From Gemmatimonadota bacterium (GTDB lineage Bacteria; Gemmatimonadota; Gemmatimonadetes; Longimicrobiales; Gaopeijiaceae), in contig VXQO01000079.1 of NCBI GenBank assembly GCA_009838975.1, positions 1-64,000 of the forward strand: a stretch of 64,000 bases of DNA. Direction: 5' to 3'. Positions 1-64,000 of the stretch are shown in pieces. Within the stretch, counting starts at the first letter, position 1. The number at the start of each line of letters is the position of its first letter. The translations under genes and the position numbers were made by a program. Under the pieces are notes generated by a model. It did no database searches. It was not told the DNA's origin and saw only the letters and a list, made by a program, of their open reading frames with translations.

Positions 1-103
1 AATATACTGGAGGGGAGAATGTGGTGCGCGTCGGGGGCGGCGGCCACCGCAGCGCATGGCCCCCCTGTCGGGTTTGCCTCCGCCATCGCACCTTACCTCT
101 GCT

Positions 104-131
104 TTGCGTTGTTTCGCACCTGCCGTATCGT
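104..131 (+). promoter_or_regulatory. possible promoter of the first S9 peptidase
   Basis: A TTGCGT box at 104-109 and a TATCGT box at 126-131 are separated by 16 bases and lie about 20 bases before the chosen ATG at 153. Together they match 7 of 12 sigma-70 consensus positions. This is a weak call by eye. Nothing else is recognisable in bases 1-152. Confidence 0.25.
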
Positions 132-152
132 CACCCGGATGGAGTCAGGAAG

Positions 153-2831
153 ATGACCCGCTCTCGCACTCGCCCGGCCCTCGCGGGCCTCGCCGCCCTT
201 ACCCTCGCCGCTCTTTCCCTCGCCGCACTCTTCGCGGTCGCGCTGCCTGCCGGCGCCCTTCACGCCCAGGACGCCCGGACGGGCTCGCAGGACATCCTCG
301 CCGCCACGGAGTGGGTGCAGCCGCCCGAGGAGATCGCCGACGCAGTACTGGCCCCGCGCTATCTGAACGTGTCGCTCAACCAGCCCAGCCCCAACGGGAT
401 GTGGTTCCTGCACCAGCTGAGCGACGGGCCCGTCACGATGGACCGGTTCTCCCGGCCCTTCGACGAACTGGGCGGGCAGTTCTACGAGCCGCAGGCGAAC
501 CGCAGCCGCTCGCTCTCGATCCGCAACATGGCGGGGCTGCAGGTGATTTCGGCGGCGGACGGCTCCATGACCGACATCGAGGTTCCGGACGGCGCGCGCG
601 TGTCCGGTGCGCAATGGTCGCCGGACGGCTCGCAGCTGGCCTTCTACGTGCACACCGACGACGCCACGCACATCCATGTCGCCGATCCGGCGAGCGGCGA
701 TTCCCGCCAGATCACCCGGGACGCGGTGCTGGCCACGATGGTCACCACCTTCGAGTGGACATCGAACGGGGACGAGATCGCAACCGTGCTGATCCCCGAC
801 GGCCGCGCGGCGCGTCCCATGGCCCCGTCGGTCCCGAGCGGCCCCCAGGTCAAGCAGACCGAGGACGGCAGGAACATTTTGCGCACGTACGCGAGCCTGA
901 TGGCCACGCCGCACGACGAGGCGCTGCTGGAGTGGCACGTCACCGGTCAGCTGGCGACGATCGCGGTCGACAACCGGCGCGTGGCCAACATCGGCGACCC
1001 GGCGATGATCCGCAGCTTCGACTTCTCGCCGGACGGGATGTACGCGCGCGTGACGACCATGCAGCAGCCGTTCAGCTACATCGTGCCCGTGACGAGCTTC
1101 GGCCGGGTCGAGGAGATCTGGGACCGCGACGGCACCGTTCTCGCCGAGATCGACGAAACGGAGCTGAACACGGGGATTCGTGGCGCCCCATCGGCTCCCG
1201 GCGTCGCCGGCGACGAGGAGGAGCCCGACCGCCGGCAGATGGCGTGGCGCGAGGACGGCGCCGGCCTGGTGTACCTGCGCATGGAGCCCGCGCCCGAAGA
1301 GGAGGAGGGCGCTGAAGAGGAGGAGGCCGAGGAAGAGGAAGACGGCGACGCGCGGCGCATGGACCGTGTGATGCTGTGGGCGCCGCCGTTCGGCGAGGAC
1401 GACGAGACCGTGCTGTACGAGAGCCGGCAGCGGATGGCGAACCACCGGTACTCGGAGGACTACGGGTGGCTCTTCGTCACGCAGGGTGGTGGCGGGGGCG
1501 GACGCGGCGGATTTGGCGGCGGTGGCGCACGCGGGACGCGCACGGAGTATGCGGTCCGCCTCGACGACCCGGAGACGCGGTACGAAATCAGCGAATGGGA
1601 TACGGACGAGTTCTACGAGAACCCCGGTTCGCTGCTGATGACCAGCGGGCAGGCCGGCGGCGGTGGCGCGGCGTTCCGCTTTGGAGGCGGCGGTGGCGGG
1701 GCTGGCGGACACTTCGTGGAAATCGCCGGTGCGGAGGGCGCCGAGTCCGTCTTCCTGATGGGCACGGTCTACAACGAGGACCCCCTGGCCGAGTCGCCGA
1801 TGAGCTTCCTCGACCGGGTCACGCTGCGCAGCGGGGACCGGGAGCGCGTCTACGAGAGCTCCAACGACGGTCAGTCCGAGCGGATCACGACCGTGCTCGA
1901 CGCCGATGCGGGACGGTTCGTGGTGCAGCGCGAGACGCCGACGGAGGTCGCGCAGGGCTACCTCGTGGTCGGGAGCGCGCGTACGCAGCTGACCAGCAAC
2001 GTCGACTACACACCCGACCTGACCAACGCGCCGCGCCAGCGGTTCACGGTGGAGCGTCCGGACGGCTTCCGCTTCCTGGTCAACGTCACCCTGCCGCCCG
2101 ACTACCAGGAGGGTGAGCGGCGCCCCGCCATGTTCTGGTTCTATCCCCGGGAATACGAGGACCAGGAGGGCTACGACGAGGGCGCGCGCAGCTACAACAA
2201 GAACGCGTTCCCGAACTTCGGCACCCGCTCGATCGAGTACCTGATCCGGCTGGGGTACGTGGTGGTGGAGCCCGACGCGCCGATCGTGGGCGAGGAGGGG
2301 CGCATCAACAACAACTACCAGCACGATCTGCGCAACAACCTCGCGGCCGTGATCGACGAACTGGACGCGCGGGGCCTGATCGACAGACGCCGGCTGGGGC
2401 TGGGGGGGCACTCCTACGGCGCCTTCGGCACGCTGAACGCCATGGTGCACACGCCGTTCTTCAAGGCCGGGATCGCCGGCGACGGCAACTACAACCGGAC
2501 GTTCACCCCGCTGGGCTTCCAGAGGGAGCCGAGGTACTTCTGGGATGCGCGCGAGGTCTACCTGGGCATGTCGCCGTTCGTGTACGCCAACAACCTCACC
2601 GGAGCGGTGCTGCTCTACCACGGCATGCACGATCAGAACGTCGGTACGGCGCCCGATCACTCGCCGCGCCTCTTTCACGCCCTGAACGGCCTGGGCAAGG
2701 AGGCGGCGATGTACCTGTATCCGTTCGAGGACCACGGCCCGGCGACTCGCGAGACGCTGCTTGACCTGTGGGCGCGATGGGCGGCCTGGCTGGATGTACA
2801 CCTGGCCGCGGAGGAGCGGCCCGTGACGTGA
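153..2831 (+). CDS. secreted S9 family peptidase (prolyl oligopeptidase fold)
   Basis: The product is 892 aa and is predicted to be an exported serine peptidase that cleaves short peptides. An N-terminal signal peptide (MTRSRTR..., hydrophobic to about residue 35, ending near LHAQDA) decides the start: ATG 153 has the SD-like GGAGTCAGGAAG in front, while the open frame reaches back to 21 without a signal sequence. A beta-propeller-like N-terminal half with WSPDGSQLAF-type repeats is followed by an alpha/beta-hydrolase domain. The expected triad is visible as GGHSYG (Ser754), HGMHDQN (Asp827) and EDHGP (His861). Unusual are an almost pure Glu/Asp stretch near residues 383-400 and two Gly-rich stretches near 445-461 and 500-520, presumably flexible loops on the propeller. 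The next gene follows after 83 bases. Confidence 0.88.
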   Translation: MTRSRTRPALAGLAALTLAALSLAALFAVALPAGALHAQDARTGSQDILAATEWVQPPEEIADAVLAPRYLNVSLNQPSPNGMWFLHQLSDGPVTMDRFSRPFDELGGQFYEPQANRSRSLSIRNMAGLQVISAADGSMTDIEVPDGARVSGAQWSPDGSQLAFYVHTDDATHIHVADPASGDSRQITRDAVLATMVTTFEWTSNGDEIATVLIPDGRAARPMAPSVPSGPQVKQTEDGRNILRTYASLMATPHDEALLEWHVTGQLATIAVDNRRVANIGDPAMIRSFDFSPDGMYARVTTMQQPFSYIVPVTSFGRVEEIWDRDGTVLAEIDETELNTGIRGAPSAPGVAGDEEEPDRRQMAWREDGAGLVYLRMEPAPEEEEGAEEEEAEEEEDGDARRMDRVMLWAPPFGEDDETVLYESRQRMANHRYSEDYGWLFVTQGGGGGGRGGFGGGGARGTRTEYAVRLDDPETRYEISEWDTDEFYENPGSLLMTSGQAGGGGAAFRFGGGGGGAGGHFVEIAGAEGAESVFLMGTVYNEDPLAESPMSFLDRVTLRSGDRERVYESSNDGQSERITTVLDADAGRFVVQRETPTEVAQGYLVVGSARTQLTSNVDYTPDLTNAPRQRFTVERPDGFRFLVNVTLPPDYQEGERRPAMFWFYPREYEDQEGYDEGARSYNKNAFPNFGTRSIEYLIRLGYVVVEPDAPIVGEEGRINNNYQHDLRNNLAAVIDELDARGLIDRRRLGLGGHSYGAFGTLNAMVHTPFFKAGIAGDGNYNRTFTPLGFQREPRYFWDAREVYLGMSPFVYANNLTGAVLLYHGMHDQNVGTAPDHSPRLFHALNGLGKEAAMYLYPFEDHGPATRETLLDLWARWAAWLDVHLAAEERPVT

Positions 2832-2833
2832 CG

Positions 2834-2869
2834 GCATCGCCGCATCGCCGCATCGGCGCATCACCGCAG
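2834..2869. repeat. tandem octamer repeat, unit GCATCGCC, 4 copies
   Basis: Four consecutive 8-base units (GCATCGCC, GCATCGCC, GCATCGGC, GCATCACC) plus a partial fifth (GCAGG) fill the gap just after the S9 peptidase stop. The first two units are identical and the later ones differ by one base each. The unit length is not a multiple of three and the repeat lies outside the genes. Confidence 0.8.
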
Positions 2870-2914
2870 GTGGTCGCCGATGCGGCCGAGCGGCCGGCTG
2901 CCGGGGGCTGACGG

Positions 2915-5191
2915 GTGACCGACCCGCCTTCCCCGGAGAGGCACCTCGGACTCCTCGGCGCCACCGGCGTCGGGGTGGGCGCGATCGTCGGAGGCGGGAT
3001 CCTCGCGCTGGCCGGGGTCGCCTTCGCAACCACGGGGCCGAGCGCGATCGTGGCGTTCGGACTCAACGGGTGCATCGCGTTCCTCACCGTCTTTTCCTTC
3101 GCCGAGCTCGCGGCCCGCTTTCCCCAGTCGGGCGGCACCTACACCTATGCGCGCAAGGTGCTCACGGTGGAGGTGGCCTTCGCCGTCGGGTGGGTGGTGT
3201 GGTTCGCTTCGGTGGTCGCGGCGGTGCTGTACGCGATGGGGTTCGCGGTCTTCCTCGTCCCTTTCCTGGAGCGGATCGCGCAGCTCGTGAACGGCGAGGT
3301 TCCCGGATGGATCGGGACGCGGCCGGCGCTGATCGTCTACGCGCTGGCCGCGGTAGGCTACTACAAATGGCGCCTCACGCGCGCGGCTTCCGGGGTGAGC
3401 CAGTGGGAGACCGTGGGAAAGGTGGTCGTCTTCGCAGTGGTGGTCGTCGCCGGGTTCTTCGCGCTGGCCACCGAGCCGCCGCCCCCGGGGGCGCTGGGTG
3501 CCAGCTTCCGGCCCTTCTTCGCGGAAGGGTTCGCGGGGCTCGCCCAGGCGATGGGATACACCTTCATCGCGCTACAGGGGTTCGATCTGATCGCCGCGGT
3601 GGGTGGTGAAGTCCGCGACGCCGAACGCAACCTGCCCCGGTCGATGTTCCTGTCGCTCGGCACGGCGCTGGCGATCTACCTGCCCCTCCTTTTCCTGATC
3701 GTCGCGGTCGGGACGCCGGATCGGCCGATCGTCGAGGCCGCCGCCGCCAACCCCGAGATCCTCGTCGCCGACGCCGTGCGCAACTTCATGGGGCCGGCCG
3801 GCTACTGGCTCATCGTCGCGGCCGGGCTGCTCTCCATGCTGTCGGCGCTGCAGGCGAACCTTCTCGCCGCTTCCCGTTTCGCCCGCACCATGGGCGCGGA
3901 CCGCACGCTCCCGCCGCGCCTGGCCCACCACGCCCCCGGCACCGGGGCGCCCACCGCCGCGATCCGGCTCAGCGCGATCGTGGTGGCGCTGTTGATCGTC
4001 GCCGTGCCCGACGTCGCGGCGGCCGGCGCCATGGCCAGCCTCATCTTCCTCGCCTGCTTTGCGCTGACCCACAAGATCGGGTACCTGGCGCGCAGGCGGA
4101 CGGGGAAGCCGAGCGGCTTCCGCGCCCCCGCGTTCCCGCTCGTGCCGCTCGTCGGCGGTTCGGCCTGCCTCGTCATCGGGCTCTACCAGGCGGTCGCGGT
4201 TCCCCCTGCGGGGGTCCTGGCGGCGGTGTGGCTCGGCGTGGGGGCCGTGCTGTACTCGCTGTATCTCGCGCCGCGGGCGCGCGCGGTGGATGCCTCGACC
4301 GAGGCCCGGGATCCGGAGGTGATGAAGCTGCGCGGACGGCGCCCGGTGGTGCTCGTCCCCATCGCGAATCCGGCGAGCGCCGAGACCCTGGTGACAATGG
4401 GCAGGGCGCTCGCGCCGCCCGAGGTCTCGCGGGTGCAGCTGCTTTCGGTGGTGGCGCCGCCCGGCCGATACCCCGATGACGGGCTGCCGCAAGGAGTACG
4501 GGATGCACAGGCGGTCCTGGGGGGCGCCCTGGGCACGGCGCTCAGGGTCGACCTGCGCCCGGAGGCGCTGATCACGCTGCACGGCGACCCCTGGGGCGAG
4601 ATCGCCAGAGTCGCCGAGGCGACCCGTTGTGAGAGCCTGCTCCTCGGTGTCGGCGAGCTGGACGATTCGCTCATGACCGGACCGCTCGCGGGGCTGATCG
4701 CGGCCGTCGACGCCGATGTGGTGATCCTGCGCGCCCCGAACGACTGGACACCTGACAACGCGCGGCGGATCCTGGTGCCTTCGCGCGGCGGCCGAGACCA
4801 GAGCCCGGTGCGCGCGCGCCTCCTGGGCAGCCTGAGCCGCACCGCGGCAAGGGACGTGGCCTTCCTGGGTGTGCTATCCGAGAAGGCGGGTCCGGGGGTG
4901 CACAAGAGGGCGTTCCGCGACCTCGAGCGGCTGGCCCGGGACGAGGTCGGCACCGACGCCCACGCCGAACTCGCGATCGGCGACGATGTGGTAGCCGAAG
5001 TGGCGAAACGCGCTCAGGACACGGACCTGCTGATCCTCGGCTTCCACCGAAGCGGCCGGCGACGCGCCGTGTTCAGCACCCTGATGCTGAAGATCGCCCG
5101 CGCGACCGAGTGCCCGCTCCTGATGATCAGCCACCGGCGGGGAGCGGCGCTGCTGCCGGAGAGCTCGATCCTGGGGCGGGCCGGGCGGTAG
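2915..5191 (+). CDS. APC-family amino acid permease fused to tandem universal stress (UspA) domains
   Basis: The 758-aa product starts at GTG 2915. Residues about 1-455 form an amino-acid/polyamine/cation (APC) superfamily transporter with some twelve hydrophobic segments and the family's early glycine-rich helix (GVGVGAIVGGGILALAGVAF). It should import an amino acid or related cation by secondary transport across the inner membrane. From about residue 470 the chain is soluble and contains two UspA-like alpha/beta units, about 470-605 (RRPVVLVPIANPASAETL) and 614-745 (ARRILVPSRGGRDQSPVRAR, then LLILGFHRSGRRRAVFS), which in this superfamily often bind nucleotide. Cytoplasmic USP units on a permease suggest control of transport by nucleotide or energy state. 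The substrate cannot be read from the sequence. Confidence 0.85.
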   Translation: MTDPPSPERHLGLLGATGVGVGAIVGGGILALAGVAFATTGPSAIVAFGLNGCIAFLTVFSFAELAARFPQSGGTYTYARKVLTVEVAFAVGWVVWFASVVAAVLYAMGFAVFLVPFLERIAQLVNGEVPGWIGTRPALIVYALAAVGYYKWRLTRAASGVSQWETVGKVVVFAVVVVAGFFALATEPPPPGALGASFRPFFAEGFAGLAQAMGYTFIALQGFDLIAAVGGEVRDAERNLPRSMFLSLGTALAIYLPLLFLIVAVGTPDRPIVEAAAANPEILVADAVRNFMGPAGYWLIVAAGLLSMLSALQANLLAASRFARTMGADRTLPPRLAHHAPGTGAPTAAIRLSAIVVALLIVAVPDVAAAGAMASLIFLACFALTHKIGYLARRRTGKPSGFRAPAFPLVPLVGGSACLVIGLYQAVAVPPAGVLAAVWLGVGAVLYSLYLAPRARAVDASTEARDPEVMKLRGRRPVVLVPIANPASAETLVTMGRALAPPEVSRVQLLSVVAPPGRYPDDGLPQGVRDAQAVLGGALGTALRVDLRPEALITLHGDPWGEIARVAEATRCESLLLGVGELDDSLMTGPLAGLIAAVDADVVILRAPNDWTPDNARRILVPSRGGRDQSPVRARLLGSLSRTAARDVAFLGVLSEKAGPGVHKRAFRDLERLARDEVGTDAHAELAIGDDVVAEVAKRAQDTDLLILGFHRSGRRRAVFSTLMLKIARATECPLLMISHRRGAALLPESSILGRAGR

Positions 5192-5192
5192 G

Positions 5193-5216
5193 TACTCACA
5201 TACTCATATACTCAGG
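5193..5216. repeat. tandem octamer repeat, unit TACTCANN, 3 copies
   Basis: Three back-to-back 8-base units, each TACTCA followed by CA, TA or GG, occupy almost the whole 27-base gap between the convergent permease and metallohydrolase genes. The tract is AT-rich compared with its surroundings. No terminator hairpin is visible here. Confidence 0.75.
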
Positions 5217-5218
5217 GT

Positions 5219-7717
5219 TCAGCGTCCCTCGGTTTCGCGCAGCAGCCCCTCGTAAACCCCCGCCGCCTCGTCCACTCGCGCCAGGAACCGCTCCCGGTCC
5301 TCCGCCGTGACCCAGCGGTCGCGCTCCACGACCCGCTCCCGGAAGGACTCGACCGCCGCAAGCAGGAAGCGGATGTCGTCTGCGGAACGGTATTCACGCC
5401 CGCCGGCCACCACCCACACCGGGCTGGTCTGGGCGAAAGCGTAGCTGTCCGCCACCAGCGGTGACGCCGGCCCCAGCGCACGCGCCGCGATCCAGCCGCT
5501 GCCGTCGAGTTCGATGGTACTCTCCAGACGGAAGCGGTCGCCCATGTCGCGAACGTCGTGGGTCGCAGCGATCTCGCCACTGACCAGGATCTCGACCCGG
5601 TCCAGCGGGCTGTTGGTCGCCACGTCGATCTCGACCAGGTGCGCCGCGCGCGCGCCATCTCCGGCCGCCACCGCGATCTCGCTTCCAGGCAACTGCCCGT
5701 CCACCGTCAGGAAGAGCAGCGGGCCGTTGGTCGCGAAGGTGCGCCGCTCGCGGATCGCGGTCAGCCACGCGTCCGCCGAGATCGGCCCGTCGACGTATGC
5801 GTACGTGCGGCTCGCGCCGGGGCCCGGATCCCGCCACACGTCCGAGAAGTTGTCAGTCCCGCCGGTTGCCGCGAGTCGGAAACCCGCGTTGAGGATGCGG
5901 TAGTACATCCGTGCGTTCACGCGTTCGTCGTACCAGAAACAGATGACGTCGTAGAAGTCGCCCGAACCGAGCGCCACGTCCACCGGTATTTCCTGGGTGC
6001 CGACGCTCTCGGGCGTCTCGACCAGGCCGGTGAACGGGTGCATGAACCCGCCCGTCGCCCCCTGGGCCCGCGCCGCGTCCAGGTAGTCGGCGTTCAGGCG
6101 GTCGGCCGCGAACGGCGTGTTGGCCGCGCCGCCGATCAGCGGCGTGATGAATTCGCTCACCCCCGCCAGCCCCACGTGCCCGTACGCACCGCGGAACTCC
6201 TGCGCATACAGGAGGATGTGGTCGCCGGTCGAGAGCGGGTGAGGCCGTCCCGTCAGGTCGTCCCAGCGTCCCATCAACCGTGTCCCGTCCATGTGGATGA
6301 GGGAGATGGAGACGCGGAGATCCTCGCTGACCAGGTCGTTGAAGAAGTCCTGGTGGGTGAGTCCGTAACGGCCCTGATGAAGGTCGTGGACATGGGTGTC
6401 GCCGGCGTACCAGCCCGTGGCGGCCGCATCGACGAGACGCGCGAGTTCGAAGTGCTCCTCGCTGCTCCCGCCCTCGCGCACCTGCACCGCGGCGGTGATC
6501 GGACGGTATTCGAGGCCGCGCCGCACGTTGACCGTCACCTCGCCCGCGGGGACCTCGACCTCGAAGGTGCCGGCGGTGCGGAAGTAGTGCGTCTCGGTCG
6601 GCGACAGCACCCGGTGGAAGTCCCCTCGCGGGGCGTAGGCGCGGCCGTCCGAGGCGACCACCGTGACCCGCGCCGGGACGGGGCGCCCGCGCTCGTCGAG
6701 CACCGTGCCGCTGAGCGTACCCATCGGCGCCGCATGCACGCGGTCGCTCACATCGAGCGTGCGCCACGAACTCCGCGCGCCTCCCGAGACGGCCATCACT
6801 TGGAGCTGCGTGGCCCCCTCCTCATTCGAGACGAAGGCGATCTCGCTGCCGTCCGGGCTCACGCGCGGGGTGAGTTCGTGGCTCTCGCCTCCGGTGAGCC
6901 GCAGCGGATTGCCGCCGCCCACGCCGATCAGCACCAGGTCGTTCGACCCCGCGTCGTCGGAGACGTACACGAGACCGCTGCCGTCCGGCAGCCAGTCCGG
7001 CCGCGCCCGCCAGGCGGTTTCCTCCGCGCGCACCAGCACCGGCTCGGCGCCGCCGGACGCCTGCGTCCAGATCCCGCCGGTACCCGTCATGCCCGGCGCA
7101 GGGGCCATGTAGGCGAGAACCCCCTGCGGCGAGACCCGTGCCTGGTACTGGCTCCCTGGCCCGGTGAAGACCTCTTCCCGCGCACCCGTCACGACCTCCA
7201 CCCGATGCACGTCCATCCCCCGTCCCATCGTGGTGAAATGGACGAAACGGCCATCGGGGCTCCACGCCGGCTGCACGTCGATCCCGCCCCCCTCTACCAG
7301 CGGCACGACCGCCCCGCCCTCCACTTCGAGCAGCGCGATGTCGAGCCCGGTACCCGTCTCCACCGTCATCGCGATCCGCGACCCGTCGGGGCTCCAGCTG
7401 GGCTCGAAGTGGTACCACGGGCCCCGCGTCAGCTGCTCGGCCGCACCTCCCTGCGACGGGATCCGCCAGATGTCGCCCGCCATGGCGAAGGCGATCCAGC
7501 GCCCGTCGGGCGACCACGTCGGGCTCATGGGGCCCGTGCTGACCGGCGGCAGCATGTGCAGCTCGCCCCGGATGTTGCCCATCAGGCTCGGGTAGCGCAG
7601 CACCCCGGCCCGATCCTGCGCCGCGGCGGCCCCGGCGGCGAGGACTGCGAAGCCGGTGTGCGCCACGAACATCAGCGCACTCGGAAGAGCTGTGGCAGAA
7701 CGTGAAGTCGTTTGCAT
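5219..7717 (-). CDS. secreted TolB-propeller / CehA-McbA-type metallohydrolase
   Basis: The 832-aa product is predicted to be exported. The start ATG at 7717 has AGGGAGA seven bases upstream and opens a signal peptide ending near AAAQD; the frame runs further upstream without support. Residues about 40-300 carry TolB/WD40-like repeats of the WSPDGRWIAF type. A carboxypeptidase-regulatory-like beta domain follows at about 330-420. From about 430 comes a PHP-type metal-dependent hydrolase with GDTHVHDLHQG, LIHMDGT, GGFMHPF and GGTDNF, the pattern of the CehA/McbA family. Named members of that family hydrolyse carbamate or ester bonds, but the substrate here is unknown. It converges on the permease gene and diverges from the second S9 peptidase, so three secreted hydrolase or transport functions sit side by side. 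Confidence 0.82.
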   Translation of the reverse strand: MQTTSRSATALPSALMFVAHTGFAVLAAGAAAAQDRAGVLRYPSLMGNIRGELHMLPPVSTGPMSPTWSPDGRWIAFAMAGDIWRIPSQGGAAEQLTRGPWYHFEPSWSPDGSRIAMTVETGTGLDIALLEVEGGAVVPLVEGGGIDVQPAWSPDGRFVHFTTMGRGMDVHRVEVVTGAREEVFTGPGSQYQARVSPQGVLAYMAPAPGMTGTGGIWTQASGGAEPVLVRAEETAWRARPDWLPDGSGLVYVSDDAGSNDLVLIGVGGGNPLRLTGGESHELTPRVSPDGSEIAFVSNEEGATQLQVMAVSGGARSSWRTLDVSDRVHAAPMGTLSGTVLDERGRPVPARVTVVASDGRAYAPRGDFHRVLSPTETHYFRTAGTFEVEVPAGEVTVNVRRGLEYRPITAAVQVREGGSSEEHFELARLVDAAATGWYAGDTHVHDLHQGRYGLTHQDFFNDLVSEDLRVSISLIHMDGTRLMGRWDDLTGRPHPLSTGDHILLYAQEFRGAYGHVGLAGVSEFITPLIGGAANTPFAADRLNADYLDAARAQGATGGFMHPFTGLVETPESVGTQEIPVDVALGSGDFYDVICFWYDERVNARMYYRILNAGFRLAATGGTDNFSDVWRDPGPGASRTYAYVDGPISADAWLTAIRERRTFATNGPLLFLTVDGQLPGSEIAVAAGDGARAAHLVEIDVATNSPLDRVEILVSGEIAATHDVRDMGDRFRLESTIELDGSGWIAARALGPASPLVADSYAFAQTSPVWVVAGGREYRSADDIRFLLAAVESFRERVVERDRWVTAEDRERFLARVDEAAGVYEGLLRETEGR

Positions 7718-7856
7718 TCGGATTCTCCCTGCGTGCGTTCGTGCGCCTACTGCTGGACGATAGCGACCCCGCGTCGCCAGGGGTTTGCCCGGAGCACCCG
7801 CCACGCCCAAGATGGACGCAGGCCGGAACGCTGATTTCAACGAAGGGAACGGAGCC

Positions 7857-10205
7857 ATGAAGACGCGCTGGATCGGATGCATTTCAAGCCTCGTGGTGAT
7901 GGCGGCGGTCACTCCCGCAGGCGCGCAGGATGTGGACTACCATCGCGCGGAGATGCTGCTCGGGTGGCATACGTCGCCCTTGATATCCGGCACACCAGTG
8001 ACCCCCAACTGGATCAACGATACGGACCGGTTCTGGTACCGCAACAACAGCGGTTCCGGCCACGAGTTCACCTTCGTCGACCCGGCGGCCAATGTGAAGC
8101 GCCCGTTCTTCGACCACGCGCGGCTCGCGGCGGCGCTGTCGGTGGCTGCGGACACGAGCTACGTGCCCCGGAAACTGCCGTTCGACGACTTCGAGTTCGT
8201 GGACGGCGACGAGGGGCGGATCGCGTTCGAAACCGGGGCGCGGCGATTCGAGTGCGATCTGGGCGAATACATGTGCCAGGTGGGCGACACACTGCCCGAC
8301 GACACGCCTTTTGTCGAGTCTCCCGACGAGCGCTGGGAGGCGTTCGTCATGGACCACAACCTCTACATCCGCCCGGCGGCCGGCGGCGACACCATTCAGC
8401 TGACGACGGACGGACAGGAGTTCAACGGCTACGGGCTGGCGTACCCGCGTCCCAACGACATCAGGAACAACCGGGTGCGGCGGCCGGACGTCTACTGGTC
8501 GCCGGACTCGCGCAAGGTTCTGGTCCAGCGAATAGACCAAAGGGACGTGGAACACCATCACTACGTGTCGTACACGCCGCAGCGCACCGTGCACTACTCC
8601 CAGCCATATGCGCTCCCGGGGGACTCGATCGTGCCGCTGCCGGCATTCCACATCCTGGACGTGGGCGAGACTCTGACCGCGGCCGCGGGGGACGAATCCG
8701 ACGGCGACGCGCGCCCCCTCCCCGCCGTCGGCAACATCCGCGTGGTCCTCGAGCCCCGTCCCAACCGGCTCTACCTGGGCGGCTCGCAGGTGGACTCGCT
8801 GTGGTCGGCCGACTCTCGCTTCGCCTACATGCACTGGGAGACCCGCGCATCGAAGAGCAACCACCTGGCGGAGGTGGACGCGGCCACCGGAGACTTCCGC
8901 ATCATCGCGGGCGACAGTTCGCGCACCTGGGTCGAGACCGCACAGCGCAACCCGACCTCGTGGTTCGTGTCGGAGACCACCGACGACGCCTTCTGGTGGT
9001 CCGAGCGCGACGGCTGGGCCCACATCTGGCGCTTCTCGAAGGACGGGACGGTGAAGAACCAGGTCACCAGCGGACCGTGGGCGGTCGGCGCGATCTGGCA
9101 CGTCGACGAGGCCAACCGGCGGCTCTACTTCACGGCGTATGGCCGCGAGGACGGGATTCCCTACTACGGCCGCCTCTACCGGGTCGGCTACGACGGCGGC
9201 GGCCTAACCGTGATCGCGGGAGAGGTGGGCAACCACGCGGTCAACGTGTCGCCCAGCGGCAGCTTCGTGGTCGACACCTGGTCCACGATCGGCGACCCGC
9301 CGGTGACGGCCCTGCGCAACCTCGCGACCGGCAACGTCATCCGCACCCTGGAGGAAGCCGACATCTCGCGTCTGGAAGAGGTCGGGTGGCGCGCCCCGGA
9401 GGTCTTTTCGGTGAAGGCGCGCGACGGCGTCACCGACATCCACGGCCTCATATACTTCCCCGACGACCTCGACGAGTCGGGCAGCTACCCCGTCATCGAC
9501 CACATCTACCCGGGTCCGCAGGTGGGAAGCGTGGGCTCGTGGACCTTCAAGTCCGGTGGCGAAAACTTTTCGCTGGCGAAGCTGGGGTTTGTGGTGATTC
9601 AGCTCGACCACATGGGCACGCCCCACCGCTCCAAGGCGTTTCACGACATCTATTACGGGGACTTCAACGATAACGGCCTTCCCGATCACGTCACCGCGAT
9701 CAAGCAGTTGGCCGCGCGCTACCCGTTCATGGATCTGGACAGGGTAGGCATCTACGGGCATTCCGGAGGCGGTTTCGCGTCCACCGACGCCATGGTGCGC
9801 TTCCCGGACTTCTTCAAGGTGGCCGTCTCGGGGGCGGGCAACCACGACAACGCCAGCTACAACATCTACTGGGCCGAGAAGTACCAGGGGCTGCTCGTGG
9901 CCGACTCCGCCACCGGCACCACCAACTTCACCGACGAAGCCAACAAGACCCACGTCGCCAACCTGAAGGGCAAGCTTTTGCTGATGCACGGCGATATGGA
10001 CGACAACGTGCACCCCGCGATGACCGTCCAGCTGATCGACGAACTGACCAAGGCGAACAAGGACTACGACCTGGTGTGGGCGCCGGACCGCGCGCACGGG
10101 CTGAACGAGCCGTACTTCATCCGTCAGAGGTGGGACTACTTCGTGGAACACCTGCTGGGGGCCGAGCCGCCGAAGGAGTACGAGATCACGCGCCCTGTAA
10201 ACTAG
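7857..10205 (+). CDS. secreted S9 peptidase, dipeptidyl-peptidase IV type
   Basis: The 782-aa product begins at ATG 7857, preceded by GAAGGGAACGGAG, and opens with a clean signal peptide (MKTRWIGCISSLVV..., cut near AGAQD). The first 500 residues look like the DPP-IV propeller and the rest is an alpha/beta-hydrolase. Catalytic residues are visible in GIYGHSGGGF (Ser636), HGDMDDNVH (Asp715/716) and DRAHGL (His747). The expected role is release of dipeptides from peptides in the periplasm or outside the cell. It is divergent from the CehA-type gene with 139 bases between the starts. Its stop codon lies inside a perfect inverted repeat (10196-10213) that begins the TACA/TGTA motif cluster in front of blaI. 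Confidence 0.9.
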   Translation: MKTRWIGCISSLVVMAAVTPAGAQDVDYHRAEMLLGWHTSPLISGTPVTPNWINDTDRFWYRNNSGSGHEFTFVDPAANVKRPFFDHARLAAALSVAADTSYVPRKLPFDDFEFVDGDEGRIAFETGARRFECDLGEYMCQVGDTLPDDTPFVESPDERWEAFVMDHNLYIRPAAGGDTIQLTTDGQEFNGYGLAYPRPNDIRNNRVRRPDVYWSPDSRKVLVQRIDQRDVEHHHYVSYTPQRTVHYSQPYALPGDSIVPLPAFHILDVGETLTAAAGDESDGDARPLPAVGNIRVVLEPRPNRLYLGGSQVDSLWSADSRFAYMHWETRASKSNHLAEVDAATGDFRIIAGDSSRTWVETAQRNPTSWFVSETTDDAFWWSERDGWAHIWRFSKDGTVKNQVTSGPWAVGAIWHVDEANRRLYFTAYGREDGIPYYGRLYRVGYDGGGLTVIAGEVGNHAVNVSPSGSFVVDTWSTIGDPPVTALRNLATGNVIRTLEEADISRLEEVGWRAPEVFSVKARDGVTDIHGLIYFPDDLDESGSYPVIDHIYPGPQVGSVGSWTFKSGGENFSLAKLGFVVIQLDHMGTPHRSKAFHDIYYGDFNDNGLPDHVTAIKQLAARYPFMDLDRVGIYGHSGGGFASTDAMVRFPDFFKVAVSGAGNHDNASYNIYWAEKYQGLLVADSATGTTNFTDEANKTHVANLKGKLLLMHGDMDDNVHPAMTVQLIDELTKANKDYDLVWAPDRAHGLNEPYFIRQRWDYFVEHLLGAEPPKEYEITRPVN

Positions 10206-10235
10206 AGTTTACATGATGACAACCAGAGATTACAT
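10196..10235. promoter_or_regulatory. TACA/TGTA motif cluster, candidate BlaI-type operator
   Basis: A perfect 8-base inverted repeat, TGTAAACT-AG-AGTTTACA, lies at 10196-10213. A further ATTACAT follows, so TTACAT occurs at 10209-10214 and 10230-10235, 21 bases (two helical turns) apart. Operators of BlaI/MecI repressors are known to be built on TACA/TGTA motifs, and a BlaI-family gene begins 180 bases downstream. The binding itself is inferred. The repeat overlaps the stop codon of the upstream peptidase gene, and a role in its transcript end cannot be excluded. Confidence 0.45.
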
Positions 10236-10287
10236 GTCAGCGCGTTGCGCTCTGGTGGTCCGCCGACGGAGTGTCCTAATCAATTAG

Positions 10288-10299
10288 TTGACATATGGA
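10288..10299 (+). promoter_or_regulatory. -35-like TTGACA overlapping a BlaI-like palindrome
   Basis: TTGACA at 10288-10293 is a perfect -35 hexamer and overlaps GACATATGGA (10290-10299), which matches 8 of 10 bases of the TACATATGTA core known from BlaI operators. No good -10 box stands 16-18 bases downstream, so the promoter is incomplete by eye. The placement suits autoregulation of the blaI-M56 pair. Confidence 0.4.
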
Positions 10300-10416
10300 A
10301 CAAATCGCCCCAGCCTCTACTAACACTATAGGAGCTGGGGCGCGGGTGCCCTTCGGCGGTCGGCCGAAAGTCACGCGTTGCGAACCCCAAAGGAGCGGGC
10401 CGGCGCCCGCAGGGAG

Positions 10417-10800
10417 ATGGCAGTGGAGAGAGCACTGACCGCGCGGGAGATGGACGTCATGTCCGTGCTGTGGGATCTGGGCTCGGCGACGGTCGCCGAG
10501 GTCAACGAGCGGCTGGAGGACGACCTCGCCTACAACACCGTCCTGACCATCCTCCGGATCCTGGAGTCAAAGGGGCTCGTGGGCTACACCAAGGACGGCA
10601 GGGCCCACCGCTACCATCCTCTCCTCGGACGTGAGGAGGCCGGGAGCTCCGTGCTCGGCCGCTTGCGCGACAAGGTGTTCTCCGGTTCCGCGGAGCTCCT
10701 CGTGGCCCAGCTCGTATCCGATGAACAGCTGTCACCGGCCGCAGTGCGGAGGCTCCGCAAGTTGCTGGACCAGCGCCTCGAGGGGGAGAAGGAACAATGA
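10417..10800 (+). CDS. BlaI/MecI/CopY-family transcriptional repressor
   Basis: The 127-aa product is a winged-helix repressor. The family signature is clear: LTAREMDVMSVLWDLG, then TVAEVNERL, then YNTVLTILRILESKGLV as the recognition helix region, then a C-terminal dimerisation and cleavage region. The start is uncertain: AGGGAG directly abuts ATG 10417, while an in-frame GTG at 10423 has ideal 6-base spacing. A TTG at 10378 is also in frame. The stop overlaps the start of the M56 gene in ATGA, so the two are translationally coupled. Family members are inactivated by proteolysis triggered by their M56 partner. TACA/TGTA motifs upstream suggest autoregulation. Confidence 0.92.
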   Translation: MAVERALTAREMDVMSVLWDLGSATVAEVNERLEDDLAYNTVLTILRILESKGLVGYTKDGRAHRYHPLLGREEAGSSVLGRLRDKVFSGSAELLVAQLVSDEQLSPAAVRRLRKLLDQRLEGEKEQ

Positions 10801-12731
10801 TCGCTGCGTGGATGCTCTGGTCGGTCGGAGCAGGTCTGATGTTTCTGGTCGCGGGGCTGGCCGCCGAGCGACTGCTCAAGGGGGGCCGCCGCTGGGTGTG
10901 GCTTGCCGCCGGGATCGGCACGGTCGCGTTGCCCGCGATCCGCCTGCTGACGACCTCCCCGCCCTCGGCGGGAGGCGCGCCGCCGGCGGTGCCGATTCTG
11001 CTGGACCCGCTGGCCGTGACGGTGGCGCGGGATTCCGCGCTGCATTCGCTCGACGACCTCCTGCTCCTCGGGTGGGTGGTGCTGTCGGCGCTCCTCCTGG
11101 TCGGGGCCCTCATCGGTGGCGCGCGCTTCATGCGGCGTCGCGCGTCGTGGGAACCGGGTACGCTCCTGGGGCGTGGCGTCCTCTGGTCGCGCGTCACCGG
11201 CCCCGCGGTGGTGGGGCTGTTCCGCTCCCGTGTCGTTCTGCCCAGCTGGGTTCGGGGCGCGGGCGCCGAGCGGCAGGAGTTGATCCTCGCCCACGAAGAG
11301 GAGCACCTTCGCGCACGCGACGTGCAGCTGCGGTTTGCTTGCGGCGCGCTTCTGCTCGCTTTCCCCTGGAACCCCGCGCTGTGGCTCCAGTACCGCCGCC
11401 TGAACCTGGCGATCGAGCTGGACTGCGACCGCCGCGTGATGAACCGGTTGCCGGAGCATCGCCGCCTCTACGGTGACCTCCTGCTCAGGGTGGGGTCTGG
11501 CCACGGCGCCCTCCCCGGTCTCGCGGTCGCGGCGCTCGCGGAGCAGCCGTCCCTGCTGGAGCGGCGCATCCGACAGCTGCTGAAAAAGGCCCCCGAGGTG
11601 AAGATGGCGCAGGCGGCGTTCCTGGTCTTCGGTGCGCTCGTGGTGGTGGGCGTGGCACTGTCGATCCCGGGGATCACGGGGGAGGGGCCGGCGGGGCTGG
11701 ACGGGTCGGAAGAGAGCGAGGCAGGCGTGGCGGATCTGTCCGCAGGTCCGAGGTTCACGCCCTACACGGTTGCGCCGGACCGCATCAACGACGCCGAGAT
11801 CCTGAGGGCGCTGGAGCAGGAGTATCCGCCGCTTCTCCGCGACGCCGGCATCGGAGGAACCGTGCACGTGTGGTTCTTCATCGACGAGCGGGGAGTGGTG
11901 AGGAATCAGTTCGTGCAGGAGAGCTCCGGGCACCAGGCGCTGGATCAGGCTGCCCTGCGCGTGGCGCCGATATTCAGGTTCACACCGGCGCTCAACCGCG
12001 ACCGGGCCGTGCCGGTGTGGGTGACGTTCCCGATCACTTTCGGAACCCGGGACGCTGGTGAAGAAGCGGCCCAGAGCGAGACGGATGCCACGGAGGCCCA
12101 GCTCCAGGACGCGTTGGAGAGGGCAACGCGCGTGATCGAGGCGCGCCTGGCCGCCGGCGAAGGCGAAGATGGCGATGCGGGAGAGGCAGGAGAGGTGGAC
12201 ATTTCGGCGAGCCCGGCGTTCACCCCGTACACGACCGCACCCCGACGCACGAACGACCAGGAAGTCGTCAGGGCGTTGGAAAGGGAGTACCCGCCCCTGC
12301 TTCGAGACGCCGGGATCGGCGGCACGGTGCAAGTGTGGTTCTTCATCGACGAGGAGGGGGTGGTGAGAAACCAGAGGGTTCACACGAGTTCAGGCCACGG
12401 AGCCCTGGACGAGGCTGCCCTGCGCGTGGCGCCGGTCTTAAGGTTCACCCCGGCGTTGAACCAGGGCGAGTCCGTGCCCGTGTGGGTGGCGTTCCCGATC
12501 ACGTTCGGAACCACGCCCGGGGCACAGGGTGCCGGTGGAGAAGCGGCGGAGAGCGAGGCCGACGCCAACGAGGCCCGAGCGGAGTCGGGTTGGAGACCCG
12601 GCTTCCGGTATTCGAGGGGAGAGGGCGCCTACGTCCTGAGGCCGTCACCCACATCGGACCTGAAGTGTTCATTGCCGCGTGACGGGGGAACCGTCCGTTG
12701 CCGGGTCGTCGCTACTGGCCCAGCCGAATAG
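10797..12731 (+). CDS. M56 (BlaR1-type) membrane metallopeptidase with two TonB C-terminal domains
   Basis: The 644-aa sensor protease is expected to signal to the BlaI-like repressor encoded just upstream. The N-terminal third has several hydrophobic segments and the zinc site HEEEH (His166-His170). After a membrane segment near residues 275-290 come two TonB C-terminal domains, about 319-416 and 474-571, joined by an acidic linker. The two copies are 77/98 identical by my alignment, with a DNA period of 465 bases, so the duplication looks recent. The tail after 571 contains two Cys residues (DLKCSLPRDGGTVRCR). M56 proteins ending in a TonB domain are known from other phyla, but two near-identical copies are less usual. 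TonB domains could contact outer-membrane receptors or cell wall; the stimulus is unknown. Confidence 0.88.
   Translation: MIAAWMLWSVGAGLMFLVAGLAAERLLKGGRRWVWLAAGIGTVALPAIRLLTTSPPSAGGAPPAVPILLDPLAVTVARDSALHSLDDLLLLGWVVLSALLLVGALIGGARFMRRRASWEPGTLLGRGVLWSRVTGPAVVGLFRSRVVLPSWVRGAGAERQELILAHEEEHLRARDVQLRFACGALLLAFPWNPALWLQYRRLNLAIELDCDRRVMNRLPEHRRLYGDLLLRVGSGHGALPGLAVAALAEQPSLLERRIRQLLKKAPEVKMAQAAFLVFGALVVVGVALSIPGITGEGPAGLDGSEESEAGVADLSAGPRFTPYTVAPDRINDAEILRALEQEYPPLLRDAGIGGTVHVWFFIDERGVVRNQFVQESSGHQALDQAALRVAPIFRFTPALNRDRAVPVWVTFPITFGTRDAGEEAAQSETDATEAQLQDALERATRVIEARLAAGEGEDGDAGEAGEVDISASPAFTPYTTAPRRTNDQEVVRALEREYPPLLRDAGIGGTVQVWFFIDEEGVVRNQRVHTSSGHGALDEAALRVAPVLRFTPALNQGESVPVWVAFPITFGTTPGAQGAGGEAAESEADANEARAESGWRPGFRYSRGEGAYVLRPSPTSDLKCSLPRDGGTVRCRVVATGPAE
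11750..12510 (+). repeat. tandem in-gene duplication, 465-base period
   Basis: Two copies of a roughly 295-base segment coding for the TonB C-terminal domain, at about 11750-12043 and 12215-12510, lie in the same frame of the M56 gene. The encoded 98-residue blocks differ at 21 positions. Both encode YPPLLRDAGIGGTV and RFTPALN. Confidence 0.85.
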
Positions 12732-12811
12732 CCCGAATCCCGTCCGGAGCCGAGAATGGAGGTTCACGGGCGGCCATTCCGCGATGAAGCGCGGCGGACC
12801 ATACTTGGTTC

Positions 12812-13873
12812 ATGGCCGCATCGACATCGGCGCTCGCAGCGCCCCTGACATTTGCGCCCCGGCTCAAGGACTACCTCTGGGGAGGTCGTGAGCTCGAACG
12901 CCTGTTCGGCCGGGAGTTGCCCGACGGTGTCATCGCCGAAAGCTGGGAGGTATCCGGGCATCCCGCGGGCGTTTCGGTGGTGGACCGGGGCCCGCTGGCC
13001 GGCAGGGATCTGCCCGGCCTCGTGGCCGAATACGGGACGCGGCTTGTCGGCCGGCGAGGCGAGGCCGCCGCGGCGCGTGGTGAATTCCCGCTCCTGGTCA
13101 AGCTCCTCGACGCGAGTCACGCCCTCTCGGTGCAGGTGCACCCCGACGACGACTACGCGGCCGCACATGGGCTCGGCGAGCCCGGCAAGACCGAGATGTG
13201 GTACATCGTGCACGCCGAGCCGGGCGCGCGGATCATTCATGGGCTCGCGCCCGGGACCGACCGGGCGGCGCTTCGGCGCGCGGTCGCCGAGGGGCGGGTG
13301 CAGGACTGCCTCAACCGGGTTCGCGTGGGGCCCGGCGACTCGATCCTGGTTCCGGCCGGGACCGTGCACGGCATCCTGTCCGGCGTGGTTCTGGTCGAGA
13401 TTCAGCAATGCTCCGACACGACCTTCCGTATCCACGACTGGGATCGGCTCGGGGCGGACGGGCGACCCAGGGAACTGCACACGGAGCGGGCGCTCGACGC
13501 GATCCTCTTCGGACGGACGGTGCCGGTCCCGGTGGCACCGTCACTCGCCGGGTCAGAGGACGGAGTGAGGCGGGAGGTCATAGCGCACTGCGACCACTTC
13601 GTGGTAGAGCGCCTGCACCTGGAGGCGGGGGCCCGCTTCACCTCCGAGCTGGACGGGGAGACCTTCGAGATCTGGGGGGTGCTGTCGGGCCGGGCGAGAG
13701 TGGAGCCGGCCGACGCCCGGTCACTGGCGCTGGAGCGCGCGCGGTTCGCTCTGCTACCCGCAACCATGGGGACCTTCGACATGCGTGCCGCGACCGACGC
13801 GGTTGCGTTACGCGCACATCTCCCCTCTCGCAAGTGCCCCGCCAGGGACTCGAACCCCGAACCTGCCGATTAA
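12812..13873 (+). CDS. manA: mannose-6-phosphate isomerase, class I
   Basis: The 353-aa enzyme interconverts mannose 6-phosphate and fructose 6-phosphate, feeding glycan precursors or mannose use. The cupin metal site is visible as SVQVHPDDD (Gln, His), KTEMWY (Glu) and VPAGTVHG (His), and the N-terminal LKDYLWGG is typical. The length suits the short, Bacillus-like type. The start ATG 12812 has no clear SD; a CATACT box about 7-12 bases upstream would fit a very short leader, which is speculative. The 3' end is odd: the frame has no stop before the antisense tRNA-Lys, so its last 13 residues (CPARDSNPEPAD region) are read from the complement of the tRNA gene. The neighbouring M56 gene ends 80 bases before it. 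Confidence 0.9.
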   Translation: MAASTSALAAPLTFAPRLKDYLWGGRELERLFGRELPDGVIAESWEVSGHPAGVSVVDRGPLAGRDLPGLVAEYGTRLVGRRGEAAAARGEFPLLVKLLDASHALSVQVHPDDDYAAAHGLGEPGKTEMWYIVHAEPGARIIHGLAPGTDRAALRRAVAEGRVQDCLNRVRVGPGDSILVPAGTVHGILSGVVLVEIQQCSDTTFRIHDWDRLGADGRPRELHTERALDAILFGRTVPVPVAPSLAGSEDGVRREVIAHCDHFVVERLHLEAGARFTSELDGETFEIWGVLSGRARVEPADARSLALERARFALLPATMGTFDMRAATDAVALRAHLPSRKCPARDSNPEPAD

Positions 13874-13907
13874 GAGTCGGATGCTCTACCAGTTGAGCTA
13901 GCAGGGC
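13835..13907 (-). tRNA. tRNA-Lys (anticodon CUU)
   Basis: A full 73-nt cloverleaf reads on the minus strand: acceptor GCCCTGC/GCGGGGC with discriminator A, D stem GCTC/GAGC, anticodon arm TCCGA-CTCTTAA-TCGGC with anticodon CTT, and T arm CGGGG-TTCGAGT-CCCTG. The anticodon stem has a U27-C43 mismatch at its outer end. CCA is not encoded (ACTT follows the acceptor stem), so a CCA-adding enzyme is needed. The 3' part overlaps the end of manA on the other strand by 39 bases. Confidence 0.95.
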
Positions 13908-13921
13908 GAAAAAGGGACTCA

Positions 13922-13927
13922 ATTATA
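13922..13927 (-). promoter_or_regulatory. -10 box of tRNA-Lys
   Basis: A perfect TATAAT on the minus strand ends 14 bases before the tRNA 5' end, which would give a leader of about 8 nt. The matching -35 is poor (GTGTCG at an 18-base spacing). Confidence 0.55.
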
Positions 13928-13953
13928 CCCGCGTGGCCCCTGTTGCGACACCC

Positions 13954-14580
13954 TCAGCCGGCGGCGCAGCGCGATGATTCCGGGTGGGCCGTCCAGCGCT
14001 CGAAGGATGCCCCTCCAGACGGCAAACGGGTGGCCGCAGACTCGCCGGCAGCGAGATCCAGGCCATCCGTTGGTCCGAGTTCGGTGCCGTGGGAAAGGTG
14101 GACTTCGACGCGGACGTTGCAGATCGTCGCCTCGGTGGTGTTCTCGACCGTACCCGTGAACGCGCCCTGCGCCTCGTCGAACGACAGGGTCAGCCGCATC
14201 CCGCGCCGGGTGGCATCCCAGGTCTGCGTGCGGCCGATGTATTCGCCCGACTCCTCACCCTCATCGCCGTGCTCACCGTCTTCCCCATGCTCGCGGTGTT
14301 CGCCTTCACCGTCGTGTTCACGGCTCTCTCGGTGCTCATCCCCCTCATTCCCCTCATGCCCCTCACCGTGCTCGCCAGCCCCTTCCGTGCGCTGGGCGGC
14401 CGCACTCTCGGCCTCCCGCGCCATGTCCGTGCTGGGGGCTTCCTGACCGGGAACGGCTTCACGGCTTTCGCCGGGGTTGGAATCGGGCTCGCCCCCGCAC
14501 CCGTTCGCGGCGAAGAAGGCGAGAATGGCGATGCAGGGGAGCGCAGCGGATGCGACCGACCTGAAGGGCGTGCTTTCCAT
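13954..14580 (-). CDS. His/Glu/Asp-rich lipoprotein with FxLYD-like C-terminal domain
   Basis: The product is 208 aa. The start ATG 14580 opens a lipoprotein signal (hydrophobic LPCIAILAFFAANGC, lipid Cys at residue 28). Residues about 70-120 are a low-complexity run of His, Glu, Gly and Asp (for example EHGEGHEGNEGDEHRES), which looks suited to binding divalent metal. The last 90 residues form a beta-rich domain with LTLSFDEAQGAFTGTVENTT, resembling the FxLYD fold, an all-beta module found on surface proteins. It lies 96 bases downstream of the LTXXQ-type gene on the same strand. Function is not established; zinc or copper buffering at the envelope is a guess from composition. Confidence 0.7.
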   Translation of the reverse strand: MESTPFRSVASAALPCIAILAFFAANGCGGEPDSNPGESREAVPGQEAPSTDMAREAESAAAQRTEGAGEHGEGHEGNEGDEHRESREHDGEGEHREHGEDGEHGDEGEESGEYIGRTQTWDATRRGMRLTLSFDEAQGAFTGTVENTTEATICNVRVEVHLSHGTELGPTDGLDLAAGESAATRLPSGGASFERWTAHPESSRCAAG

Positions 14581-14676
14581 CGGGAGGACTCCGGCACCAG
14601 AAGGAATCGGGTGTGCGGCCGGGTCGCGGGCCCGGCCATTTGACCCGAGGCCCGCGACCCGGCTCATGTCCCGAAA

Positions 14677-15225
14677 CTATGGCCGATCCCCGCGTGAACG
14701 CGAGGGCCGACGCCCCCGGTCGAACGGCCTTGTGCCCCTGGGGCCCCGCTGCCGGTCGATGCGGCCACGGTTCGCCGGTCCCCGCTGGCGTGCGATTGTC
14801 CGGCGGTTCATGCGCTGAAGCTCCTCGCGCTGGTCCTCGGTCAGGATCTCGCTGAATCGATCTCGCAGCGACTCGCGTGCGTCTGCGCCGCCCCTCCACT
14901 GTTCGGTGAGCGCCTGGCGCATGGCTTCGGGCTCGCGGATTCCGGCGGCGACCTCGGAACGGAGCGCCATGAGTGCGGCCGCCCGGGCGGTGCGCTGTTC
15001 GAGCAACTCCGTGCGCATGCCTTCCAGCTGCGTCCGCTGGTCGGCGGTCAATTCGAGTTCGTTGGCCAGGCGGATGGCGCGCTCGACCGGGGCGGCTCCG
15101 GTGACGGCTCGGGCCCGGGAGCCCTGCCGCTGGGCGTCGAGGCCTGTGGGAGCGATGGCGGCCGCAAAGAGGATGGCGAGGGCGGCGGCGGCCAGGAGGT
15201 TGATCCTTGAGATGCCGGTGTTCAT
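14677..15225 (-). CDS. periplasmic LTXXQ (Spy/CpxP-like) protein
   Basis: The product is 182 aa. The start ATG 15225 has AGGGAGAA upstream and opens a signal peptide cut near LDAQRQ. The helical body carries two LTXXQ motifs, LTADQRTQLE and LTEDQREELQ, that define the Spy/CpxP/ZraP group of periplasmic chaperones and metal or envelope-stress proteins. The C-terminal 35 residues are strongly Arg-rich (RQRGPRGTRPFDRGRRPSRS), unlike classical Spy, and may contact acidic polymers. It lies upstream of the acidic lipoprotein on the same strand; a basic tail beside an acidic partner could let them bind, which is inference. Confidence 0.8.
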   Translation of the reverse strand: MNTGISRINLLAAAALAILFAAAIAPTGLDAQRQGSRARAVTGAAPVERAIRLANELELTADQRTQLEGMRTELLEQRTARAAALMALRSEVAAGIREPEAMRQALTEQWRGGADARESLRDRFSEILTEDQREELQRMNRRTIARQRGPANRGRIDRQRGPRGTRPFDRGRRPSRSRGDRP

Positions 15226-15338
15226 TGTTCTTCTCCCTATACTTTGTTGCGAATTCAGTGTGCCGGTGTGGAACGCGGTCGAGCTTGAGCGTTCCGTGTC
15301 GGTGACAATGGACGGCCCGGTTGCGTTAGGGAGTCAGG

Positions 15339-16754
15339 ATGTTCTTCAGGCAGATCGTCGATCCGAAGCTGGCACAGCACGCCTACCTGGTGGGCTGTCA
15401 GCGCACGCGGGAAGCCATGATCATCGATCCCGAGCGCGATGTCGACCGCTATGTGGTGATCGCCCGGCGCGAGGGCCTGCGGATCGTCGCGGCCGCCGAG
15501 ACGCATATTCACGCGGACTTCCTGTCGGGTTGCCTCGAGCTGGTCGAGCGGTACGGGTGCCGCGCGTATCTTTCGGCCGAGGGCGGCGCCGAATGGCAAT
15601 ACGAATGGGCGGACGGGCGCGAGTCGGTCACGTTGATCCGCCACGGTGACCGCTTCGGTGTGGGAGGCGTCGAATTCGAGGTCGTCCACACACCGGGCCA
15701 CACGCCCGAGCACATCAGCTTCCTCATCACCGACCGGGGGGCGGGCGCCACGGAGCCGATGGGCATGGTCTCGGGAGACTTCGTCTTCGTCGGTGACCTG
15801 GGCCGTCCCGACCTGCTTGAGACCGCGGCGGGCCAGGCCGGGGCGATGGAGCCTTCCGCCCGTCGGCTGTACGGGTCGGCGCGCGGTGTCTTCGACCTTC
15901 CCGACTACCTGCGCATCTGGCCGGGGCACGGCGCCGGAAGCGCCTGCGGAAAGGTGCTCGGCGCGATCCCCGACACCACCGCCGGATATGAAAAGCGTTT
16001 CAGTCCGGCGCTGGCGGCCGTGCAGCGGGGCGAGGACGCCTTCGTGGACTACATCCTGGAAGGCCAGCCGGAGCCTCCGCTCTACTTCGGGCGCATGAAG
16101 GAGCAGAATCGGCGGGGTCCGGCGCTGCTCGGTCCGCTTCCCCGGCCCCGGAAGCTGTCCGGCCCGGATCTCGTGGAGCTCTCGCACGACCCTATCACGG
16201 TGGTGATCGACACCAGGGCCGACCGCATGGGCTACTACGCGGGGCACATCCGGGGGTCCATCTACGCGCCGCTCAACAATTCCTTCCCCACGATCGCCGG
16301 ATGTTACGTCGATGCTGTCTCTGACATCGTGGTGATCTGCCACGGGACCGAGGTCGAGGGTGTGGTGCGCGACCTGGTCCGGATCGGGCTCGACCGCGTT
16401 GCCGGCTGGGCCGCGCCCGAGGCCCTGGGCGATTTTCTGGAAGCGGGGGGAGAGCTCGCGAGTATCGAAGTGGTCGACTTTCCCGAGGTGAACCGGCGGC
16501 GCACGGATCCGGGAGTGCAGGTGCTCGACGTGCGACAGGCGAGCGAGTTCGCGGCGGCCCGGATCGAGGGCGCGCGCAACATCACGCACACGCGGCTCGC
16601 GGGCAGACTCGGGGAACTGCCCCGGGGCGACGAACTCGTCGTCCACTGTCTCAGCGGTGCGCGCGCCTCGGCGGCCGCCTCCCTCCTCGAGCGCGAAGGA
16701 TTCAGAGTCACCGCGGTCAACGACCTGTTCAGGCCGGCGTACGGCCAAGGGTGA
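15339..16754 (+). CDS. persulfide dioxygenase-sulfurtransferase fusion (CstB-like)
   Basis: The 471-aa protein has an N-terminal metallo-beta-lactamase domain and two rhodanese modules, the order known from the staphylococcal persulfide dioxygenase-sulfurtransferase CstB. Metal-site motifs are ETHIHADFLSG (His56, His58, Asp60), HTPGHTPEH and SGDFVFVGDLGRPD. Phe61 replaces the second His of the classical HxHxDH motif, in line with a mononuclear iron dioxygenase. The first rhodanese unit (about 275-360) looks degenerate; the second (about 375-465) has an intact Cys loop, VVHCLSGARASAA. The expected role is oxidising low-molecular-weight persulfides with sulfur transfer, clearing sulfide stress in the cytoplasm. 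The stop overlaps the next gene in GTGA. Confidence 0.85.
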   Translation: MFFRQIVDPKLAQHAYLVGCQRTREAMIIDPERDVDRYVVIARREGLRIVAAAETHIHADFLSGCLELVERYGCRAYLSAEGGAEWQYEWADGRESVTLIRHGDRFGVGGVEFEVVHTPGHTPEHISFLITDRGAGATEPMGMVSGDFVFVGDLGRPDLLETAAGQAGAMEPSARRLYGSARGVFDLPDYLRIWPGHGAGSACGKVLGAIPDTTAGYEKRFSPALAAVQRGEDAFVDYILEGQPEPPLYFGRMKEQNRRGPALLGPLPRPRKLSGPDLVELSHDPITVVIDTRADRMGYYAGHIRGSIYAPLNNSFPTIAGCYVDAVSDIVVICHGTEVEGVVRDLVRIGLDRVAGWAAPEALGDFLEAGGELASIEVVDFPEVNRRRTDPGVQVLDVRQASEFAAARIEGARNITHTRLAGRLGELPRGDELVVHCLSGARASAAASLLEREGFRVTAVNDLFRPAYGQG

Positions 16755-17299
16755 ACGCCATGTCCCAGCTGCCGAGCCGGTTCGTGCCGCTTCTGGCCGC
16801 GTTCGCGACCCTGGCCGGGCTCTCCGCACCGGGCGTGGCGGCCGCACAGTCCCGCGCGGCCGAAGCCGAGCGCCGCGTCATTCTCGAGCGAATGGTGGAG
16901 GAGGTCGGGGAGGACTACCCTGACGTGGCGACGATCTCGCCGGTCGCGCTTCGCGATGCGCTGCCCGAGGGGGACCTTGTGCTCGTGGATGTTCGGACCG
17001 AAGCCGAGCGCCGCGTCTCGACCCTTCCCGGCGCGATCACGACCGAGGAGTTCGAGGCGCGGCTGCAGGAATTGGCGGGCCGGACCGTGGTGGCCTATTG
17101 CACCATCGGGAGGCGCAGTTCGGAATACGTGCGCAGGATGGCCCGGCGCGGCGTCGACATGCTCAATCTGGAGGGAAGCGTGCTCGCCTGGACTCACGCG
17201 GGCGGGCAACTCGTCAACGATGGGGTACCGACCCGCCGGCTGCACGTCTACGGGCGCCGTTGGAACCTTGCCGCCGCCGGCTACCAGACGATCTGGTGA
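16751..17299 (+). CDS. exported rhodanese-domain protein
   Basis: The 182-aa product starts at GTG 16751, overlapping the upstream stop, or at ATG 16760. A signal peptide (LPSRFVPLLAAFATLAGLSA, cut near AAAQS) sends it to the periplasm. A single rhodanese fold follows, with LVLVDVRTEAERRVSTLPGA and the active loop AYCTIGRRSSEY containing the catalytic Cys. Sulfurtransfer in the periplasm would complement the cytoplasmic persulfide dioxygenase with which it is co-translated. The natural acceptor is unknown. Confidence 0.85.
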   Translation: MNAMSQLPSRFVPLLAAFATLAGLSAPGVAAAQSRAAEAERRVILERMVEEVGEDYPDVATISPVALRDALPEGDLVLVDVRTEAERRVSTLPGAITTEEFEARLQELAGRTVVAYCTIGRRSSEYVRRMARRGVDMLNLEGSVLAWTHAGGQLVNDGVPTRRLHVYGRRWNLAAAGYQTIW

Positions 17300-17324
17300 T
17301 TGCCCGCGCCCGGGCCCGCCAGGC

Positions 17325-17978
17325 TTATTGTCCCTGCTCGCCTTGCCGCTCCCCGGCGTGCTGCATGCGATACACCGGGACGGCCAGGGCGGCTCCCGCC
17401 ACCGGTCCCACCCAGTAGATCCACAGGTCGTGCAGTGGACCGCCGCCTGCCAGGGCGACGAGGATCGGGCCGGTTCCCACTGCCGGGTTGAAAGCGCCGC
17501 CGGATATGTCCCCCACCGCGCCCGCGCCCGCCATGACGACGAACCCGATGGCCAGCCCGTAGTACGAGTTCCCCCGGGTGTGTGGTGAGGTCGCTACATT
17601 GAGAATCACCAGCGAGAGGGCGAAGGCGAAGAGGGATTCGGCGGCCAGCGCGACTGCGGGGGAAACTCCGGCGCCTGGCGCCAGCGTGAGGAAGCGGCCG
17701 GTGACGAGGCGAACCATCAGGGCGGCGGCAGTGGCCCCCGCGATCTGCATGGCGATGTAGGGGAGGAGGTCCCGGCGATCAAGCTGGCCGCGCAGCAGGA
17801 TCACGATGCTGATCGCGGGGTTGTAGTGGGCACCGGAGATATGAGCGCCCATGTACACGAGTGCGGCCAGAACGGCCCCGATCGCGAGGGGCGCAGCGGA
17901 GGTTTCCTGGAGGACGGTCAGACCGATGGTGAATACAAGGAAGAAGGTGCCGGCGAACTCGGTGAGGTATCGGCCCAT
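17325..17978 (-). CDS. MIP-family channel (aquaporin/glycerol facilitator)
   Basis: The 217-aa integral membrane protein has six hydrophobic spans and both half-helix signatures of the family, SGAHYNPAIS and SGGAFNPAVG. It should passively conduct water or small neutral solutes. The start at ATG 17978 (MGRYLTEFAGTFFLVF) matches the conserved N-terminus; an upstream extension to 18029 lacks support. It converges on the rhodanese gene with 25 bases between and diverges from the DUF481 gene. Whether it passes water or glycerol cannot be told by eye. Confidence 0.9.
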   Translation of the reverse strand: MGRYLTEFAGTFFLVFTIGLTVLQETSAAPLAIGAVLAALVYMGAHISGAHYNPAISIVILLRGQLDRRDLLPYIAMQIAGATAAALMVRLVTGRFLTLAPGAGVSPAVALAAESLFAFALSLVILNVATSPHTRGNSYYGLAIGFVVMAGAGAVGDISGGAFNPAVGTGPILVALAGGGPLHDLWIYWVGPVAGAALAVPVYRMQHAGERQGEQGQ

Positions 17979-18070
17979 CGGGGCGTCACTCCGTGGGTAC
18001 GGGAAAGGGGTATGACAGGTTGAGCGCAACTACCATAGCGCCGCCGCCGACCGGGAATCACCCCCGGAGG

Positions 18071-18916
18071 ATGCGGGTGATCGCGATGGCCGCGGTCTTT
18101 CTAGGGCTGGCGGCGTCAGCGAAGGCTCATGCACAGGAAGCCGGCGATCGCTGGAGCGCCTCGACCGAATTCAGCTTCGTCCGCACGGGGGGGAACGCGG
18201 AGTCGTCGACCTTCGGTATCGGAACTGCGGTGACCCGGTCGTGGGACCGGACCGAGGTCAAGATCGAGGCGGGCGGAATCCGAACCCGTTCAACGCGCTA
18301 CCGGCGAGTCGCCATCGGTACGGAAGCCGACTATCGCGTCGAGGAGAACGCGGAAAGCAACATCTCGGCGGAGAACTACAACGCCCAGGTGCGGCTCGAC
18401 CGCCGGTTCTTCGAGCGGACCTCGGTCTTCGTGCAGTCGGGCTGGACCCGCAACACCTTCTCGGGAATCCGGCATCGTCTGGTGAACGTGCTGGGTGTTT
18501 CCACTCGCTGGACCGCTTCGGACACGCAGCGCCTGCGCACCGCCTACGGGTTTACCCATACCGTCCAGGAGGACGTGGTGCCGGATCCCGACGCCGACGG
18601 GCGCTTCCTGGGATTGAGGCTGTCGTCCGAGTACTGGCGGAAACTGACAGAGAGCGCCGAATGGACGAGCAACCTGATCATGGACGGCAACGGCGACGAC
18701 CCCTCCGATGTACGGGCCGACTGGACGAATTCCCTGAGTGTTGCGATGAACGAGCACCTGGGGCTGAAGACGTCGCTCCGAACGACCTTCGACAACCAGC
18801 CGGCGCTGGCGCGGGTGCCGCTGCTGTCCGCCGCCGGGGAAGAAGCGGGAAGCGTGCTGATCCGGCGCCAGGAACTGGACCGGGTCTTTACGGTGGCGCT
18901 GGTGGTGAGCTTCTAG
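18071..18916 (+). CDS. DUF481-family outer-membrane beta-barrel protein
   Basis: The product is about 281 aa, with a signal peptide ending near KAHAQEAG and then alternating beta strands characteristic of DUF481 (YdiY-like) proteins, for example WSASTEFSFVRTGGNAES and the terminal VFTVALVVSF ending in Phe, as in outer-membrane barrels. The role is unknown; related proteins are described only as salt- or acid-induced. Start choice is ambiguous: GGAGG directly touches ATG 18071, whereas in-frame GTG 18077 has proper 6-base spacing. Its stop shares the bases CTAG with the stop of the convergent histidine phosphatase gene. Confidence 0.75.
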   Translation: MRVIAMAAVFLGLAASAKAHAQEAGDRWSASTEFSFVRTGGNAESSTFGIGTAVTRSWDRTEVKIEAGGIRTRSTRYRRVAIGTEADYRVEENAESNISAENYNAQVRLDRRFFERTSVFVQSGWTRNTFSGIRHRLVNVLGVSTRWTASDTQRLRTAYGFTHTVQEDVVPDPDADGRFLGLRLSSEYWRKLTESAEWTSNLIMDGNGDDPSDVRADWTNSLSVAMNEHLGLKTSLRTTFDNQPALARVPLLSAAGEEAGSVLIRRQELDRVFTVALVVSF

Positions 18917-19560
18917 CGGGACGGTTCGCGCGGTCGGCGGATCCATGGTGCACGCAGACCGAAGTCCTGTCCCTCGACGTAGGGCTCGCCGAACCTCAGC
19001 ATTGTGGTCACGGGTTGCTGGCCGGGCGGGATGACCACGATGTACAGGCGGTCGTACTCGAATTCCTGGATCGGCTCAGAAGCACCACCCCCGAGTGCCT
19101 CGACGAGCATGGGTGTGGTGTTGCTGTGCCCCACCACCAGATGGTGTCCCGGGGTGGTGCTCAGCGTCGAGGCGAACCTCTCGAGCTCTTCCGGATCGTA
19201 GATCTGGGGCTCGAGGCCGATATCTTCGGCGATGGGGCGGGCGGTGTCCCTGGTGCGCTTCCACTCCGTGGTGTGCACGTGGGTGACGCCGGCCTGAGCC
19301 AGGAGGTGTCGCAGAACCTGGGTCCGGATCTGGCCGGCCAGCGCAAGGGGCGGATCGTCCGAGCCGTCTTCGGCCCGTTCAGCGTGCCGCACCAGATAGA
19401 CGACCACGGGTTCCGCGCCCCCGTTCTGGACGCGTTCGGCCTGGAACCCGAAGGCGTGGGCCTGGCCGGCGAAGCCGATTGTCGATGCCAGGGCGGTCGC
19501 TGCCAGGTAGAGCGCGGTCGCCAGGCGAGACCGGATTGGACGCAACTGGATCTTCACCAT
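18913..19560 (-). CDS. exported histidine phosphatase superfamily protein
   Basis: The product is 215 aa, with ATG 19560 preceded by GGGAGTGAGGGA. A signal peptide or anchor (ATALYLAATALASTIGFAGQ) precedes a phosphoglycerate-mutase-like domain. The catalytic RHG-type motif is VVYLVRHAERA, with the second His in VVGHSNTTPML. It is shorter than mutases and resembles the SixA/phosphohistidine-phosphatase-like group, though it is exported here. The substrate is unknown. It overlaps the DUF481 gene tail to tail by four bases. Confidence 0.85.
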   Translation of the reverse strand: MVKIQLRPIRSRLATALYLAATALASTIGFAGQAHAFGFQAERVQNGGAEPVVVYLVRHAERAEDGSDDPPLALAGQIRTQVLRHLLAQAGVTHVHTTEWKRTRDTARPIAEDIGLEPQIYDPEELERFASTLSTTPGHHLVVGHSNTTPMLVEALGGGASEPIQEFEYDRLYIVVIPPGQQPVTTMLRFGEPYVEGQDFGLRAPWIRRPREPSR

Positions 19561-19657
19561 TCCCTCACTCCCGTGTGGCGGGGGGCGGCGCACCGGGTTC
19601 TGTGACCCGTCCGAATCGCTATCTCAATAACTTCGAATACATATAAGTCCATGTCTC

Positions 19658-19678
19658 CCACTAAATTTACAATAGTGG
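19658..19678. promoter_or_regulatory. inverted repeat in an AT-rich island
   Basis: CCACTA and TAGTGG flank a 9-base AT-rich centre (AATTTACAA). The surrounding 19620-19715 is strikingly AT-rich for this genome and lies between the histidine phosphatase start and the RNase P RNA gene. It may be an operator or promoter region for either, but I could not place convincing -35/-10 pairs. Confidence 0.25.
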
Positions 19679-19780
19679 ACAAACAAATGTTTCCATTTTT
19701 TCCAAGGAACAACGGGATACGCCCACGCCGATTGTCCGCTCGGACTGGCGACGACCGGCTCCGATGAGACAGATTTGTAG

Positions 19781-20183
<403 letters not shown>

Positions 20184-20203
20184 GCGCCCGCCGGGCTGCG
20201 GGG

Positions 20204-20232
20204 TTGACCCGTGATCGCCGGCGGGGGATCAT
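20204..20232 (+). promoter_or_regulatory. tRNA-Arg promoter
   Basis: TTGACC (20204-20209) and GATCAT (20227-20232) are separated by exactly 17 bases. They match 5 and 4 of 6 consensus positions, and the predicted start is about 5 bases before the tRNA. Confidence 0.6.
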
Positions 20233-20243
20233 TACTGCACCTT

Positions 20244-20317
<74 letters not shown>

Positions 20318-20360
20318 TTCTGCCGATGTCGGCCCGGTCGGATTCTCGCCCCCGGACGCA

Positions 20361-21164
20361 TCACGCAGGCGTCCTTCCTTCGGCCGGTTCACTGCTCGGA
20401 GGTGACGCCGTCTTTCCCCGGGCATCGGGGTCGCGGGGTGGTCTGCGGAGCTGAACCGGCTTGCGACCTGCTCGTACCCGCAGGTTCAGTGCCTCGACGA
20501 AGACCGAGAATCCCATGGCGAAGTAAATGTAACCCTTCGGGATATGTTGACCGAAGCCCTCGGCCACCAGAGTCATGCCGAGCAGGAGCAGGAAACTCAG
20601 GGCGAGCATCTTCACCGTGGGGTGGTTGTTGACGAACTCCGACACTGCGTTGGCGGCGAGCAGCATGACCACGACGGCAAGGACGATGGCGATCGCCATC
20701 ACCATGAAGTCTTCCGCGAGTCCCACGGCGGTGATCACCGAGTCCAGCGAAAAGACGATGTCCATGACCGCGATCTGGGCGAGTACGGCACCGTAGCTTG
20801 CGGCACGCGCCTTGCCCGCTCCCTCCTCGTCTCCCTCGAGACGGTGGTGCACTTCCCGGGTGGCTTTTGCAAGCAGGAACAGCCCACCTCCGATCAGGAT
20901 CAGGTCGCGACCCGAATAGCCATGCCCGAGGACGCTGAACAGGGGCGCGGTGAGCCTCATGATGAAGGAGATCGCGCCGAGCAGCGCCAGGCGCGTAGCC
21001 ATGGCCAGGATCAGGCCGTTTCTGCGGGCGGCGGGCTGCTGCTCCTCGGGCAGCTTGTCGGCGAGGATGGAGATGAAGATGATGTTGTCGATCCCGAGGA
21101 CGATTTCCAGAATCGCCAGCGTGGCCAGGGCGATCCATGCCTCGGGACTCGAAATCCATTCCAT
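20361..21164 (-). CDS. TerC-family integral membrane protein
   Basis: The 267-aa protein has about seven membrane spans. The family's acidic motifs are present in EIVLGIDNIIFISILADKLP and MDIVFSLDSVITAVGLAEDF. TerC/YjbE-type proteins are linked to metal ion (notably manganese) export and to metalation of secreted proteins, and historically to tellurite resistance. The start ATG 21164 follows AGGTGGCAGCGC and gives the usual N-terminus (MEWISSPEAWIALATL). The C-terminal 35 residues are polar and cytoplasmic-looking. It is divergent from leucine dehydrogenase with 178 bases between the starts. Confidence 0.88.
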   Translation of the reverse strand: MEWISSPEAWIALATLAILEIVLGIDNIIFISILADKLPEEQQPAARRNGLILAMATRLALLGAISFIMRLTAPLFSVLGHGYSGRDLILIGGGLFLLAKATREVHHRLEGDEEGAGKARAASYGAVLAQIAVMDIVFSLDSVITAVGLAEDFMVMAIAIVLAVVVMLLAANAVSEFVNNHPTVKMLALSFLLLLGMTLVAEGFGQHIPKGYIYFAMGFSVFVEALNLRVRAGRKPVQLRRPPRDPDARGKTASPPSSEPAEGRTPA

Positions 21165-21342
21165 GCGCTGCCACCTGGACCTTGGGCTCTCACCGACTCG
21201 GTGACGGGGCCGCTCGCGGGCGGGCGCATCTCCCGTCGTTGAAATGTATTTGATTTGGTGCGCGCGGCGGAATGGTCCGGCTACATCCCGGGCGGCCGTT
21301 GCGGCCGAAGGCGAACCTCGAACCAGCGAGTGGAGGGTACGG

Positions 21343-22398
21343 ATGAGCTCGACGATCGAGTCCCTGATCGAGAAATGGGACGGCCTGGGGGTAGTCACGT
21401 CATACCATCGGGAAACCGGTACCTGGATCTTCGTGGCGCTGCACGACGCCACCCTGGGACGTCCCACGGGCGGCTGCAGACTCAAGAGCTACGGCTCGCC
21501 TGCGTCGGCGCTGCACGATGCCATGCGCCTGGCCGAGGGAATGACCTTCAAGTGGGCTGCGATGGGCTTCGAGTACGGGGGCGGCAAGTCCGTTCTCGCC
21601 GTGCCCGGGCCGATCAAAGGCACGGCCAGACGCGCCCTGTTCAGGCACTTCGGGAAACTGCTCAACGGCCTCGACGGGGCGTACGGGGTGGGCGAGGATC
21701 TGGGCACGACCCCCGAGGACATGGCGTTCCTGGCCACGATTACCTCCGCCGTTGCGGGTTCGGGCCATGGCTGCCATCCCGTCGATCCGGGTCCGTTCAC
21801 CGCCGCCGGAGTGCACGCCGGGATCGTGGCGTCGCTTTCTCACGCGTACGGCACCGGGGATCTGACCGGACGCTCGGTGCTCGTACAGGGGGTGGGGGAC
21901 GTCGGCGGGCCACTGGCGGTGCTGCTGGCTCGATCGGGGGCCGGGGTTCTCGTGTCGGACGTGGATGCGGACCGCGCGCGAGCGGCCGCGGGCGAATGCG
22001 GAGGGACCGTCGTCGATCCCCGGCATGTCTACGACGCGGAGTGCGACGTCTATGCCCCTTGTGCCGTCGGCGCCACGGTGAGCCGCCGAACCATTCCGGA
22101 GTTGCGCTGCAGAATCGTGGCGGGATCGGCCAACAACCAGCTTGAGCGCCCTACGGATGCCGACCTTCTGGTCGAGCGAGGCATCCTGTACGCCCCGGAC
22201 TACGTCATAAACGGGGGAGGAGCCATGGCGTTCGGATTGATGGAACGCGGGACTCGCGACTCGCCAGAGGTGACGAAAGAAGTGCGCCGGCGCATCGCCA
22301 GGTCGCTGGACGAGATCTTCCGGGAGGCGGATGCGCTCTCGATCTCTCCGGCTGTGGCTGCTCACAGGGTCGCGGCGAGGGAGCTGGGCCGGACATGA
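21343..22398 (+). CDS. leucine dehydrogenase (Glu/Leu/Phe/Val dehydrogenase family)
   Basis: The 351-aa NAD-dependent enzyme should oxidatively deaminate branched-chain amino acids to 2-oxo acids. ATG 21343 has TGGAGGG upstream. The substrate domain keeps TGGCRLKSYGS, the first Lys in MTFKWAAMGFEYGGGKS and the second in GGGKSVLAV. The Rossmann domain is VLVQGVGDVGGPLAVLLARS. The length and lack of hexameric GDH features favour leucine or valine over glutamate dehydrogenase; phenylalanine dehydrogenase cannot be ruled out. Confidence 0.88.
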   Translation: MSSTIESLIEKWDGLGVVTSYHRETGTWIFVALHDATLGRPTGGCRLKSYGSPASALHDAMRLAEGMTFKWAAMGFEYGGGKSVLAVPGPIKGTARRALFRHFGKLLNGLDGAYGVGEDLGTTPEDMAFLATITSAVAGSGHGCHPVDPGPFTAAGVHAGIVASLSHAYGTGDLTGRSVLVQGVGDVGGPLAVLLARSGAGVLVSDVDADRARAAAGECGGTVVDPRHVYDAECDVYAPCAVGATVSRRTIPELRCRIVAGSANNQLERPTDADLLVERGILYAPDYVINGGGAMAFGLMERGTRDSPEVTKEVRRRIARSLDEIFREADALSISPAVAAHRVAARELGRT

Positions 22399-22490
22399 CG
22401 CGGCCCGGCGCGTCCGGTTGACCGGCCGCCACGGCCTTGACCAGATTCGATCTCGAAGTACGAGAGGAAACGACAGAGGAGACGTTCCCG

Positions 22491-23045
22491 ATGCGGACCT
22501 TGCCGAGATTGTCATCCGCCATGGCGATGCTCCTTCTGTCTCTGGCCGCGGTGCCCCAGGGTCATGGACAGACCGCCGATCGTGCCGACGAAGCGGCGTT
22601 TCTGCGTGCGGTCGGCGAGAACTTCGGCTTCCCTTCCAGCGAGTTGGAGGTGCTTCGGCGTTGGGGTCTTTCCGCGGGTGAAATCCCGGTGGTCCTTTTC
22701 ATTGCCAGGCGGGCTGGCGTCTCCCCGGATGTGGTGGTGACCCAGCGTGGCGGTGGCGAGAGCTGGATGGCCATCGCCGGCAGGTATTCGCTTCACGCAG
22801 GCGATTTCCACGTTCAGCTCGATGGTCCCTACGGTGCGCTCGCGGGAGCGTACAACCGCTTCAACGAGCGGCCGGCATCCGATTGGCGCCAAATCCCGCT
22901 TTCCGACGTGGAGGTGACGGGACTCGTGAACGCGAGGTTTCTGGCGAGGTATCTGAATGTGTCGCCGGGCCGCGCGGCCCAGGAACTCGGCCAGGGCGAC
23001 GTCGTGGGCGCCTTCCTGCGGTTGAGGGGTCGAGACGCGCCGTGA
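22491..23045 (+). CDS. secreted protein of unknown function
   Basis: The 184-aa product was not recognised. The start ATG 22491 follows GAGGAGACGTTCCCG. A signal peptide ([20 protein letters not shown]) is followed by a mature domain of about 155 residues with alternating helix-like segments ([37 protein letters not shown]) and a [19 protein letters not shown] core. It has no Cys in the mature part and no membrane span. It lies 92 bases after leucine dehydrogenase on the same strand. Confidence 0.7.
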
Positions 23046-23088
23046 GGCTTCGGGGGCTGTACACCCTGGTTCGCCGGTCCGGCACGCC

Positions 23089-23757
23089 TTGAGCGGCCCC
23101 CGCTTCATCCCGCTGGGTTCATTCGTCCAGCGTTCCCGGCCGGAGATGTTGCAGAGGGCGCGGGAATTCCGCCGGGATCTGGCACGGCGTCGCACCGTTC
23201 GCGATTTCAGCGGCCGGCAGGTTCCTCTCGAGGTGATCGAAGAGTGCATTCGGGCGGCCGGCACCGCACCCAACGGCGCAAACCACCAGCCATGGCACTT
23301 CGTGGTTGTCTCCGACCCGGAAATCAAGTCGCGTATCCGGGTCGCCGCCGAGGAAGAGGAACGCGCATTCTACGGCGGCGGCGCTCCCCGGGAGTGGCTG
23401 GACGCACTCGCGGCTCTGGGAACCGACGAACACAAGCCGTTTCTCGAGACGGCGCCCTGCCTCGTGGTGATCTTCGCGGAGCGCTACCAGCTTCTTCCCG
23501 ACAACCGCAAGGTGAAGAACTACTACGTCCAGGAGAGTGTCGGCATCGCGACCGGGATGCTGATCACCGGACTCCACCACGCGGGCCTGGCCACGCTCAC
23601 GCACACGCCTTCGCCGATGAACTTCCTGAATGAGATCCTCGATCGCCCGCCTAACGAGCGCCCGTACCTGATCTTGGTCGTGGGCTACCCGGCCAGCGAC
23701 GCACAGGTGCCTGCAATCACCAAGAAGTCTCTGGGGGAAATCGCCACCTTCTTGTAA
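23089..23757 (+). CDS. nitroreductase-fold FMN protein of the iodotyrosine deiodinase type
   Basis: The 222-aa flavoprotein resembles iodotyrosine deiodinase (IYD) more than ordinary nitroreductases. FMN-site motifs are RRRTVRDFS and [20 protein letters not shown]. The active-site lid has a Glu-Tyr-Lys set at Glu91, Tyr95 and Lys116 with the same spacing (4 and 21) as the human residues Glu157, Tyr161 and Lys182 that clamp the halotyrosine zwitterion. The expected activity is reductive dehalogenation of halotyrosines. The start is weak: TTG 23089 has no clear SD, and ATG 23146 would delete the conserved FIPL N-terminal segment, so I kept the longer form. Confidence 0.82.
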
Positions 23758-23867
23758 TCCCTGTCGGTTCGGGCGAACGTAAGAGGTTGTGTACCAACCC
23801 CGCGGACCATCCGCGCAATGCAGGTGCCGTTTTGGGGCCGGACCTCTTCTCCGGTCGAGGAGATTGA

Positions 23868-25781
23868 ATGGGCGTAGATCTCGCTCCGCAGACTTCTCCC
23901 GAGGCGATCCGGGTATTCACCCGTGCGCTCCTTCGCGACATGCTGGCCATGGAGCGGTTGCTCGCCGAGGGCCACATCGAGTCGGGAATCCGTCGCTTCG
24001 GCGCCGAGCAGGAGATGTTCCTGGTCAACGAAGCGTGGAGGCCGGCACCGGTCGCGGTGGAGGTTCTCGAGGACCTGAACGACGAACCGTTCACGACGGA
24101 GCTCGCACGATTCAACCTCGAGGCCAACCTGTCGCCGCGCGTATTGGAAGGGTCGTGCTTCTCGGACATGCACGCGGAACTCGACGGATACGTCGATCGT
24201 GTCCGGGCAGCGGCCCGTCGGCATGGCTCGGAAGTCATGCTGACCGGAATCCTCCCTACGCTGGCCAAGTCGGACCTGTCGCTCGACAACATCACGCCGC
24301 GGGCGCGCTACTACGCTCTCAACGACGCGATGAACCAGGCGGGCGGCGGCGCCTTCCGGCTCCGGATCCGGGGCACCGATGAACTGATGATCCAGCACGA
24401 TTCGGTCATGCTCGAGGCGTGCAACACCAGTTTCCAGGTCCACCTCCAGGTTTCAGCGGAGGAGTTCGCCCACTTCTACAACGTTGCGCAAGCCGTTACC
24501 GGGCCTGTGCTTGCCGCGTGCGTGAACTCTCCTCTCCTTTTCGGTCGGCGACTGTGGGCGGAGACCCGCATAGCCCTCTTCCAGCAGTCGCTGGACACCC
24601 GGGGGGCTGATCTCCACCTGCGGGAAATGAGTTCGCGCGTGCGATTCGGCGGGCACTGGCTGGAGCGTTCCGCCGTGGAGCTCTTTCAGGAAGACGTGGC
24701 GGCTTTTCATGTCCTGCTGGCCACTCCGGTGGACGAGGACCCGCTCGCCGTGCTCGACGAGGGAGGCGTGCCGAAACTGAAGGCGTTGCAGCTGTTCAAC
24801 GGGACGGTCTACCGCTGGAACCGGCCGTGCTACGGCATCTCGAAGGGCAAACCGCATCTGCGCATCGAGTGCCGGGCTCTCCCCGCCGGCCCCACGACCC
24901 TCGACGAGATGGCAAATGCGGCTTTCTGGATCGGTGCCGTTCTGGGTGTCGCCCGCAAGTACCCGGATCTGACCGAGCGCATGGATTTCGACGACGCCAA
25001 GAGCAACTTCCTTGCCGCATCCCGACTCGGCCTTCGCTCCGGATTGGCCTGGCTGGACGGGGAAAGCGGCCCGTCCGACCGGCTGGTGCTGGAGACGCTG
25101 CTCCCGCTGGCCGAGGAAGGGCTTTCCGGGTATCCGATCGACGGAGACGAAGTGGCCCGCTATCTGTCGGTGATCGAGGAGCGTGTCGGGGCCGGAGTCA
25201 CCGGCGCGTCCTGGGCGCTGCGCTCGCTCAGCAAGCTCAAGAAGTCCGGAACCCGGGGAGAGCGTCTGGCGGCCATCACGGCGGCCACCGTTCGCCAGCA
25301 GATTGACGGAACGCCCGTCGCGCAATGGGAAACGGCCCAGATCCACGACGCGGGCGGATGGAAGCACCACTACATGCGCGTGGAGCAGTACATGACCACC
25401 GCGCTGACCACGGTGAACCAGGATGAGCTGGTGGAGCTGGTTGCGTACCTGATGGACTTTCGCGGGATCCGGCACGTCCTCATCGAGGACAGTGAACATC
25501 GCCTCGTCGGTGTGGTTTCCTACCGTTCCATCCTGCGGTTGATGGCCGAAGGCCGGACGCCTGCCGAAGCGGAGGCGATGCCCGTCAGCGATGTCATGGT
25601 GCGGGATCCCGTCACCATCGCCCCCGAGACGACCACCATGGACGCGATTCGGATCATGCGCGAGAAGAGGGTATCGGCGTTGCCCGTGGTCAAGGACGAA
25701 CAGCTGATCGGTCTTGTGAGCGAGACGGATTTCATGCCCATGGCCTATCATCTGCTCGAAGAGCGCCTGCAGGGAACCTGA
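23868..25781 (+). CDS. GCS2-type glutamate-cysteine ligase-like enzyme with two CBS domains
   Basis: The 637-aa product starts at ATG 23868 after GAGGAGATTGA. Residues about 15-380 resemble the GCS2 (EgtA/YbdK-like) carboxylate-amine ligase family, with the early FGAEQEMFLV nucleotide or metal motif and ETRIALFQQS and PHLRIECRALPAGPTTLDEM later. The family makes gamma-glutamyl amides using ATP. A helical linker leads to two CBS domains, about 503-560 (MRVEQYMTTALTTVNQDELV) and 575-637 (VSDVMVRDPVTIAPETTTMD), which usually bind adenine nucleotides and regulate their host. So the activity is probably gated by energy charge. The amine acceptor (cysteine or other) is unknown. The aspartoacylase-like gene follows after 2 bases. 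Confidence 0.82.
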   Translation: MGVDLAPQTSPEAIRVFTRALLRDMLAMERLLAEGHIESGIRRFGAEQEMFLVNEAWRPAPVAVEVLEDLNDEPFTTELARFNLEANLSPRVLEGSCFSDMHAELDGYVDRVRAAARRHGSEVMLTGILPTLAKSDLSLDNITPRARYYALNDAMNQAGGGAFRLRIRGTDELMIQHDSVMLEACNTSFQVHLQVSAEEFAHFYNVAQAVTGPVLAACVNSPLLFGRRLWAETRIALFQQSLDTRGADLHLREMSSRVRFGGHWLERSAVELFQEDVAAFHVLLATPVDEDPLAVLDEGGVPKLKALQLFNGTVYRWNRPCYGISKGKPHLRIECRALPAGPTTLDEMANAAFWIGAVLGVARKYPDLTERMDFDDAKSNFLAASRLGLRSGLAWLDGESGPSDRLVLETLLPLAEEGLSGYPIDGDEVARYLSVIEERVGAGVTGASWALRSLSKLKKSGTRGERLAAITAATVRQQIDGTPVAQWETAQIHDAGGWKHHYMRVEQYMTTALTTVNQDELVELVAYLMDFRGIRHVLIEDSEHRLVGVVSYRSILRLMAEGRTPAEAEAMPVSDVMVRDPVTIAPETTTMDAIRIMREKRVSALPVVKDEQLIGLVSETDFMPMAYHLLEERLQGT

Positions 25782-25783
25782 GA

Positions 25784-26866
25784 GTGGGGTCCAGCGCACA
25801 ATCACTCCCACGAGAGCCGGCCTCCCATCCCGATAGCGGTCTGATCGGATGGGTCGAGGGGGCATCGGAGGGCCCCCTCCTGTTGTGCATAGGGGGCCTT
25901 CACGGGAATGAGCCGGCCGGAGTCCAGGCATTGGAGGCTCTGATCGACCAGGTCCGGGCACGCCGCCGCGCAATGAAGGGGGACTTCGTGGCCGTGGTCG
26001 GGAATACCGCTGCCCTGGCTGCCGGTCGGCGCTTCCTGTCCTACGACATGAACCGTGCATGGACGGCAGGCCGGATCGATCTGTCGAGGAACGGGCATGC
26101 GCCGGCCGGCGGGCACCGGCGAGCCGCCGTGGATTTGTCGCCGTCCCGGCGCGGTGTCCACCCCCTCCGCGGGAGGCGGGTTTCCGCGCCTTCGCCGGAG
26201 GACCTTGAGATGGTCAGACTGCTGCACCTGCTCGACGTGATCGCCGAGCGCCGCCGGGGTCCGGTGCACGTACTCGACCTTCACACCACCTCGGGGCGCG
26301 GCGGGACCTTCACCACGACCGCGGATCTGCCGCGCAACCGCCGGTTTGCGATGGAGATCCCCGTCCCACTCGTGCTCGGTCTCGACGAGCACCTCGAAGG
26401 CACGCTCCTCGGCTATCTCGACCAGCTTGCCTATACCACCACGGTTTGCGAGTGCGGTCAGCACCAGGAACCCCGGGCGGTAACGAGGGCCCGGGCCGCG
26501 GTATGGCTGGCCGCGCGGGCGGCGGGACTCCTGCCGGAGACGGCGGTCCCGGAGGCGCGGCGGAGCTTTCGGATCATGCGTGCTGCGCGGGACCACCTCC
26601 CGAAGGTCTTCGAAACCGTACACCGCCATCCGGTTACATCGGCGGACCGATACCGGACCCGGCCCGGATTCGGCAACTTCCAGCTGATCCGCGCCGGGCA
26701 GATCGTGGGCGACGACCGGCACGGCGAAGTGGCCGCACCCCTGTCGGGAAGACTCCTGATGCCTCTCTATCAGGAACTCGGCGAAGACGGCTTCTTTGTG
26801 GTCCGCGAGGTCGCAGAGCGTCGCCGACCTGCTGACGGTGTTGATGGCCGGCTGACCGCGAACTGA
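25784..26866 (+). CDS. succinylglutamate desuccinylase/aspartoacylase-family zinc hydrolase
   Basis: The 360-aa product starts at GTG 25784 with AGGGA upstream. M14-like zinc ligands are seen in GGLHGNEPAG (His, Glu) and DLHTTSGRGG (His), with a likely catalytic Glu in TVCECGQHQ. The family removes acyl groups from amino acids. A loop of about 45 residues (near 100-145, Arg/Pro-rich) is longer than in AstE. It is almost certainly co-transcribed with the GCS2-CBS ligase two bases upstream, so the pair may make and break an acyl or gamma-glutamyl compound; the true substrate is not known. Confidence 0.82.
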   Translation: MGSSAQSLPREPASHPDSGLIGWVEGASEGPLLLCIGGLHGNEPAGVQALEALIDQVRARRRAMKGDFVAVVGNTAALAAGRRFLSYDMNRAWTAGRIDLSRNGHAPAGGHRRAAVDLSPSRRGVHPLRGRRVSAPSPEDLEMVRLLHLLDVIAERRRGPVHVLDLHTTSGRGGTFTTTADLPRNRRFAMEIPVPLVLGLDEHLEGTLLGYLDQLAYTTTVCECGQHQEPRAVTRARAAVWLAARAAGLLPETAVPEARRSFRIMRAARDHLPKVFETVHRHPVTSADRYRTRPGFGNFQLIRAGQIVGDDRHGEVAAPLSGRLLMPLYQELGEDGFFVVREVAERRRPADGVDGRLTAN

Positions 26867-26878
26867 AGCGCACAGCCG

Positions 26879-27586
26879 ATGTGCGGCCGCTTCACGCTTC
26901 ACGAAAACGCAGACGCGATCGCTGACGCCTTCGCTGCAGACGTCACACCCATCCGCACCACCCACCTTCCGCGCTACAACATCGCTCCGACCGAGGAAGC
27001 TCCCGTGGTGATCGCGGCCCGGGGTGGCCGGCGAGCCGGGCCCATGCGGTGGGGTCTGCTGCCACACTGGGCCAGGGATCCGCGGGCCGGGACCCGAATG
27101 ATCAACGCCCGCGCGGAAACGGTCGCCACTCGCAGCGCCTTCAGCGAATCGTTCCGGGCGAGGCGTTGCCTGGTCCCCGCCAGCGGGTTCTACGAGTGGG
27201 AATCACGACCGTCCGGAAAACAGCCCTGGTGGATCCATCGTCCCGGTGGGTCGCTTTTCGCCATGGCGGGGATCTGGTCGGTGTGGCGTGCCCCTGACGG
27301 TGCGCGGATCGCTACGTTCGCGATTCTCACGCGGTCGGCTCCCTCGTCGATCCGCTGGCTGCACGACCGGGTTCCGGTCGTCCTCGAGGACACCGTCTGG
27401 GACGACTGGCTTGCGCGCGGCAGCACCACCCCGGTATTGAACGCGGTGCTGGACGGTGCCGGGCAGCCCGAACTGCAACTCCACCCGGTGTCGCGCGCGG
27501 TCAATCGCGCGGGATGGGACGAGCCCGCGTGCATCGAGAGGGTGGAACCCGGGGAGCCGGGCCTGGGGATTCAGCTCGAACTCTAG
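26879..27586 (+). CDS. SRAP-family abasic-site DNA-protein crosslink protein (YedK/HMCES)
   Basis: The 235-aa protein shields abasic sites in single-stranded DNA by covalent attachment. The catalytic Cys2 (MCGRFTL) becomes N-terminal after Met removal. The other known site residues are present: Asn76 (MINARAE), Glu106 (GFYEWES) and His162 (WLHDRVPVVL), corresponding to Asn75, Glu105 and His160 of E. coli YedK. It starts 12 bases after the aspartoacylase-like gene and converges with the aminotransferase gene, 4 bases away. Confidence 0.95.
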   Translation: MCGRFTLHENADAIADAFAADVTPIRTTHLPRYNIAPTEEAPVVIAARGGRRAGPMRWGLLPHWARDPRAGTRMINARAETVATRSAFSESFRARRCLVPASGFYEWESRPSGKQPWWIHRPGGSLFAMAGIWSVWRAPDGARIATFAILTRSAPSSIRWLHDRVPVVLEDTVWDDWLARGSTTPVLNAVLDGAGQPELQLHPVSRAVNRAGWDEPACIERVEPGEPGLGIQLEL

Positions 27587-27590
27587 CTTG

Positions 27591-28763
27591 CTAGCCGGAG
27601 GCGCCGGTGGGAAGGGGGGTCCGCGCGGCGTCTCGGCCGAACTCCCGGGTCTGCAACGATTCGAACGCGTCGCCGAGGCGGTCAAGCGCATGTTGGAGTT
27701 CGTCTTCGGGAGGGCCGAAACCCAGGCGCATCGTGGATTCGATCCCGAAGTGGGCGCCGGGCACGATGAGCAGACTGCGCTCAACCCGAAGTCGTTCGGC
27801 GAGTTCCAGCGAACCGATGTCCGCATCGTAGCGGACCATCGAGATGGCACCGGCGTCCGGGGGGGTGAAGCTGAACAGACGGTCGTGGCGCGCCGCCCAC
27901 CTCGCGAGGAGATCCAAGTTGCGCCGGATGATCGCGCGCGTGCGCTCCAGGATCTTCGGCCGCACGGCGGGGGACAGGGCGATTCTGCCCAGAGCGTCGG
28001 AGACCGACGGTGGCGCGATGGTGGTGTAGTCGGTGCGGGCCCACAGGCGCTCCACCACATCTTCGGGTCCCACCACCCAGCCGAGCCTCACCCCTGGAAG
28101 CCCGTAGGCCTTCGACAACGAATTCGTGACCAAAACGCGGTCATAGCGCCCCCAGAAGGTCGGGACCGGGTCGGAACCCACCTCGGCTCCCCGGTACACT
28201 TCATCCGAGAGGATCCACGCTCCATGCGTGTCGGCCAATGAGACGATGTCGTCCATTTCGTTCGACGTGAGGGCTACACCGGTGGGGTTGTTGGGGTGAG
28301 TCACGAGTATGAACCCCGCACCCGCGCGAAGAGCCGTTTCGAGCTGGTCCAGATCCGGTCGCCAACCGGCCTCCTCCCGGAGGTGGAACGGAATCGCTCC
28401 CCCGCCGAAGTTCCTGATCAGTCCCGGAACCTGCATGTAGTTGGGGAGCATCACGGCCGCCGACCTGCCGGGCCGGGCCAGCTCCCAGAACGCCACGAAG
28501 TTGGCTTCGGCCCCTCCGATGGTGACCACGACCGACCTGTCCGTTGCGCCGGGATGCAGGGACGCGATCAGCGCTCGCAACTCGTCCGTACCGTTGGACT
28601 GGCTGTAGCCGAGCCCTACGTCCGAAAGGTCCACCGATCCTCCCGCGTATGACAGCAGTTCGCCGACCGTCAGCGGATGGACGCCGCTCTCGGAGAGGTT
28701 GTAGTCCACCCTGTGCTCGTAGGTGGACTGCCATCGTTCCATCTGAAACGGGATGAATCCCAC
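27591..28763 (-). CDS. PLP-dependent aminotransferase, class I/II
   Basis: The 390-aa fold-type I enzyme has the PLP Lys in NSLSKAYGLPGVRLGW, plus THPNNPTG and SDEVYRGAE. The GTG start at 28763 has AGGAG nine bases upstream and gives VGFIPFQMERWQSTYEHR; the frame continues upstream to 28910 but would invade the divergent M16 start region. The likely substrate is an amino acid, and no specificity is readable. It is divergent from the M16 peptidase gene with 117 bases between starts. Confidence 0.87.
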   Translation of the reverse strand: MGFIPFQMERWQSTYEHRVDYNLSESGVHPLTVGELLSYAGGSVDLSDVGLGYSQSNGTDELRALIASLHPGATDRSVVVTIGGAEANFVAFWELARPGRSAAVMLPNYMQVPGLIRNFGGGAIPFHLREEAGWRPDLDQLETALRAGAGFILVTHPNNPTGVALTSNEMDDIVSLADTHGAWILSDEVYRGAEVGSDPVPTFWGRYDRVLVTNSLSKAYGLPGVRLGWVVGPEDVVERLWARTDYTTIAPPSVSDALGRIALSPAVRPKILERTRAIIRRNLDLLARWAARHDRLFSFTPPDAGAISMVRYDADIGSLELAERLRVERSLLIVPGAHFGIESTMRLGFGPPEDELQHALDRLGDAFESLQTREFGRDAARTPLPTGASG

Positions 28764-28880
28764 GGTGCCGGCTCCTGGCTGGTTTTCGGTTGGTTGTGGA
28801 CGCTGTCGCCAGTGGATAGGCTCAAGAGTCACCGGAACACCCGGCAGCGGGTGCCGAACGGAATATGGGGAGGTGGGGGC

Positions 28881-30152
28881 GTGCGAGGAATGATCGAAGT
28901 CGAAGAGCACACGCTGGCCAACGGGCTAAGGCTGGTGATGGCACCGGACCTGACGACGCCGGTCACGAGCGTCAACCTGTGGTACGGGGTCGGTTCGCGT
29001 AATGAAGCGCCCGGCCGAACGGGTTTTGCCCATCTGTTCGAGCACATGATGTTCCAGGGTTCCGCCCACGTGCCCAGAAACGGACACTTTCAGCTCATCG
29101 AGGAGGTGGGTGGATCGGCAAACGCGACCACCTGGTTCGACCGGACCAACTACTTCGAGACGGTGCCTTCGCACCACCTCGACCTGGCGTTGTGGCTGGA
29201 GTCGGACCGAATGGGATGGATGCTTCCCGCGATGAACGGCGAGAAGCTGGAGAACCAGCGCCAGGTCGTCATGAACGAGCGAAAGGAGCGCTACGACAAC
29301 CAGCCCTACGGCGACTGGGACGAGCGCATCCAGGCTCTCCTGTTTCCGGAGACTCACCCCTACCATCACAGCGTGATCGGAACGCTCGAAGACATTGCGG
29401 CCGCCACGCTGGACGATGTCCGCGACTTCTTCTCCACCTACTACCTTCCCAACAACGCGGTACTCTCGATCTGCGGCGACTTCGACCCCGACCACGCGCG
29501 CGACCGCGTCGAGCACTACTTCGGCGCCATCCAGCCCGGGCCGGATCCCCCGGCGATTCCCGGGATCGATCAGATTCCTTTCTCGACCGGGGCTACACTG
29601 CGAGAAGACGTACCCGGGGCCGTGCCCCTGCCGAGGGTCTACGCCGCGGCGCGGGTTCCTCCCTTCACAACCGACCTCTTCTATCCCGGGGATGTCGTGG
29701 CCCACTGCCTCGGCACCGGCAGGACCTCGCGCCTGTACGACCGCCTCGTGCGGCGTCGACTGGCAAAGTCGGCCTCGTGTCATCTCCTGCCGCTCACGTC
29801 AGGCGCGAGCCTCTTCATGGTCATCGCAACCGGCTTTCCGGACACCGACGTGGACGACCTCGAAACCGCAGTCACGACGGAACTCGACAACGCGGTCACA
29901 CTGACCGAAGAAGCCGTCGAACGGGCTGTCACGGGAGCGGAAACACGCATGCTGAGGGCCTTGCAGCAGGTCGCGACGCGAGCTGACCTGCTCTCGATGT
30001 ATGCCACCCACTTCGGCGACGCCACGCGCCTCAACGACGATCTTGGGCGTCTGCGCCAGGTCACTCTCGATGAAGTGCGCAGCTGGAGCCGGAACCATCT
30101 GAATCCCGGGAATCGGGCACTCGTCCGCTACATCCCGGAACAATCCTCGTGA
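28881..30152 (+). CDS. M16 (insulinase-type) zinc peptidase, catalytic subunit
   Basis: The 423-aa product carries the inverted zinc motif HLFEHMMF (HxxEH) with a downstream Glu in NERKERYDNQPYGD, typical of M16B peptidases. The start GTG 28881 has GGGAGG seven bases upstream; ATG 28890 is a close in-frame alternative with worse spacing. M16B enzymes act as pairs, and the next gene encodes the non-catalytic partner, overlapped in GTGA. No clear signal peptide is seen, suggesting a cytoplasmic location. Confidence 0.9.
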   Translation: MRGMIEVEEHTLANGLRLVMAPDLTTPVTSVNLWYGVGSRNEAPGRTGFAHLFEHMMFQGSAHVPRNGHFQLIEEVGGSANATTWFDRTNYFETVPSHHLDLALWLESDRMGWMLPAMNGEKLENQRQVVMNERKERYDNQPYGDWDERIQALLFPETHPYHHSVIGTLEDIAAATLDDVRDFFSTYYLPNNAVLSICGDFDPDHARDRVEHYFGAIQPGPDPPAIPGIDQIPFSTGATLREDVPGAVPLPRVYAAARVPPFTTDLFYPGDVVAHCLGTGRTSRLYDRLVRRRLAKSASCHLLPLTSGASLFMVIATGFPDTDVDDLETAVTTELDNAVTLTEEAVERAVTGAETRMLRALQQVATRADLLSMYATHFGDATRLNDDLGRLRQVTLDEVRSWSRNHLNPGNRALVRYIPEQSS

Positions 30153-31507
30153 CCGGCCGCGGCAAGCCTCCCCCCCCGGGACCGATTCGCCCCTACGAGT
30201 TCCCTCCCGTGGCCGACGAGCCACTTGGGAACGGAATGCGTGTGCGGGTCGTGCAGAAACAGCCCCTCGGCCTCGTCACCGCCATGGTTGTGCTGCGCGC
30301 GGGGGAATCCGCGGCCCCGGCCGGCTGCGAGGGCCTGGCGGTGCTCGCCGGAGATGCCCTCGAAGGAGGGACCACGCGCCTGTCGAGCGTCGAACTCGCA
30401 TGCCGGCTCGAGGATATCGGAGCGAGTTTTGGTGCCGCGACCGGATGGGATTCCACCACCGTCGCCGTTTCATGTCTTGCGGACAACCTGGTCGATGCCC
30501 TGCCGCTGCTCGCCGAAATGGTGCGATCGCCGGCGTTCGACCAGGCGGAGTTCGATCGGTACAAGGCTCAGCGTCTGGCGACGGCGGCACACCGCCGCAT
30601 GGACCCCGCTTCTCTTGCCGCCGATTTCCACGCGCGCAGCATCTATGGTGACGGAGATACCTACGCGCGCCCCCTGGGTGGCACGGAGGCTTCTCTCGGA
30701 GCCCTTGAGGCCGACCACGCCCGTCAGTACGCCGCGGCTCGCTACGGGCCCGCACGGGCAGCGGTGGTCGTGGTTGGAGATGTGGAGAGTGAAGAAGTGC
30801 GGCAACTTGCCGACCGGGAATTCGGGGACTGGGGCGAACAGTCCGCCAACCCGCCCGAGGCGGTCGTTGCCGGGCGTGAGCCCGGACGCTCGATCCATGT
30901 GGTCCATCGGCCCGGTTCCGTGCAGTCCGAGATTCGGGTCGGGCATGTCGGCGTTTCGCGTTTCATCGAGGACTACCTCCCTCTGACAGTGGTGAACCTC
31001 GTGCTCGGAGGCTCTTTCTCGTCGCGCCTCAACCTCAACCTTCGTGAGCATCACGGCTTCACCTACGGGGTCCGCTCCACGTTTGCGGCCCGCCGGAACC
31101 GCGGTCCCTTCGTGGTTTCGACCGCAGTCGAGAACTCGGTGACTGCAGCGGCGGTGCGGGAGATCTTCAGAGAGGTCGAAGCGCTCTCGGAGTCGGGTCC
31201 AACGGCGGACGAGGTCCAGACCGCGACGAGCTACCTGGCGGGCGTGTTTCCGCTGCGGATGGAGTCCACGGGGCAGGTTGCCTCCCGGATCGCGGGATTG
31301 ATCGTCTTCGGCCTTCCGGTGGACTACTATCGGGACTACCGGGACAGAATCAGGGAGGTCACGCGTGAGCAGGCCGTGGCAGCCGCCCGGCGTCACATCC
31401 GGCCGCGTGAACTGTGTACCGTCGTGGTTGGCGACGCCGAGGCCGTCGCCCCCGGGCTCGAGGATCTCAAGATCGGTCCGGTGACGATTCACGACCTGCA
31501 AAGCTGA
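30149..31507 (+). CDS. M16 peptidase, non-catalytic partner subunit
   Basis: The 452-aa protein has the M16 fold but no HxxEH: the equivalent helix reads GLAVLAGDALEGG. It keeps the C-terminal substrate-binding Arg/Tyr element LREHHGFTYGVRS, which in M16B heterodimers is supplied by the inactive subunit. GTG start and a 4-base overlap with the catalytic subunit argue for stoichiometric production. It is expected to form a heterodimer degrading short peptides. Confidence 0.9.
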   Translation: MTGRGKPPPPGPIRPYEFPPVADEPLGNGMRVRVVQKQPLGLVTAMVVLRAGESAAPAGCEGLAVLAGDALEGGTTRLSSVELACRLEDIGASFGAATGWDSTTVAVSCLADNLVDALPLLAEMVRSPAFDQAEFDRYKAQRLATAAHRRMDPASLAADFHARSIYGDGDTYARPLGGTEASLGALEADHARQYAAARYGPARAAVVVVGDVESEEVRQLADREFGDWGEQSANPPEAVVAGREPGRSIHVVHRPGSVQSEIRVGHVGVSRFIEDYLPLTVVNLVLGGSFSSRLNLNLREHHGFTYGVRSTFAARRNRGPFVVSTAVENSVTAAAVREIFREVEALSESGPTADEVQTATSYLAGVFPLRMESTGQVASRIAGLIVFGLPVDYYRDYRDRIREVTREQAVAAARRHIRPRELCTVVVGDAEAVAPGLEDLKIGPVTIHDLQS

Positions 31508-31517
31508 GGGCTTCCGC

Positions 31518-32102
31518 ATGGCCGAAGATCGCAGCGCCTGCGTCTCGACCAGGGTCGTGCACGATGGCAGGGTCGTTCACCTGAGCGTCGACAGCGTCAG
31601 GTTTCCCGACGGGTCCCTGGGCGAGTTGGAACTGGTGCGCCACCGGGGCGCGGCGGCCGTTCTGCCGGTGTTCGCGACGGACCGCGGAGCTGAACCGGAC
31701 GTCCTGTTGCTGCGACAGTATCGCTACGCGGCGGGAGGCGTCATCTGCGAGGTTCCCGCCGGGATCATTGAACCGGGCGAAGAGCCGGACGATTGCGCCC
31801 GTCGTGAACTGGAGGAGGAGACCGGCTACCGCGCAGCGCGTCTGGTCGAACTCACCACCATCCATACCACGCCTGGGTTCACGACCGAGCAGATCCATCT
31901 CTACGCGGCCTTCGGTCTGACGCCCGGCACGGGGAGAACCGACCCGGACGAGTTTCTGGAGGTGGAGCGAATGCCCCTTTCGCGCGCGCTCGACCTGATC
32001 CGCACCGGTGAGATGACCGATGCGAAGTCGATCGTGACCATTCTCTTCGCCTCGCGGTTCCTGTTTCGGTCTACTGGCGGAGACGCTCTCGAGCACCCCT
32101 GA
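31518..32102 (+). CDS. Nudix hydrolase, ADP-ribose pyrophosphatase type
   Basis: The product is 194 aa. A complete Nudix box (GX5EX7REUXEEXGU) starts at GIIEPGEEPDD and continues RRELEEETGY. The preceding LLLRQYRYAAGG and the following TTPGFTTEQIHLY match the ADP-ribose/sugar-nucleotide group. It should hydrolyse ADP-ribose or a similar nucleoside diphosphate with magnesium. It follows the M16 pair by 10 bases and probably belongs to that operon. Confidence 0.9.
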   Translation: MAEDRSACVSTRVVHDGRVVHLSVDSVRFPDGSLGELELVRHRGAAAVLPVFATDRGAEPDVLLLRQYRYAAGGVICEVPAGIIEPGEEPDDCARRELEEETGYRAARLVELTTIHTTPGFTTEQIHLYAAFGLTPGTGRTDPDEFLEVERMPLSRALDLIRTGEMTDAKSIVTILFASRFLFRSTGGDALEHP

Positions 32103-32181
32103 GCTTCCCGCGGGGGCTCGCGTTCCGGACGGCACTCGCCAGCGGGGCGGGTCGCGGCCCTGGGGCGTGGTGTCTTACACG

Positions 32182-32249
32182 CGGGAGGCCGGTGTCACCT
32201 CCCGAGGACAGGTGCTCGGCAAAAGCCAGCGTTTTAGCCGCCTGAGCAC
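32182..32249 (+). promoter_or_regulatory. two consecutive hairpins before the ECF sigma gene
   Basis: Hairpin 1: CGGGAGG (32182-32188) pairs with CCTCCCG (32198-32204) over a 9-base loop. Hairpin 2: GTGCTC-GGC-AAAA (32212-32224) pairs with TTTT, GCC and GAGCAC (32232-32249), with small bulges. No T-run follows either, so a standard intrinsic terminator is not shown. It could end the Nudix operon or be a structured 5' leader of the sigma gene, which begins 100 bases later. The rest of the 247-base gap holds two TCCGGA palindromes at 32306 and 32319. Confidence 0.3.
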
Positions 32250-32349
32250 TGGCACGCTTCATGCTCGGGGGAATCGGTGACTTGAAAACGCCGATGTGAT
32301 TCGCGTCCGGACAACATATCCGGATCATCACCGAGAGGATGGTGGGATC

Positions 32350-32988
32350 ATGGGACACACAAACCCGATTCTCGCTGACCGGACAACCACCAGCCGGGGC
32401 AGGGCGAGACTCGCCGAACTGGAAGACAACCAGGTCGTGCAGCGTTTCCTCGACGGGGAACAACGTGCCTTCAACGAGTTGGTGCACCGATACGACAAGC
32501 GCCTCCAGAACTTCGTGTATCGTACGATCGGCGATCGTGAGCGCGCCGAGGACCTGATCCAGGAAACCTTCGTTCGCGTGTATCGCCACATTCACAGGTT
32601 CGACCAGACCCGGAAGTTCTCCACCTGGATCTATACCATCGCCGGGAACCTGGCGAAGAACGAACTGCGCAACCGGTCCCGCAACCCCCTGGTGCTCTTT
32701 CAGTCCCTGATGAAGAACTGGGAAGCGGACTTCCGCCCGTTGGAGTGGGAAGACCCGAAAACACGCCCGGACGACCTCTACCGCAAGCGGTTCCTCCGCC
32801 AGAAGGTCGACGAGGCCGTATCCCTCCTGTCGGAACATCACAGGGTGGTCTTCGTCCTGCGGGAGCTGCACGGGAAGACCTACGAGGAGATCGCCGAGAT
32901 TACCGATTGCACGCTGGGGACGGTAAAGAGCCGCTTGAACCGGGCCAGGAACAGGTTCGCGCGCATCATTGCTCCGATGATCAAGTAG
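32350..32988 (+). CDS. ECF-type RNA polymerase sigma factor
   Basis: The 212-aa sigma factor has region 2 (FNELVHRYDKRLQNFVYRTI, then AEDLIQETFVRVYRHIHRFD and FSTWIYTIAGNLAKNELR) and region 4 (LSEHHRVVFVLRELHGKTYE, TLGTVKSRLNRARNRF). ATG 32350 follows GAGGATGGTGGG. A 23-residue polar N-terminal extension precedes region 2. The next gene has an anti-sigma zinc motif, so the pair is likely a sigma/anti-sigma module responding to envelope signals. Confidence 0.93.
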   Translation: MGHTNPILADRTTTSRGRARLAELEDNQVVQRFLDGEQRAFNELVHRYDKRLQNFVYRTIGDRERAEDLIQETFVRVYRHIHRFDQTRKFSTWIYTIAGNLAKNELRNRSRNPLVLFQSLMKNWEADFRPLEWEDPKTRPDDLYRKRFLRQKVDEAVSLLSEHHRVVFVLRELHGKTYEEIAEITDCTLGTVKSRLNRARNRFARIIAPMIK

Positions 32989-33111
32989 CGCGGTCGGAAC
33001 AAGGCCAGAACAGGGGGACAAAAGGGAACATCAGGCATTCGCGGCGGTATACAACGTGTACGCCGGAGGGCACCTGCAACCCGCTACTCGCGCGCTGGCG
33101 CGTCCCGCCCC

Positions 33112-33759
33112 ATGCTGGAACTCAACTGCCGATGGTTTTTCGAGACGTATTCCGACTACCGTGATGGTGGTCTCGGCATCGCCGCGCAAACCGCCGTGCA
33201 CGCTCACATGGCCTCATGCGAGCCTTGTCGGCGCTACGACAGGGTGATTCGCACAGGCGTCTCCGTCCTGCGTGAAGAGGAAGCGCCCGCCCGGCGAAGG
33301 AACGTCCGACTCATCCCGCTCCGAAACCGCGCCTGGGCGATGGAACAGCGAGAGTCCATGGCCCTCGGATCGGCGGGGTCCGGGATCGCCACATTGGGCG
33401 TGGCGCTTGTGGCGGTGGTTCTCGGGTCGTTTGCCTGGCTTCCCCTCGTCGGTGCCGGGTCCTTCGCCGCCGCGACTCCGGAATTCGAACTGGCACCGGT
33501 CGTGGCTGCGGCCCCCGAGAGTCCGGCTCCGACACGACAGACTGTCGGATTCCGGCCGACCCGCCTGTCGTTGTCGATGCCGCTGGTCCTGTCCGAAGGC
33601 CGATCCCGCGGTTTCACCGTCCCCGACCGCCTTCCGTTGAGGTTGCAACGGGAGGGATCCGCGGACGACGTGATCTGGCCTCCGCTGCTGGTTCACGGTT
33701 CCTCCTGGTTCACGGGGCCGAACACCCCGGGACTCGCGGTGGAGGTCGATCCCGATTAG
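33112..33759 (+). CDS. membrane anti-sigma factor with zinc-binding N-terminus
   Basis: The product is 215 aa. The N-terminal cytoplasmic domain has the ZAS-type HxxxCxxC motif (AHMASCEPCRRY) typical of anti-ECF factors, a single membrane span near residues 92-116 (IATLGVALVAVVLGSFAWLP), and a periplasmic tail of about 100 residues with no recognised sensor fold. It should hold the sigma factor encoded 123 bases upstream until released. ATG 33112 lacks a visible SD, and no better in-frame start was found. Confidence 0.82.
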   Translation: MLELNCRWFFETYSDYRDGGLGIAAQTAVHAHMASCEPCRRYDRVIRTGVSVLREEEAPARRRNVRLIPLRNRAWAMEQRESMALGSAGSGIATLGVALVAVVLGSFAWLPLVGAGSFAAATPEFELAPVVAAAPESPAPTRQTVGFRPTRLSLSMPLVLSEGRSRGFTVPDRLPLRLQREGSADDVIWPPLLVHGSSWFTGPNTPGLAVEVDPD

Positions 33760-33761
33760 GC

Positions 33762-33800
33762 TTTGCGGCGTCTCCTCCATCAACGCAGACCCGCCGCAAA
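33762..33800 (+). other. hairpin between the anti-sigma and holA genes
   Basis: TTTGCGGCG (33762-33770) and CGCCGCAAA (33792-33800) form a perfect 9-base stem with a 21-base loop, ending 6 bases before the holA GTG. No T-run follows. It may limit read-through or affect holA translation. Confidence 0.35.
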
Positions 33801-33806
33801 ACGAAC

Positions 33807-34811
33807 GTGATCCCAGTTGCTCTGCGCGCCGCCCGAGAAGGCGGGGCCTTCTTCCTTTACGGAGATGACGACTTCCGGAAGCGGGCCTCCGCCGAATTCC
33901 TGGTGCAGCGGTACGCGGATCCGTCCACGCGGGACTTCAATCTCGACCGGCTCCAGGGATCCGAGGTGTCCGTGGAGCAGTTGGCGTCGGTCATCGACAC
34001 GCCGCCCATGATGGCGCAGTGGCGGGTGGTCCATCTGAGGGAAACGGAGGCGCTGGCCGGAACTCCGAGGGCTCGCAACGTGATACTGAAGGCCGCGAAG
34101 AACCCGCCCGCCGGGTTGGTCCTCATCCTCCAGGCCACCGTTCCGGCACGGTCCAGGGCCCGGTTCTACAAGGATCTGGCCCGGCTAGCGACGTCGGTGG
34201 AATTCCGGCCGGTGCCGGTCGATGAAGTTCCCGGATGGCTGGTCGGCTGGGCGCGCGACGAGGTCGGCGTGACGATCGAGCTCGAAGCTGCGCAGGCACT
34301 GGTGGGAGCTGCGGGGACGGATCTGGGCGTGCTTGCCCAGGAGGTGCGGAAACTGGCCGAGATGGTTGGCCGGGAAGTGCCGGTGGATGTCGAAGCCGTG
34401 CGCAAAGGGGGACTGAGGCTGCCCGCGCAGGATCGGTGGGCCTGGATCGATCTCGTGGGGAACCGCAGGATCGAGGAAGCGGTAGCAACTCTCCCGATAC
34501 TGCTCGCCCAGAATGAAACGGCCGTTGGACTGGTGATAGGGCTTTCGACGCAGCTGCTGCGGATCGGCATGGCTTCCGAGGGTGGAGTCCGGGCCCTGGA
34601 GTCCGCCCTGCCTCCGTACCAGCGCTTTCTGGCGCGGCGCATCGCCGGGCAGGCTCGCCGCTGGACGCGAGCGGAGCTGGTGCAGGCGATCCGCGGACTC
34701 CGCCGGTTGGATCAACTCCTCAAGGCCAGCGCAATAGCGGACGAAGTGCTCGTGGAGGAATGGCTTCTCTCCTGCCGCCTGACACGGGTTCCGCGGAGGG
34801 CGATGTCGTGA
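33807..34811 (+). CDS. holA: DNA polymerase III delta subunit
   Basis: The 334-aa clamp-loader subunit opens the sliding clamp. The N-terminal AAA+-like domain begins [15 protein letters not shown], and later segments [20 protein letters not shown] and the C-terminal collar helices ([29 protein letters not shown]) match HolA. GTG start at 33807. The stop overlaps the copper ATPase start in GTGA. Confidence 0.9.
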
Positions 34812-37093
34812 ATCCGGCGGAAGCGCGCGCGACCGGAGTGCCGGGCAGCGAATTCCGGCTTCGCATCCGGGGAATGCACTGCGCGTCGTGCGTTTCCACG
34901 GTTGAAGGCGCCCTCGCGGCGGTGGAGGGCGTCGCCGAAGCGCAAGTCAACCTCGTTGACGAATCCGCCCGTGTGACGGTGCAGGCGGGAGCGGCCGCGG
35001 AAGCCTCGCTCCTGGATGCCGTGGAGAGGGTCGGCTACGCGGCCGAAGTGGTTGCGGAAACGGGCGGGGAAGCGATGGAAGCGGAGCGCGCCCGCGACCA
35101 GGAGCGCGAGGCGGAACATCGGGATCTCATGCGTCGGTTCGGGGTCGGCGTGGCCTGCGGCGTCCCTGTCGTGCTCATCGGGCACTGGGAGATGATCCCG
35201 GGACTTCCGGTGCCGGCTCCCGAGGTTTTGCGTGCGGCATCGTGGCTTTCGGGCATCCTCACACTGCCGATCCTCCTGTACGTGGGCCGGCGGTTCTTCG
35301 TCGGGGGCTGGACCGCCGCCCGCAGGGGGTCCGCCAACATGGACACCCTGGTGGCTCTGGGCACCGGCGCCGCCTGGCTCTACTCGACTACCGTCCTGCT
35401 GGCACCCGGACTTTTTCCAGCCGGCAGCGGACGGCCGTTCTATGAGGCGGTCGCGGTGGTGATCACGCTGGTCGTACTCGGCCAGGCGGTGGAATCGCGG
35501 GCGAAGGGCCGCACCGCCAGGGCGCTGAGGGCGCTGCTCGACCTTTCGCCGCAGGAAGCCGAGCTGCTCGGACCGGACGGAACCAGGACCGTGCCTCTGG
35601 CCGAGGTGAGGCCGGGTGATCGTGTGCAGGTACGGCCCGGCGCTCGCGTGCCCCTGGACGGACGGGTCCGGCTCGGAATCAGTGAAGTCGACGAATCGAT
35701 GCTCACTGGCGAGAGCGTTCCCGTGGTCAAGTCTCCGGGTGATCGGGTCGCAGGTGGGACCGTCAACGGCACGGGTGCGTTGACCGTCGAGGTGACGCGT
35801 GTCGGCGAGGACACCGTGCTGGCCCGCATCGTCGACATGGTAAGGCGTGCCCAGAGCAGCAAGCCCCGGATTCAGAGGACGGTGGATCTGGTGGCCGGCC
35901 GCTTCGTGCCGGCGGTGATCGCCGTTGCTCTGGCCACCTTCGGCGCATGGTACCTGTTCGGCCCCGATCCCCGGCTTAACTTCGCCATGGTCACCTCGGT
36001 TTCGGTCCTCGTGATCGCGTGCCCCTGTGCGCTGGGGCTGGCGACGCCCATCTCGGTCATGATCGCGATCGGCAAGGCCGCCTCGCACGGGGTGCTCATT
36101 CGTGACGGCGAGGCGCTGCAGAGAGCACGCCGGGTGGATGTGGTGGTTCTGGACAAGACCGGCACACTGACTCTCGGCAGCCCGGAGGTGGTCCGGGCGG
36201 CCCCGGCGGCACGCTTCGGCGAGGAGGAGTTCCTGAGAATCGCGGCGACGATCGAAGCCGCATCCGAGCACCCCGCCGCGAGGGCTGTAGTCGGGTACGC
36301 CGAAAAGATGGGAGTGCGCCCTGGTGAAGCGGCCAACTTCGCAGCGCATCCGGGCCAGGGGGTGTCGGCCTTCGTGGATGGCCGGCGCGTGCTCGCCGGA
36401 TCACCGGGGTTCCTGCTGGCCACGGGCGTGGAGACCGATTCCGTTGGCGAAGACCTGGGACGGATCTTCCAACAGGGCGCGACCCCGGTGGTCCTCGCGG
36501 TGAATGGCGTCGTCGCGGGGGTTTTCGGCGTGTCCGATGCCGTTCGCGAGGGCGCCCCCGCTGCGGTGGCGCGCCTGCGCCGGAGGGGCGTCGAGGTCGT
36601 CATGCTGACCGGGGATGACGAGGCCGCTGCCAGTCGTGTCGCCGCCCGGGTGGGGATCGAAACGGTCTTCGCCCGGGTGTCCCCCGCCGAAAAGGCCCGG
36701 CGGGTCGCCGCCCTGCGGGAAGGGGGCAAGGTGGTGGCGATGGTGGGTGACGGGATCAACGATGCACCGGCGCTGGCGGCGGCGGACGTGGGCATTGCAA
36801 TGGGGGGAGGCACCGACGTCGCGGTACAGACGGCTGACGCGACGCTACTCGGGGACTCGCTCCGTGGCGTCGAGACCCTGCTCCTCGTCTCGCGGGCCGC
36901 ACACCGCAACATCGTGCAGAATCTGGTCGGGGCATTCTTCTACAACGTGGTGGGCATCCCGGTGGCCGCGGGGGCTCTCTACCCGGCTCTGGGCGTCCTC
37001 CTGTCGCCCATGATCGCCGGAGCGGCCATGGCCTTCAGTTCGGTCACCGTGGTGGCGAACGCCAACCGGTTGCGCCGGTTCGAACCCGCATGA
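34808..37093 (+). CDS. copA: copper(I)-translocating P1B-type ATPase
   Basis: The 761-aa pump exports Cu+ across the inner membrane. An N-terminal metal-binding domain has GMHCASC (Cys25, Cys28). The membrane CPC site is [10 protein letters not shown] (Cys405, Cys407), the phosphorylation site is DKTGTLT (Asp449), the P1B hallmark SEHP is present, the hinge is GDGINDAP, and the last span has NVVG and MAFSS motifs of the Cu+ subgroup. GTG 34808 is chosen because GGAGGG precedes it and it overlaps holA by four bases; ATG 34760 would lie deeper inside holA. It is coupled by ATGA to mutS, an unusual setting for a metal pump. Confidence 0.94.
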
Positions 37094-39699
37094 GCAAGGC
37101 GGCGAAGGGGTTCGACACACCGCTCATGCGGCAGTGGCGGCAGGTGAAATCGCGCCACCGCGACGACCTCGTCTTCTTTCGCGTCGGCGACTTCTACGAG
37201 CTCTTCTGCGAAGATGCCGAAGAGGGCTCGCGTCTGCTGGGACTGACCCTCACCTCGCGCAACAACGGGGCCGCGCAGCGGGTTCCCCTGGCGGGCGTCC
37301 CGGCGAAGGCGCTGCAGGAATACGTGGACAGGCTCGTGAAGCTCGGCCGGAAGGCCGTGATCTGCGACCAGGTCGAGGATCCCGCCGAAGCCAGGGGGAT
37401 CGTCCGCAGGGAGGTCGTCGAAACCGTCACGCCCGGGACGGTCGTTTCGGATGCGCTCCTGGATGCCAGCCGCAACAACTTCATCGTCGCGCTGGTTGCC
37501 GGCCAGCAGGAGGTCGGACTCGCCGCGCTGGATGTTTCAACCGGTCAGCTCGTGGTGCTGGGCGTTCCGCTCGCGCGCCTGAATGACGAACTCGATCGGC
37601 TGGAGCCCAGCGAACTGCTCGTGGCCGAATCGGCGGACTCCGACCTGGGAGGTCGCGACCGTGCGGTTCGGACCCAGCGCTCCGACTGGCTATTCGACCT
37701 GGTGACGGCACGCGAGGAGTTGACGCGGGGCTACGGCGTCCACTCCCTGGACGGGTTCGGATTCGAAGCCGGGGACGAACTGCTCGTCAGGGCCGCGGGG
37801 GGACTTGTCGCGCATGTCGAAGAGATCAGGCCCGGTGCCGCGGAGAACCTCTGCGCCCCCAGGATCCAGCGCTCCGACTCGGTCATGACGCTGGATTCCA
37901 TGACTCGCCGCAACCTGGAGCTGGTCGAGTCGCTTCGTCCCGATCAGACGGAGTCGTCGCTCCTGTCCGTGCTCGACCTGACGGCCACACCCATGGGGGC
38001 ACGCCTGCTGAGGAGCTGGGTGCTGCGACCGCTGCTCGACGAACGGGACATCTGGAAGAGGCAGGGCGGAGTCTCGGAGCTGTTCGACGGGCCGCACGCT
38101 CGTTCCCGCCTCCGGTCGGCGCTGGGAGGCATCCGCGATCTGGACCGCCTCGCCACCAAGATCGGGTCGGGGCGGGCGACGCCGCGGGAGGTGTTGGGGC
38201 TGGCCGAGTCGGTCCGGCAACTCCCCGGGGTGATCGAGGCGGGGGGCGAGGCCGAAAGCGACATGCTCCGCGAACTCCTGGACGGACTCGACCCGCTCGA
38301 AGACGTCGAGGCCGGGATCATAGAGGCGATCTCCGCGGACGCCCCGGCCACGTTGGGCGAAGGCGGCGTGATCCGCCGTGGATTCGACAGTGAACTCGAC
38401 CGACTCAGAGAGATCCGCGACGGAGCCGAGGGGTTCATCGCCGGTCTCCAGGCCAGGGAACGCGAACGCACCGGAATAGCCTCGCTGAAGGTCGGCCAGA
38501 ACAAGGTGTTCGGATACTACCTGGAGGTGACGCACGCGAACCGCACCCGGGTGCCCGACCACTTCATAAGAAAACAGACGCTGGCCAACGCCGAACGGTA
38601 CTTCACGCCCGAACTGAAGGACTGGGAGGAGAAGGTCTTCGACGCCGAAGACAGGATCGCGCACCTCGAGCGCACGCTCTTCCTGCGCGTGCGGGGGGAA
38701 CTCGCGAGGGCGGTGCCCAGGATCCAGGCGACCAGTCGGCGGATCGCGACCGTGGATGTCCTCGCTGCGTTGGCCGAGGTTGCGGAGCGCAACGGGTACG
38801 TGCGGCCCGAGGTCACGACCGGGTTCACGCTCGACATCGTCGCCGGCCGCCATCCGGTCGTCGAGACCGTGATGCCGGGGAGCGACTTCATTCCCAACGA
38901 CCTGCGGCTCGACGAAGAGGCGCGGATCGCGATCGTGACGGGTCCGAACATGGCCGGGAAGAGTACCGTGCTCCGCCAGACGGGCCTGATCCAGATCATG
39001 GCGCAGATCGGATCTTTCGTCCCTGCCACCCGTGCGAGGCTGGGGCTGTGCGACCGTGTCTTCACCCGCGTGGGCGCGTCGGACAACCTGCTCGCCGGGC
39101 AGTCGACGTTCATGGTGGAGATGAACGAGACCGCGGCGATCATCCACGGCGCAACCGGCCGCAGCCTGATCCTGCTGGACGAGATCGGGCGCGGCACCTC
39201 GACCTACGATGGCGTGTCCATCGCGTGGGCCGTCACGGAGCACCTGGACCAACACGTGGGCGCGAAGGCGATCTTCGCCACGCACTATCACGAACTCACC
39301 CAGCTGTCGGATGTGCTTTCCGGTGTGAAGAATCTGAACGTCGCGGTCCGCGAGGCGGGCGAGGAGATCGTCTTTCTGCGACGCCTGGAAGCGGGGGGCG
39401 CGGACCGGTCGTACGGGATCCACGTGGCGCGGCTCGCCGGAATCCCCCCTGAAGTGATCGCCAGGGCCAGGCAGTTGCTCGACGAACTGGAGGGAACCGG
39501 GGCAGGGGGGCGTGCGGGCCTCGGCCGGGCCGGCAGCGGTGCGGGAGAGGACGCTCGCGCCGGCATGGACCAGCTGTCCCTCTTCGACAGGGTGCACCCC
39601 GTTGTCGCCCACCTTCGGCGTCTCGAGCCCGACCGCATGACGCCCCTCGAGGCGTTGAGTGTAGTTTATTCTCTGCGGACATTGGCCGACGAAGCCTGA
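37090..39699 (+). CDS. mutS: DNA mismatch repair protein MutS
   Basis: The 869-aa protein recognises mismatches and starts repair. The mismatch-binding Phe-X-Glu lies in VGDFYELF (Phe35-Glu37). The ATPase has Walker [27 protein letters not shown], Walker [15 protein letters not shown] and [11 protein letters not shown] Gly/Ala-rich linker near 805-825 precedes the C-terminal helix-turn-helix end ([18 protein letters not shown]). The ATG overlaps copA by four bases. Confidence 0.97.
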
Positions 39700-39786
39700 G
39701 TGATCCGCGCATGGCCCGTTGCAGGGCACGGAGCCTTCGGATGAACAGGAGGATAGGGCGGTGGCATCGGCAAAGGTGAATCCGTC

Positions 39787-40176
39787 GTGAAGACCGGGGG
39801 CAAGGCGGACACGGCGCGCCAGCGGGAACGCGGCGCGATTCTCGCGGCGGGGCTGCTTGCCCTTGGCTGCGACATCGGCGCCGAGACGGAAAGGCCTCGC
39901 CCTCTCTTCGAGGAGAGCCCGGTCGAATACCCGGCGGACATGTGGGACCGGGACGTCGAGGGGAGCGCCGTGGTGCGGGTGCTGGTCAGCGAGGAAGGCG
40001 GAGTCGACAGTGTGGTGGTCGCGGAGAGCAGCGGCCATCCGTCGCTGGACTCCGCAGCCGTGAAGGGGGCCAGGGTCATGCGGTTCGCTCCGGCAATCAG
40101 GCGCGGCGAGCCCCTGCGGGTGTGGGCGCGCGTACCGGTCCATTTTCTGAAGGACACGGGTGAATCGGGTGGCTGA
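39787..40176 (+). CDS. small TonB C-terminal-domain (lipo)protein
   Basis: The 129-aa product starts at GTG 39787. A short hydrophobic N-terminus (GAILAAGLLALGC) may be a lipoprotein signal with Cys28, although the lipobox is imperfect. The rest is a TonB C-terminal-like domain (SAVVRVLVSEEGGVDSVVVA, VMRFAPAIRRGEPLRVWARV) like those in the M56 sensor, here without a Pro-rich spacer. A role as an energy transducer is doubtful without a long periplasmic arm; it may only bind wall or partner proteins. It overlaps the CBS gene start by 17 bases. Confidence 0.7.
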   Translation: MKTGGKADTARQRERGAILAAGLLALGCDIGAETERPRPLFEESPVEYPADMWDRDVEGSAVVRVLVSEEGGVDSVVVAESSGHPSLDSAAVKGARVMRFAPAIRRGEPLRVWARVPVHFLKDTGESGG

Positions 40177-41608
40177 TCGAGCGGAGGACAGGAGCCGGCG
40201 GGTCGGCGCTTCGGCGCACGGACACGGGTGGCACCGGGAGCCCTACGGAAGCGTGCTTGACCTGGTGGGATGGACGCCCCTCGTGCGCCTCAATCGCGTG
40301 ACCCGGGGGATTCGGACACCCGTCTACGGGAAGGCCGAGTTCATGAACCCGGGCGGGTCGGTCAAGGATCGAATCGGCGTGGCCATCATCGAGGCGGCGG
40401 AATCGCGCGGGCTGCTGGGACCCGGGGGGACGGTGGTCGAAGGCACGAGCGGCAACACCGGGTTGGCTCTGGCCATGGCGGCGGCGATTCGCGGATACCG
40501 CTGCATCTTCACGATGCCGGACAAGATGAGCATCGAGAAGGTGAAGCTGCTGCGAGCGTTCGGGGCCGAGGTAGTCATCACACCCACCGCGGTCGCTCCC
40601 GACCACCCCGATCACTACATCAATCGCGCCCGGGCCATCGCCGAGGACCTGCCCGGCGCGTTCCTCGCCAATCAGTTCGAGAACCGGGACAACCCGGACG
40701 CCCACTACCGCACGACCGGCCCGGAAATCTGGGAGCAGACCGGTGGCGGAGTCACCCACTTCGTGGCGGGTGCCGGCACCGGAGGGACGATTTCGGGGAC
40801 CGGGAGGTACCTGAAGGAGCGGAATCCCTCGGTGCGCGTCATCGGGGTGGATCCCGCGGGATCGGTGATCTCGGGGTTCTACGAGACGGGAGAGGTCGAC
40901 GAGGGAAGGCCGTACAAGGTCGAGGGGCTCGGCAACGACAGGATACCGGGCACACTGGATCTGGAGTACGTGGACCACTACGTCACTGTGGACGACGGCG
41001 ACGCATTCCGCATGGCGCGTCGTCTGGTGGCGGAGGAAGGGCTGTTCGTGGGGGGATCCACCGGACTCATCGTCCACGCGGCGCTTGCGGAAGCCCGCCG
41101 GCTCGACGATCCGGACGCCTGCCTGGTGGCCATCCTGTGCGATTGGGGCGAGCGCTATCTGACCAAGCAGTACGACGACGAGTGGATGCGGAACAACGGC
41201 TTCCTGCAGCGTCAGCGGTCGACGGTGGCCCAGATGGCCGCCGCCAAGTTCGAGCGGCTCCCCCGGCTCCTCACCGCCGCTCCGGCGATGCCGGTGCGCA
41301 TGGCCGTGTCGACGCTTTCCTCCCACAACATCTCCCAGCTCCCGGTGGTGGTCGAAGGGGAGTGCGTGGGCAGCATTTCGGAACGGCGGCTGATGGCGGC
41401 GATCCTGTCGGATCGGTCCCTTCTGGACGCGGAGGTCGAGTGCGTCATGGGAGAACCCTACCCGGTTCTGGACGAGGGTGCGGACGGAGACACGGCGGTG
41501 CGGCTCCTGACGGGGGGAGCGGAGGCCGTGCTGATCCGGTCCGACACCCGCCTGGACGGCATCCTGACCCGCTACGACCTGGTCCGGTCCCTGGCGGCTT
41601 CGTCATGA
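40160..41608 (+). CDS. cystathionine beta-synthase-type PLP enzyme with CBS domains
   Basis: The 482-aa fold-type II enzyme has the PLP Lys in NPGGSVKDRIG and the phosphate loop EGTSGNTGLA, with GAGTGGTISG and the serine-binding GGSTGLIVHA. The last 130 residues are a pair of CBS domains (AVSTLSSHNISQLPVVVEGE). The arrangement matches cystathionine beta-synthase for transsulfuration of homocysteine with serine; cysteine synthase activity is possible. Start GTG 40160 or in-frame GTG 40169. The stop overlaps ddl in ATGA. Confidence 0.9.
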   Translation: MNRVADRAEDRSRRVGASAHGHGWHREPYGSVLDLVGWTPLVRLNRVTRGIRTPVYGKAEFMNPGGSVKDRIGVAIIEAAESRGLLGPGGTVVEGTSGNTGLALAMAAAIRGYRCIFTMPDKMSIEKVKLLRAFGAEVVITPTAVAPDHPDHYINRARAIAEDLPGAFLANQFENRDNPDAHYRTTGPEIWEQTGGGVTHFVAGAGTGGTISGTGRYLKERNPSVRVIGVDPAGSVISGFYETGEVDEGRPYKVEGLGNDRIPGTLDLEYVDHYVTVDDGDAFRMARRLVAEEGLFVGGSTGLIVHAALAEARRLDDPDACLVAILCDWGERYLTKQYDDEWMRNNGFLQRQRSTVAQMAAAKFERLPRLLTAAPAMPVRMAVSTLSSHNISQLPVVVEGECVGSISERRLMAAILSDRSLLDAEVECVMGEPYPVLDEGADGDTAVRLLTGGAEAVLIRSDTRLDGILTRYDLVRSLAASS

Positions 41609-42660
41609 GCGGGCGAACGCCCTTGCGGGTGGCTGTTCTGCTCGGCGGAAGTTCCGAGGAGCGCGGCGTGGCACTTGCGAGCGGTTGCGAGGTGGCCGCG
41701 GCGCTGCGCTCGATCGGTCACCGGGTGGTCAGCATCGATTCGGCGGTGGGACCGCTCTCCCCCGACCGGGAGCAGCTCATCCGCGCTTCCGGCATCGGGC
41801 GCGCCGAGATCCCTGTCCCCGCGCCCCGGAACCCGCATGTGCTCCCCGACGCGGCGGTGATCGCGCGCGAGCCGGCGCTCGCCGACTCGGACGTGGTCTT
41901 TCTCGCGCTCCACGGCGGCGCCGGAGAGGACGGCACCATCCAGACGCTGCTCGAGGTGTCCGGAATCGCCTACGCGGGGAGCGGACCGGTCGGATGCGCC
42001 CTCGCTATGAACAAGGACATCACGAAACGCCTGCTGAGGGACGCGGGGATTGCCACCGCCGACTGGCTCGCAGATCCTGCATCGGGCGAGGCAGTGGTGG
42101 AGCGGCTGGGGCTCCCCGTCATCGTCAAGCCCGTGTCGGGGGGGTCCTCGGTCCGCCTGGTGCTTGCGGGCTCGATTGCCGAGGTGGACGAGGCGACCGC
42201 GATCGCGGGAGGCGGAGGCGACAGCGTCATGTACGAACAGTACCTTAGCGGTCGTGAGTTCACGGTGGGGATTCTGGATGGCGAGGCACTGCCGGTGGTC
42301 GAGATCGAGCCCGTACGCGAACTCTTCGACTTCGACTGCAAGTACGAGCAGGGGATGGCGATCGAGACCGCGCCGGCACGAATCCCGCGCGAACTCGCAG
42401 GCCGGTTGCAATCCAGCGCGCTGCGGGTGCACCGTGTCCTCGGGCTGCGGCACTTCTCCCGCGTGGACTTCATCGTGGACGGGAGCGGTCGTGCCTGGTG
42501 CCTCGAAGCCAACGCACTGCCGGGATTGACGTCCAACAGCCTGCTGCCGAAGGCGGCCAGGGCGGCGGGAATTGAATTCCCCGAGCTCTGCGAACGTATT
42601 TGTAGATTGGGCCTCGAGGCCGGAGCGAGGCGGCCGGAATGGACAGGAGCGGTGGCGTGA
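41605..42660 (+). CDS. ddl: D-alanine--D-alanine ligase
   Basis: The 351-aa ATP-grasp ligase makes the D-Ala-D-Ala dipeptide of peptidoglycan. The start ATG overlaps the CBS stop; the open frame extends upstream but only as a shadow of CBS. Motifs are VAVLLGGSSEERGVALASG, FLALHGGAGEDGTIQTLLE, VIVKPVSGGSSVRLV, YEQYLSGREFTVGIL and CLEANALPGLTSNSLLPKA. In the last, Ala stands where Thr is usual, but the metal-binding Glu and Asn are kept. Confidence 0.94.
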   Translation: MSGRTPLRVAVLLGGSSEERGVALASGCEVAAALRSIGHRVVSIDSAVGPLSPDREQLIRASGIGRAEIPVPAPRNPHVLPDAAVIAREPALADSDVVFLALHGGAGEDGTIQTLLEVSGIAYAGSGPVGCALAMNKDITKRLLRDAGIATADWLADPASGEAVVERLGLPVIVKPVSGGSSVRLVLAGSIAEVDEATAIAGGGGDSVMYEQYLSGREFTVGILDGEALPVVEIEPVRELFDFDCKYEQGMAIETAPARIPRELAGRLQSSALRVHRVLGLRHFSRVDFIVDGSGRAWCLEANALPGLTSNSLLPKAARAAGIEFPELCERICRLGLEAGARRPEWTGAVA

Positions 42661-43649
42661 GATTCGGAAGGCCCGGTTCAACGGGATTCGATTCGGCCGG
42701 GTTCGGCGGAGGCCCCGGCGGCTTCACCGTTACGCCCTGGGTCAAGAGGCTGCTGATCGCCAATGCGGTCGTGTTCCTGGTCTCGGTCGGCGTGGGCTTC
42801 GAAGTCATCGCCGACCTCTTCGCCTTTTCGCCGAGCCGCCTGGCGACCAGGCCCTGGGGCATGCTCACCTACATGTTCGTGCACCAGGGACTCTGGCACC
42901 TGCTCATCAATCTCCTCTTCATCTTCTTCTTCGGACCGCCTCTGGAAGCCCGCTGGGGTTCGGACCTCTTCATCAAGTTCTACCTCGTCTGCGGACTCGG
43001 GGGCGTACTGCTCAGCTTCGTCTTTTCGGGCGCCTCGATCGTTGGAGCCTCGGCTGCCTGCTACGGGATCATGCTTTCCTTCGCGATGATCTGGCCGAAT
43101 ACGCCGGTCTACATCTGGGGCCTGGTGCCCGTGAGGGTGAAGTGGCTGGTCATATTCCTCGTGTTGCTGAGCTTTGCGAGCGCGATCGGACCGGCGCGGG
43201 ACGGCGTGGCGCACCTCGCGCACCTGGGGGGTGCCGTCGCCGGTTTCCTCCTCGTACAGAGCGGGTGGCTCCCCGGATCGGGTCGGAGCGACGCCAGGGG
43301 ACCGGGTTGGGGCACCGCCGCACGCGGACGGAAGCGAACGCCGTGGCGCAGCACGTTGGGGCGTCGCGATCGGTCGGGCCGGGGCCCGAAGGCCTACACG
43401 AGCGGTCCCGGCCGCAAAGGTCGCAAGGGCCGGCCCGATTCCCCCCCGGCCAGGGGCGAGTCCCCGGCCACGCGGGTTATCGAGGCCTTCGAGGGCCGAA
43501 GAGCGGCGAAGCGCGCCGCCAGGGAGAGCGCCGAACTCGACCGGGTCGATGCGGTGCTGGACAAGATTTCGGCCCAGGGAATCAATTCGCTGACCGCTGA
43601 AGAGCGGGATCTGCTGGACAAGGTCTCAAGGCAGACGCGAGCCAACTAG
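42639..43649 (+). CDS. rhomboid-family intramembrane serine protease
   Basis: The 336-aa protein has six membrane spans at about 36-215. The catalytic Ser138 is in VGASAACYG and the His in AHLAHLGG (His195). The oxyanion-side motif WHLLINLLF is present. It should cleave membrane proteins near the bilayer surface. A roughly 120-residue C-terminal tail is unusually basic and polar (GPGRKGRKGRPDSPP, then a predicted helix RRAAKRAARESAELDRVDAV) and resembles rhomboids with a cytosolic extension. ATG 42639 lies 22 bases inside ddl. Confidence 0.92.
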   Translation: MDRSGGVRFGRPGSTGFDSAGFGGGPGGFTVTPWVKRLLIANAVVFLVSVGVGFEVIADLFAFSPSRLATRPWGMLTYMFVHQGLWHLLINLLFIFFFGPPLEARWGSDLFIKFYLVCGLGGVLLSFVFSGASIVGASAACYGIMLSFAMIWPNTPVYIWGLVPVRVKWLVIFLVLLSFASAIGPARDGVAHLAHLGGAVAGFLLVQSGWLPGSGRSDARGPGWGTAARGRKRTPWRSTLGRRDRSGRGPKAYTSGPGRKGRKGRPDSPPARGESPATRVIEAFEGRRAAKRAARESAELDRVDAVLDKISAQGINSLTAEERDLLDKVSRQTRAN

Positions 43650-43727
43650 CCGTCGGGTGGCGCGCGGCCCCGAGGCATCGGCTGCCGCAGCTGGCCAGGG
43701 ATTCATCGACGGGCCGGCAAAGGAGTC

Positions 43728-43757
43728 TTGACCCTGCCGTGACCCGGTTTCTACAAT
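43728..43757 (+). promoter_or_regulatory. sigma-70-type promoter of the EF-G paralogue
   Basis: TTGACC (43728-43733) and TACAAT (43752-43757) are separated by 18 bases, each 5 of 6 to consensus. Transcription would begin near 43764, leaving a leader of about 40 nt with AGGGGGT before the ATG. Confidence 0.7.
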
Positions 43758-43802
43758 GCGTGGCCCTTACGAAGCGGCCAACAACACAAAACAGGGGGTG
43801 GC

Positions 43803-45893
43803 ATGGCCGAGGCCAACTCTTTCAGAACTGAAAATATTCGCAACGTGGTGGTTCTCGGGCACGGCGGATCGGGCAAGACGACCCTGATCGATGCCCTGTG
43901 TTTCGCCTCGGGCGCGTCGCGGCGGAAGGGCAGTGTGGGAGACGGTTCCGCGCTCACGATGACGACGCCGGAGGAAAAGGCGCACGCGATGTCGCTGGAG
44001 TTGACGGTCGCTCACGCCGTTCGGAACGGAACGAAGCTCAACTTCCTCGACACGCCGGGCTACATGGACTTCATCGGCGAGGCCACCGCGGGCGTACGGG
44101 TGGCCGACGCCGCGCTCGTCACGGTGGGAGCCGCGTCGGGCGTCGAGGTGGGGACCGAGCTCGTGTGGGAGCTTTGCGAAAAGCGCCGGCTTCCGCGAAT
44201 GGCGTTCATATCGATGATGGACAAGGCGCACGCCAACTTCGCCGAAGCGTTCGCGGAGCTCAAGGAGAAGCTGGCGCCCGGCGCGGTGCCGGTGCAGATC
44301 CCGATCGGAGCGGCCGAAGGATTCCGTGGAATCGTCGACCTCTTCACGGGCAAGGCCCATTTCCACAAGCCAGGCACGATCACGGGCGAGTACGAAGAGG
44401 GCCCGGTGCCGGACGAGGTCGCGGACGAAGTCGAGAACTGGGCCACGGAGCTCATGGAGACGCTCGCGACCACCGACGAGGATTTGCTGGATCGCTATCT
44501 GGAGGGCGATGAGATCCCCCTGGAGGAATTGCTCGGCGCTCTGGCGGGTGCGATGGCGGAGGGAGAGGTCGTCCCCGTGTTCTGCGGGGCGGGTGAACAG
44601 TCGTTTGGGGTCCGCGAACTGGCGCAGGGCATTGTGGATCTGGTTCCGGCCCCCGGCAGGGCGGGGGAGATCGAAGCGGTCGGGGCCGACGGGGAGCCCG
44701 TGGCGCTCCGGGCCGCCTCCGACGAACAAGCCAGCCTTCTGGTGTTCAAGACCAGCACCGAGCCGCATGTCGGGGAGCTGTCCCTTTTCCGCGTCTACTC
44801 GGGCATGGTGGTCAACGGATCGGCGCTGCGGAACACGCGAGACGGCGCCACGGAACGCATCAATCACCTGGCCACGCCCCAGGCCAAGGAGCGCGTGGAC
44901 GTGGAGGCGCTGTACGCGGGCGACATTGGTGTCGTTGCCAAGCTGAAGTCGACGCGTACCAACGATACGCTGTCGGCGGCCGGCAGCGACGTGACGCTGG
45001 CGGGTGTGGAATTCCCGCGCCCGGACATCGCCGTGGCGGTGCGGGGAGCGGCCAGGTCCGACGAGGACAAACTCGGTGAGGCGCTCGGTCGGCTGCACGA
45101 CGAGGACCCCACCCTGATCGCCGAATTCAATCCCGAATTGCGGCAGACCATCGTGCGCGGAATGGGCGAACTTCACTTCCTGGTGCACTTCGAGCGGATG
45201 AAGCGGAAGTACGGGGTCTCCGTCGAGACCGAAACCCCGAGAATAGCCTACCGGGAGACGATCACGGCACCCGCGGAAGGGCAGGGCCGCTTCAAGAAGC
45301 AAACGGGAGGAAGAGGCCAGTTCGGCGATTGCTGGATCAGGTTGCGCCCCAGGGACAGGGGTGAGGGCTACGAGTTCATCAGCTCGATCAAGGGGGGCGT
45401 GATCCCCACCAAGTATGTCCCGTCGGTCGACCGCGGCATCCGGGAGGCGGCGACGAAGGGGGTAGTGGCCGGATTCCCCGTGGTGGACTTCGAGGCGGAG
45501 TGCTACGACGGGTCCTACCACTCGGTCGACTCGTCGGACATCGCCTTCAAGGTGGCGGGGTCGTACGCGTTCCGGAATGTGGCCGAGAAGGCCAAGCCGG
45601 CCCTTCTGGAGCCGATCATCGAGGTCAAGGTGACGGCTCCCGACGAATACGTCGGCGACATCATGGGCGACCTCAACGGACGTTCGGCGCGGGTGCTCGG
45701 GATGGAGCCTCTGGGCGGCAACACGGTGATCAGGGCGATCGTTGCCGAGGCCGAGTTGAACAAGTACGCGTCCGCGCTGCGCTCGATCACCCAGGGCAGG
45801 GGACACCATCGCCGAAAGATGCTGGGCTACGACCTGGTACCGCCGATGCGGGTCGCGAAGATCATCGAGGAAGCCGCGGAGCGGGAAGACTGA
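43803..45893 (+). CDS. elongation factor G-like translational GTPase (FusA2 type)
   Basis: The 696-aa protein shows EF-G domain order with P-loop GHGGSGKTTL (19-28). The other G motifs differ from canonical EF-G: switch I reads AHAMSLELTV instead of RGITI, the G3 motif is DTPGYMDF (Tyr87 in place of the catalytic His), and the NKxD guanine motif is SMMD (137-140). C-terminal domain IV (GRFKKQTGGRGQFGDCWI) and V are intact. Divergent paralogues such as mycobacterial FusA2 also have DTPGY, and such proteins are thought to bind ribosomes without normal translocation. The role here is unknown. It has its own strong promoter. Confidence 0.9.
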   Translation: MAEANSFRTENIRNVVVLGHGGSGKTTLIDALCFASGASRRKGSVGDGSALTMTTPEEKAHAMSLELTVAHAVRNGTKLNFLDTPGYMDFIGEATAGVRVADAALVTVGAASGVEVGTELVWELCEKRRLPRMAFISMMDKAHANFAEAFAELKEKLAPGAVPVQIPIGAAEGFRGIVDLFTGKAHFHKPGTITGEYEEGPVPDEVADEVENWATELMETLATTDEDLLDRYLEGDEIPLEELLGALAGAMAEGEVVPVFCGAGEQSFGVRELAQGIVDLVPAPGRAGEIEAVGADGEPVALRAASDEQASLLVFKTSTEPHVGELSLFRVYSGMVVNGSALRNTRDGATERINHLATPQAKERVDVEALYAGDIGVVAKLKSTRTNDTLSAAGSDVTLAGVEFPRPDIAVAVRGAARSDEDKLGEALGRLHDEDPTLIAEFNPELRQTIVRGMGELHFLVHFERMKRKYGVSVETETPRIAYRETITAPAEGQGRFKKQTGGRGQFGDCWIRLRPRDRGEGYEFISSIKGGVIPTKYVPSVDRGIREAATKGVVAGFPVVDFEAECYDGSYHSVDSSDIAFKVAGSYAFRNVAEKAKPALLEPIIEVKVTAPDEYVGDIMGDLNGRSARVLGMEPLGGNTVIRAIVAEAELNKYASALRSITQGRGHHRRKMLGYDLVPPMRVAKIIEEAAERED

Positions 45894-45897
45894 CCGA

Positions 45898-45956
45898 CGC
45901 CGGGCGCGCTGCCGCGCCGTGCAGGAGTGGGCGCCGGCTGGCAGGAGTGCCCGGCG
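45898..45956. terminator. GC-rich hairpin between convergent genes
   Basis: CGCCGGGC (45898-45905) can pair with GCCCGGCG (45949-45956), enclosing two direct copies of GCAGGAGTG 20 bases apart. It lies between the convergent EF-G-like and TonB plug genes, so it could stop transcripts from both sides. No T-run is present. Confidence 0.3.
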
Positions 45957-45975
45957 CGGAGGCGGCCCCGATCCT

Positions 45976-47382
45976 CTACCGGGTGTAGATCAGAAGCACC
46001 CCGTTGGCTCCCCGGTCGCCGTACAGCAGGCCCGCCTCGAGGGGCGTAATGAACTGAATGCGGGCCACATCCTGCGGGTTCAGGTCGAGGAGGAAGAAAC
46101 CCGGATCGGGTACGGGACCGTCGTTGATCCTGACCTCGACCATGTTGCAGGCGTTGGGATTCCGGCCCCGGTTGCGTTGCATCTCGATGCAGACGCCGAT
46201 CTGGGGATCACCGAAGGCATTGGCCAGCATCGTCTCCGTGATCGACAACCCCGGCACACGAGCAGCGCGGGCCAGCGAGGGAAAGTCCACCACCCGGGGG
46301 ATGATGGAGTCCACCTGCGCCTCGGTCAGCCCTGAGAAACGGGTTCCCGGAGTGGTAAACACCCGTTCCTGCCTGCGGCCGGTCACGACGAGCGGATCCA
46401 GCGCGATGGCCTCGGTCGCCAGCGGAATCTCGAGCCCGAGAGCCTCGTTGCTGAACACCGTCAGGGAGTCGATGCGCGCGGCGTAGCCGATCATGCTGGT
46501 CTCGATGATCTGCCTGCCCGGCGGCACGCCGACGAACCCGAACGTTCCTCCCGAGTCCGTGAACTCGGAGTGGTTCGAGCCGACGAGCTGAACGTGGGCC
46601 CCCGGAATCGGTGCCTCCGTCGCGTAGTCGACTACCGAACCCGTGATCGTCACCGGATCCGCAATGTGGATTGCCACATCGTGGACCTGCGGCCCGGACC
46701 GGGTGATGTCGAAGGGCACCGACTCGCTGCTGCCGAAAACAACCATGACCGTCAGGGGTTCCGACGAGTCCAGGTGGCAGAGGCGGAACTCGCCGGAGTT
46801 CCCCGTCCGCACCTCCCGGACCACGCGGCGTCTCTGAAGTACTCCGGAGGTCTCGCCGAAGGCGATCACCCTGGCGCGGGGCAACGGGACCGCTGTGATC
46901 GCGTCGGTCACGACGCCGCCGATGGACGTGTCCCCCTCTCCCGGCTCGATGGAACACCACCCGGACAGGATCGTCGCCCGTGAGGGAACGGTCAGGTACA
47001 CCTCCGAGACGGCCTGCTCCGTGACCACCACGCGTTGCGGCGTCGAATTGACGCCCAGCGTGCCCAGCCGCGGGTGAAAGAACACCACGGTGTGTTCTCC
47101 GACCGGAACGTCGTCGAGTCTGAACTGTCCGGCGTCGTCCGATTCCGCCAGGGCGTTCGTGCCGTGGACGGCTACGTTGGCGTTCGCCAGCGGGGTGCTT
47201 GTGGTGCTGTCATAGACGAGCCCGATGACCGTGCCGGTCGCTCCTGCAGTATCCTGGGCAGCCAGCAAGCCGAAGCTCGCGAGCGACAAAGGCACGGCAA
47301 GGAGGCCGGCCATGACGCGGCACCGCGGAGAGACGCGGAGTCCGGCCGAACCCGTGAGGACGGTTGAACGCTCGATACGCAT
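45976..47382 (-). CDS. exported carboxypeptidase-regulatory-like and TonB plug-domain protein
   Basis: The product is 468 aa from ATG 47382. A signal peptide (MAGLLAVPLSLASFGLLAAQ) precedes three beta-sandwich carboxypeptidase-regulatory-like repeats (VIGLVYDSTTSTPLANANVA, IGGVVTDAITAVPLPRARVI, ITGSVVDYATEAPIPGAHVQ). A TonB-dependent receptor plug-like segment follows (LDPLVVTGRRQERVFTTPGT, ending YGDRGANGVLLIYTR). There is no 22-strand barrel, so it is not a complete receptor. It may be a surface or periplasmic binding module working with TonB partners. The frame continues upstream over yebC antisense and was cut at the signal peptide. Confidence 0.75.
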   Translation of the reverse strand: MRIERSTVLTGSAGLRVSPRCRVMAGLLAVPLSLASFGLLAAQDTAGATGTVIGLVYDSTTSTPLANANVAVHGTNALAESDDAGQFRLDDVPVGEHTVVFFHPRLGTLGVNSTPQRVVVTEQAVSEVYLTVPSRATILSGWCSIEPGEGDTSIGGVVTDAITAVPLPRARVIAFGETSGVLQRRRVVREVRTGNSGEFRLCHLDSSEPLTVMVVFGSSESVPFDITRSGPQVHDVAIHIADPVTITGSVVDYATEAPIPGAHVQLVGSNHSEFTDSGGTFGFVGVPPGRQIIETSMIGYAARIDSLTVFSNEALGLEIPLATEAIALDPLVVTGRRQERVFTTPGTRFSGLTEAQVDSIIPRVVDFPSLARAARVPGLSITETMLANAFGDPQIGVCIEMQRNRGRNPNACNMVEVRINDGPVPDPGFFLLDLNPQDVARIQFITPLEAGLLYGDRGANGVLLIYTR

Positions 47383-47425
47383 GCTGAAACCAGGCGGGAA
47401 GAAGTCTTGCGCTGCAGGGGAGAGG

Positions 47426-47454
47426 CCAACAGGTCCAACCCCACTACCTATAAT
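47426..47454 (+). promoter_or_regulatory. possible yebC-ruv operon promoter
   Basis: A perfect TATAAT (47449-47454) stands in an AT-rich patch of the 189-base divergent gap. The best -35 at 17-base spacing is CCAACA, only 3 of 6. The box is nearly palindromic (CTATAATATC) and could also serve the minus-strand gene. Confidence 0.35.
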
Positions 47455-47571
47455 ATCGTTCCCTTGGCGTGCCGGACTATATTTGGATTCGGCCGTTGGC
47501 CGTCGGCGTCCGGCGAGACGGGACCGGGGAACACCAACGACACGCACTCCGCTGCGATGGAGGTAGGGGTT

Positions 47572-48318
47572 GTGGCGGGACACAGCAAATGGTCGCAGAT
47601 CAAGCGCAAGAAGGCGGTCAACGACCAGAAGCGCGGCCAGATGTTCACGAAGCTCATCCGTGAACTCACCGTCGCCGCGCGCGAGGGTGGCGGAGACCCG
47701 AACTTCAACCCGCGGCTCAGGCTCGGGGTCGATGCGGCGAAGGCGGCGAACATGCCGCAGGAGAACATCGACCGCGCGATAAAGCGGGGGAACGGTGAAC
47801 TCGCCGGAGTCACCTACGAGGAGATCGTCTATGAGGGGTATGGACCGGGAGGCGTGGCCCTGTACATCGAGACGCTCACGGACAACCAGAAGCGCACCGT
47901 GGCGGAGGTCCGCCACCTGCTCGACAAGAACGGGGGCAACCTCGGCACGGCCGGCTCGGTGGCATGGCAGTTCGACCGCAAGGGGATCATCTATGTCGCC
48001 GGGGCCGACGTAGACGAGGATACCGTCTTCGAGGCCGCGGTCGAGGGTGGAGCGGACGACGTGCAGAGCGAAGGCGGCGAATACGTGGTGACGACCGGGG
48101 CCGGATCCCTGCACGATGTCCGCGAAGCGCTGTCGGCGGCAGGGCTGGCGGTAGCCTCGGCGCAGCTCACCATGGTGGCGAGGACGGAGGTCGGTGTGGC
48201 GGGAAGGGAGGGTGAGCGCCTGCTGAAGCTGCTCGATGCCCTCGACGATCACGACGATGTCCAGCAGGTGCACTCCAACGCCGATCTGGACGAGTCGGTC
48301 CTCCAGCGCGCACTGTGA
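47572..48318 (+). CDS. yebC: YebC/PmpR-family protein
   Basis: The product is 248 aa. GTG 47572 follows ATGGAGGTAGGGG and gives the invariant N-terminus AGHSKWSQIKRKKAVNDQKR. Conserved segments include MPQENIDRAIKRG, YEGYGPGGVA and NGGNLGTAGSVAWQF. Members are described as DNA-binding regulators, and some as factors relieving ribosome stalling. It is translationally coupled (GTGA) to ruvC, a long-known gene order. Confidence 0.95.
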   Translation: MAGHSKWSQIKRKKAVNDQKRGQMFTKLIRELTVAAREGGGDPNFNPRLRLGVDAAKAANMPQENIDRAIKRGNGELAGVTYEEIVYEGYGPGGVALYIETLTDNQKRTVAEVRHLLDKNGGNLGTAGSVAWQFDRKGIIYVAGADVDEDTVFEAAVEGGADDVQSEGGEYVVTTGAGSLHDVREALSAAGLAVASAQLTMVARTEVGVAGREGERLLKLLDALDDHDDVQQVHSNADLDESVLQRAL

Positions 48319-48887
48319 GCGTACGAGCCGCTGCGGAGACAGGCGCAGCCGGGCAAGCGGACGGCGGCAGGCGAAATGGCGTGCTGCTCGGAATCGATCC
48401 CGGAACGGCCGTCACGGGCTTCGGCGTCGTTTCCGTAGACCCCCGCCGCAACATGGTGCTGCTCCAGTGCGGCGTCATACGGACATCGCCGAGGGCGGCG
48501 CTCGCGATCCGGTTGAAGGACATTCACGAGGGTGTGGCCGCGCTGATCGACGAGTTTTCGCCCGACACCCTGTCCATCGAGAGCACCTTCTACGGGAAGA
48601 ACGTGCGCAGCGCGCTCGCGCTGGGACAGGCACGGGGCGCGATCATCCTGGCGGCGGCACAGCGTGGGGTCGAGGTGGCCGAATACGCCCCGCGCGAGAT
48701 CAAGAAGGCCGTGGTGGGAACGGGAGGGGCGACCAAGGAACAGGTGGCCTACATGGTGCGGCGGCACCTGCGCCTCCGCACCGATCCGGCACCCAGCGAC
48801 GCGGCGGACGGGGTGGCCGCGGCGCTCTGCCACGCCTTCACCGGAAGGCGGCCGACCCTGGCGAACCCGACGGTGATCACCCCGTGA
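48315..48887 (+). CDS. ruvC: Holliday junction resolvase RuvC
   Basis: The 190-aa endonuclease resolves four-way junctions. The catalytic acids lie in LLGIDPGTAVTGFG (Asp), SIESTFYGKN (Glu) and SDAADGVAAALCHA (two Asp). A 20-residue polar N-terminal extension precedes the usual start, so a later start is conceivable. GTG start overlaps yebC, and the stop overlaps ruvA (GTGA both times). Confidence 0.96.
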   Translation: MSVRAAAETGAAGQADGGRRNGVLLGIDPGTAVTGFGVVSVDPRRNMVLLQCGVIRTSPRAALAIRLKDIHEGVAALIDEFSPDTLSIESTFYGKNVRSALALGQARGAIILAAAQRGVEVAEYAPREIKKAVVGTGGATKEQVAYMVRRHLRLRTDPAPSDAADGVAAALCHAFTGRRPTLANPTVITP

Positions 48888-49480
48888 TCAGCCGCATAAG
48901 GGGCGATCTCCTCGGCAGCGATATCGACCGGGTCGAGGTGCTGACCTCCGGCGGCGTCGTGTACGAGGTCCATGTTCCCCTTACCGTCCTCCAGCGCCTG
49001 CCGCCGAAGGGATCCACCCTGGAACTGCGTACCGAGACCGTCGTGCGCGACGAAGTGCCGAGCCTCTACGGCTTCCTCGAAGAGAACGAGCGAGCGCTGT
49101 TCCGGTTGCTCATGACCGTGCAGATGGTGGGACCGCGTCTGGCGATGTCCATGATGAGCACCTACGACGCGCGGCGTCTGGCCAGGGCCCTCGCCGAGAA
49201 GGACGTCCCCGTGCTGGTGCAGGTCAGCGGGCTGGGGAAGAAAACGGCCGCCCGGCTCATCCTCGAGCTTGCCGACAAGGTCCGCAACCTCGCGGCCGCG
49301 GTTGAGGGAGACGCCCCCGATACCACGCAGGTGGCAGAGGCGGTGTCCGCCCTGGTCAGCCTTGGCTACAGCTTCACGGACGCCGAGGCGTCGGTGCGGG
49401 ATGCGATGAAGGACGCCACCTTCGAGAGCACGGAGGAAGTGATTCGAGAGGTCCTCTCGCGCCGGGGCCGCGACCGATGA
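48884..49480 (+). CDS. ruvA: Holliday junction branch migration protein RuvA
   Basis: The 198-aa junction-binding subunit begins with the OB domain ([20 protein letters not shown]). Helix-hairpin-helix motifs follow ([30 protein letters not shown]). The C-terminal RuvB-binding domain contains [23 protein letters not shown] start in a four-base overlap with ruvC. Confidence 0.96.
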
Positions 49481-49496
49481 CGCCGGGGATCAGCCC

Positions 49497-50558
49497 ATGA
49501 CCAGACGTACCGAGATCACGACGCCCGAGATCCTGCCCCACGAGGCACGGTCGGAGTTCTCGCTGCGCCCGCGCCGGCTTGAGGACTTCATCGGGCAGAG
49601 AAAGGTCAAGCAGGGGCTGCAGATCGCCATTGAGGCCGCGACCGCGAGGGTCGAACCCCTCGACCATATCCTCTTTCACGGTCCGCCCGGACTCGGCAAG
49701 ACCACGCTGGCCATGCTGCTGGCGCGGGAGATGTCGGGGAACATCATCACCACATCCGGACCGGTGCTCGAGAAGGCCGCCGACCTCGTCGCCTCCCTGA
49801 CCAACCTGGAGAGGGGGGACATCCTCTTCATCGACGAAATCCACAGGCTGCGCCCGGTGATCGAGGAGTTCCTCTATCCCGCCATGGAGGACTACCGCGT
49901 CGAGGTCCGCCTCGCCGAAGGACCGCGCGCCCAGACCATGACGATGTCGGTGGAGCCGTTCACGCTCGTCGGGGCGACCACGCGCTTCGGCCTTCTCACC
50001 GCGCCGATGCGCGCACGCTTCGGCATCACGGAACGGCTCGACTTCTACCCCGCGGGAGACCTCGCGAAGATCATCACGCGCAGCGCCGACCTGATGAGTG
50101 TCCCAACCACGCCCGAGGGCGCCCGCGAACTCGCCGCGCGCGCCCGGGGTACGCCCAGGGTGGCCAACCGGCTCCTCCGGCGGGTGCGCGATTTCGCCCA
50201 GGTGCGCGCCGACGGCGTCCTGGACGTTCCGGTGGTGCAACAGGCGCTCGAAATCCTGGATGTCGACGAGTACGGACTCGACTCCATGGACACACGGATC
50301 CTCAGCACGATCATCGTGAAGTTCGAAGGCGGTCCCGTCGGCCTCAACTCGCTCGCGGTCGCGCTCGGCGAAGACGCGGGCACGATAGAGGAGGTGTACG
50401 AGCCCTTCCTCATCCAGGAGGGGTTCCTGATGCGCGGCCCCCGGGGGCGCGTCGCCACCCGCAAGGCGTACCGGATCCTGGGCATTCCGGTCCCGGACCG
50501 CGGCTCCGGCGATCCCGGGAGCGACCCCATTCCGCCCCACCCGAGCCTCTTCAACTGA
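49497..50558 (+). CDS. ruvB: Holliday junction ATP-dependent helicase RuvB
   Basis: The 353-aa AAA+ motor drives branch migration with RuvA. Walker A is [13 protein letters not shown], Walker B is [10 protein letters not shown], sensor 1 lies in [10 protein letters not shown], and the arginine-finger region is [10 protein letters not shown]. The C-terminal winged helix has [15 protein letters not shown] and [17 protein letters not shown]. It starts 16 bases after ruvA. Confidence 0.97.
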
Positions 50559-50570
50559 ATCGACCGCGGA

Positions 50571-52771
<2,201 letters not shown>

Positions 52772-52796
52772 CCCGATCCCGGAAGGACGAAGAGCC

Positions 52797-53150
52797 TTGA
52801 CACTGCCGAGCCATCCGATTCACGCTGCCGTCACGACGGTTCCGTCGGCCCCGCCGTCTCCTCCCGCGGTTCCACGCGAGGGAGCGGGCGGAATGACCGT
52901 GATCATGTTCCAGATCATGCTCATGATCGCCATCTTCTACTTCATCCTGATCCGCCCCCAGCGAAAGGAGAAGCAGCGCCACCAGGCGATGCTCAGCAAG
53001 CTGGCCAAGGGCGACCGGATCATGACCAACGGCGGCATCCTCGGGCAGATCGTCCACGCGACCGAGACCGAATTGACGATCCGGACGGCCGAGAACACCC
53101 GCATCGTAATCGACCGCGGTCACATCGCGCGGAAGATCGAGGCCGCGTAG
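52797..53150 (+). CDS. yajC: preprotein translocase subunit YajC
   Basis: The 117-aa accessory factor of the SecDF-YajC complex has one membrane span (IMFQIMLMIAIFYFILI) followed by RPQRKEKQRHQAMLSKLAKG and DRIMTNGGILGQI. TTG 52797 has GGAAGGAC upstream and gives the usual N-terminal arm before the span; ATG 52893 would start directly at the membrane segment. It is followed by a 62-base AT-rich gap with palindromes before def. Confidence 0.92.
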   Translation: MTLPSHPIHAAVTTVPSAPPSPPAVPREGAGGMTVIMFQIMLMIAIFYFILIRPQRKEKQRHQAMLSKLAKGDRIMTNGGILGQIVHATETELTIRTAENTRIVIDRGHIARKIEAA

Positions 53151-53200
53151 ACAATGTAAGGATGACATTACATAATGTCATGTAAACTAGACATTCCTTA
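53151..53200. promoter_or_regulatory. AT-rich palindrome cluster with TACA/TGTA motifs before def
   Basis: Between yajC and def lies a perfect inverted repeat, ATGACATTA-CA-TAATGTCAT (53162-53181). ATGTAA, TTACAT and ATGTAA occur at 53154, 53168 and 53180 in alternating orientation, and TAAGGATG and CATTCCTTA flank the whole. TGTAAACTAGA at 53181-53191 is identical to 10196-10206 near the blaI locus. It is a strong candidate operator, possibly for the BlaI-like repressor. Confidence 0.45.
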
Positions 53201-53212
53201 GCACTCCGATAC

Positions 53213-53731
53213 GTGGCACTTCTGGACATCGAGGTCCTGGGCGCCAGGATCCTGCGCGAGGAGGCGGCGCCTGTCGAGGCGGTCGATGACGACGTGCGGC
53301 GTCTCGCGCGTGACATGTTCGACACCATGTATCACGCCGAAGGGATCGGTCTGGCCGGGCCGCAGGTGGGCGTATCCAGGCGCATCCTGGTTGTCGACGT
53401 CAAGAACGACGACGAGAGCCGCCACGTCCACGCGCTGGTCAACCCGGTAGTCGTCGAAGTCAGCAGGGAGCAGGACAAGGCCAGCGAGGGGTGTCTGAGC
53501 ATTCCGGGACTCGAGGAAAACGTCACCCGCCCGGTGCGCGTGACGGTAGAGGCGCTGTCGCTGGACGGAGATCCCGTGCGCATCGAGGCCGATGGGCTGC
53601 TCGCGCGGGCTCTCCAGCACGAAGTGGATCACCTGGACGGCGTCCTCTTCATCGACCGGCTGTCGCCGCTGAAGCGGGGGATCCTCCTCAGGAAGTGGCG
53701 AAGGAACCAGCGCACCTCGGAGAGGGGGTGA
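53213..53731 (+). CDS. def: peptide deformylase
   Basis: The 172-aa metalloenzyme removes the N-formyl group from new proteins. All three motifs are present: GIGLAGPQVG (44-53, Gly in place of the usual second Ala), EGCLSIPG with metal ligand Cys94, and QHEVDHLDG with His136, Glu137 and His140. GTG start at 53213 just after the palindrome cluster; GTGA overlap with fmt. Confidence 0.96.
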   Translation: MALLDIEVLGARILREEAAPVEAVDDDVRRLARDMFDTMYHAEGIGLAGPQVGVSRRILVVDVKNDDESRHVHALVNPVVVEVSREQDKASEGCLSIPGLEENVTRPVRVTVEALSLDGDPVRIEADGLLARALQHEVDHLDGVLFIDRLSPLKRGILLRKWRRNQRTSERG

Positions 53732-54660
53732 GGGTCCTCTTCTGGGGCACCCCGGAGTTTGCGGTCCCCGCGCTCCGGGCGCTGGGCGGCGCCGGCCACG
53801 ACGTGGTCGGGGTGGTCACGCGGCCCGACCGGCCCCGCGGACGCGGTCGCAAACCGCGCCCATCGGTGGTGAAGTCGATCGCGGAGGCCGAGGGATACCC
53901 GGTATTCACCCCGGAGCGGCCGCTGGGCGATCCCTTCGAGAGCGCGATCCGGGCGGCTCGTCCGGACATCTCGGTCGTCGTCGCCTATGGGTGCATACTC
54001 GCGCGGCGAATCCTGGACATCCCCCGGCTGGGTTCGCTGAACCTGCACGCTTCGCTGCTCCCGGAGCTACGGGGCGCCGCCCCGATCGCGCGTGCCATCG
54101 AGCGGGGACACAGCGTCACGGGAGTCTCGATCATGCGAATGGTCGAGGCGATGGACGCGGGGCCGGTGCTGGCACAGGAATCCATTCCCATCGGTCCCGA
54201 CGACACGGCGTCAGGGCTTTCGCGCCGCCTCGCGGACAACGGGGCGCGCCTGATGACGGATGTGCTCGCCCGGCTGGAGGCCGGTCCGGTGCCGGAGGAG
54301 GAGCAGGACCACGATGCCGCCACCTTCGCCCCGAAGGTCGACCGGGAGTCTGCGCGGGTGGATTGGCGGCGGGATGCGCGGGCAGTGGCCAACCACATCC
54401 GCGCGATGGACGCGGTCCCGGGGGCCTGGACCCTGCTGGGCGGCGCGCCGGTCAAGCTGTTCAGCCCGGGGGTGGCTGAATGGCCGCAGGTCGGGGCCCC
54501 GGGGGAGATCGTGTCCGCCGGCCCCGAACACGGGCTCCTGGTGGCCACGGCGCGCGGAGCGCTCCGCATCGGCGAGGTCCAGCCGGCGGGGAAGCGGCGC
54601 ATGGACGCTGCGGCCTGGCTGCGGGGGCGCGGACCCCGGGCGGGTGATCGGTTCGAGTAG
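53728..54660 (+). CDS. fmt: methionyl-tRNA formyltransferase
   Basis: The 310-aa enzyme formylates initiator Met-tRNA. The N-terminal VLFWGTPEFAVPALRAL and the catalytic loop SLNLHASLLPELRGAAPI (usually NxHxSLLPKYRG) are present, followed by TGVSIMRMVEAMDAGPVLAQ and a C-terminal beta domain (VKLFSPGVAEW). GTG 53728 overlaps def, and the pair works in one pathway. Confidence 0.95.
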   Translation: MRVLFWGTPEFAVPALRALGGAGHDVVGVVTRPDRPRGRGRKPRPSVVKSIAEAEGYPVFTPERPLGDPFESAIRAARPDISVVVAYGCILARRILDIPRLGSLNLHASLLPELRGAAPIARAIERGHSVTGVSIMRMVEAMDAGPVLAQESIPIGPDDTASGLSRRLADNGARLMTDVLARLEAGPVPEEEQDHDAATFAPKVDRESARVDWRRDARAVANHIRAMDAVPGAWTLLGGAPVKLFSPGVAEWPQVGAPGEIVSAGPEHGLLVATARGALRIGEVQPAGKRRMDAAAWLRGRGPRAGDRFE

Positions 54661-54683
54661 AAGCGCATGGACGCGTCGGTGGA

Positions 54684-55325
54684 ATGTTGATGAGAGCGCG
54701 ATTGCCGCGATTGCCCAGGCTGCACGTCATCGTCGGGGACGGGATCGTGGGGGCGGAAGACTACCCGGAGCGCCTCGGTCCGATCGTCGCCGCGGGGGGC
54801 GGTTCCCTGGCGCTCCACCTGAGGACTCGCACCACCACCGCCCGCCGTCTCTTCGAGGCGACGCACCGGCTCCTGGAGCTCTCGTGGGAGACCGGGACGC
54901 TGGTCGTGGTCAACGACCGGGTCGACGTGGCCGTGGCCGCGGGCGCCGGCGGGGTGCACCTGAAAGAGGATTCCCTGCCCGTGGCAGCTACGCGCCGGAT
55001 CGCGGGGGAGCGGTTGCGCGTGGGACGGTCGATCCACTCGTCGGAACAGGCGGTGGGTCTCCGCGGCAGCGGGCTGGACTACCTGGTGCTCGGCGCGGTG
55101 TACCCGACGCGCTCCCACCCGGACAGGCCCGCCCTCGGGGTCGAGGCCGTGGCCGCGGCGGTGGCGGGGAGCGATCTGCCCGTGCTCGCGATCGGGGGGA
55201 TCACGCCGTCCGTGGTGCCCGACGTGCTGGCGCGTGGGGCGCATGGCGTGGTTGTCCTGAGCGGCGTGTGGGGCGCGACGAACCCGCGGAAGGCCGTGAC
55301 GCGCTACCTTGAAGCGCTCGGCTGA
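54684..55325 (+). CDS. thiamine phosphate synthase / TenI-family protein
   Basis: The 213-aa TIM barrel has HLRTRTTTARRLFEATHRL, VVNDRVDVAVAAGAGGVHLK, VGRSIHSSEQAV, LVLGAVYPTRSHPDRPALG and VLAIGGITPSVV, the ThiE/TenI pattern. ThiE normally has LRxK and HLGQxD motifs; here they read LRTR and HLKED, closer to TenI thiazole tautomerase. Neighbouring thiS and thiG, making the thiazole moiety, fit either role. Start ATG 54684, with in-frame ATG 54690 close by. Confidence 0.82.
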   Translation: MLMRARLPRLPRLHVIVGDGIVGAEDYPERLGPIVAAGGGSLALHLRTRTTTARRLFEATHRLLELSWETGTLVVVNDRVDVAVAAGAGGVHLKEDSLPVAATRRIAGERLRVGRSIHSSEQAVGLRGSGLDYLVLGAVYPTRSHPDRPALGVEAVAAAVAGSDLPVLAIGGITPSVVPDVLARGAHGVVVLSGVWGATNPRKAVTRYLEALG

Positions 55326-55358
55326 GGAGGACGCGCGAATGAAATCGATGCTTCACGA

Positions 55359-55586
55359 GTGCGCAGCGGCGTGACCGTCCATTCCGTGTCGATCGTGATC
55401 AACGGCAAGAGTCGCACGGTTCGCAACGGGCTCACCGTAGCCGACCTCCTGCGTGACCTGGAACTGCACCCGGGGATGGTGGTGGTGGAGCGCAACAGGA
55501 AGATCCTGGCACGCGAGGCGCTGCAGGCAATCCCGGTCGAGGAGGGTGACAGAATCGAACTCGTTCACTTTGTGGGAGGAGGATAG
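55359..55586 (+). CDS. thiS: sulfur carrier protein ThiS
   Basis: The 75-aa ubiquitin-like protein carries sulfur as a C-terminal thiocarboxylate for thiazole synthesis. It ends in the required Gly-Gly (VHFVGGG). Core segments are INGKSRTVRNGLTVADLLRD and EEGDRIELVHF. GTG 55359 is the farthest start; in-frame GTG 55371 is possible. thiG begins immediately after the stop. Confidence 0.92.
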   Translation: MRSGVTVHSVSIVINGKSRTVRNGLTVADLLRDLELHPGMVVVERNRKILAREALQAIPVEEGDRIELVHFVGGG

Positions 55587-56390
55587 ATGGTGAGGGACAC
55601 GCGCGGGGACCTCCCCTTCGTGATGGGGGATCACGCCTTCACGTCGAGACTGATCGTCGGAACCGGGAAGTACCGGACCAACGACGAAATGGTCACCGCC
55701 ATCCGCGCGAGCGGAGCCGAGATGGTGACCGTGGCGGTGCGCCGGGTGGATCTGGACCGCCGTCGGGAGGAGGGCATCCTTCACCACCTGTCCCCGGACG
55801 AGTTCTTCCTGCTGCCCAATACCGCCGGGTGCTACACGGCCGAGGACGCGCTGCGCTACGCCCGCCTGGGACGCGCCGCGGGGCTCAACGACTGGGTCAA
55901 GCTGGAGGTCATCGGCGACGAGCGCACGCTTCTCCCGGACACGGCGGCGACGCTCGCGGCGGCGGTCGAGCTGGTGGCCGACGGCTTCAAGGTCATGGCG
56001 TACACGAATGACGACCTGATCACCGCCATGCGGCTCGAGGATGCGGGCTGCGTGGCCGTGATGCCGCTCGCGAGCCCCATCGGGAGCGGTCTGGGCGTCG
56101 TGAACCCCTACTACATCCGCGAGATCAAGCGGCGGTTAACCGTCCCCGTGATCGTGGACGCGGGGGTGGGAACGGCTTCCGACGCCTGCGTGACCATGGA
56201 GCAGGGCGTGGACGGCGTGCTGATGAACACGGCGATCGCCGCGGCGTCCGACCCCGTGGGCATGGCCCGGGCCATGAAGCTTGCGGTCCTTGCCGGCCGG
56301 GAGGCGTACCTGGCCGGTCGCATGGCCGCGCGCGAGATCGCCGTCCCGTCGTCACCCACAACGGGGATGCTGGATCGGGAGCACGGTTGA
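55587..56390 (+). CDS. thiG: thiazole synthase ThiG
   Basis: The 267-aa TIM barrel condenses DXP, dehydroglycine and ThiS-thiocarboxylate. The Schiff-base Lys is in DWVKLEVIGDE. Other conserved parts are RLIVGTGKYR, LPNTAGCYTAEDAL, PLASPIGSGLGVVNPY, VIVDAGVGTASDA and GVLMNTAIAAA. ATG 55587 touches the thiS stop, and the stop overlaps rsmB in TTGA. Confidence 0.95.
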   Translation: MVRDTRGDLPFVMGDHAFTSRLIVGTGKYRTNDEMVTAIRASGAEMVTVAVRRVDLDRRREEGILHHLSPDEFFLLPNTAGCYTAEDALRYARLGRAAGLNDWVKLEVIGDERTLLPDTAATLAAAVELVADGFKVMAYTNDDLITAMRLEDAGCVAVMPLASPIGSGLGVVNPYYIREIKRRLTVPVIVDAGVGTASDACVTMEQGVDGVLMNTAIAAASDPVGMARAMKLAVLAGREAYLAGRMAAREIAVPSSPTTGMLDREHG

Positions 56391-57745
56391 AACCGCGCCG
56401 CGGCGGAGGGCGGAGGTCGGGACTGTCCCCCGGCCGAGTCCTGGCTGCATCGATCCTGATAGAGGTGGAATCCGGGCGCCGTCTCGATGTCGCGTGGGAA
56501 GCCTCGGGCGCCGCGGGGTCTCCCGAGCGCGGCTGGGTACGCACCCTCGTCTACGGCACCGTGCGCCTGCGCGGGAGGATCGACCACATCCTTTCCCGGC
56601 GCGCCGGAACGAACCCGGCGGAATTCGATCGAGAGGTGCTCGTCGCGCTGCGCATGGGGGCCTACCAGGTCCTCGAGATGGGGGGTGTGCCCGCCTACGC
56701 CGCCGTATCCGAGTCCGTGGAGCAGGTCAAGCGAACACGCAAGCGGGCAGCTGCCGGACTGGTGAACGCCGTGCTCCGCAAGGTCGCGAGCGATCCCCGC
56801 CGGCGGTCCCTGTTTCCGGACGCCGAGCGTGACCTGGAAGGCTACCTCGCGACGTGGGGTTCGCACCCCCGGTGGCTGGTGCGGAGATGGATCGCCGCCT
56901 TCGGTCCCGTCGGTGCCCGCGCTCTGGTCGATGCCAACAACCGGGAACCGGCGGTCTACCTGCGCCCGGTGGGGCAGAGGCCGGTGGTGGCGGCAAGCAC
57001 GCTCGCAGAGGCTGGGCTGTGTCGCTCCGGATCGCGAGATCATCCGTGGATCGCCCTCGGCCAGGGGACCGATCCGGCTGCGGCGCTTTCGCTGGTCCCC
57101 GGAGTCATCCAGGATCCGGCTGCTTCGCTGGTGGTCGACCATGTGTCTCCTCCGACCGGCGCTCTGGTCGCCGACCTGTGCGCTGCCCCCGGAGGCAAGG
57201 CGCTTGCGCTGAGTGAGGCAGCGGGATCCGTCGTTGCCGCGGACCTGTCGGAGCGGCGCCTGAGAAGAGTCGTGCAAGGTGTCCGTCGGCTCGGCGGGAG
57301 TGCGGCGGTCGGACTCCGCGGATCGAGCAGGCGCGTCTGGGCGGTGGCCGCGGACGCCCGGCATCCTCCAATGCGCAGCGCAGACACGGTGCTGGTCGAC
57401 GTGCCGTGCAGCGGGACGGGAACGTTCCGTCGTCACCCGGACGGGCGTTGGCGTGTCAGGCCCGCGGACATCCGCAAACTCGCGGCCCTGCAACGCTCGA
57501 TCCTCGATGGCGCGGCAACCGTGGTTCCCCGCGGCGGACTCCTTGTTTACGCTACATGTGCCCTTGAGCACGAAGAGAACGAGGGGCAGGTTCAGGACTT
57601 TCTGAAGCGCCATCCGGACTTCCGAATCGAGGCGGGCCCCGCTCCGGAGCGGTTTCTGGACGAAAACGGATGCCTGGTGGTGTTGCCCCACGAGAGCGGA
57701 TTCGATGGTGCGTTTGCGGCCAGAATGAGGAGGGCTCGGGACTGA
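56387..57745 (+). CDS. rsmB: 16S rRNA m5C967 methyltransferase
   Basis: The 452-aa protein has a NusB-like N-terminal domain (ILIEVESGRRLDVAWE, VRTLVYGTVRLRGRIDHIL) and an SAM methyltransferase domain with LCAAPGGKALAL. The two catalytic Cys motifs are DVPCSGTGTFRRHPD and YATCALEHEENEG. TTG start overlaps thiG. The stop shares one base with the PASTA gene start (TGATG). Confidence 0.94.
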   Translation: MKPRRGGGRRSGLSPGRVLAASILIEVESGRRLDVAWEASGAAGSPERGWVRTLVYGTVRLRGRIDHILSRRAGTNPAEFDREVLVALRMGAYQVLEMGGVPAYAAVSESVEQVKRTRKRAAAGLVNAVLRKVASDPRRRSLFPDAERDLEGYLATWGSHPRWLVRRWIAAFGPVGARALVDANNREPAVYLRPVGQRPVVAASTLAEAGLCRSGSRDHPWIALGQGTDPAAALSLVPGVIQDPAASLVVDHVSPPTGALVADLCAAPGGKALALSEAAGSVVAADLSERRLRRVVQGVRRLGGSAAVGLRGSSRRVWAVAADARHPPMRSADTVLVDVPCSGTGTFRRHPDGRWRVRPADIRKLAALQRSILDGAATVVPRGGLLVYATCALEHEENEGQVQDFLKRHPDFRIEAGPAPERFLDENGCLVVLPHESGFDGAFAARMRRARD

Positions 57746-58629
57746 TGGATCTGGGTGGTTCGATCCGCCGGCGACGGAAGGGCGCTGCCAGGACCAGGGC
57801 GAAAGGGAAGCAGCGCCCCGCCGGGCGCAAGCCCCGGAAGCAGCGCCCGCCGAGGAAGAGGACGCGGACGAGGTCCCCCCGGGCCGCACGGGTACGTCTG
57901 GGCGGGATCGCGATGCACCCCGGGATCGCCGCGCTCGCGGTGGCCGGGGCGGGGCTCGGCCTGGGGTACCTGGTGGCGGTCACCCTCATGTTTCCGGTCC
58001 CCGATACTCCGGTTGAAGTGCAGGTCGTCCCGGATCTGCGGGGTCAGCCTGTGGCGCTCGCACTTTCCGAGCTCGCGGACTCGGGACTCGTGGTCGGCCG
58101 GGTCGACTCGTTGCGGCATCCTCTGGTGCCGGTCGGGACGGTCATGGGCCAGAGCCCTCTGCCGGGACCCACCGCGCTGGTCCATGCGCCGGTGCGCGTC
58201 ACGGTATCGTCGGGACGCGAGGTGCGCGCCGTACCGGATCTGACGCGCCTCGACGGAACCCGGGCGGCCGAACTGCTGGGGGCGGGAGGGTTTCTCGTGG
58301 AGGTCGACACCGTCGAGTCTACGGTCGCCGCCGGCCGGGTCCTGAGCATGGACCCGGCACCCGGAACGGAAGTCCCCCTTCCCGGCAGCATACGCCTCGC
58401 GCTGAGCCGGGGTCCCCCCACTTTTCTGATGCCGGACCTTGCGGGAATGACCCAGGGAGAGGCGTTTGCCCTGTTGCGGGCGCTGGGACTGGTCATGGGC
58501 GAGGTCGACAGAAGGTACAGCCTGCTGAACGTTAGATTGATCTTCGGCCAGTATCCCGAACCGCAAGAACCCGTGACGGAGGGCACGCAGGTCCGCCTGA
58601 TCGTCGGACGGGAGGTTGCATGGCAATGA
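57745..58629 (+). CDS. membrane-anchored protein with three PASTA domains and no kinase
   Basis: The product is 294 aa. The cytoplasmic N-terminus (residues 8-50) is extremely rich in Arg and Lys. One membrane span follows near 57-80 (AALAVAGAGLGLGYLVAVTL). Three PASTA repeats fill the periplasmic part: PDLRGQPVALALSELADSGL, PDLTRLDGTRAAELLGAGGF and PDLAGMTQGEAFALLRALGL. PASTA domains bind peptidoglycan or beta-lactams and usually belong to Ser/Thr kinases or PBPs; neither catalytic domain is present. Its position after def-fmt-rsmB matches that of the PASTA kinase PrkC in Firmicutes. The basic tail may bind nucleic acid, ribosomes or phospholipid. It overlaps the TlpA gene by 10 bases. Confidence 0.85.
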   Translation: MDLGGSIRRRRKGAARTRAKGKQRPAGRKPRKQRPPRKRTRTRSPRAARVRLGGIAMHPGIAALAVAGAGLGLGYLVAVTLMFPVPDTPVEVQVVPDLRGQPVALALSELADSGLVVGRVDSLRHPLVPVGTVMGQSPLPGPTALVHAPVRVTVSSGREVRAVPDLTRLDGTRAAELLGAGGFLVEVDTVESTVAAGRVLSMDPAPGTEVPLPGSIRLALSRGPPTFLMPDLAGMTQGEAFALLRALGLVMGEVDRRYSLLNVRLIFGQYPEPQEPVTEGTQVRLIVGREVAWQ

Positions 58630-59210
58630 GACAGGGGCGTGTGAGGGGCAGCCGACGCGCCAGCCGATGGCCGTACCTGTTCGCGGTCATCGTCGCGGGC
58701 GCCGTCGTCGCCGCGGCCTGGGTCACCCGGAACCGTCTGCAGCCGGTTGTCCCGGGCTATGCGGCGCCGGGCTTCGAGGTCGTGGACGAAGACGGAGCTC
58801 CCGTGACCCTGGCGACCTACGAGGGCAAGGTCCTCCTTCTCAATGTCTGGGCGACCTGGTGCGCGCCCTGCCGCGAGGAAATGCCGTCGATGCAGCGCCT
58901 CTACGACCGTTTTGCACCCGACGACTTTGAAATTGCGGCCATCAGCATCGATGCCCCCTTCGGCCAGACCGACGCCGCCGGCAATCCGGGCGGCGACCCG
59001 CTGGCCTTTGCGGAAGCCCTGGGGCTCACGTTTCCCATTCTTCTCAATCCTTCCGGCGACATTCAGCGCATCTACCGCACCACCGGTGTGCCGGAGTCCT
59101 TCCTCATCAGCAGAGACGGAGTGATCTACAAGAAGGTGGCCGGAGCGACCAACTGGGACTCCGACGCGAACCTCGGTCTGGTCGGGCGCCTGGTAGCGGG
59201 CGAGGGATAG
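58620..59210 (+). CDS. TlpA-like membrane-anchored thioredoxin
   Basis: The product is 196 aa, with an N-terminal membrane anchor (YLFAVIVAGAVVAAAWV) followed by an AhpC/TSA-TlpA fold with active site WATWCAPCREE, and TTGVPESFLISRDG with the cis-Pro region. It should reduce or exchange disulfides in the periplasm, for example in cytochrome c maturation, though no ccm genes are nearby. Start ATG 58620, or ATG 58626 in an ATGA overlap. Confidence 0.9.
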   Translation: MAMRQGRVRGSRRASRWPYLFAVIVAGAVVAAAWVTRNRLQPVVPGYAAPGFEVVDEDGAPVTLATYEGKVLLLNVWATWCAPCREEMPSMQRLYDRFAPDDFEIAAISIDAPFGQTDAAGNPGGDPLAFAEALGLTFPILLNPSGDIQRIYRTTGVPESFLISRDGVIYKKVAGATNWDSDANLGLVGRLVAGEG

Positions 59211-59259
59211 CAGCCCATGGACAAACCCCCCGTGGCATTCGAGCGGCGATGCATCCGCG

Positions 59260-59288
59260 TTGGATCGCTACGCACACCCGGATACACT
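59260..59288 (+). promoter_or_regulatory. possible internal promoter before the YbbR gene
   Basis: TTGGAT (59260-59265) and TACACT (59283-59288) are spaced by 17 bases. They match 3 and 4 of 6 consensus positions. The location fits the GTG start at 59312. Confidence 0.35.
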
Positions 59289-59311
59289 GTAATGTCCACG
59301 GGCTGCTGAGC

Positions 59312-60271
59312 GTGTCCGTATCCGGCATCCTCACGCGCAACTGGCGCATCAAGCTCGCGGCCCTGTTTCTGGCCGTTCTCCTGTGGGTGACGATGCGCCT
59401 GAGCGACGACCGCGTGAGCCGGCTGGAGATTCCGGCCGTGCAGGTGCGCGTGGACCAGGTCGCTTCGGACTGGCTCCTCAGGGGCTCGCCGTCGCCTTCG
59501 ACCGTAGGGATGACCGTAACCGGCCCGATGGGGGACCTCTTCCGCGTGGCCATGGCCGAGCCCGTCGTCATCATTCCGGTGGATTCGGTTCCCGGAGAAG
59601 ATCTTGTGCTCGAGCTCGTACCGGACTGGGTGTGGAACGTGGACAGGGGGAGCGTGGTAATCGAGGACTTCGCTCCGAGTTCGGTGCGGCTGCTGTTCGA
59701 GAGATACGAGGACGAGGACATCCCCGTCTCCCTGCGACTGACCGGTCGGCTGTCCGACTCGCTGGCCCTGGTGTCGGAGCCGCGCGCGAACCTGCTCTTC
59801 GCACAGGTGCGTGGGCCCGCATCGGAAATGGACGCACTGGAGACGGTCTTCCTGGTCCCCTTCGACCTGAGCGGCCTCGAAGGATCCGGACAGTTCGATG
59901 TCGTGGTCGACACGGCGGGGCTCGGGGGGCTGGTCGTCAGTCCGATGATGGCGACCGTGACGGTCGAGGTCGCAACGAGGGAGAGCCGGGTGGTGGGACC
60001 GGTACCGGTGGAGTTTGTCGCCGGCGCAGAGGATCTGGTCCTGGAGCCCGATACGGTCAACGTGATGCTGTCCGGAGCGGGCGTGCTTCTCGCCGACTCC
60101 GAAGCGACTGATCTGGTGGCAAGCTTGGCGGGAGATCCGGCGGAGGTGCGGCGCGCGATCGACGAAGTCGGCGAGATCCGCCTTCCCGTGGAGGTGAGCG
60201 GCCTGCCGCGGTTCGTGGATGGTGCCGCCGAACCCGATTCCGTGACGGTGCGGAGAATCGGCCCGCCGTGA
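59312..60271 (+). CDS. YbbR-domain membrane protein (CdaR-like)
   Basis: The product is 319 aa. An N-terminal membrane segment (NWRIKLAALFLAVLLWVTM) is followed by tandem YbbR beta repeats (IPAVQVRVDQVASDW, IPVSLRLTGRLSDS, VGPVPVEFVAGAEDLVLEP). YbbR proteins include CdaR, the partner of the diadenylate cyclase CdaA, but no cyclase gene lies in this window. GTG 59312 gives the usual N-terminus; an ATG at 59249 would add a poorly supported 21 residues and cover the promoter. The stop overlaps tsaD in GTGA. Confidence 0.82.
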   Translation: MSVSGILTRNWRIKLAALFLAVLLWVTMRLSDDRVSRLEIPAVQVRVDQVASDWLLRGSPSPSTVGMTVTGPMGDLFRVAMAEPVVIIPVDSVPGEDLVLELVPDWVWNVDRGSVVIEDFAPSSVRLLFERYEDEDIPVSLRLTGRLSDSLALVSEPRANLLFAQVRGPASEMDALETVFLVPFDLSGLEGSGQFDVVVDTAGLGGLVVSPMMATVTVEVATRESRVVGPVPVEFVAGAEDLVLEPDTVNVMLSGAGVLLADSEATDLVASLAGDPAEVRRAIDEVGEIRLPVEVSGLPRFVDGAAEPDSVTVRRIGPP

Positions 60272-61329
60272 CCGGCCCCATCCTCGGGGTCGAGACCACC
60301 TGCGACGAAACGTCCGCGGCGGTTCTCGACAGGCGGGGGCAGATCCTGGGAATGGTGATCCACTCCCAGGACGTGCACCGGATCTACGGCGGCGTCGTGC
60401 CCGAACTCGCGGCGAGGGATCATCTCAGGCGGATCGAGCCCGTCGTGTCGGCGGCGCTCGCCGAAGCCGGAGTCGAGCGGCGCGAGCTTCGTGCGGTCGC
60501 GGTGGCGGCGGCCCCGGGCCTGATCGGTGCGCTTCTGGTCGGGGTTTCATGGGCCCGCGCGGCCGCGTTCGCGCTGGAGGTCCCGTGGGTGCCGGTGCAC
60601 CACATGGAGGGCCACCTTTTCGGCCCCGTGCTCGAGGATCCCGACGCGGTTCCCCCGTTCGTCGCGCTGCTGGTGTCGGGCGGGCATACGCTGCTGCTGT
60701 GGGTTCCCGAATGGGGACGCTACCATCTCCTTGGCCAGACCCGGGACGACGCGGTGGGCGAGGCGTTCGACAAGGTCGCCAAGCTGCTCGGGCTACCCTA
60801 TCCGGGCGGCCCAGCGGTGCAGGAAGCGGCCCGGGAGGGCGATCCCTCGCGCTACCGCTTCCCGCGGCCGATGATGCGGGCGACCGGCAGCGGCGCCTAC
60901 GACTTCTCCTTCTCCGGGTTGAAGACCTCGGTGGCGCAGACGGTCGCGGGGATCGGAGCCGGACGCGGGCTCGACGGGGAGCGCGCACACCTGGCCGCTT
61001 CCTTCCAGCAGGCGGTGGTGGACGTCCTGACCGCCAAGACCCTGGCCGCCACACGCGCCGTCGGGTGCGACAGGGTGCTTCTCGGGGGCGGCGTGTCCGC
61101 CAACGGACCTCTGCGTGCGCGGTTTCGCGACGCGCTGGGCCACGGCGGGCGCCTTTTTGTCGGATCGCCCCGGGTGTCGCTCGACAACGGAGCCATGATC
61201 GCGCGCGCCGGACAGTTCCGGCTGGATCGGGGCGACTTCGGCGGACTGCGGGACGCCCGGGCCAGCGTTACGATTCCCGGGATGACGGCGTGGGTGCCCG
61301 ACAGCCCGCGCAACGGATACCGAAACTGA
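60268..61329 (+). CDS. tsaD: tRNA N6-threonylcarbamoyladenosine synthase subunit TsaD
   Basis: The 353-aa ASKHA-fold protein transfers threonylcarbamoyl to A37 of tRNAs. The metal site is VHHMEGHLF, with the phosphate motifs GVETTCDETSAAVLD and LVSGGHTLL, YPGGPAVQEAA, FSFSGLKTSV and GGGVSANGPLR. The GTG start is coupled to the YbbR gene. Confidence 0.96.
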   Translation: MTGPILGVETTCDETSAAVLDRRGQILGMVIHSQDVHRIYGGVVPELAARDHLRRIEPVVSAALAEAGVERRELRAVAVAAAPGLIGALLVGVSWARAAAFALEVPWVPVHHMEGHLFGPVLEDPDAVPPFVALLVSGGHTLLLWVPEWGRYHLLGQTRDDAVGEAFDKVAKLLGLPYPGGPAVQEAAREGDPSRYRFPRPMMRATGSGAYDFSFSGLKTSVAQTVAGIGAGRGLDGERAHLAASFQQAVVDVLTAKTLAATRAVGCDRVLLGGGVSANGPLRARFRDALGHGGRLFVGSPRVSLDNGAMIARAGQFRLDRGDFGGLRDARASVTIPGMTAWVPDSPRNGYRN

Positions 61330-61344
61330 CAGGACGCTGCAGAC

Positions 61345-62193
61345 ATGTACCCCGTTCTCTTCCGGTTGCCCGAGTGGTTCCCCATCCTGGGGGGCGAGCC
61401 GATCACCTCCTTCGGCGTGATGATGCTCATGGCCTTCCTGGTCGGAGGCTACGTCCTGAAGGTGGAGCTGGAGCGGATGGGCCGCGATCCCGAGATCGCC
61501 TGGGACCTGCTCTTCATGGCGGTGGTCGGGGGGGTGATCGGTGCGAGGCTCTACTACGTGCTCCTCAACTACCCCCGCTTCGCCGCGGACCCCTTCGGGA
61601 TGCTCTTCGCCCGCGGGGGGATGGTCTGGTACGGAGGCTTCCTTCTGGCGGCGGCCCTGGTGATCTGGAGGATCCGAAAGCTTGGTCTGCCGCTGGGGAA
61701 GACCGCCGACGCGGCTGCGCCCGCGCTGGCGCTCGCGTACGCGGTGGGAAGGATCGGCTGCTTCCTCGTTGGCGACGACTATGGGCGCCCCACCGATTCC
61801 TGGGTGGGCATCGCGTTCCCCAACGGCGCGCCCCCCACTCACGCCGACACGATCAGCGAGAGGTTCGGGATCACGGTGGATCCGGCGATCATCGAGAAAT
61901 ACGGCGAGATCGTTCCCGTGCACCCCACGCAGCTCTACGAGACCGGGATTTCCACGCTCATCTTCTTCCTGCTCTGGTCCCTGCGCGGCAAGGGCCACCG
62001 TCCCGGGTGGATCTTCATGACGTGGCTGGCCCTGGCGGGCGTCGAGCGCTTCATCGTCGAGATCTTCAGAGCGAAGGACGACCGCTTCGTCGGCGTGCTG
62101 ACGCTCGCCCAGGTGATCTCGCTGATGCTCGTCGCCGTGGGGGTCTTCTGGATGATCAGGCTGAGACGCACGGGGGGCGCCGCCCGCGGGTGA
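61345..62193 (+). CDS. lgt: prolipoprotein diacylglyceryl transferase
   Basis: The 282-aa inner-membrane enzyme has about seven spans and attaches diacylglyceryl to the lipobox Cys of prolipoproteins. The Lgt signature GRIGCFLVGDDYGRPT, the catalytic-side HPTQLYE and VERFIVEIFRAKDDR are all present. It starts 15 bases after tsaD, and the stop overlaps the metallophosphoesterase start in GTGA. Confidence 0.96.
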   Translation: MYPVLFRLPEWFPILGGEPITSFGVMMLMAFLVGGYVLKVELERMGRDPEIAWDLLFMAVVGGVIGARLYYVLLNYPRFAADPFGMLFARGGMVWYGGFLLAAALVIWRIRKLGLPLGKTADAAAPALALAYAVGRIGCFLVGDDYGRPTDSWVGIAFPNGAPPTHADTISERFGITVDPAIIEKYGEIVPVHPTQLYETGISTLIFFLLWSLRGKGHRPGWIFMTWLALAGVERFIVEIFRAKDDRFVGVLTLAQVISLMLVAVGVFWMIRLRRTGGAARG

Positions 62194-63077
62194 TCATCCT
62201 CCACGCTTCGGATCTGCACTTCGGGAAGCCGCACCTTCCGGCCGTCGCGGAAGCGGTTTTGCGCTTTGTCGAGGAGCAGGATCCCGACGCCGTGGTCGTG
62301 TCGGGAGACCTCACGCAGCGGGCCAGGGCGGGCGAGTACCGGGCCGCCAGGCGCTTCCTGGCCAGGCTCGCGCCACGCCCGCTCGTAGTCACGGCGGGGA
62401 ACCACGATGTGCCGCTCTACCGCGTGTGGGAGCGGATCTTCGCGCCGTACCGCAAGTACCGGACGTACATCGGGGACCGGCTGGATACGGTGCTGGACGT
62501 GGGCCGGACGGAAGACCCCGAAGCTCTCTCCGCCCGCGCGCCCGCACCCGCCAACGGCCCGGCTGGCGCCCGCACACGCCCCGACGCCCGATTCGTCGCT
62601 CTCAATTCCTCGGCCCCTCACACGGCCATCGTCAACGGCCGGCTCACCGACGCGCAACTGAGGTTCGCCGAGGGGGCTTTTGCGGGCGCACGACCGCACG
62701 ACCTGCGCGTGCTTGTGGTGCATCACAACCTCCTCGGGCCGCTCGACGGCGAGCCGATCAACCTCCTGCCCCGGGCCCGGCACATTCTCCGCGCGGTCGA
62801 GGAGTGGGGCGTGGACCTGGTGCTTTCCGGACACATCCACCGCTCCGACCTCGGCCTCAGCCGGTGCGCAGCGGGCGCTCGAGAGGAGGTTGTGCCCGTG
62901 GTAACCGCAGGCACGGCTTCGTCGAACCGGGGCAGGGGACCGGAGGAGGGGCGGAACTCTCTCAACCTCGTGCGGGTTCAACAATCGAGCCTGGAGGTCA
63001 TGGTTTATCTTTATTGCGAGGATTCCGGGTGCTTCATGCCCGGGAAGAGCCGCCGGTATGTCCGGCGCACCGGATAG
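62190..63077 (+). CDS. calcineurin-like metallophosphoesterase
   Basis: The product is 295 aa. The binuclear metal motifs are ILHASDLHFGKP (DxH), VVVSGDLTQRA (GD), VTAGNHDVPL (GNHD), VLVVHHNLLG and LVLSGHIHRSD (GHxH). A Pro/Ala-rich loop of some 25 residues interrupts the domain near 112-138. It is close to cAMP-phosphodiesterase (Icc)-type or general phosphodiesterase families; the substrate is unknown. No signal peptide. Confidence 0.88.
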   Translation: MIILHASDLHFGKPHLPAVAEAVLRFVEEQDPDAVVVSGDLTQRARAGEYRAARRFLARLAPRPLVVTAGNHDVPLYRVWERIFAPYRKYRTYIGDRLDTVLDVGRTEDPEALSARAPAPANGPAGARTRPDARFVALNSSAPHTAIVNGRLTDAQLRFAEGAFAGARPHDLRVLVVHHNLLGPLDGEPINLLPRARHILRAVEEWGVDLVLSGHIHRSDLGLSRCAAGAREEVVPVVTAGTASSNRGRGPEEGRNSLNLVRVQQSSLEVMVYLYCEDSGCFMPGKSRRYVRRTG

Positions 63078-63122
63078 ACCGCTCCTCGAAGCGCACACGA
63101 TCGAGAATGGGGGCGCACATCG

Positions 63123-64000
63123 GTGAAGAAGTCCTGCGTTCGCGTCCCGCCGAAGATCCGCGCGGCTCTCCGCCGTTCGGGCTGCGCTCGGGGGCTGTGG
63201 CGCGGGCTGCTCGGGGTGGCGTCGACCGCGATTGCCGCGTCCGCCGGCGTCTTCTCCGGAGCCGTATCGGGACAAACGCTGCGTGAGGAGATCACCGCCG
63301 TCGACTTCAGCGGGAACGAGACCTTTACCGATGCCGAACTGCGCCGCGCGGTGCTCACCACGGCTTCGAGCTGTCCACCGATCCTGACGGTCACCACCTG
63401 TGCCCTGGGCATTGACTGGTTCAGGGACCGCCAGTATCTGAGTTCGCGGGTACTCGACGACGACGTGAGCCGGCTTCGTCGGCTCTACCGTGCCAACGGG
63501 TTTCGGGGGACGACCGTCGCCGGGGAGCTGGATCGCGGCGCGAACGGCACCGTGGCGGTCGTATTCCGGATCACCGAGGGCCTGCTCTTCCGCATCGGCT
63601 CGATCGAGTTCGATGGTGACACGATTCCGCCGGAGCTGGGAATCGAATCGAACCTTCCCGTCGCACCGGGCGATCCTGCGAGCTACCAGCTCATCGTGGC
63701 GCGCGACACCCTGACGGAGCGCCTTCGCAACGCGGGATACGCCCTGGCGGATGTTTTCTACGGTTTCGACCGGGTCGGCGACACCGCGTCCGTCGTCTAC
63801 CGCGTGGAGCTGGGTCCGCCCACCACCTTCGGCCCCATCGAGGTGACCGGAAACACCGTTGTGGGCGACGACGTGATCCTTGCCCGGCTGCCCTTCCGCG
63901 AAGGCGATCTCTTTCGCGAGGACCGGATCCGCGAGGCCCAGCGAAGCCTGCACGACCTCGGCATCATCTCGCGAGCTCTGGTGCGGCGCGACACCGCCGG
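63123..64000 (+). CDS. BamA/TamA-like outer-membrane assembly protein, 3' end outside the window
   Basis: The frame is open from GTG 63123 to the window end (292 codons) with no stop, so the gene is partial. A basic N-terminus and hydrophobic signal (LLGVASTAIAASAGVFSGAV, cut near SGQT) is followed by POTRA-type repeats: EEITAVDFSGNETFTDAELR, LLFRIGSIEFDGDTIPPELG and FGPIEVTGNTVVGDDVILAR. Later come LPFREGDLFREDRIREAQRS and LHDLGIIS, classical Omp85 periplasmic text. The barrel lies beyond the edge. The first POTRA carries an unusual insert with two Cys (SSCPPILTVTTC). It is 45 bases after the phosphoesterase gene. Confidence 0.85.
   Translation, partial: MKKSCVRVPPKIRAALRRSGCARGLWRGLLGVASTAIAASAGVFSGAVSGQTLREEITAVDFSGNETFTDAELRRAVLTTASSCPPILTVTTCALGIDWFRDRQYLSSRVLDDDVSRLRRLYRANGFRGTTVAGELDRGANGTVAVVFRITEGLLFRIGSIEFDGDTIPPELGIESNLPVAPGDPASYQLIVARDTLTERLRNAGYALADVFYGFDRVGDTASVVYRVELGPPTTFGPIEVTGNTVVGDDVILARLPFREGDLFREDRIREAQRSLHDLGIISRALVRRDTA

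Follow-up and report, generated by a model that had tools for sequence, protein, structure and literature searches.

The window analysed here is the whole stretch of 64,000 nucleotides (positions 1–64000 of contig C64 of its own genome, G000), with a GC content of ~68%. The features of the S9 peptidase–blaI–M56 peptidase locus, together with a second copy of the 39-bp element described below, are as follows:

7857–10205, plus strand: S9/DPP-IV-type peptidase gene (Pfam PF00930, PF00326), the last codons and stop codon of which lie inside the 39-bp element
10196–10234, no strand: 39-bp tandem-dyad element (TGTAAACTAGAGTTTACA TGA TGACAACCAGAGATTACA), read directly from the sequence; 30.2 bits and E = 2.4e-6 with profile R1 in its own genome; place conserved in genomes G013 and G015
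10217–10234, no strand: second, degenerate 18-bp dyad of this element, TGACAACCAGAGATTACA, beginning 21 bp after the first and closed by the second TTACAT
10275–10288, plus strand: O1, CCTAATCAATTAGT, likely BlaI operator 1, found by phylogenetic footprinting; its last base is shared with the -35 box
10288–10293, plus strand: TTGACA, the -35 box for blaI-M56, kept in the O1/-35/O2 composite
10311–10316, plus strand: where a -10 box would lie with a 17-bp spacer; CAGCCT matches poorly here, and some relatives match more closely (e.g. TAATAT in locus L029)
10319–10332, plus strand: O2, ACTAACACTATAGG, likely BlaI operator 2, found by phylogenetic footprinting, over the presumed start site
10423–10800, plus strand: blaI (PF03965, 106.8 bits); the GTG start was picked via its ribosome-binding site, and alternative starts are possible
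10797–12731, plus strand: M56 peptidase gene (PF05569) with two TonB_C domains (PF03544 twice); HEEEH is seen in the translation
53155–53193, no strand: second window copy of the 39-bp element (41.6 bits), with a yajC-like gene on one side and a def-like gene on the other, both named from their reading frames

A winged-helix BlaI-family repressor gene (PF03965) adjoins an M56 peptidase gene (PF05569), as expected for BlaI-type autoregulation. BlaI is a regular member of its family; among solved structures, the closest to it in sequence is 2g9w, the BlaI of M. tuberculosis. The domain scan of the locus found no beta-lactamase or penicillin-binding sensor domain. Just upstream of the S9 gene, at 7763–7772, G013 carries ~700 extra bases.

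All motifs named in the initial annotation are present where it put them: TGTAAACTAGAGTTTACA (10196–10213), TTGACA (10288–10293), GACATATGGA (10290–10299) and two copies of TTACAT 21 bases apart (10209 and 10230). TTACAT, from a class of hexamers that the annotation expected to be rare, occurs just four times on the plus strand of the 64-kb window. The 18-bp palindrome, at up to three mismatches, is present a single time, whereas shuffled sequences contain it 0.01 times on average, which puts it far beyond chance. GACATATGGA is not conserved in relatives (it reads GACACGGGAA in locus L010). The inverted repeat TGTAAACT-AG-AGTTTACA and both TTACAT copies are parts of a single 39-bp element, composed of two 18-bp dyads that stand 3 bp apart. 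Absent from that annotation were the second dyad, the overlap of the first dyad with the S9 stop codon (10203–10205), and the dyads O1 and O2, the latter lying beyond its range. The 39-bp consensus of the element is TGTMAWSY-NN-RSWTKACA, followed by NNN and a repeat of the first 18 positions, giving four TGTMAWSY half-sites that alternate in direction at a spacing of about one helical turn; it presumably resembles the consensuses of CRP, TyrR, NtcA and GlnR.

Tandem arrangement is a regular property of the element. At up to two mismatches, the dyad is found at 37 places in its own genome compared with none for the reversed control, and in all 15 own-genome copies that were read the dyads come in pairs repeating every 21 bp, clearly in 14 and weakly in one. 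Pairs of dyads have a gap of 3 bp in 49 cases and gaps of 0–2 or 4–7 bp in at most one case each; at gaps of 8–10 bp there are 27, 6 and 9 pairs at the lowest threshold, which we think are register slips. Profile R1 was built from 13 of the 15 copies (loci L038–L052), leaving out a weak one (L040) and a near-duplicate (L048); the window copy at 53155 entered one of the comparisons behind the consensus but is not among the 13. That copy occupies the same place in G013 and G015, and the remaining loci, out of 23 from the genus, lack it.

With strict filters and E ≤ 1e-4, profile R1 matched all ten genus genomes searched and none of 140 sampled other genomes of the phylum, 20 of which are listed as the same family. 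Across the whole genus, which from the names of its bin series we presume to be sponge-associated, 22 of 23 genomes are rich in the element, with 42 to at least 150 strand-hits each (E ≤ 0.01), and the remaining one, G008, has only two weak strand-hits. In 800 kb of G021, a matrix made from own-genome copies found 47 sites scoring at least 28 bits (the reversed matrix none), from which ~260 copies are extrapolated per 4.47 Mb. The viral_contigs set contained no exact match to a degenerate 39-mer. In a tree of Tgt, a single gene with one long branch (G010), the 22 element-rich genomes form the sister group of G008 (99/95). The simplest reading is that the element was gained after G008 had split off.

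At the S9–blaI junction itself, six of nine genomes compared carry the element (G000, G013, G015, G001, G016 and G019), the copies in G003 and G017 look decayed, and G008 has none; outside this set, G005 and G009 also lack it. All three genomes without the element at the junction keep blaI, and their S9 genes end otherwise, the last S9 codons and stop (...RPVN and stop) of the window being supplied by the 39-bp element.

The half-sites behave as expected for contacts of protein subunits. Among 60 non-redundant copies (what was left of 120 distinct sites once those with at least 31/39 identity had been merged), the two half-sites within a dyad resemble each other no more than they do after shuffling (336 versus 331 ± 8; 315 versus 320 ± 8), although neighbouring positions inside a half-site do correlate. 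Each half-site thus obeys one consensus on its own, which fits protein subunits, while a hairpin would need matching arms; the element therefore fits a protein-binding type of site rather than a hairpin, as judged from sequence comparison. The ten orthologous pairs compared share genomes and are not all independent; both members of each pair were already known as copies, and one pair lies in coding sequence. Across these pairs, changes fell on 17 of 280 positions in half-sites and on 24 of 110 in spacers (p = 2.6e-5), so that half-sites change ~3.5 times less often than spacers between relatives. A hand count in the same alignments, restricted to eight pairs that each represent a different site or clade, gave 10/224 and 17/88 changes, respectively. 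These differences suggest selection on the half-sites.

Of the 47 copies in G021, 38 are intergenic, in DNA of which ~93% is coding according to a simple gene caller. The genes next to the intergenic copies are convergent in nine cases, divergent in seven and codirectional in 22, and because the copies show no promoter bias a classical regulon is not evident. Nor is there any significant preference for gene starts or stops within the gaps: 14 of the 38 copies lie within 15 bp of a stop codon compared with 31% expected from random placement in the same gaps. A stop-codon preference had looked strong in hand-picked loci and disappeared against this random placement. An association of the element with blaI was likewise rejected, since blaI loci had been fetched on purpose and the recurrence of the element there is biased. 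A different 39-bp copy, TGTCAATCACAGTTTCCA-ATT-GGTAATCTGTGATTGACA, is located upstream of another blaI, without S9 context, in G018 (locus L027).

Sites turn over between relatives. G005 and G009, which are 92% identical over 89 kb, share four element sites. At the G005 sites 6244 and 74401, the G009 flanks align and the site is absent, at 74401 as a clean ~80-bp difference with no clear target duplication; conversely, site 83189 of G009 has no counterpart in G005. One copy in G021 (locus L129, about position 8578) is situated within a reading frame and is 39/39 identical in G021, G005 and G009, with diverged flanks; it has three changes in G013.

Mobility accounts for some of the copies. In G010 and G021, part of them lie within a repeat whose ends are inverted (CTAGCAGCCCGTGGACA...TGTCCACGGACTGC), a miniature transposon (MITE) of ~247 bp. 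In the long stretches analysed, all ten pairs of terminal inverted repeats (TIRs) spanning 246–249 bp, from these two genomes, carry the core, and 13 pairs spanning 170–174 bp in the same genomes all lack it; the long MITE has ~68 bp more than the short one, bordered by the 8-bp repeat GCTTCGCT. MITE ends are present in all 23 genus genomes, including G008, and in none of 17 others. As MITEs carry a fraction of the copies, selfish spread may account for part of their number. The strongest competitor of a host function is that the 39-bp copies are what remains of selfish miniature transposons and do nothing for the host, the window copy being a decayed one. The core-bearing long repeats, the clean presence/absence difference between G005 and G009 and the high turnover of sites speak for this reading. 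It does not explain why half-sites are conserved while spacers and flanks change, why short MITEs in the same genomes are devoid of the core, or why G008 has MITE ends without cores. Moreover, G000 contains many cores and just seven matches to MITE ends, so at present MITEs do not carry the majority of copies in the own genome, and 89 of 169 copies have flanks resembling those of no other copy. We regard the remnant reading as unlikely, although it retains appreciable weight. No TIR pair surrounds the window copy at 10196, which does not classify as a MITE.

Elsewhere in the window, a 96-bp TIR-bounded repeat without core extends over 59211–59306 (ends CAGCCCATGGACA and TGTCCACGGGCTGC); it looks like a MITE present/absent difference, because the alignment with G013 breaks exactly there (G000 59211–59313 versus G013 98173–98178). 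Near the def-like gene, the window alignment breaks at 53728/53729, where G013 (contig C73, joined coordinates 92625–92688) has a 64-bp TIR pair.

Three further readings of the element each have very little left to recommend them. As a palindromic, mostly intergenic sequence over or near stop codons in several loci, it could be a hairpin in RNA or DNA, either REP-like or a terminator at gene ends; however, its arms do not covary, its placement relative to stops does not differ significantly from random, no Rfam match was obtained at E ≤ 1 in 9900–10600, and its stems are AT-rich in a genome of 68% GC, all of which makes a hairpin most improbable. REP/BIME and MITE repeats share with the element that they are short, high-copy and mostly intergenic, with a subset bounded by TIRs. 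The element differs from them in half-sites that follow one consensus independently and in that most of its own-genome copies lack repeat flanks.

An operator of the arginine repressor ArgR is suggested by layout, because the canonical Escherichia coli site consists of two 18-bp semi-palindromes with 3 bp between them (PMC6640053), which is the identical spacing, and because the own genome encodes one ArgR. Against this, ArgR occurs across the family (54 of 68 genomes sampled) and the element in one genus only, and the argR-argG locus of the own genome (L219, the sole arg locus checked) has no match (best score -13.9 bits). The ARG box reads TGAAT-N4-ATTCA, from which the half-site of the element differs, and we give the ArgR reading hardly any credence. 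What remains in common with ArgR/AhrC operators is the pair of 18-bp dyads with centres 21 bp apart (PMC6640053); half-site sequence, hundreds of copies, genus restriction and absence from argR-argG set the element apart.

The initial annotation, finally, had interpreted the TTACAT/TGTAAACT cluster as BlaI-type half-sites through which BlaI represses the blaI-M56 operon. The cluster does lie upstream of blaI, and BlaI/MecI use TACA/TGTA motifs (PMC7253601). Yet 10196–10234 reads TGTA-N10-TACA instead of TACA-NN-TGTA. Upstream of 50 distinct blaI genes, the classical TACANNTGTA has no exact match (one in 609 control upstreams), TTACAT is found in six (39 of the 609 controls), so that its conservation before blaI orthologues does not hold, and TGTAAACT-N2-AGTTTACA at up to three mismatches in eight, with many copies elsewhere. 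Genus-wide, dozens to hundreds of element copies lie away from blaI, and the junctions of G008, G005 and G009 lack the cluster while blaI is kept. As a BlaI operator, the cluster is highly implausible. The second half of the claim fared better: BlaI autoregulation is well supported by the phylogenetic footprint, through O1 and O2 and not through the TTACAT/TGTAAACT motifs.

The sequence conserved before blaI is a dyad, NCTA-N6-TAGN, usually in two copies, of which O1 ends in the -35 box TTGACA and O2 starts 43–47 bp further on, past the -10 position. For this comparison, blaI loci were taken from 40 genomes and named records, and 50 of 71 were used after dropping duplicates and upstreams shorter than 120 bp. 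The O1/-35/O2 composite, at up to three mismatches, is present in 35 of these 50 upstreams, whose proteins are 52–100% identical, and nowhere in 800 kb of G021. Exact MCTA-N6-TAGK occurs in 41/50 blaI upstreams compared with 1/609 controls, ACTA-N6-TAGT in 22/50 compared with 0/609, and a single dyad at up to one mismatch in 48/50 compared with 26/609, leaving two of the 50 without a dyad. As the two dyads do not have classical TACA/TGTA half-sites, they would represent a variant operator. On this sequence evidence, autorepression of BlaI through O1 and O2 is very likely. Raw counts of the dyad across the own genome show no enrichment (nine places versus 133 for the reversed pattern), so that a large BlaI regulon is not indicated.

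Several observations accompany the operators. An MCTA-N6-TAGK O1-TTGAC arrangement precedes two other own-genome genes, one lipoprotein-like (L059) and one beta-propeller-like (L060); these promoters of envelope-type genes may be further O1-like sites, which we note as a lead only. By eye, own-genome blaI paralogues have other dyads, namely ACTACCCGGGTAGT (L002), GACAT/ATGTC (L005, L006) and GTTGA-N4-TCAAC (L004/L007), which suggests an operator code split by paralogue. Four records titled Gammaproteobacteria (L159, L160, L162 and L164) encode M56-TonB relatives of 52–55% identity behind the same BlaI composite promoter, and may reflect either mis-binning or transfer. Around O2, at 10307–10343, an imperfect inverted repeat CGCCCCAG...CTGGGGCG was seen by eye; its arms read CCAAC...GTTGG in G001-type relatives, possibly a paired change (also by eye).

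Taken together, we consider it probable that the region combines two separate things, a dispersed protein-site element at 10196–10234 and a blaI-M56 control region at 10275–10332. From the computed elements, with their conservation and independence, and from the conserved operators we infer binding, repression, signalling and the existence of a binder. Most likely, an oligomeric DNA-binding protein that the genus gained after G008 had branched off would sit on the 39-bp element and would act genome-wide, be it in regulation, as a roadblock or in chromosome organisation; its sites may have been spread partly by mobile repeats and then held by selection on the half-sites. Independently, BlaI dimers on O1 (over the -35 box) and O2 (over the start site) would shut their own operon, and the M56 membrane peptidase would sense a signal and remove BlaI; both binding to O1/O2 and release are modelled on the known systems, with BlaR1 as the counterpart of the peptidase.

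BlaI/MecI-BlaR1/MecR1 of Staphylococcus aureus and Bacillus licheniformis likewise have a repressor beside an M56 peptidase, promoter-overlapping dyads and presumed autorepression. Here, in contrast, the operator is ACTA-N6-TAGT instead of TACA-NN-TGTA, two operators flank the promoter 43–47 bp apart, and the M56 protein has TonB_C domains and, in the scan, lacks the sensor domain. The element is also comparable to chromosome-organising site systems such as MatP/matS, in which many short palindromic protein sites are dispersed over a chromosome with no promoter bias. The element differs in being a tandem pair with about ten times more copies and no known binder. In the open-licence literature, as represented by listings and abstracts, we found no paper on either motif in Gemmatimonadota and no text containing TGTAAAN6TTTACA.

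For the BlaI group, a motif match is thereby replaced with a computationally tested candidate operator across Longimicrobiales/Gemmatimonadales, and with the operator defined, BlaI-M56 regulons there become predictable. The surprising part is the dispersed element, a clade-restricted, high-copy DNA element of the protein-binding type. Tentatively, and with somewhat less than even confidence, we propose that the genus gained a genome-wide binding system: an oligomeric protein with a few hundred tandem-dyad sites per chromosome, dispersed with the aid of MITEs and maintained by half-site selection irrespective of promoters. Such a system would organise the nucleoid or serve as a network of global regulation, and neither G008 nor any other sampled genus of the phylum would have it. 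As G008 is a natural genome "without" the element, the origin of such a genome-wide binding network would be open to direct study.
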